From positions 1-23,935 of the IMG/VR virus record IMGVR_UViG_3300048587_000721: DNA of 23,935 bases. One strand, 5' to 3'. Below are positions 1 to 23,935 of this stretch, one piece after another (position 1 is the stretch's first letter; every line of letters begins with the position of its first letter). Source of the stretch: a virus. The notes beneath the pieces are model-generated. The model ran no database searches and was not told the DNA's origin. It was given only the letters and a program-made list of their open reading frames with translations. Both the position numbers and the translations under genes were made by a program.

Positions 1-547
1 CGTCCGGATCCCCGCCCTTGTCCTTCGGAGTAATCATGAGGTAACGGCCGCTGACCTTGACCGTATGATCAAAGCGGCGCCCGAGCCGGACCAAAAATGC
101 AATGTCGGACTCGGTCTGGTCCTCATGCTCAATCGGAATGGCCTTCAGCTCATCGAACACCATCGGCTTGAGACTGTTACGACGCGCAATCTCCTCGGCG
201 ATAGCACCAAGGGTGGTCCCATCCCAGGACTGTTCCCGCTGGCTCTTGAGCGATGCGCTCGATTCCATGGCTGCAGCCTCTATTTTCAAGGTCCGCTTTC
301 CGTTCATGGATATCCCGATATGTTTGGTCGTAAACTTTCCGACCGTCGTGAGCACGTTGCCATAGCCAAGGGCCACGGTGAATTCGAGTCCATCGGCGGG
401 CCATTCGATGCCATCGTCTGTCAGCTCCAGCGTCATGCTATCGGATTTCCAGCTGGCCTCGTCCCTTACCGTAAGCTTTTCGAGCCGCGAGCGGATTTTC
501 TCGGTGAGATCGCCGTTTTTGGTTTCAATGCGAAAGTTTGGATTCAT
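1..547 (-). CDS. D: Tail hub / late control protein D-like (partial, C-terminus outside window)
   Basis: P2 gpD-family proteins form the baseplate hub, the tube-like cap between the tail tube and the spike. I read this frame directly. It opens with ATG at 547 (MNPNFRIETKNGDL...) and stays open to base 1, giving 182 residues of a family of about 350-390, so the C-terminal half lies outside. Supporting features are the beta-rich N-terminal domain, the segment QREQSWDGTTLGAIAEEIA, which fits the 'T..ei...IA..ng' region of the family, and EHEDQTESDIAFLVRLGRRF, matching the typical 'Q.nESD..FL.RLa...g' motif. The start overlaps the stop of the X gene as ATGA. The position after U and X is the usual place for D in P2-type tails. 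Confidence in the family is high. Confidence 0.88.
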   Translation of the reverse strand, partial: MNPNFRIETKNGDLTEKIRSRLEKLTVRDEASWKSDSMTLELTDDGIEWPADGLEFTVALGYGNVLTTVGKFTTKHIGISMNGKRTLKIEAAAMESSASLKSQREQSWDGTTLGAIAEEIARRNSLKPMVFDELKAIPIEHEDQTESDIAFLVRLGRRFDHTVKVSGRYLMITPKDKGGDPD

Positions 548-771
548 TCAAATACCCGAATGCTGTTTGTTATTGATGTCGGTCTTTTTAACTCAGGAAG
601 TGTGATCACGATTGGCTTTGACAGAGGCAGGACTCTTCCGAGATCATCGAAGTGAACAAGTAAGGCCCAGTTGGCCCGGAGAACAGCTTCAAGCGACCCG
701 GGCAGATCCCCGTAGTAATTCCAGCAGATCTGATCCAGTTCATTGCCTTCTTTTAAACGGTATTCAGCCAT
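544..771 (-). CDS. X: Phage tail protein X (LysM-like, P2 gpX family)
   Basis: A 75-residue protein close in length to P2 gpX (67 residues). These are small LysM-fold proteins needed for tail completion. The pattern is clear: LKEGNELDQICWNYYGD resembles the family's 'GdtLDaIc.ryYG', followed by EAVLRANWALL ('eaVlaaNpgL') and a C-terminal P-x-x-LPEL segment. It overlaps U by 8 bases upstream and the D start by 4 bases (ATGA) downstream, so it is translationally coupled to both. In P2 itself gene X lies near the lysis genes; the order U-X-D seen here occurs in many prophages. Confident. Confidence 0.88.
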   Translation of the reverse strand: MAEYRLKEGNELDQICWNYYGDLPGSLEAVLRANWALLVHFDDLGRVLPLSKPIVITLPELKRPTSITNSIRVFE

Positions 772-1198
772 AAAACTCCAGCTCCAGCGTGAATTCGATC
801 CGAAGTGGAACTCCTTCCCCGATAAAAATCGACCGTCCCTCCTTTATTTTGCGAATAATCCAGAGCCCCATGTTTTCGCCGACTTTGGTGTCGGCATAAA
901 TAAGACGCTGTGGATTTCCCACGGAGGCCATATCCCTTAACCTTTTCAGCTGATCGAAACCACCCGTGAACGCAGGATGGGATACGCCGGAGATTGTCAT
1001 CTTATCGTCGTGCGGCCGTCCTTTGCGGTCGCCAAGGAATTGATGCACAGGAGCTGCACCAAGAGGCTCCTGTCTCACCCAACGGTATTCGGTTTCGCGC
1101 TCAATCTTATCCGGTGTGAGCGTTTGAAGCTCAAAGCTGAAATCACCGAGCTTTGCAAAAACCTGCTTTCTAAAAAAGGGAATGGGATCAAAGGCCAT
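764..1198 (-). CDS. U: Phage tail protein U-like (P2 gpU family)
   Basis: A 144-residue protein similar in length to P2 gpU (159). gpU-family proteins act late in contractile tail assembly. Visible hallmarks are the N-terminal FxF segment (GDFSFELQTLTPDKIERET), the WVRQEPLG segment, DDKMTISGVSHPAFTGG (family: 'd.i.l.G.ifP.f.Gg...l..Lr.ma') and a C-terminal stretch ending in ...RIEFTLELEFYG. Its ATG at 1198 overlaps the tape measure stop as TGATG. The position between T and X/D fits the P2 tail operon. Confidence 0.87.
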   Translation of the reverse strand: MAFDPIPFFRKQVFAKLGDFSFELQTLTPDKIERETEYRWVRQEPLGAAPVHQFLGDRKGRPHDDKMTISGVSHPAFTGGFDQLKRLRDMASVGNPQRLIYADTKVGENMGLWIIRKIKEGRSIFIGEGVPLRIEFTLELEFYG

Positions 1199-4100
1199 CA
1201 GCTGACCTCCACCGGATCGAGGAACGAAAAGGACGGTGAGTTTCGGAAGGCCGATTGGATCTCACTTTTGATTTTGCTCGCAACCTCACGAGGCGCTGAA
1301 GATCCCGCGTCCACATGAATCGTGGCATTGACGGTGATCACATTCCTCTGGGTATAGGATCCACTTCCGCCTCCAGCCCGCTCCAGGGCCGCCGGCACCT
1401 TCACTGCATCAGGCATGGTGAAAAGCTCGGAAAGCTCCTTTTTACCTGCATCCCAGCTATCCGAAATCCACTTGGGAAAGGCCGTTACTGCATCGACGGT
1501 GGAGTCAATCCAGGGGAACATGACCTTGATATAGGGCTTCACGGCCTCATAGGCATTCTTGAAAAATCCCGTGAACTTTTCCCAGACTCCCTTGAACCAG
1601 CCCGAGCCGCTGACCTTCTCTTTAACCCAGTCCCAAGCGGCGCCAATGCCGTTGGTGATGGACGTCCAGGTTTCGAGTGCCGTCTCTTTGATAGCGATCC
1701 ACATTTTCTGAAGCTTAGGCCCGATAGTTCCCCAGTTTTTCCAGATGAGATATCCGCCGGCCGCGATTGCTGCTACAGCCGCGGCAATGCCCCAGCCGAC
1801 CGGCCCGAGGCCCATCAGAGCTGCCCCCACTCCTCGCAAGGCTCCACCGAGAAGCGGGCCTGCCTTAAGAAGGCCACTCCATCCGCGCATGCCGCCTCCC
1901 TTCAGCAGTCGTCCACCCCATCTGCCAAGAGTCTTGCCTTTGCCCCAGCCCTTTTTTGCGCCTGACTTTGACCACAAAAGTCCGAGGCCTTCTGTGAGAT
2001 AATTCATTCCGATCCCGGCTCCGGTCCTGAGCCATCTCATGCCCGAGGCGCCCATGGTGCCGGGACCAAACCATTTGCCAACGGTCTTCCCTGCACGAAC
2101 AAGATCAACGACACCCGAAAGTGAAAACTTCAAAAGAGCCATGGCCCCGTTGAAAGCAAAGACGCTTCCGACCCCAAGCATGATGTTTTTAGCCAGTTCC
2201 TTGTTGGTTTTGATCCATTCGCCAAAGCCATTAAGGATGGGCTTTAACCAGACAATCATATCGCGGAGGATGGGAATGAAAGCCTCACCAAAGGTGATCA
2301 TGATATCGTTCATGGCGCTGCTGACTTCATCCAGCTGAGCCGCGGTTGATGTGCTCAGCTCCTTTCTGGTCTTCTCCATGGTCTGCGATTCTTCGAGAGC
2401 CTTCAGCAGCTGATCAAAGTTTTTTCCACTCCGGGCAAACTCCTTCATGAGATCCGCCACGCCCGTGCGCGTGCGGGAGAAGAAGATTTCGATATACTTG
2501 AGCTGCTCTTTCATCGGGAGCATCTGGATCTGCGTCCTGATTTCCTGGGTCAGCTCATCGGAAGTTTTGGTGCCTCCCAGGGCTTTGGTGCGGCTGATAT
2601 TGAGACGCCTTAGTGCAGCGTCCACATCCTTGCCCTTACCGGCAAATTCGTCGGCTCGCATGTCCTGCAGTCTTGGTCCCAGATTCAGCTTACTGAATAT
2701 TTTCTGCATCTGAGCGTCCAAAGCGGAACCCTTGAGTCCTGTGAGTGAGCCCGAAATCGCTGCCAGGATCCCGCCACCGCTCATGGCGCGATTGACTTTG
2801 ATTCCGATGCCATTTGCGGCCGCACGGAGATCATTGTCAGACATTTTCAGAAGGGATTTACTCATGGCGTTATAGGCTGGCGCCAGCTCAAAGGTCCTCT
2901 GCATAAGTCTGAGTGAGCCATCCGCCTGTGATCTCAAAAGAATCGATGCCCCAGGTGCGTGATCCTCGCCGCCGAGTGCCTTCGAGACAGCTGCACGCTT
3001 CGCGGATCCGTACCTTCTCTCTTTCATCCCGACGTTGATATCGCCGATGATATCCATCCAGTCCCGCAGATTTCCATCCTTGTCCTTTATCCTTATCTCC
3101 AGATCTTCAAAAACCCGGCGCAGCTCCTTCGGAGGTTTGGCCATGCGCAGAAAGATGGCGCGCATCGTAGTACCTGCCATGGAGCCTTTAACCCCGCTGT
3201 TATGAAGAACAGAGGATGACGCGAGGGTTTGCTCAAGACTCGACCCGACATCAACTGACGACGCCGCAACATACTTCAGCATTTCCCCAAGGGATTCCAG
3301 GCTTGAAGCGGATCCCAGGTATGCGGCCGTGAGCGAATCACCGACACGCGCCATCTGTGAGACATCGAGATTAAAACCCTGAAGCACTTCGCTTGTGATT
3401 TCCGCCGTGCGGGCGAGGGAGGTCATCGAGCTTTCCGCCAGAGCCAGCATACTCGGCATGACAGCGATAATGTCATTCGTCCTGTAGCCTGCCGTGGCCA
3501 GCTCATTCTGCGCCTCGGCCGCCTCCTTTGCCGTAAAGATCGTGGAAGCACCGAGATCGCGGGCCTGCTTTTTGAGCCGGGAAAATTCCTCGGCATTTGC
3601 GCCGGTCATAGCCTTGACCCGAATCATAGCCTTTTCAAATGCCACGGCTTCACGAATGGGGGCAGTGAAGATGAAGCCACTGCCTAGCGTAAAATAAAAA
3701 TGACTCATCGCCTGCGAGCGAAGATCATGTGCCCTCGCCTGCAGTCTATTGATTTCCTCCTGACGCTTTTCGAGAGCCTGGGTCTTCGCAAGTTGTAGCG
3801 CATGAAGCCTCTGGGCCTCAGTCAGATCATTGACCTCGTGACCCTGCTTTTCAAGGGATTTGGTGTGTTTGTCACTCGCTTCCGTGGCGGATTCGATTCG
3901 CTTCTCAGTGGCGCCGATGGAGGAGGCCAGATCCGTCTCTTTTTTTTCGAGCTGCTCCAGAGACTTCTTGTTTTCCTGAGCCTCTTTGGTGTGAGCTTTC
4001 TTTGCCTCGGTTGCCTCCTTCTCCGCCTTTTTCGCGGAATCAAGGGCCTCGGCTGAGCCCCTCGTCTTCTCTTCAAGCTCACTCAGATGTTTGTTTTGAG

Positions 4101-4869
4101 CCTCGCTCGCGGCACTCATTGCAACCTTTTGATCAATGAGCATCCTGTTCACGCGTTCAAAACGCAGGGCTGCAGCCTCGGCCGCTACTGCAGTATCCCT
4201 GGCTGTGGCTTCGTAAATATGCATCGCATTAGCCAGCTCCTGGGCTTTGGCCCGCTGCTGCTCCAGCTCCCGTGTAAGTCGCGTTATCTCCGGCGCTGGT
4301 GCCCCGGTTGCCGAGAGTCCGGCAAGATTGGCCTCCCTGGTGGCAATACCGGAATGAAGTGTGGCAAGGTATTGCCGTTTTCCATCGAGAGTGGCTTGCG
4401 CACCGGCCGCCACCCTTGCCGCACTCTTTTTCGCATTCTCCAGATCCTTCAGTTCTGCACGCTGCCGTTGAAGGAGCGCAATCTGCTCCTGGCTCGGCTT
4501 TCTCAGAGCTTCAATGGCCGCGCGTTCCCGCTCCAGCTCCTGCCTATTGGCTGCGTAAGCCGATGTGGCTTCTTCAACCGAAGCCCGGGCTCTGTCAATG
4601 GCCTGGTCGAGCGCAGCATGGGCTGCACGCTGCTGGGTGAGCTCCACTCTAACCTTTTCAAGCTCGCTCTTCTGGATGCCAAGCGTCTGATTGAGCTGAA
4701 CGGCATCCTCACGAACCCTTTGAAGCCCTGAAAACTCCCGCGAAGTGCGGGAGAGGGCCTTGATGGATCCACGAAGATCGGCCATCCTCTGATCGGCTGT
4801 GCTAAATGAACTTTTGAACGATCCGTCTAATGCTGCCCGGATCAGAACACTCACCTGGCGTTTCGACAT
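1198..4869 (-). CDS. T: Tail tape measure protein (gpT-like, TP901 family)
   Basis: At 1223 residues this is the largest gene of the tail module. Tape measure proteins fill the tail lumen and set tail length. Residues about 40-390 are charged, Glu/Lys/Ala-rich, heptad-like coiled coil. Residues about 410-610 carry the TP901 core (FEKAMIRVKAMTGANAEEF, LGASTIFTAKEAAEAQNELA, VLQGFNLDV, LKYVAASSVDVGSSLEQTLA). Residues about 1003-1043 form a Gly/Ala-rich hydrophobic stretch, as in tape measures that meet the host membrane. P2 gpT is about 815 residues, so at roughly 1.5 angstroms per residue this tail should be longer than P2's; that is inference. The start at 4869 lies inside the E' frame (67-base overlap), as in P2, and is preceded by GGGAG about 10 bases upstream. 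Confidence 0.92.
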   Translation of the reverse strand: MSKRQVSVLIRAALDGSFKSSFSTADQRMADLRGSIKALSRTSREFSGLQRVREDAVQLNQTLGIQKSELEKVRVELTQQRAAHAALDQAIDRARASVEEATSAYAANRQELERERAAIEALRKPSQEQIALLQRQRAELKDLENAKKSAARVAAGAQATLDGKRQYLATLHSGIATREANLAGLSATGAPAPEITRLTRELEQQRAKAQELANAMHIYEATARDTAVAAEAAALRFERVNRMLIDQKVAMSAASEAQNKHLSELEEKTRGSAEALDSAKKAEKEATEAKKAHTKEAQENKKSLEQLEKKETDLASSIGATEKRIESATEASDKHTKSLEKQGHEVNDLTEAQRLHALQLAKTQALEKRQEEINRLQARAHDLRSQAMSHFYFTLGSGFIFTAPIREAVAFEKAMIRVKAMTGANAEEFSRLKKQARDLGASTIFTAKEAAEAQNELATAGYRTNDIIAVMPSMLALAESSMTSLARTAEITSEVLQGFNLDVSQMARVGDSLTAAYLGSASSLESLGEMLKYVAASSVDVGSSLEQTLASSSVLHNSGVKGSMAGTTMRAIFLRMAKPPKELRRVFEDLEIRIKDKDGNLRDWMDIIGDINVGMKERRYGSAKRAAVSKALGGEDHAPGASILLRSQADGSLRLMQRTFELAPAYNAMSKSLLKMSDNDLRAAANGIGIKVNRAMSGGGILAAISGSLTGLKGSALDAQMQKIFSKLNLGPRLQDMRADEFAGKGKDVDAALRRLNISRTKALGGTKTSDELTQEIRTQIQMLPMKEQLKYIEIFFSRTRTGVADLMKEFARSGKNFDQLLKALEESQTMEKTRKELSTSTAAQLDEVSSAMNDIMITFGEAFIPILRDMIVWLKPILNGFGEWIKTNKELAKNIMLGVGSVFAFNGAMALLKFSLSGVVDLVRAGKTVGKWFGPGTMGASGMRWLRTGAGIGMNYLTEGLGLLWSKSGAKKGWGKGKTLGRWGGRLLKGGGMRGWSGLLKAGPLLGGALRGVGAALMGLGPVGWGIAAAVAAIAAGGYLIWKNWGTIGPKLQKMWIAIKETALETWTSITNGIGAAWDWVKEKVSGSGWFKGVWEKFTGFFKNAYEAVKPYIKVMFPWIDSTVDAVTAFPKWISDSWDAGKKELSELFTMPDAVKVPAALERAGGGSGSYTQRNVITVNATIHVDAGSSAPREVASKIKSEIQSAFRNSPSFSFLDPVEVS

Positions 4870-5430
4870 TTATAAGGCTCTCCCGGCCGTCTTCCTTTTT
4901 TTCATCCCTTGTCTCATCCAACGCTTCCAGCCATTCCCTGAACTCGGTGAGAGTCATGGCCATGGTTTCATAAGCACTCAGGCCATACCGCTCACGGAGC
5001 AGGGCCACAGCCCTGAGCATCAGGCGGAGTGCCTCCTCGGGCTCGACTTTTTTCCAGGCTCCACTCCAGTTTTTTCCGGGGCGACATTCGGATTCTGAAG
5101 TTTTCTGATGATCGCAACGAGAGCATCCTTGTCAGAGATCGCCAGCTCATCAATGGCATCTGCCGGGAAACCCTCGCAATAAGCTTCGAGAAGCATCCTC
5201 TCACACTGAAGCTCCAGCTCCCGAAAGCGGACCAGAGCCTCGCCAGGAAGCCCCAGGACACCATCCTCTGCAAAATCTTCAGTGACAAAGTTTTCCTTTT
5301 TAAATTCCGAAAGCATTTTCCCGATTCGGATGCTCACAAGCTCATGTTTGACCTGGGCGGCATCAGGCAGGTTCAAGTGTGTGATGGTGGATCCGTTGTA
5401 TTGGATGGTATGTTTCAGGGAATGTTTCAT
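4802..5430 (-). CDS. E': Tail assembly chaperone E+E' (product of predicted -1 frameshift)
   Basis: This is the predicted extended product of gene E. Ribosomes would read gene E from ATG 5430, slip back one base on A AAA AAG (5053-5047) and continue in the -1 frame to the TAG at 4804-4802. The -1 frame is open through the whole overlap (VEPEEALRL, then MLRAVALLRERYGLSAYETM...), giving about 209 residues. The C-terminal part is acidic and helical (TLTEFREWLEALDETRDEKKED). In P2 the E/E' pair between FII and T is made by the same mechanism, and E' overlaps the start of T as here. An alternative is independent initiation at ATG 5020, which overlaps the E stop as TGATG. Both could operate. Confidence 0.72.
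5020..5430 (-). CDS. E: Tail assembly chaperone gpE-like
   Basis: A 136-residue product in the gpE position between the tail tube gene and the tape measure. Proteins here act as chaperones for the tape measure during tail assembly. The open frame extends upstream to 5553, but ATG 5430 (MKHSLKHTIQYNGSTITHL) is preferred. It follows GAGGT at proper spacing and avoids a long overlap with FII, which ends at 5441. The sequence 'I.yng..i..L.l..p' near the start and the following helical region fit tail-chaperone proteins of this type. The stop is TGA at 5022-5020. Sequence identity to P2 gpE is not obvious; the call leans on position, size and the frameshift. Confidence 0.75.
   Translation of the reverse strand: MKHSLKHTIQYNGSTITHLNLPDAAQVKHELVSIRIGKMLSEFKKENFVTEDFAEDGVLGLPGEALVRFRELELQCERMLLEAYCEGFPADAIDELAISDKDALVAIIRKLQNPNVAPEKTGVEPGKKSSPRRHSA
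5047..5053 (-). promoter_or_regulatory. Predicted -1 ribosomal frameshift slippery site A AAA AAG
   Basis: Read in the E frame the codons are GGA AAA AAG, giving the heptamer A AAA AAG. This is the same slippery sequence as Escherichia coli dnaX. GGAG at 5062-5059 lies 5 bases upstream and could act as an internal Shine-Dalgarno stimulator. Downstream, CAGGGC-TGTG-GCCCTG (5015-5000) can form a 6-bp hairpin, and a weak GGAG/CTCC stem lies closer. The -1 frame is open on both sides. Confidence 0.7.
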
Positions 5431-5440
5431 ATCAATACCT

Positions 5441-5962
5441 CTACGCCAGCTTGAGATTTTTACGAAGGGATGCGAAGTGATCAAAGACACCGTGAACGAG
5501 AATTCCTCCTTTGGCGTCCACTTCAAAAGCCGGGATCCCGTCACGGATGACAAGAAGCGACATCAGATCCATCTGAAGAGTTTGCTGGCCGGCCTTGATG
5601 TCAGCGACCTTCGCCGTTCCGTTCTCGATTTTATTGATCGATCCACGCATCGTGTAGATGATCTGTGATGTTTTTCCTTCCGCACTCTGAAGGTGTCCAT
5701 AGAGAATCGCCGTGACAAAGCCGGCCAGAGGCGAACCCGCGGCCGCAAAGTTTCGGATCTCCTGCTCGCTCATTTTGAAGGTTGCGCTCATGGCCTGAAG
5801 GGCCACGGGCTGCTTGATGGGCATGGACATGCCCGCGTTGAAGATTTCCTCTGTCTTGTACTCAATCGTTGGCAAAATCACCTCTTCGACTTTGCCTGAA
5901 TGATCGCCATCAGCAAGGAAAAGGTTGAAGTTTACTATGCTGTAGGGAAGTTGAGCTGCCAT
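5441..5962 (-). CDS. FII: Major tail tube protein (P2 gpFII family)
   Basis: 173 residues, almost exactly the length of P2 FII (172). FII polymerises into the inner tube of the contractile tail. The N-terminus (LPYSIVNFNLFLADGD, then VEEVILPTIEYKTEEI.NAGM) matches the family pattern 'l..fnvf.dG....G...e..lP.l..k.e...gGM'. The C-terminus (GTAKVADIKAGQQTLQMDLMSLLVIRDG...V) resembles 'd.G..Kpg...e..y.l...yy...dG'. AAGGA lies 8 bases before ATG 5962. It follows the collagen-like gene by 9 bases. In P2, FII follows the sheath directly, so the collagen-like gene is an insertion between the two. Confidence 0.9.
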   Translation of the reverse strand: MAAQLPYSIVNFNLFLADGDHSGKVEEVILPTIEYKTEEIFNAGMSMPIKQPVALQAMSATFKMSEQEIRNFAAAGSPLAGFVTAILYGHLQSAEGKTSQIIYTMRGSINKIENGTAKVADIKAGQQTLQMDLMSLLVIRDGIPAFEVDAKGGILVHGVFDHFASLRKNLKLA

Positions 5963-5971
5963 GATCTATCC

Positions 5972-7344
<1,373 letters not shown>

Positions 7345-7345
<1 letters not shown>

Positions 7346-8091
7346 TATGCGAGGTCCTTATAGTAAGCAGTTGTGTTAAAGCCTTCAAAATAAAGGGTTT
7401 CAGCCACCGCGACGGGCGTGAAGTCATATTTCCAGTAGTATTTTCCGCTGGCGATCGAATCAGGCGTATTGCGATCCGCATCCCGTTCGCACTTGCCTCC
7501 AATGATCGCCTCATCGACCTGTTTGAGATCCCGAAGATAATCGTTCACCTTTTGCTCCACCGCATCGACCAGCCTGATGGTAAGCCCCCTGGCCAGAGCC
7601 CAGCTGTTTGATGTAATGAGAGCCTCCTCAATCGAATCAGAGATCCGAACTTTTTGAATCTGATTCGTTTTGAGATCATCGGGATTGCCGCTGCCGCGCA
7701 CGCCCCAGATACGAAAGCCGTTATCGCGCACGATCGTGGCCACCTGCATCGCGTTATACTGCTGGGCAGTGGTCTCGGGATCATCGACTTCGAAGGAAAT
7801 GGGAACGCTCGTTCCGAGAACGCCTTCAATGAGCTGATTCGATGGCGACTCTCCGACCTTGATGCGAGCAAAAACTCCTGCGACATAGGAGCTGGCCGGG
7901 ACATCGATGACATTCTCACCATCGACAACCTTCACGGTCGGCGAGACGATATAAAGGCGGGGATTGCCATTGAGGTTCCGAAAGATCTTAAGCTCCGTCG
8001 CTTCATTTGGCCCATCAATGACGGCGATCGCTTTGAGGCGTTTCGCCACTGATGAGAGTTTCTGGGCTATGGGGTTTGCAATCTTGGCCAT
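7345..8091 (-). CDS. FI: Tail sheath protein, C-terminal part (second gene of a split sheath)
   Basis: 248 residues corresponding to the C-terminal portion of P2 FI-type sheath proteins. The segments are [20 protein letters not shown] (family 'va..L...a..lra.a..d.P'), [33 protein letters not shown] (the 'ngf..WG.rt' motif) and [18 protein letters not shown]. The C-terminus is [22 protein letters not shown] 8091 ([10 protein letters not shown]) is preceded by AAGAGG about 8 bases upstream, with the TAA of the N-terminal gene at 8098-8096 between them. The frame is +1 relative to the upstream gene; it opens at TTG 8139 after a TAA stop. With the partner gene the total is 424 residues, close to P2 FI (396). 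It is either a genuine two-subunit sheath or an intact gene broken by a frameshift. Confidence 0.88.
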
Positions 8092-8095
8092 GAAA

Positions 8096-8626
8096 TTACC
8101 TCTTTTTATTGGCTGTAGTGGATTCGCTTTCCAGAGCAATTATGCGATTCACCGGATCAAGAGCTGGAGCTGGGTCTGGAGCTGGATTTGGAGGAGTTGT
8201 CGGATTTGTCCCCGACGCTGACCCGGGGTCATCCAGGTTTTTATTGCCAAAGCCAGGGGCGATCAGAATTTTAGGTTTAAAACCCGTGATGCTCTTGGCA
8301 TTCAAGAAGGCTTCAATCGCTGTGATAATATCCGCCTGGGAGTCAGATGCCGAGCGGACAAGAACGATCCGCGCAGTCGTCTGCTCCTGGACACCAATCA
8401 CCGAGTAATAGAGAGTCCCTTTTTCCCCTTTCGCACCTTCCGGATGGATGGCTGCGAGTGCCTCCTTCTTTCCCAAAAACGCCACGGGTACACCCGGCTT
8501 GAGTACGGTGCTTCCCGTTGCCGTCCCGACAATTCCGACAACATTCACCGCCGGCGAGCGGAACGTTTCAACCGCTCCCGTGTTTTGATTGACCACAATT
8601 CCATGTACGTATCCTGCATCAGCCAT
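8096..8626 (-). CDS. FI: Tail sheath protein, N-terminal part (first gene of a split sheath)
   Basis: 176 residues matching the N-terminal part of P2-type sheath proteins: HGIVVNQNTGAVETFRSPAVNVVGIVGTA (family 'hGv...e...g...i....t.viGivgta'), then PVAFLGKKEALAAI and the segment FKPKILIAPGFG. Normally the C-terminal half of the sheath follows at this point. Here the chain instead runs into a Pro/Ala/Asp-rich tail (PNPAPDPAPALDP), then ESESTTANKKR and TAA. The start is ATG 8626 (MADAGYVHG); GAGGT lies just upstream and the gene overlaps the I stop by 8 bases. The longer open frame from 8725 lies inside gene I and is not needed. Confidence 0.86.
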   Translation of the reverse strand: MADAGYVHGIVVNQNTGAVETFRSPAVNVVGIVGTATGSTVLKPGVPVAFLGKKEALAAIHPEGAKGEKGTLYYSVIGVQEQTTARIVLVRSASDSQADIITAIEAFLNAKSITGFKPKILIAPGFGNKNLDDPGSASGTNPTTPPNPAPDPAPALDPVNRIIALESESTTANKKR

Positions 8627-9023
8627 ATTTGACCTCAAATTCTCCGTTGAATATGCGAATGAGCTTTCCTCTCGTCTGAACTGAAACATCCAGCGCAGCG
8701 AGGATTGCGTTGATTTCCTTTTCACTTGGCACCCGACCTGGATCCACCTCGTATTCCATCGGGTTCAGTCGATAAAATTTCGCATCCGGAAAGCCGACCC
8801 ACCGAAGGGCGGTACGGATGGCAAAGAGCGTTCCGTGAAGACGCGCGAACTCCCGCACCTCATCACGTACTACGCTGAGATCCAGAGCATGTGGGAGCAG
8901 TGGCTCCAGTCCGTATTCCCAGAGAATCATCTCTCTCGTGACGGGATCCGTTTGAATCCGGATATTTTCGATACTGCTTCCATCAAACTTCGAGTGTATC
9001 TTTCTCAAAATTCTCTCAATCAT
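8619..9023 (-). CDS. I: Baseplate/tail protein I (P2 gpI family)
   Basis: 134 residues; P2 gpI is about 176. gpI is a baseplate wedge component that works with gpJ. The central segment LLPHALDLSVVRDEVREFARLHGTLFAIRTALRWVGF matches the family signature 'LP.LAw...vd.W........r......f..HR.kGT..alr.al...G'. It is followed by Y.LNP and a C-terminal arm with K.IRIFNGEFEVKYG. The ATG at 9023 overlaps the stop of J as ATGA. In P2 the fibre genes H and G would come next; here the sheath gene follows directly. Confidence 0.85.
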   Translation of the reverse strand: MIERILRKIHSKFDGSSIENIRIQTDPVTREMILWEYGLEPLLPHALDLSVVRDEVREFARLHGTLFAIRTALRWVGFPDAKFYRLNPMEYEVDPGRVPSEKEINAILAALDVSVQTRGKLIRIFNGEFEVKYG

Positions 9024-9865
9024 GCCGCCACCTCAATCGCAAGATTAAGGGTCGAAATCACGGGATAACGCTCGGGCTGAACGGGTATATTGCTCACTGG
9101 TGATCTCAAAATGACTGACCTCACACCCGTCTGATGCAGCTCCCTTGTGATCCAGCTGACGGCCGGAGCCCAGCCAAGCCGCTTTTCAGCTTCAAATCGG
9201 GCACGGAACTCCTTTTCGATTATCGTTCTGTAATCGGCATCAAAGCCTGGCATGAGGGAAACAGTCCCACTTATAGTGATGGGTACAGTGCTTGCCATTC
9301 TGAACGAAACCGAATCCAGAGCCGGTTTAACTCGTTCACTCTTGAATGCTTCGGTGAGTTTGCCGAGGACGGCAGCCCTAAGATCCTGAGCTTCGCTATT
9401 CACGAGGATATGAATGAGCAGCTCGCCATTGACGTTTTGCACAAAGCAGTCCTGAACCAATGCATTCCTTGTTTCACTTCCGGTTTCAAGTGTGGCCTCA
9501 CCATAAAGAAACGTAAGCGCCTTATACATGGCGATAGTGCCAGCGGGTGACGCCTCATACTTTCGTCCACGCATACGGTCACGGTAGGCTTCAAAACTTT
9601 CGCCTGAGCGAATTTTGCCATTGAATATGAAGTCGAGATCATTTGAAAGCTTCACGAGTTGAGCGTAGGCGGCGGCGTTGATTTTCTCTCTGATCATAAG
9701 CTCCGTAAGGGAGATCTCAGAAAGATGATGCCAGCTCGGATCCGCCGGCGTGGGTTCCGGGAAGTCGGCTGCAACTGACTGCCGGCAAAGCGCTGTGAAG
9801 CGGGCCAGCTTATCGGCCAGGATTGCCTTATACTCCGGGCTATCTATGACTTTTGGTAAATCCAT
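9020..9865 (-). CDS. J: Baseplate assembly protein J (P2 gpJ family)
   Basis: 281 residues; P2 gpJ is about 302. Members form the baseplate wedge around the hub. It begins LPKVIDSPEYKAILADKLARF, has a DPSWHHLSEISLTELMIREKINAAA segment (family 'dP..r.le..ayre..lr...N.aa') and GESFEAYRDRMRGRKYEASPAGTIAMYKAL, matching 'sd..fr.ri....e..s.aGp..aY...a'. The C-terminal half has the beta-rich segments PITISGTVSLMPGFD and GVRSVILRSP. The stop of W lies one base upstream of the ATG. The Shine-Dalgarno is weak, so coupling to W is likely. Confidence 0.88.
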   Translation of the reverse strand: MDLPKVIDSPEYKAILADKLARFTALCRQSVAADFPEPTPADPSWHHLSEISLTELMIREKINAAAYAQLVKLSNDLDFIFNGKIRSGESFEAYRDRMRGRKYEASPAGTIAMYKALTFLYGEATLETGSETRNALVQDCFVQNVNGELLIHILVNSEAQDLRAAVLGKLTEAFKSERVKPALDSVSFRMASTVPITISGTVSLMPGFDADYRTIIEKEFRARFEAEKRLGWAPAVSWITRELHQTGVRSVILRSPVSNIPVQPERYPVISTLNLAIEVAA

Positions 9866-9866
9866 T

Positions 9867-10178
9867 TCAGACGTCCAGATTCATCGACGTGTCACCCACG
9901 CGAAAATAAACGCGCATTCTTTCCCCATTCTCCTGCTCAATAACTGACTCCAGTCTGGCCCCCGGAATTGTCGACTCGATTGAATCCGCGAGATCACTCG
10001 TCAGATCCAGAATCGATCCCGCGCTTATGGAGCGCCCGAGCTGGCGCATGTAGTCCGTTCCATACCAGCGGGCCATAAGCATCGATCCCTTTCTGGTCCT
10101 AAGGCCCCGCCTTATCCCCTGCTGGATCCATTCGGGACCTTTGAGGAGCTTTCCGGTTCTTTCATCCATGCCCATCAT
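9867..10178 (-). CDS. W: Baseplate protein W (P2 gpW / T4 gp25-like family)
   Basis: 103 residues, in the size range of P2 gpW and other gp25-like baseplate proteins that start sheath polymerisation. The motif RTRKGSMLMARWYGTDYMRQLG is the family's hallmark ('T..Gsr.m.p.yGs.l..ll'). It is followed by a helix with acidic and Arg positions and a strand ending RVYFRVGDTSMNLDV. Several Met codons are possible near the start (MMGMDERTG); the first, at 10178, follows AAGGA by about 8 bases and overlaps the previous stop as ATGA. Confidence 0.87.
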   Translation of the reverse strand: MMGMDERTGKLLKGPEWIQQGIRRGLRTRKGSMLMARWYGTDYMRQLGRSISAGSILDLTSDLADSIESTIPGARLESVIEQENGERMRVYFRVGDTSMNLDV

Positions 10179-10366
10179 TGAATTTTTCCTTCTGTCAGGG
10201 CTCCCCCGTTCGGCGGGGCTACGCCGATGACCAGTGAATTGGCCGTGATGTGTTCTACAACCACCTCCGCAATCTTCTCCCAGGCAAGATCCCCATCACC
10301 GTTCACCGATTTGGCGGCAGCCTTCATCTTTGATCCGAGTGTGCTTTCTGATCCCTTGAGCGGCAT
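10175..10366 (-). CDS. Small hypothetical protein between V and W
   Basis: 63 residues, not recognised. It has a basic, Ser-rich N-terminus (PLKGSESTLGSKMKAAAK), a helical middle (LAWEKIAEVVVEHITANS) and a Gly/Pro-rich tail (IGVAPPNGGALTEGKIQ). GGGGGAT stands 4-5 bases before ATG 10366, and the stop overlaps the W start as ATGA, so it is very likely translated. P2 has V directly followed by W, so this is an addition to the baseplate cluster. A baseplate or spike accessory role is possible from position alone. Confidence 0.6.
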   Translation of the reverse strand: MPLKGSESTLGSKMKAAAKSVNGDGDLAWEKIAEVVVEHITANSLVIGVAPPNGGALTEGKIQ

Positions 10367-10367
10367 T

Positions 10368-10961
10368 CTATCCCCCGAATGAATCGATAATCTGGGCCTT
10401 GGCCGGCGCTTCGAGCGAGGCTGGCAGCAAAGGCTGCGGCCCCATCATGGTCGATGTCTTTGAGCCAAAAATAAGCTTCAGAACATCCGAAATTGTTTTG
10501 ATGAGACCGACTCTCGCCTTATTGAAAACCTCGAACTTATCTGTCTCAAACTCCACGGATGTGGCTTTCGCAATGATCTTTAGGCCTTCAGGTCTTGAGA
10601 TGAGAAGACTGTTTGAGGCCACGTCATACGAAAGTTCCAGGCCATCATCAAACGCGGTGATATGCTTTCCGCCTTCCTTTGATGGCTTTGGAAACTTTGC
10701 GGAATTGATACCACGCAGCACATACCCGGCCTTCAGCTCCCCGCCTGGTGAAAGAACCAGAACCTGCTCCCCGAGCTTTGGCGGCGTCCAGGACCTTGGA
10801 TCTCCCGCCCACTTTTCAAAAGTGCCAAGCCAGGCCGATTCCAGCGTGGGCGACAGCCTGACCCTTACCAGCCCGCGCTCAAGGTCGATCGCCGATATGG
10901 TTCCAGGCCTCAGGATGTTGTCCACCCGCCTTATGAGATCCTGAATGGCAAGCTCATGCAT
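10368..10961 (-). CDS. V: Baseplate assembly protein V / tail spike (P2 gpV family)
   Basis: 197 residues from ATG 10961; P2 gpV is 211. gpV is the trimeric membrane-piercing spike. The N-terminal part (IQDLIRRVDNILRPGTISAIDLERGLVRVRL) matches the OB-fold start 'l.R.i.N.ir.G.I..vd....rVrv'. WTPPKLGEQVLVLSPGGE is the conserved 'w.pp..GeqV.v.sp.Ge', and a repetitive beta region follows. The C-terminus lacks a recognisable His-x-His metal-binding tip in what I can read. The frame opens 6 codons earlier at 10979, but AGGAG 7 bases before 10961 favours the later ATG. Confidence 0.87.
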   Translation of the reverse strand: MHELAIQDLIRRVDNILRPGTISAIDLERGLVRVRLSPTLESAWLGTFEKWAGDPRSWTPPKLGEQVLVLSPGGELKAGYVLRGINSAKFPKPSKEGGKHITAFDDGLELSYDVASNSLLISRPEGLKIIAKATSVEFETDKFEVFNKARVGLIKTISDVLKLIFGSKTSTMMGPQPLLPASLEAPAKAQIIDSFGG

Positions 10962-11433
10962 CGGGCTGCTCCTCTCCATTGATCACCGGCCGCAGGCCGG
11001 GGCTGATCTCAGCTGGCGGTGCCGAGGCCCGCGGCTTCTGATACTCAATCCATGCCGTCATGAACAAAAAAGCCCGCGGTCGTGATCCCTGATGGGTGCA
11101 GACAAAGTCGACCTTTACAAAGCGGATCTTCGTCGCCTGATTTTTAAGATCCTGATTCAGCTCGATGGCATGTTCGATTCTTTGCCTCAGCTCGATCAGA
11201 TCCGCCTCCGGATCGCCGCTTTCTACGTTAAATCCGGCTTCCAACTGAAAACCCACACGCCTTGTTTCCTGTGGTCCCTCGTCACCCACGAGCCTGTCAC
11301 AGTCAAAGAAGGTATTTATGCAGGGATAGTCTTCATCGGTGGCGTGAATAGTGTTGGCTGAAAATAGCTTCCAGCCTGGCACAGCAAGCCTTACCGATTT
11401 TTCAATCTCTGCACGGATCGTGAGAAGCTTCAA
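10954..11433 (-). CDS. Putative tail completion / terminator protein
   Basis: 159 residues between the head-tail joining gene and the baseplate genes, where lambda-head/P2-tail phages place tail terminators or completion proteins. The N-terminal helix (RAEIEKSVRLAVPGW), YPCINTFFDCDRL and the long helix DLIELRQRIEHAIELNQDL preceding a beta-rich end resemble lambda gpU-like folds, where 'l...v..al' is followed by P.i.Vy. Sequence support is modest, so the role is inferred from size and position. It starts with TTG at 11433, supported by GAGG 6 bases upstream, and overlaps the previous TGA stop. The Pro-rich C-terminus looks disordered. Confidence 0.5.
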   Translation of the reverse strand: MKLLTIRAEIEKSVRLAVPGWKLFSANTIHATDEDYPCINTFFDCDRLVGDEGPQETRRVGFQLEAGFNVESGDPEADLIELRQRIEHAIELNQDLKNQATKIRFVKVDFVCTHQGSRPRAFLFMTAWIEYQKPRASAPPAEISPGLRPVINGEEQPDA

Positions 11434-11723
11434 TATGTCCTCACCAGCGGCTTTTCCTGGGCCAGGGCGAGATCAACTTCAGAGGTCCCATTTCCTGAGA
11501 GGAAGATACCTTTAACCTCATAGACCTTGCCGCTTTTGACTCTTGTCACTTCATCCATTTCGCTCATGAGCGCGGCATCGTCATCGTCAACCAAAAGATG
11601 AATGGTCCGCGAATATCCGCCCGGACTGATGTTTCTGTCCGATTTAACGTCAAACTCCGTAAAACCGGCCAAAAAACTCCGTCCCTTGTGGGTAAATGGT
11701 TCGGAAAGTTCAGGAGGCAACAT
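11430..11723 (-). CDS. Putative head-tail joining protein (FII-like connector)
   Basis: 97 residues directly after the capsid gene. It is a small, beta-rich, acidic protein. The pattern 'vllvddd-Aal....D.v...g..YeVkgi..dg.g...l.La' (LVDDDDAALM, GKVYEVKGIFLSGNG, SEVDLALAQ) is like lambda gpFII-type head-tail connectors, which end the head before tail joining. The ATG at 11723 follows GGAG by 7 bases and overlaps the capsid stop by 14 bases. Lambda FII is 117 residues. The match is by pattern and place rather than strong identity. Confidence 0.55.
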   Translation of the reverse strand: MLPPELSEPFTHKGRSFLAGFTEFDVKSDRNISPGGYSRTIHLLVDDDDAALMSEMDEVTRVKSGKVYEVKGIFLSGNGTSEVDLALAQEKPLVRTY

Positions 11724-12747
11724 TGATCAGCTCCGCGCAGTTGGGATCGAAGCTACCGAGAATGGGTGCTGACTGAAGCTCAACAAAGCGCGTGCTCGGC
11801 GACTCCACTTCCCAGGATTTCATGAAAACCTGATTCGCAACGAGTTTTGCCTTGAGATCCCAGATGGCACCAAACATCTGCACGCCATGGATGTCTCCTG
11901 TGGTCAGAAGCATCTGCTTGGGACCGATGAAGGGGTTGCCCTCGGGGTCCTTGGCTTCGAGCTTGAAAAAATCGACGTTTCCGAAGTTTCCGACATAGAC
12001 GAGGTTTTCAAAGGACTGCAGGCCTGGTGAAAGCCTGAGCCGCACCTCGGCATCGCGTCGGAAGTCGGAGACAATTTCCTTCAGCTCAAGATTGCGAAGA
12101 AGCATCTCCTCGGCATCGGAACCAATCCAGGCGATATTGGGACTGGTGTTCCGGCGGTTCTTTGAAGCCATATTCGAGCGGCGCTTGTTCAAAAATTCGC
12201 GCATCTTGAACTCGGGACTGGCCCAGGAGTTGTCACCGGAAAGACTGATATTCAGGGATCGGTCGCGGCCAAAGTCGAGCTGTTGGTCGATGCCATCACC
12301 TTTGACCGTCAACTTTCCGGTCTTCACCAGCTCGGCCGCCATCAGCTCCATGCGGTTGCGCCAGCGATCCTTGAGGCGTCTCAGATCCTGAGCCAGATAA
12401 TATTCAAGACGCTGCATGGGCGAGTATTCGCCGCCAAACTTCTCGCCAGGAATACGGGAAAAGCCAAGGTCGGGTGTCAGGTCGATTTTCTCTTTGATGT
12501 AACCCGGTTTGAATTCGCTCGTCTCATAGCCTTCGCGGCCAAAGGTCGGCGACTCACGCCTGGGGCTTACAAAAGGCGAGGCGCCCTTGGTCTTTCCAGG
12601 AACATCATCAAAGTAAACCTTCTCGCTGTTCGATTGGATCACGGGATACTTTGAAAAAAAAGTATCGAGGAAAAGTGCAGCTTCCGGGACAATTTGATCA
12701 AAAACGCCGGCAAGGTAGTACGTGCCGTAGATATCAAGGTTCGCCAT
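11710..12747 (-). CDS. E: Major capsid protein (lambda gpE family)
   Basis: 345 residues; lambda gpE is 341. It forms the HK97-fold shell. The family features are visible: FLDTFFSKYPVIQSNSEKVYFDDV (the 'lf......f.te.v.id' region), a long segment with ...QRLEYYLAQDLRRLKDRWRNRMELMAAELVKTGKLTVKG..., which matches 'i.....r.E...a..L.tGk..v.g', and the C-terminal VESPSTRFVELQSAPIL, matching 'dPs....l.qSaPlpv'. The start overlaps the decoration gene stop (TAATG). Decoration-capsid order is as in lambda (D-E). Confidence 0.92.
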   Translation of the reverse strand: MANLDIYGTYYLAGVFDQIVPEAALFLDTFFSKYPVIQSNSEKVYFDDVPGKTKGASPFVSPRRESPTFGREGYETSEFKPGYIKEKIDLTPDLGFSRIPGEKFGGEYSPMQRLEYYLAQDLRRLKDRWRNRMELMAAELVKTGKLTVKGDGIDQQLDFGRDRSLNISLSGDNSWASPEFKMREFLNKRRSNMASKNRRNTSPNIAWIGSDAEEMLLRNLELKEIVSDFRRDAEVRLRLSPGLQSFENLVYVGNFGNVDFFKLEAKDPEGNPFIGPKQMLLTTGDIHGVQMFGAIWDLKAKLVANQVFMKSWEVESPSTRFVELQSAPILGSFDPNCAELINVAS

Positions 12748-13136
12748 TATTTTTCGCCCTTATTGATGAAGATGCCGCGAGCCGCCAGATCTTCGACCAC
12801 CGAGGCCATCGTGTGGCCCTTTCCGATCGTGAGATCGAGCCAGAAGGCTGCGCACTGCCGGTAGATCTCGCCTTCCTTGTCACCGTCTGTCGCGTCGATG
12901 TCCTGCTGCAAAATGCAGTAAGCTTTTTCGCTGCCGTCCGTGACCGGGGTTTCGTCATCATTTTTTGCGGCGCAAAGCACAAACTTCCCGTTGGCCTTTC
13001 TTCCGAGGATTGCTCCCATGGGGAGCTTCTGGCCACGTTCGATGATGACCGAATCCCGCCGAATCTGTTCGTGACCAAGCCTAATGTCCCTGGGAACAAA
13101 GCTTGCGATCTTTCTGAAGCCTGGTTGATAGTTCAT
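12747..13136 (-). CDS. Head decoration protein (lambda gpD-like)
   Basis: 129 residues; lambda gpD is 110. It stabilises the expanded capsid. The segments LPMGAILGRKANGKFVLCAA and KAYCILQQDIDATDGD match the pattern 'l..GtvLgk..tG.y......g.....gIl....da' of the family, followed by AAFWLDLTIGKG near the end. The ATG at 13136 overlaps the protease stop (ATGA), and the stop overlaps the capsid start. The placement between the S49 protease and the capsid gene is as in lambda C-D-E. Not to be confused with the P2-type gpD at the left end of the window. Confidence 0.85.
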   Translation of the reverse strand: MNYQPGFRKIASFVPRDIRLGHEQIRRDSVIIERGQKLPMGAILGRKANGKFVLCAAKNDDETPVTDGSEKAYCILQQDIDATDGDKEGEIYRQCAAFWLDLTIGKGHTMASVVEDLAARGIFINKGEK

Positions 13137-14353
13137 TCGATCCCCCGTAGCTTGATGGTGCCGGTCTTTTGGAGCATGGAAAAGGTGGCCTTGAGCCGCT
13201 CATCGAGCGACTGACCGCCTTCAGTCCGTGCCATTTCCTTTGGCAGCGTATCGAGCCCCGAAAGCTGACTGTCGTCGGCTTCCTTTGAATCTGTCTTCGC
13301 CTTGAGGGGATTTTTCTGGGCCTCCTTGATGATGGCGGCCATGGCCTCGTGAGCCGGCATACCGCTTTCCACAAGCCCTTTGCAGAACTCATCAGAGACG
13401 AGGCCTTTGGCGCTTTCACGAATCGAGTTCACGCGTTTTTGCTCGGCATCGAACTTTTCAAGCACCGATGCTGCGCCGAGATCCTTGAAATGCTGCGCGA
13501 TATCGGGGTGCTTTTCCGCGATGAATGAAGCCGTAATGGCTTCCGTAGTTACAGCCACTTTGTTTTCTCCTAGTATTGCAATGACGTTTTCCAGGGTTGA
13601 AATCCCATCGACAAGGCCCTGCTTTTTGGCCCTTTCACCGACAAAAACAGCTCCCTGCCCGTAGTTTTTCATGACGCTGTCCGGGCTTATGCCCCGGTTC
13701 CGTGCGACCTTTTCGATAAATATTCCGGCCAGGGCATCCGCTCTTTCCTGCAGAGCCTCGGCTCCCTCCGGCGTTCCAGGATCACGGTTTTTGTTGGGGG
13801 ATTGACTCGCCACGATGCGGATTTCACCCTCCGTTTCGCCGGAAAATGTGATGATTTGCGTGCCGATGCTTCCGACAATAGCGGAGTCAGAGGCGTAAAT
13901 CCTGTCACATGCGCTGGCGATCCAATACGCGGCCGAGGCTCCGTAGTCGGAGATATAGGCCACGATTGGCTTTTGCCCTCTGGCGCTGAAAATCGCATCG
14001 GCCAGCTCCGAGCAGCCGCCGGCTTCACCACCAGGGCTGTCGATATCGAAGAGAATCGAGTGAACCGAGTCGTCGGCAAGCAGCGAATGAAAATCCCGCA
14101 TGAGCGTCTCATAGGAGGTCGCACCGCAGTGCTCGGTCATGAGGTTGGCTCGCATGAAAAGCGAGTCACGGACCGGGATGATACCCACCCCGCCCCGATT
14201 GTGGGCTTTTTGCGCTTTTTTGATGGGCTCACCCGCATATTTTTCGAGACTTCTCTCTTTTTTGCGGTTTTGCACGACCGAAACAAGACTCTTTAAAGCC
14301 TCATCAGTCATGGCCCAGCTGGATTTTGTCAGGTAACTTAGAACGTAGGACAC
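13133..14353 (-). CDS. S49-family prohead protease (lambda gpC-like), probable fused scaffold
   Basis: 406 residues. It is a SppA-type serine protease that matures the capsid. Motifs are FDIDSPGGEAGG (about 102-113), VAYISDYGASAAYWIASACD with nucleophile Ser140, and SQSPNKN, where Lys188 is the likely general base. Residues from about 270 are charged and helical and may act as scaffold, as in lambda C/Nu3; this is an inference. The start is GTG 14353, preceded by GAGGT at about 5 bases; an in-frame ATG at 14311 has no good ribosome site. It is the first gene after the operator-like repeat at 14.4 kb, with 107 bases separating it from the portal stop. Confidence 0.9.
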   Translation of the reverse strand: MSYVLSYLTKSSWAMTDEALKSLVSVVQNRKKERSLEKYAGEPIKKAQKAHNRGGVGIIPVRDSLFMRANLMTEHCGATSYETLMRDFHSLLADDSVHSILFDIDSPGGEAGGCSELADAIFSARGQKPIVAYISDYGASAAYWIASACDRIYASDSAIVGSIGTQIITFSGETEGEIRIVASQSPNKNRDPGTPEGAEALQERADALAGIFIEKVARNRGISPDSVMKNYGQGAVFVGERAKKQGLVDGISTLENVIAILGENKVAVTTEAITASFIAEKHPDIAQHFKDLGAASVLEKFDAEQKRVNSIRESAKGLVSDEFCKGLVESGMPAHEAMAAIIKEAQKNPLKAKTDSKEADDSQLSGLDTLPKEMARTEGGQSLDERLKATFSMLQKTGTIKLRGIE

Positions 14354-14358
14354 AGGCT

Positions 14359-14379
14359 ACCTCGCGTTAATCACGAGGT
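14359..14379 (-). promoter_or_regulatory. Hairpin that can cover the protease ribosome binding site
   Basis: ACCTCG (14379-14374) can pair with CGAGGT (14364-14359) across a 9-base loop. The second arm contains the GAGGT that serves GTG 14353, so the structure could reduce initiation. It is a small hairpin and could be chance. Confidence 0.35.
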
Positions 14380-14417
14380 GAACATAACCACTTCGGAAAG
14401 CGTGTGGGAAGAGCCTG

Positions 14418-14441
14418 GGTGCTCACAAATTAGTGAGCACC
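14418..14441. promoter_or_regulatory. Operator-like palindrome upstream of the protease-capsid operon
   Basis: Perfect 9-bp arms GGTGCTCAC and GTGAGCACC flank a 6-bp spacer (AAATTA). No T-run follows on either strand, so it does not look like a terminator. It lies about 65 bases before GTG 14353. The same half-sites occur at 19012-19044, before the terminase operon, which argues for a shared DNA-binding protein. Confidence 0.65.
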
Positions 14442-14500
14442 GGGAGTGTTGACATTCGTTTCAAGTCGGTTTAGATTGCTCAACTTTTTCGGAATTTGGT
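14433..14500. repeat. Direct repeat, copy 1 (partner at 19036-19102)
   Basis: From GTGAGCACC through TTGACA to GGTTTAGATTGC and ACTTTTTCGGA, this aligns with 19036-19102, with about 50 of 68 columns identical by eye and two single-base gaps. Bases 14461-14500 are also the 3' end of the portal gene (KVEQSKPT, stop). Copy 2 is not in a portal gene. Both copies are in the same orientation. Confidence 0.7.
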
Positions 14501-15996
14501 GCAAAAAATGATTTTTCCTCCTCCAACTCGCGCTTCAGCTTATCGAAATCGCGGCCGCGTCCCTCAACGATCGAGCGGCGCGAGTCAAAGCCGTTTCTAA
14601 CGTCCACCTCATGGGCCTTGGCATCCTTCAAGGGATCAATTGACTCCATTTCGCTTCCACACCACTGCGTTCGGAGCCAGAGCTTTCGTTTCAGTGGACT
14701 CTCGAAGAAGCCGGGAGCCTCCAGCATGCCCGAGCGAACCGCGTCAGCTATGACCAATTCCCACACCGGCTGGCAAAATGCGGAGACGAGCCAGGCCCTC
14801 CTCGCCTTGAATGCCTTCCAGGCCTCCAGAATTGCCCCTCTCGCTGCCGAATAGGACGACTGGAAGTGTTGCGTGAGGACTTCGTAGGGAAGCCCCAGAC
14901 CAATCCCTATTTGCTTGATCACAGCCTGGACAAAAGGGTCGTAGTTGGAGTTAGGCCGTCCAGGAGCAGCCGTGATGACTTTTTCGTTTGGCAAAAGCTC
15001 GACAATGGTCCCCTTGGTCGCTTCGATCGTGTTCGATCGCCGTTCTGCTGTGGAGGCACCCCCGTGATCATCACGGGCGAGGTGCGCCTGGGAGCGGTTG
15101 CCAAAGGTTCCGCCGGTTTCTGTCGTAATGAACATGGAATAGTAGGCGTTGATAACCGCGGCCGCGATCTCAGCCTCGGAATACCGGGAAATCTGTTTAA
15201 ACTTCTCGATAATGGGAGCGAGAAGTGGCTCTCCGCGACTCTGTCCAATCAGTCGCTGCTGAAAGATATGAAGAGCCAGCGGATCGCCATCCCCATCAAA
15301 GCGAGGAACGCGCACTGTCTCCGTGCCCAGAAAAAGATTTGAACCCGGCTTGGTCACATGAAAGGCGACGGGAGCCCCATTCCGAAACTCCACCCCCTCG
15401 CGGATATCAGCGTCCGGATTCACGTTTCGGGTGGGATTCCGAAGTCTCGATCCGTCAATCAGCTGAATTGAGACAGGCAGGACTGCATTGGGTCTTTTTG
15501 AAATTCGCCGCACAGCAAGGCAGTCGCCATCGAGGAAGGCGGCGCGGAGCACCTGGGCCTGCATGAGGGGAAAGCTGGCGATCCCGTGAAAATCCGCCGT
15601 ATCACTTCCCATGTGCATATCGAAGATGGTTTCCGCCATCTGCTCAAACTTTCGGGCACGCTTTTCCGTGACTCCGAGGAGTTTATGGTCAATGCGTGAC
15701 TGCGGGCGCAGGCCGTCCGAGACAACGTTTGTCACATAGTTTTCGATGGCGCCGCGGGCGAGGCCTTCGTTTCGATCGAGGTCACGCGACTGATCCCGAA
15801 GCGTGCGCATGGCGCCCAGCAGAGCATCGTCCGTGCTTCCCGATGCCGGAAACCAGGCTGATGTTGCCGAATTTTCACGGGATGTGGAGCGGTAGGGAGC
15901 ATCCGGACCGCGAAAGATAGGAATGGTATCCCATGCGTCAGATCTGGCGGCTTTCATTCTGGCCCTTGCCTGGGCCTTGTTAACGAGGGATCGCAT
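14461..15996 (-). CDS. Portal protein (lambda gpB family)
   Basis: 511 residues from ATG 15996; lambda gpB is 533. It forms the dodecameric DNA entry ring. Supporting motifs are LRDQSRDLDRNEGLARGAIENYVTNVVSDGL (family 'lra.sRdl.rNnp.a..ai......VvG.Gl.p'), ..LDGDCLAVRR..., the VEFRNGAPVAFHV segment (G Vef...GrpvaY.v), and LPYEVLTQHFQSSYSAARGAILEAWKAF ('g.sYe.ls.df...nySSaRa.lle.wr'). The frame also opens at GTG 16011, but GGGGGTG 6 bases before 15996 favours the ATG. It overlaps the connector gene upstream by 17 bases. Confidence 0.92.
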   Translation of the reverse strand: MRSLVNKAQARARMKAARSDAWDTIPIFRGPDAPYRSTSRENSATSAWFPASGSTDDALLGAMRTLRDQSRDLDRNEGLARGAIENYVTNVVSDGLRPQSRIDHKLLGVTEKRARKFEQMAETIFDMHMGSDTADFHGIASFPLMQAQVLRAAFLDGDCLAVRRISKRPNAVLPVSIQLIDGSRLRNPTRNVNPDADIREGVEFRNGAPVAFHVTKPGSNLFLGTETVRVPRFDGDGDPLALHIFQQRLIGQSRGEPLLAPIIEKFKQISRYSEAEIAAAVINAYYSMFITTETGGTFGNRSQAHLARDDHGGASTAERRSNTIEATKGTIVELLPNEKVITAAPGRPNSNYDPFVQAVIKQIGIGLGLPYEVLTQHFQSSYSAARGAILEAWKAFKARRAWLVSAFCQPVWELVIADAVRSGMLEAPGFFESPLKRKLWLRTQWCGSEMESIDPLKDAKAHEVDVRNGFDSRRSIVEGRGRDFDKLKRELEEEKSFFAPNSEKVEQSKPT

Positions 15997-16186
15997 GGAT
16001 AACACCCCCACCGTTTTGCCGTCTGATCGCCGTTTTCAACTTCATCTCCCGATCATAAAGGTCCTTGAGCTTTGCCCGCACCACATTCCGGCGATTCTGG
16101 TTCACCTCAATATCGATCTCCTGACCACCTTCCTCGATCCTTGCAATCGCCCGCTGGACCGAGTCCAGCTGCTCCTCAAGTGTCAT
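15980..16186 (-). CDS. Head-tail joining protein (lambda gpW-like)
   Basis: 68 residues, exactly the length of lambda gpW, and in the same place between large terminase and portal. gpW closes the portal and prepares it for tail joining. The pattern 'T.eEqL......i..i..G........n......v...L..L......' and a basic C-terminal tail (KLKTAIRRQNGGG) fit the family. ATG 16186 overlaps the terminase stop (ATGA). The identity is supported mainly by size, pattern and synteny. Not the same as P2 gpW, the baseplate gene at 9867-10178. Confidence 0.8.
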   Translation of the reverse strand: MTLEEQLDSVQRAIARIEEGGQEIDIEVNQNRRNVVRAKLKDLYDREMKLKTAIRRQNGGGVIHAIPR

Positions 16187-18051
16187 ACCTTGTTCCTTTC
16201 CTCGGCCAGCTTTTCAAGCTGCCCGCAGATGTCATCAATATTCTGCCCCATGAATTCACGCGCGGCGTCCGCGTATCTCATACAGTCGTGAGCGTGATCG
16301 TCGATCCCTGGCGTTGTGTAATATGCGATCTGGTCCTTGCCATCACGCTTGACCCACTTGCTTTTGGGAGCGGTCAGCTCCTTATAGAAGCTGTCCTTGA
16401 GCCCGGGCCTAAAGTGCAGAAGACCCGGGCCACCATAGGGCATGGTGATGCCGTTCCGCGCGGCCGTGCGCATCTCCTCCAGTTTTTTCTGGCAGCGGCG
16501 GAGGCACGAGAACAGGCGGCCGTGCGTGGCGAGCTTTCCGACCGGGAAAAGGTGAATCTCAGCCTCTTTTTTGTAGCTGCTCGATCCGATGATTGGCGCC
16601 GCGCGATCCTTTGCGCCCTTGATGGGAAGAATGAACTCATCCTCGCGGCCGCGGCAAAAGTCGTAAACCGCGCCCGTATTATGCCCACCCGTATCGATGC
16701 AAGTGGCTGCAATTCTGAGTTTGAGCCGGCCGTTCACCGAATGTCCATGGATAAACTCTCGCTGAAGGATGCAGTAAAGCTCCAGCCAGGTGGCCTCCTG
16801 GTTACTGTCGCCATTGATTCTTTCGTGGAGGATGACCCAACGCTCACCATCGCGGCCCCAGCCCATGATCACAAGGTCCACATGATCGGGGTGCGTATCA
16901 ACGCCGGCCGTGAGATAGCCGATTCCTTTGGGAAGACGTCTATCCTCAGGCCAGTCAGGGAGTTCGCAGTTTCTAAGATCATTCGGATCGATCGGCTTCA
17001 TGGCCGCGTCCTCATAGGGAAGACCAAGGCAGTTGTTCACATACACTTTTTTTTCCTCCGGATTGTCCGCCCCTTTGATGAGCTGCTCACGTGTGCTCTT
17101 CCAGGACCACATGCCGACCGGGGCATAGAGCGCCGGCAAATGGTAGCCGCGGGCATTGGCGATCCGTGGCGTCACGGTCGGGCGCCATTCGCCGCCGGCG
17201 AGCATCTGAGTCTTATCCTGCTCGTGATGCGCGGCGTGGCATTTTTCGCAGCGAAAGACCGGGATTTCGAGAGAGAAGTCGATTCCATCTTCGGTGATGA
17301 GCTGCATGTGACCGCAGGCGAGGCAGGGAACAAAATACTTCCGCTGATCTGTGAGAAGGTACTCGGCATGGATCCGGCACTGACCGGCGATGGACGGCGT
17401 GGAGACGAAGAATAGTTTCTTTCTGCCTTCGTATGTCGATGTACGGCCCACAGCCAGGCCCACCGGGTCGCCGTTTTTCTGGGTATTGGCCGCGTATGCC
17501 GACACTTCGTCAAAAAAAACGATCTGAAATGCATGGGAGCGCAGTGCGGACATCGAGTTGGATGTACCCAGAAAGAGGCAGCCACCCGGGAACGACTTGG
17601 TAAGAATGCTGTTCTTGCTTTGTGGTTCCGCCCCACCATCCGCCTGGATCCGGTTTCTGAGATCCCGGCAGTGTGCAATAATCGGGTCAATCCGATGCTG
17701 GGAAAAGGTCTTCCGCAACTCATCATTCGGCTGGACAATGAGCATATAGGTCGGAGAAGCCCCCATAACCCACAGCATCAGACTGAGCCCAGTCAGCGTT
17801 CCGCCTGTTTGCCAGCCCTTCATCAGCACAGTTTTTTCGATACCGTTATCAGGATTCAGCGAATCCAGAATCTCGTGGAGGTAGGGCGTTTTCGTAAAAT
17901 TGACAAGCCCCGGAAACGGGTTGCCACCGGGCGGAAGGTAGAGATTCTTCTCGGCATACTCACGAATTGAGACAAACTGAGGAGCCCGGAGTCGTGTCTT
18001 AAGCAAAGAGCGGATATCACCAAACGGTTCCAAGGCGTGAACAGATGCCAT
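16183..18051 (-). CDS. Terminase large subunit (lambda gpA / GpA family)
   Basis: 622 residues; lambda gpA is 641. It is the packaging ATPase and nuclease. N-terminal ATPase: residues about 77-85 (MKGWQTGGT) stand at the Walker A position and IVFFDE (177-182) at Walker B, with a coupling motif in FVSTPS (about 215-220). A zinc-ribbon insert is formed by Cys243-x2-Cys246 and Cys268-x2-Cys271. Nuclease domain: GVDTH with Asp385, a CIDTGGHNT segment and the C-terminal DDHAHDCMRYADA (family 'nHa.Dc..Ya.aA'). The Walker A-like segment departs from the common KSAQvGkT form. The ATG overlaps the preceding stop (TAATG). Confidence 0.94.
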   Translation of the reverse strand: MASVHALEPFGDIRSLLKTRLRAPQFVSIREYAEKNLYLPPGGNPFPGLVNFTKTPYLHEILDSLNPDNGIEKTVLMKGWQTGGTLTGLSLMLWVMGASPTYMLIVQPNDELRKTFSQHRIDPIIAHCRDLRNRIQADGGAEPQSKNSILTKSFPGGCLFLGTSNSMSALRSHAFQIVFFDEVSAYAANTQKNGDPVGLAVGRTSTYEGRKKLFFVSTPSIAGQCRIHAEYLLTDQRKYFVPCLACGHMQLITEDGIDFSLEIPVFRCEKCHAAHHEQDKTQMLAGGEWRPTVTPRIANARGYHLPALYAPVGMWSWKSTREQLIKGADNPEEKKVYVNNCLGLPYEDAAMKPIDPNDLRNCELPDWPEDRRLPKGIGYLTAGVDTHPDHVDLVIMGWGRDGERWVILHERINGDSNQEATWLELYCILQREFIHGHSVNGRLKLRIAATCIDTGGHNTGAVYDFCRGREDEFILPIKGAKDRAAPIIGSSSYKKEAEIHLFPVGKLATHGRLFSCLRRCQKKLEEMRTAARNGITMPYGGPGLLHFRPGLKDSFYKELTAPKSKWVKRDGKDQIAYYTTPGIDDHAHDCMRYADAAREFMGQNIDDICGQLEKLAEERNKV

Positions 18052-18344
18052 TAAACATTCCCAGTGCGTTCGGGTTCTTCATCGTCATCATCCGGTCTTA
18101 TTGCTTCGATAATAGCTCCCCTTATATCGCCATATTTATAGCGAGGAACGCCGTACCTATCGACTCTTGTATCGTCCTTCGAGTGCCATTCAAAAATTCC
18201 ATCATAAAAAACAACTTTGAGGCCAAGACCTTCATGAACAACAGATTTGTGAAATCTTCCTTGGCGGATTTCCTCCATGACGGCGGACGCATTCACGCCA
18301 ACTTTTGCAGCAAATTCCTCAATGGATACCAGCTTCCTTTTCAT
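18051..18344 (-). CDS. Small winged-helix DNA-binding protein, paralogue of the terminase small subunit N-terminus
   Basis: 97 residues from ATG 18344 (MKRKLVSIEEF), which follows AGAAGG by 7 bases; the frame opens upstream at 18413. Residues about 5-55 (VSIEEFAAKVGVNASAVMEEI, ending FYDGIFEWHSKDD) align well with the start of the next gene upstream (ASISEFARIVGVNHAAVIRAV ... GCYEWIANRND). This is the Nu1/excisionase-type winged helix. The coiled-coil half of a small terminase is absent; the C-terminus is acidic (PDDDDEEPERT). It overlaps the small terminase by 26 bases and the large terminase by TAATG. It may assist DNA recognition by the terminase or regulate the operon. The role is not established. 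Confidence 0.75.
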   Translation of the reverse strand: MKRKLVSIEEFAAKVGVNASAVMEEIRQGRFHKSVVHEGLGLKVVFYDGIFEWHSKDDTRVDRYGVPRYKYGDIRGAIIEAIRPDDDDEEPERTGNV

Positions 18345-18954
18345 GGGCTTGCCTTCTCGTTTCCGCATTTTCCTGATCCCTTTTATATTGTTCATCAAGC
18401 ATATCGGACGCATGATCCAGGGCCTTGCAAACCTCTTTCCGAATAGCCAGGCGTATCTGGATCACAGCGTCGTCAATTTCCTTTTGCTTTTCCTGAATTA
18501 AGCCCTCACCCTGATCTCGAATGAGACGCAGAAAGTAGGGTCGGGTGAGTTCGGAGGCGAGCAAAGGCACCTGGAGAAAGGTGTCCCGACAGGTCTGTAT
18601 GCTCTCGCACACCTGCCTTTCAAAGTTGGCCAAGGGGATCAACTCCTCACAGCTCTTCCGATACTCGATCCTCTTCATCAAAGCCGCGTAGTGACGATCC
18701 ATCTGAGCTGATTTATCCCGGGACATAATGCCTGGAGTCGCGGAAGTCGATCGTGTACCGCCTTTGCTATCGTTTCGGTTCGCAATCCACTCGTAGCACC
18801 CGGTGGCAATGATGATCCTTGTCTTGCCATCCTGATCTGTGATCACGGATTCCGAAAGCCGAACACCATCCCTGACGGCACGGATTACAGCTGCATGGTT
18901 GACACCAACGATTCGGGCGAATTCGCTGATTGATGCTGTCATTTGCTCTTCCAT
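18319..18954 (-). CDS. Terminase small subunit (Nu1-like)
   Basis: 211 residues; lambda Nu1 is 181. It recognises the packaging site and recruits the large terminase. Residues about 5-58 form a winged helix (ASISEFARIVGVNHAAVIRAV, with YEWIANRN after the wing). A middle region with LIPLANFERQVCESIQTCRDTFLQVP matches the Nu1-family 'elv....v......l....r..ll.lP', followed by a charged helical C-terminus (QENAETRRQAHEKEAG). GGAGGAGG stands 6 bases before ATG 18954. It is the first gene after the control region and is directly followed by its short paralogue and the large subunit. Confidence 0.85.
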   Translation of the reverse strand: MEEQMTASISEFARIVGVNHAAVIRAVRDGVRLSESVITDQDGKTRIIIATGCYEWIANRNDSKGGTRSTSATPGIMSRDKSAQMDRHYAALMKRIEYRKSCEELIPLANFERQVCESIQTCRDTFLQVPLLASELTRPYFLRLIRDQGEGLIQEKQKEIDDAVIQIRLAIRKEVCKALDHASDMLDEQYKRDQENAETRRQAHEKEAGIH

Positions 18955-19011
18955 AGGAAGCCTCCTCCAGGAATCCCTACATCAAATGCAAACAACAAAT
19001 GAAGCTTCCAG

Positions 19012-19044
19012 GTGCTCACAAATTTGTGAGCAGCTGTGAGCACC
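19012..19044. promoter_or_regulatory. Operator-like palindrome with an extra half-site, upstream of the terminase operon
   Basis: TGCTCACAAATTTGTGAGCA (19013-19032) is a perfect 20-bp palindrome. A third half-site, GTGAGCACC (19036-19044), repeats the right arm exactly 10 bp further on, one helical turn. It lies about 58 bases before ATG 18954. The half-sites match those at 14418-14441. Confidence 0.65.
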
Positions 19045-19102
19045 CCAGAATATTGACAAGCTATCCAATCAGGTTTAGAGTGCGCGACTTTTTTGGATTT
19101 GG
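19036..19102. repeat. Direct repeat, copy 2 (partner at 14433-14500)
   Basis: See copy 1. Read on the minus strand, part of it would translate as KVAHSKP, against KVEQSKP at the end of the portal, with third-position changes among the differences. This copy may therefore be a relic of a portal gene 3' end, or an independent copy of a control element. Confidence 0.65.
19053..19081 (+). promoter_or_regulatory. Candidate plus-strand sigma70 promoter
   Basis: TTGACA (19053-19058) with a 17-base spacer to TAGAGT (19076-19081), four of six matches to the -10 consensus. Copy 1 of the repeat has the same layout (TTGACA 14449-14454, TAGATT 14472-14477). The palindrome would be upstream of the -35, at an activator position. 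The nearest plus-strand gene starts about 460 bases on. No transcript is shown by the sequence. Confidence 0.35.
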
Positions 19103-19114
19103 GTTTAAGTGGCC

Positions 19115-19420
19115 GTCACAGCGCCATTGATTACACAGAGCTTGATGGTCAATGGTTTGGTGGAATTCGATTCCGACACAACTGTCACAAAAAAAGGGCC
19201 AAAAGTCACAACGCCTGAAAAACGACGAAACCATACAAGCCTTTCTGTATAAGGCTTTCAAGACATTAAAACTCTGAACATGATGTGACTTGTGACGCAA
19301 TTTTTTTTTCATCGGGAGCGAGAGGGAGAAGTTGATCGTCAACCTTACGGGGTAGGGTGCCAGGAAGGACCCATAGCCGCTTTAGTACATTTGGCCGTCA
19401 TTTTGTTGTGATACTTCACA
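19115..19420. promoter_or_regulatory. Cluster of TGTGAC/GTCACA half-sites
   Basis: GTCACA at 19115, 19184 and 19205, TGTGAC at 19284 and 19291, and the inverted pair TGTGA-TACT-TCACA at 19407-19420. Five exact hexamers within about 180 bases is far above chance. They lie upstream of the plus-strand gene at 19542 and could bind a regulator. The inverted pair resembles a CRP-type site but has a spacer of 4, not 6. Confidence 0.4.
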
Positions 19421-19541
19421 CAGCGCAACTTTAAACAACTTGGCTATCCAATTTCACAGTAAAATCAGCCTCGTCAACGATCTACAAAAATGATTGAATC
19501 CCCCAGCCAACTAAATACCAACAAATACGAGTGAGGTTCCA

Positions 19542-19847
19542 ATGTACGACTTCGATGAAAATGACCTAGCATTGATGGGCATCATGGAACACCTAATTGA
19601 CGAGGTTGTTTTAGATCCAAAGAAGCCGGCTTTGGGCATAGCGAAATATGTTCGAGACAATGGAATTAGCACTCTATCCGCTAAGCAAATGAATGTTTTT
19701 ACGCAATACATAGAACCACACATTGACCAAAAATGCCCGAAGTGTGGCGAAGATATGTGCTACCAAGATTCTCTGAATGTCTTGGAGGGATTGGATGGGT
19801 GTTCGGATTGCAATTATCGGCAGTATGTGTGGGATCAAGCGGATTGA
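19542..19847 (+). CDS. Small zinc-ribbon protein, function unknown
   Basis: 101 residues, the only convincing plus-strand gene. GAGGT lies 5 bases before ATG 19542. The acidic N-terminal half (DFDENDLALMGIMEHLIDEVVLD) is followed by a helical segment and a C-terminal Cys-x2-Cys...Cys-x2-Cys set (CPKCGEDMCY, GCSDCNYRQYVW) that should bind zinc. Base composition is more AT-rich than the late genes, which suggests a separate origin. It runs towards the convergent lipoprotein gene. I do not recognise the family. It may be a phage early or cargo gene. Confidence 0.7.
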   Translation: MYDFDENDLALMGIMEHLIDEVVLDPKKPALGIAKYVRDNGISTLSAKQMNVFTQYIEPHIDQKCPKCGEDMCYQDSLNVLEGLDGCSDCNYRQYVWDQAD

Positions 19848-19853
19848 ATTGCA

Positions 19854-19876
19854 GGGGAAGGCTCTTCCTTTCTTTA
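19854..19876 (+). terminator. Candidate intrinsic terminator after the zinc-ribbon gene
   Basis: GGAAG (19856-19860), loop GCT, CTTCC (19864-19868), followed by TTTCTTTA, starting 9 bases after the stop. The stem is short, with a G-T pair extending it, so strength is uncertain. Confidence 0.4.
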
Positions 19877-19940
19877 TCGACTATGCTCAGATATACGGCA
19901 ATACATCTGCCTTTTCCGACTGCATATCTTGCAAGCCACC

Positions 19941-19996
19941 TGCGATCACCCCCCTGAGGGATCCCGAGATTCCGGGACTAAATGCGGTTGATCGCA
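19941..19996. repeat. Nested inverted repeat between convergent genes
   Basis: An outer pair, TGCGATCA (19941-19948) and TGATCGCA (19989-19996), encloses an inner pair, TCCCG (19962-19966) and CGGGA (19973-19977). It lies between the convergent ends of the zinc-ribbon and lipoprotein genes. It could be a structured bidirectional 3' end or a recombination or attachment remnant. No T-run is adjacent. Confidence 0.4.
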
Positions 19997-20042
19997 GAAC
20001 GGGTTCCCGAAGAAGGAACAGCCTAAACGTTACTTTTTCATC

Positions 20043-23000
20043 TCAAATCTTCTCGCCAATACGCTTGATCAGTTCAGGGACACTTAACGGCATCAGCATG
20101 AGCCTGTTATCGTTTGCCTCGACACCAAAATATCGGGAAGAGTAGCGTATGGTCCAGGTGGAGAACACTACATAGCCATTGCCTGGATCAACCGTAGCTG
20201 ACTCAAAGAAGTTCTGCAGATGGAAGGCTTCGCCCAGCGGAATCAGCTCGTTCCCATTCAATCTCCAGAGTTTGACCTTTTGGTCATCCCCAAACGTAAT
20301 CAACTTGTCACCGACCGATACCAAGCCCTTAATCTGCCCATCGTGCAGCTGAATATTTGCAGGCTGCTTGTCGATCATTACGACTCGACCTGAGGAGAAA
20401 CCCAAGGCGCGCCCACCATGAAGGTAGACCCTGTCCATTCCGCTCACTGTCTTGACGGCCTCTTCAGTCAGCTTTTCAAGGTCAATGGTTTTGAAGCCAT
20501 TCTCAGTTGCACATGTGAGCAGGCCTTCGCTTTGGTTCAGCTCAGGTGCAAGAGCTGTATCACAGCCGGAAAATGTCTTGAGAATATCCTTATTCTTTCC
20601 GACCTGGACATTACCATCAAACGAGACCATCACATACTTATCGCCAAAGCTATAGAGTTTCAGAAGGTCCGGGAAATTGCCAAGGTTTGCTACCTTGTTT
20701 GAGGCATCGACAGCGATAACGTCTCTTTCCTCGGTAACAAGATAAATCGAATCCCCGCAAATCATCTGCGTGGTTTTCCCAGCTCCCTGGCTGATCACAT
20801 ACGAAACTTTGCCTTTGCTAAACGACTTGACCACACCGGAATCAAAGCCGATCAGAAGCGAGTCGTCCTTCCTCTGACAAAGGTTCAGCGCAAAACCATC
20901 GTTGGCAGCCTTTACATTCACCAGCTCCTTCTCGACCTTGCTGGCGACATCCAGACTTCTGATCTGGCCGTCTCTACTCAGATACTGGACGATTTTGCCG
21001 CCAGAAGTTGCAACATGGCCGACTATTCGATCACGCATTCTACTGGTCTGGTGAATGGTAATGGGTGCGAGCAGAATCTCCGCTATGAGACCACTATCGG
21101 TCAAGACCAGGACAGGCTTGGTGATATCAAACGAATTCGTCAGAAATTTGATGGGACGACCTGCTGTCGATGGCAGCGCGACCTTATGCAGATCCCGACC
21201 GGCACCTTTCCATACCCTTACTGTCCCATCATTGGATGCCGTTGCAACGTATTCATCATCTTTGGAATACGTGACATCGAGGATTGCATCCTCATGACCT
21301 GTCGAGGATCCCAATGGCGAACCATCGGCACCATAGCGTTTCAGGATGCTGTTGTTGGCTATAGAAAGATATTTGGCATCATGTGAAATAGAAACAGCGC
21401 TCACGGGCTGCTCCAATTTCTCAACGAACACCTCAGCAATCATAGGTTTCAGGTCGATCCGCTTCATCTGTCCGGCCGTGGACCAAAACACTATGAAGTC
21501 TTTAGCTGGCGAAAACTGAACCCCATCAATCCCCCCAGGAAAGTCAAACTTTTTAAGCTCCGTGGAGTCCTTGGAAAAAATCCTGATTTCTGGGGCTACT
21601 GCGTACACAGCCACAACAGAAGAGTCTTCAAGTACATGCGCAAAACGCAGGTCTTTGGTTGGTATCGAGTAAGCTTTTGCGCTACCACCATCCTTACCGA
21701 AGACAGTAATATCTTTCTCGGAATAGGCAACAAAACTCCCTGAGTTCTCATCAAAATTTAGAGGTTTTGCCCCCTCTGCGAGCTTACCATAGGGGTTTGC
21801 TTTCTTCATGCTTGTGGCCAGGTCAATTGCCTGATATTCGCCGTCCCGTCCGATGACCACGATACGCTTGGACGCCTTGCTGCTGAATATCGATCGGACT
21901 TTGAAGTCAATTTTTTCTGTACCAACTTCAACTTTCTTATCAAGATCAAATGCAATCAGGTCATTTCCAGATCTCGACATACAGACAAAGGTCGCATCTG
22001 ACAGCGCAACCAGGGACGGGCTGCAAAGCTTGCTGCCATTTATGTCTCTCACAAGATTCAAAGAAGTTGCGGAGTTTACGGCACCACTCAGCAAAGAGTC
22101 GTGTAGAGCGGTCTTTTCGTCTTCCTGCTTCAATTCAGTGTCGTAAATGTTTTGCGAAGCCTGAAGCTGACTTAGGGCTGATTTGCCTTGCCCGGACTTC
22201 GCCGCAGACGCTGCTTCAACCAATAGCGTCTTTGCTCTATCAATGGCCTTCTGGTTGAACACCTTGATCCTGGCTTTGACTTCATCCGAAGTATTTCCAG
22301 CCTTATCGACAGCCTTGAACCGCAGCGCAACAACACCCTTTTCAGGAGCCTCATACTGTCCATCAAACGCCACGAACTCACACTTGCCTTCGGATGATTC
22401 AACACAATAATACTGCTGATAGTCCGAAGAATCCGCCACCTGTGGAGCAATTTTCTCTTTCGGGTTGACCTGTGGCAAACCCGCTGTTCGCGGCAAATCG
22501 AGGGTGATTTGGGGCTTGGTACGGTCGACCACCATATCCAAAGTTCCCTCAATGGGACCTTTATAATCAGGAGTGAAGATATCGTGAAACTGATACTTTA
22601 CGCCGTAGCTTCCCTCTTTTGAATCTGCAACGCTGATTCGAGTATCGCTGATCGCATCTCCAGGCATGATCACACGACTTCCGGGCTTTCCATCGACCGT
22701 AAAAGTCACGAATCCTAGCAATTTCTTGTCCAGGCTTGGATTGACCACCGGAGAAAAAAACTCTTGAACGAAAACTTTTGGCTCCTGGCTAAACTGCGGA
22801 CGCTCGAATTCGCCTACAGTCAGGGTTTCCATCACTTGCTTCGGCGAGCTTTGAAGCTTCGCCAAGGTAGCTTGACGATGATAAAGGTTGTTGTTAACCG
22901 TTCCGACAACCAGAATAAGAGAGTCGGAGTTTATTTCACTCTTTGAGGCATAGACACACCCCTTTTCGCTGATTTGAAGCCGCTTGAGCTTTTCACCCTT

Positions 23001-23213
23001 CACGTCAAAAGCGTGAAAAGCCCTGGGATCGATAGCTACGTTATCGCCAAAGGTCAGCTTTGCATATTCGGCGTTCCGATCATTCAACTGACACTCGACC
23101 ATCAGCTGGTCATTGCCGTTTGAAAAACTGCTGCAGCCACCTATTAGCACGACCAAACAAATCTTCATCATATTCAAGGCTTGTGTCTCCAGGCTGACAA
23201 AGGACCAACTCAT
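20043..23213 (-). CDS. Large putative lipoprotein with Ig-like and WD40-type propeller regions
   Basis: 1056 residues. A hydrophobic segment MMKICLVVLIGGC ends in a lipobox (I-G-G-Cys27 in the longer reading), predicting a lipid-anchored envelope protein. Residues about 30-330 are beta-rich and include a bacterial Ig-like segment (ALRFKAVDKAGNTSDEVKARI). An Ala/Gln-rich helical link of about 60 residues follows (RAKTLLVEAASAAKSGQG). The rest, about 640 residues, is repetitive beta structure with clear WD40 blades (GHEDAILDVTYSKDDEYVAT, ASNDGTVRVWKG; FGDDQKVKLWRLNG) and could hold two propellers. No enzyme motif is visible. Start 23213 has AGAGG about 10 bases upstream; ATG 23171 would give a shorter signal. 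It lies between phage genes, so it may be cargo, but host origin is not excluded. Confidence 0.85.
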   Translation of the reverse strand: MSWSFVSLETQALNMMKICLVVLIGGCSSFSNGNDQLMVECQLNDRNAEYAKLTFGDNVAIDPRAFHAFDVKGEKLKRLQISEKGCVYASKSEINSDSLILVVGTVNNNLYHRQATLAKLQSSPKQVMETLTVGEFERPQFSQEPKVFVQEFFSPVVNPSLDKKLLGFVTFTVDGKPGSRVIMPGDAISDTRISVADSKEGSYGVKYQFHDIFTPDYKGPIEGTLDMVVDRTKPQITLDLPRTAGLPQVNPKEKIAPQVADSSDYQQYYCVESSEGKCEFVAFDGQYEAPEKGVVALRFKAVDKAGNTSDEVKARIKVFNQKAIDRAKTLLVEAASAAKSGQGKSALSQLQASQNIYDTELKQEDEKTALHDSLLSGAVNSATSLNLVRDINGSKLCSPSLVALSDATFVCMSRSGNDLIAFDLDKKVEVGTEKIDFKVRSIFSSKASKRIVVIGRDGEYQAIDLATSMKKANPYGKLAEGAKPLNFDENSGSFVAYSEKDITVFGKDGGSAKAYSIPTKDLRFAHVLEDSSVVAVYAVAPEIRIFSKDSTELKKFDFPGGIDGVQFSPAKDFIVFWSTAGQMKRIDLKPMIAEVFVEKLEQPVSAVSISHDAKYLSIANNSILKRYGADGSPLGSSTGHEDAILDVTYSKDDEYVATASNDGTVRVWKGAGRDLHKVALPSTAGRPIKFLTNSFDITKPVLVLTDSGLIAEILLAPITIHQTSRMRDRIVGHVATSGGKIVQYLSRDGQIRSLDVASKVEKELVNVKAANDGFALNLCQRKDDSLLIGFDSGVVKSFSKGKVSYVISQGAGKTTQMICGDSIYLVTEERDVIAVDASNKVANLGNFPDLLKLYSFGDKYVMVSFDGNVQVGKNKDILKTFSGCDTALAPELNQSEGLLTCATENGFKTIDLEKLTEEAVKTVSGMDRVYLHGGRALGFSSGRVVMIDKQPANIQLHDGQIKGLVSVGDKLITFGDDQKVKLWRLNGNELIPLGEAFHLQNFFESATVDPGNGYVVFSTWTIRYSSRYFGVEANDNRLMLMPLSVPELIKRIGEKI

Positions 23214-23272
23214 TTTGAGGAGGCCTCTTTAGCATAATTGCACGTGATATTCCAGAGCCTTAAATACGAATG

Positions 23273-23287
23273 ATTACGCGGCGTAAT
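23273..23287. promoter_or_regulatory. Short perfect palindrome upstream of the lipoprotein gene
   Basis: ATTACGC-G-GCGTAAT: 7-bp arms around a single base, about 60 bases before the lipoprotein start and between it and the methyltransferase stop. It could be an operator. No strong promoter hexamers were identified around it. Confidence 0.35.
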
Positions 23288-23362
23288 GGCTACCAATTCC
23301 TTGAAGGACATGGCTTTTAGACACCGATCGGCATAAGCAAGATGACTGGCAAGCCGGCTACT

Positions 23363-23935
23363 TTAACAGGAATTCCCCCACATCAAGCTGCGGAAAGCCG
23401 CGCGGACCTGGGCCGGTACCACGCCGTTGCCCAGGGCTTTAAAGCGGTCCATCCGGTGGGCACACCCATCAGCCACTCGACGAATTCCACATTCAGAAGC
23501 CCACCCACCGAATCGCTCAAAGGCAGGGAATTGCGATTTTTTCCCGCCTGCCCCGGCTTCCGGAAGTCCTTGGTCATCGGCGTTGGCCAGCAATTCTGCC
23601 TCGCCATTTGATGAAGTGACGGGCGCCGCTTCGCTGAGTCGCGGCAGGAACGATTGCTGCCGGAATGCTGAGCCATTGGGGTTGGCAGCAAGGAGGAACC
23701 ACCTGTTCCGGATGTGCGGCGCACCGACCTCTTGAGCAGATAGCATACGCCACCGGCAATCATACCCTCGGCTGGCAAGTTCCTGGAGAACACGATCCAG
23801 GCCTCGGGTTCTGATAGCCGGCACATTCTCAAAGAACAGGAAACTCGGCTCGATTTCCTCGACGAGACGCATGATCTCGAAAAAAAGACCTGAGCGCTTT
23901 CCCGCCAGGCCTTTGCCAGTACCTGCGCAACTGAT
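23363..23935 (-). CDS. Cytosine-C5 DNA methyltransferase (partial, N-terminus outside window)
   Basis: 191 residues are visible; the frame is open to the window end, so the true start lies outside. The first residues (ISCAGTGKGLAGKRSGLFFEIMRLVEE) fit the stretch just after the catalytic Pro-Cys loop (motif IV), so the Cys itself is not seen. Motif VI is FLFFENVPAI and motif VIII is QEVGAPHIRNRWFLLA. The C-terminal motifs IX-X give MDRFKALGNGVVPAQVRAAF. Between VIII and IX is a short variable region, where target recognition would lie. It modifies cytosine in DNA, probably for protection against restriction. Phages often carry such orphan enzymes in the early region upstream of the terminase. 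No cognate endonuclease is visible here. Confidence 0.9.
   Translation of the reverse strand: MSCAGTGKGLAGKRSGLFFEIMRLVEEIEPSFLFFENVPAIRTRGLDRVLQELASRGYDCRWRMLSAQEVGAPHIRNRWFLLAANPNGSAFRQQSFLPRLSEAAPVTSSNGEAELLANADDQGLPEAGAGGKKSQFPAFERFGGWASECGIRRVADGCAHRMDRFKALGNGVVPAQVRAAFRSLMWGNSC

Follow-up and report, generated by a model that had tools for sequence, protein, structure and literature searches.

A palindrome that occurs twice in the virus-derived DNA analysed here (the window, 23,935 nucleotides, IMG/VR record IMGVR_UViG_3300048587_000721) is most likely, as far as sequence comparison can indicate, the docking site of a virus-encoded switch protein for the particle-building genes of both head blocks. 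The whole explanation, which is probably correct, is that an activator-dependent late regulon operated by an Xre protein lies behind both palindromes. A dimer of a phage-encoded protein would bind each palindrome, whose centre falls near -55 relative to the predicted RNA start and just upstream of a poor -35 element (CTTC). The bound activator would recruit host RNA polymerase to a TATnnT -10 box, and the terminase-portal and protease-capsid blocks would be switched on together, as would a papain-like peptidase gene in several relatives. The activator itself would most likely be a small Xre/HTH_3 protein.

Copy 1 of the palindrome reads GGTGCTCAC-AAATTA-GTGAGCACC. Copy 2 reads GGTGCTCAC-AAATTT-GTGAGCA and is followed by one extra half-site, GTGAGCACC. 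A search of the window for GTGCTCAC-N6-GTGAGCAC with up to three mismatches returned two matches, which are the two palindrome copies, and none elsewhere; dinucleotide shuffles gave a mean of 0.11 matches and never two. The original prediction described a 9-bp-armed palindrome within a longer repeat, and this repeat is real, with a local alignment score of 37 between 14418-14500 and 19011-19104 against a mean of 10.8 and a maximum of 17 in 300 shuffles. Its placement 58-66 nt upstream of leftward late genes was likewise borne out by measurement, the distance from palindrome end to start codon being 66 nt for the S49 head protease (GTG at 14353) and 58 nt for the small terminase (ATG at 18954). 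The identities proposed for the two blocks, protease-capsid and small terminase, agree with the profile matches (Table 1). The virion genes of the window are lambda-like and all leftward: small terminase, gpA, portal, S49 protease, D and E.

Table 1. Features of the two late-gene control regions and the genes around them, in window coordinates.
Feature	Position	Strand	Basis or detail
Major capsid protein E	11710-12747	-	PF02924, PF03864 (jointly for D and E)
Head decoration protein D	12747-13136	-	PF02924, PF03864 (jointly for D and E)
S49 head maturation protease, first gene of the protease-D-E block	13133..14353	-	phrog_53, PF01343
-10 TATGTT, copy 1; predicted RNA start near 14374	14381..14386	-	TAnnnT conserved at +33/34
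-35-like CTTCCC, copy 1	14406..14411	-	near-invariant CTT at +9 to +11
Palindrome copy 1, predicted activator operator of the protease-capsid operon	14418..14441	-	9-bp arms, 6-bp centre; centre about -55
GTCAA, copy 1, 14 nt upstream of palindrome	14449..14453	-	17/19 sites
Portal protein, between the two promoters	14461..16011	-	PF05136
Portal gene 3' end, duplicated as non-coding DNA in copy 2	14464..14500	-	portal tail ...SEKVEQSKPT-stop vs copy 2 ...SKKVAHSKPDW
Large terminase gpA, block behind copy 2	16183-18051	-	phrog_57, PF05876, PF20454 (jointly with small terminase)
Small terminase, block behind copy 2 (16183..18954)	18319-18954	-	phrog_57, PF05876, PF20454 (jointly with large terminase)
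Weak -10-like TAGGGA, copy 2; predicted RNA start near 18967	18974..18979	-	position by homology
-35-like CTTCAT, small-terminase promoter, copy 2	18999..19004	-	expected position after palindrome
Palindrome copy 2 with extra half-site GTGAGCACC	19011..19044	-	palindrome 19011-19032, half-site 19036-19044
Duplicated portal-tail DNA with GTCAA, upstream of small terminase	19045..19104	-	alignment of copies
GTCAA, copy 2, 25 nt upstream of palindrome	19053..19057	-	element count over sites

Several other leftward genes are found in the window. A 120-aa helix-turn-helix protein (18051-18413) overlaps the end of the small terminase gene; it shows a weak likeness to the small terminase N-terminus and was not found in the relatives searched. 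A 1056-aa protein (20043-23213), encoded in the interval that separates the small terminase promoter from a DNA methyltransferase gene, has weak WD40/beta-propeller matches, a possible lipoprotein-like N-terminus and no PHROG match, and its gene is a possible accessory (moron) gene. A probable tail-fibre gene (5972-7345) contains collagen-like Gly-X-Y coding repeats, in units of 9, 36 and 45 nt, at 6351-7007.

The portal gene's 3' end makes up the outer part of copy 1 and is matched in copy 2, and in the close relative G001 the two copies have little in common apart from the palindrome itself. Part of the window repeat is thus a duplication of the portal-protease junction, possibly one that arose through recombination at the shared palindrome. 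Homology between the window copies stops at the palindrome, and the promoter core lies outside it. Function would reside in the palindrome and promoter, not in the duplicated portal tail.

A query with the protease led to 80 viral loci, and contigs of up to 80 kb were then retrieved in pieces. In at least 17 relatives (at least 49% protease identity), the protease start is preceded, at 60-125 nt from the palindrome end, by a palindrome of similar geometry and differing arms. The sites consist of 7-bp arms of the form TGnnnnn, 4-7 bp apart, with a subtype-specific sequence: TGCTCAC in the window and G001, TGTCCGC in most other relatives, TGTTCGC in G011, TGTTTAC in G006, G007 and L025, and TGTTTCT in G012 and G013. 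Each of the relatives examined in full has one to three strong sites per contig, only at late-gene starts. In G000, G001, G003, G004, G005, G008, G009, G010, G015 and L018, these precede the small terminase and the protease; G002 has a further one ahead of a papain-like C1 peptidase, and in G006, G007 and G011 the sites stand before the protease and the C1 peptidase. A single site was found in each of G012 and G013, and G003 carries a degenerate site before the C1 peptidase as well. No scatter of the motif over the genome, the outcome that would have spoken against a shared operator, was seen; the window is part of a phage, and this result rests mainly on the relatives.

No clear palindrome of this type was found at the protease in L021, L022 and L027. 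Among protease relatives further removed (L029 onward), some show inverted repeats ahead of this gene; a second copy with the same arms elsewhere is generally missing from this set and is present in L045, L052 and L076. The DNA of the repeat had no match among known phages and plasmids, whose terminase relatives are below 60% identity, and the best protease relative in GTDB genomes is at 47%.

The distribution of sites bears on whether the repeats are instead packaging sites (cos or terminase-binding) or recombination sites. One copy does stand before the small terminase gene, the location of cos in lambda-like phages, and window copy 2 arose by a duplication that ends at the palindrome. However, a packaging site should be single, whereas up to three sites per contig occur at separate loci, the further copy lying 4.3-54 kb away before the protease or peptidase. 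Moreover, GGTTGACGATCAACC, a separate conserved element that most relatives carry ahead of the small terminase, makes the better cos candidate, and a packaging or recombination role for the repeats is highly improbable.

The palindrome GGTTGACGATCAACC is distinct from the late operator and occurs upstream of the small terminase in G004 (2110), G005 (35146), G006 (24705, minus strand), G007 (23027, minus strand), G010 (7176), G011 (55572), G012 (27287, minus strand) and G015 (1424). A degenerate version, TTGACCATCAA, is present in the window near 19140. This element is a candidate cos or terminase-binding element.

Within one phage, the arms at separate loci differ by 0-1 mismatch. The 60-nt flanks within one phage give no alignment, with best local scores of 6-8.5 in seven relatives; the window flanks reach a local score of 19, on the upstream side only. 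The arms differ between phages. That the arms are matched within one phage while the flanks are unalike points to a trans-acting reader, and that the arm sequence is kept, rather than mere pairing, points to a protein reading DNA rather than to an RNA stem. The palindrome of copy 1 would fold as RNA to -18 kcal/mol (z -5.2), as might be expected of a hairpin acting as a terminator, attenuator or processing site. Such a role is nevertheless hard to credit: the predicted RNA start comes only after the palindrome, which is not followed by a terminator-like T run and has no Rfam family match, and its arm sequence itself is constant among independent sites of one phage, although an RNA stem would need pairing alone.

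The DNA-reading protein could in principle be a host regulator, since host control of prophage genes is common and the TGTCCGC type is found in several divergent phages. However, a single IMG genome number (2667527381) covers two contigs whose palindromes differ: L008/G003 has TGTCCGC and L024/G006 has TGTTTAC, and matching copies of each occur only inside the phage concerned. Two arm types under one genome number suggest that the reader is phage-encoded, and a host reader is very unlikely. The proposal that a phage-encoded late regulator acts on both blocks, which had been made from the repeat alone, is favoured by the placement of sites in the relatives, by the matching of arms and by the fixed distance to the promoter.

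The promoter layout was assessed across 19 non-redundant sites. In order, and pointing into the late gene, these contain GTCAA, the palindrome, a CTTC-type -35 and a TATnnT -10. Counted from the palindrome, positions +9 to +11 almost always read CTT (17/19, 19/19 and 18/19 by position). TAnnnT at +33/34 occurs in 12 of the 19 sites (shuffle mean 0.66, maximum 5 in 10,000), and GTCAA is present within 60 nt upstream of the palindrome in 17 (shuffle mean 1.2). With -10 boxes 32-33 nt after the palindrome, the palindrome centre falls at -54.5 to -55.5 from the predicted RNA start. The -10 of copy 2, TAGGGA, is a poor match to TATAAT. The spacing between GTCAA and the palindrome is mostly 23-25 nt, and 14 nt in two sites; across the late sites these distances are about one helical turn apart.

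On this layout, the palindromes are probably operators of activator-dependent late promoters, a judgement made jointly with that on the Xre activator. It may be asked whether the palindrome is instead a repressor operator, through which a lysogeny repressor silences both late promoters in the prophage. Xre/HTH_3 proteins of phages mostly carry annotations as repressors or plain regulators, and a repressor too would need matched arms at several promoters. However, the palindrome occupies about -64 to -45, upstream of the -35 and with no core-promoter overlap, and this position speaks for activation rather than repression. Poor -35 elements are also what activated promoters should have, and the Xre gene is found in the interval between endolysin and minor-tail genes rather than next to an integrase. 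Repression is, on balance, improbable.

The same sites speak to the divergent plus-strand promoter raised in the original prediction, for which TTGACA-N17-TAGATT would be the conserved feature. In the window, copy 1 matches a sigma-70 promoter at 10 of 12 positions, and copy 2 has TTGACA-N17-TAGAGT. The plus-strand TTGACA is, however, GTCAA in reverse. While the reverse complement, TTGAC, is conserved, a correctly spaced -10 is present in only 3 of 17 independent sites (background 6.5%), two of which are the window's own duplicated copies. In copy 1, furthermore, the RNA would run antisense into the portal gene. This part of the prediction was not supported, and a divergent promoter deserves very little credence.

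The best candidate for the activator is a small Xre/HTH_3 protein of 74-91 amino acids, whose gene lies between the endolysin and minor-tail genes; from sequence, it is expected to bind the palindromes, to activate transcription from the predicted RNA starts and to be present in the window phage. The gene was found in all ten contigs that cover the locus (G002, G003, G005, G006, G007, G011, G012, G013, G014 and G015), and it is the sole identifiable transcription-regulator family among the proteins universal to the eight larger contigs, families being judged by inspection. All five Xre proteins tested match PF13560 and PF01381 above the cut-offs. An AlphaFold2 model (pLDDT 91) places the segment that covaries with the arms in the third helix, residues 29-36. 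Among solved structures, the closest in fold are ClgR and the controller proteins C.BclI, C.Esp1396I and C.AhdI.

The recognition helix tracks the palindrome better than the remainder of the protein does, within the limits of few Xre lineages and about three helix states. The helix YS[RP]GYIxDIES[GS]RR is found with arms TGTCCGC or TGTTCGC, YSPGHLCLIEQGKR with TGTTTAC, and YSRTYIANIEAGRR with TGTTTCT. The Xre proteins of G002 and G005, both with TGTCCGC arms, share 39% identity outside the helix and 13 of 14 residues inside it; those of G002 and G006, with different arms, share 58% outside and 7 of 14 inside. Because the identities inside and outside the helix run in opposite directions in these two pairs, the pairing of helix and arms exceeds mere relatedness. 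The helices of G003 and G011 are identical despite a difference of one base in the arms and of one in the gap.

Neither the window nor its nearest relative, G001, extends as far as the Xre locus. A search for the window phage's own Xre protein by way of its methyltransferase reached a 32-kb relative that ends before the locus, and more distant phages. An Xre protein of the TGCTCAC type, which would be encoded just beyond the end of the window, is therefore a prediction; its helix is expected to differ from both YSxGYIxDIESGRR and YSPGHLCLIEQGKR.

It is unlikely that the same regulon is read by another phage protein: a 305-aa helix-turn-helix protein, a small MarR-like winged-helix protein or a conserved protein beside the endolysin. 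Several phages do encode more helix-turn-helix proteins near the late genes, and no function is known for two universal small proteins next to the endolysin. However, the 305-aa protein turned up in G002, G003, G006 and G007 but not in G005, the winged-helix protein is found only in G001 and G007, and neither of the two universal small proteins has a detectable DNA-binding domain. Covariation of helix and operator is on hand for the Xre protein alone and for none of these candidates. The small terminase, also a helix-turn-helix protein, was considered as the reader and rejected, as 9 of 12 helix residues are shared by G001 and G010, which have different arms, and 5 of 12 by G003 and G005, which have the same arms; this also tells against the repeats being packaging sites.

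If the Xre protein is the activator, a further and more doubtful idea is that it forms part of a compact two-part code, in which the small activator and its palindrome change together and give prophages in one host private late-gene switches. The constant GTCAA would face the same side of the helix at either distance (14 or about 25 bp) and might serve all of them via a common co-factor. Such a code, if true, could explain how related prophages of one genome avoid triggering each other. The joint variation of operator arms and recognition helix would also supply natural pairs for studying how Xre proteins read DNA.

The late genes of lambda are expressed from one promoter by Q-dependent antitermination. 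The phages described here resemble lambda in their head genes and in switching these on late, but each block would have its own predicted activated promoter. A closer parallel in layout is the P2/P4 Ogr-Delta system, in which the late dyad is said to have been placed near -55 by Christie and Calendar in 1985; the centres predicted here are at -54.5/-55.5. In both cases several late operons have a common dyad upstream of the promoter. In P2, four late promoters with TGT-N12-ACA are under a small phage-encoded activator (PMC3931495). The sites described here do not have this form, consisting instead of subtype-specific 7-bp arms 4-7 bp apart with an added GTCAA element, and the activator would belong to the Xre/HTH_3 family. 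The virion genes differ as well, being lambda-like (gpA terminase, lambda-family portal, S49 protease, D and E). No Ogr/Delta zinc finger (PF04606) was found above the cut-off in eleven records, several of which are fragments; G001 contains one sub-threshold match, of 12 bits. Since both the site form and a zinc-finger activator were looked for and neither was found, the system is like the P2 Ogr late regulon in layout and is not a member of it.

Other models are more distant. The Mor site of Mu spans 16 bp, contains 5-bp inverted repeats and has its centre at -43.5 (PMC4390567). Like Mor/C, the protein proposed here would be a phage-encoded dimer that acts on an inverted repeat and activates a sigma-70 promoter; unlike it, the centre is predicted at about -55, and the candidate belongs to a different protein family. 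The C proteins of restriction-modification systems are small activator-repressors, and C.PvuII is an activator at one operator and a repressor at another (PMC3695507). Together with ClgR they are small Xre/HTH_3 proteins and provide the nearest solved structures to the candidate. Their targets, however, are restriction-modification genes, whereas those proposed here are phage late genes at two or three loci, with dimer binding putative. A survey of the open-licence literature for an Xre late activator of phages found nothing relevant. The regulon would provide a concrete late-gene switch, in which Xre takes the place of Ogr, Q or Mor/C, in a group of phages where no studied model was found.

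Other elements were seen near the late genes of the relatives. A conserved repeat, TTAACnnCGGGGTTAA, lies directly before the protease start codon in G007 (17899, minus strand), G011 (61297), G012 (21397, minus strand), G013 (13835, minus strand), L021 (7983) and L025 (1365), and TGCGGGGTTAA is found in reverse before the small terminase too in G011, G012, G013 and L021. These may represent a second shared control element. A lone TGTCCGC half-site with GTCAA at the usual distance occurs on the minus strand in G004 (40832) and G005 (4051), where it adjoins a separate ATGTT-type operator near another Xre gene and possibly marks a third regulated gene.

ArdA-like antirestriction genes are located upstream of the small-terminase promoter, on the minus strand, in G001 (28754-29245), G004 (211-759) and G005 (31237-31785), and G001 also has a weak Lar-like match (26379-26738). 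ParA-like and ParB-like genes were recognized by eye in G004 (22399-23433 and 33047-33922, both on the minus strand), suggesting that there is a phage-plasmid among the relatives.
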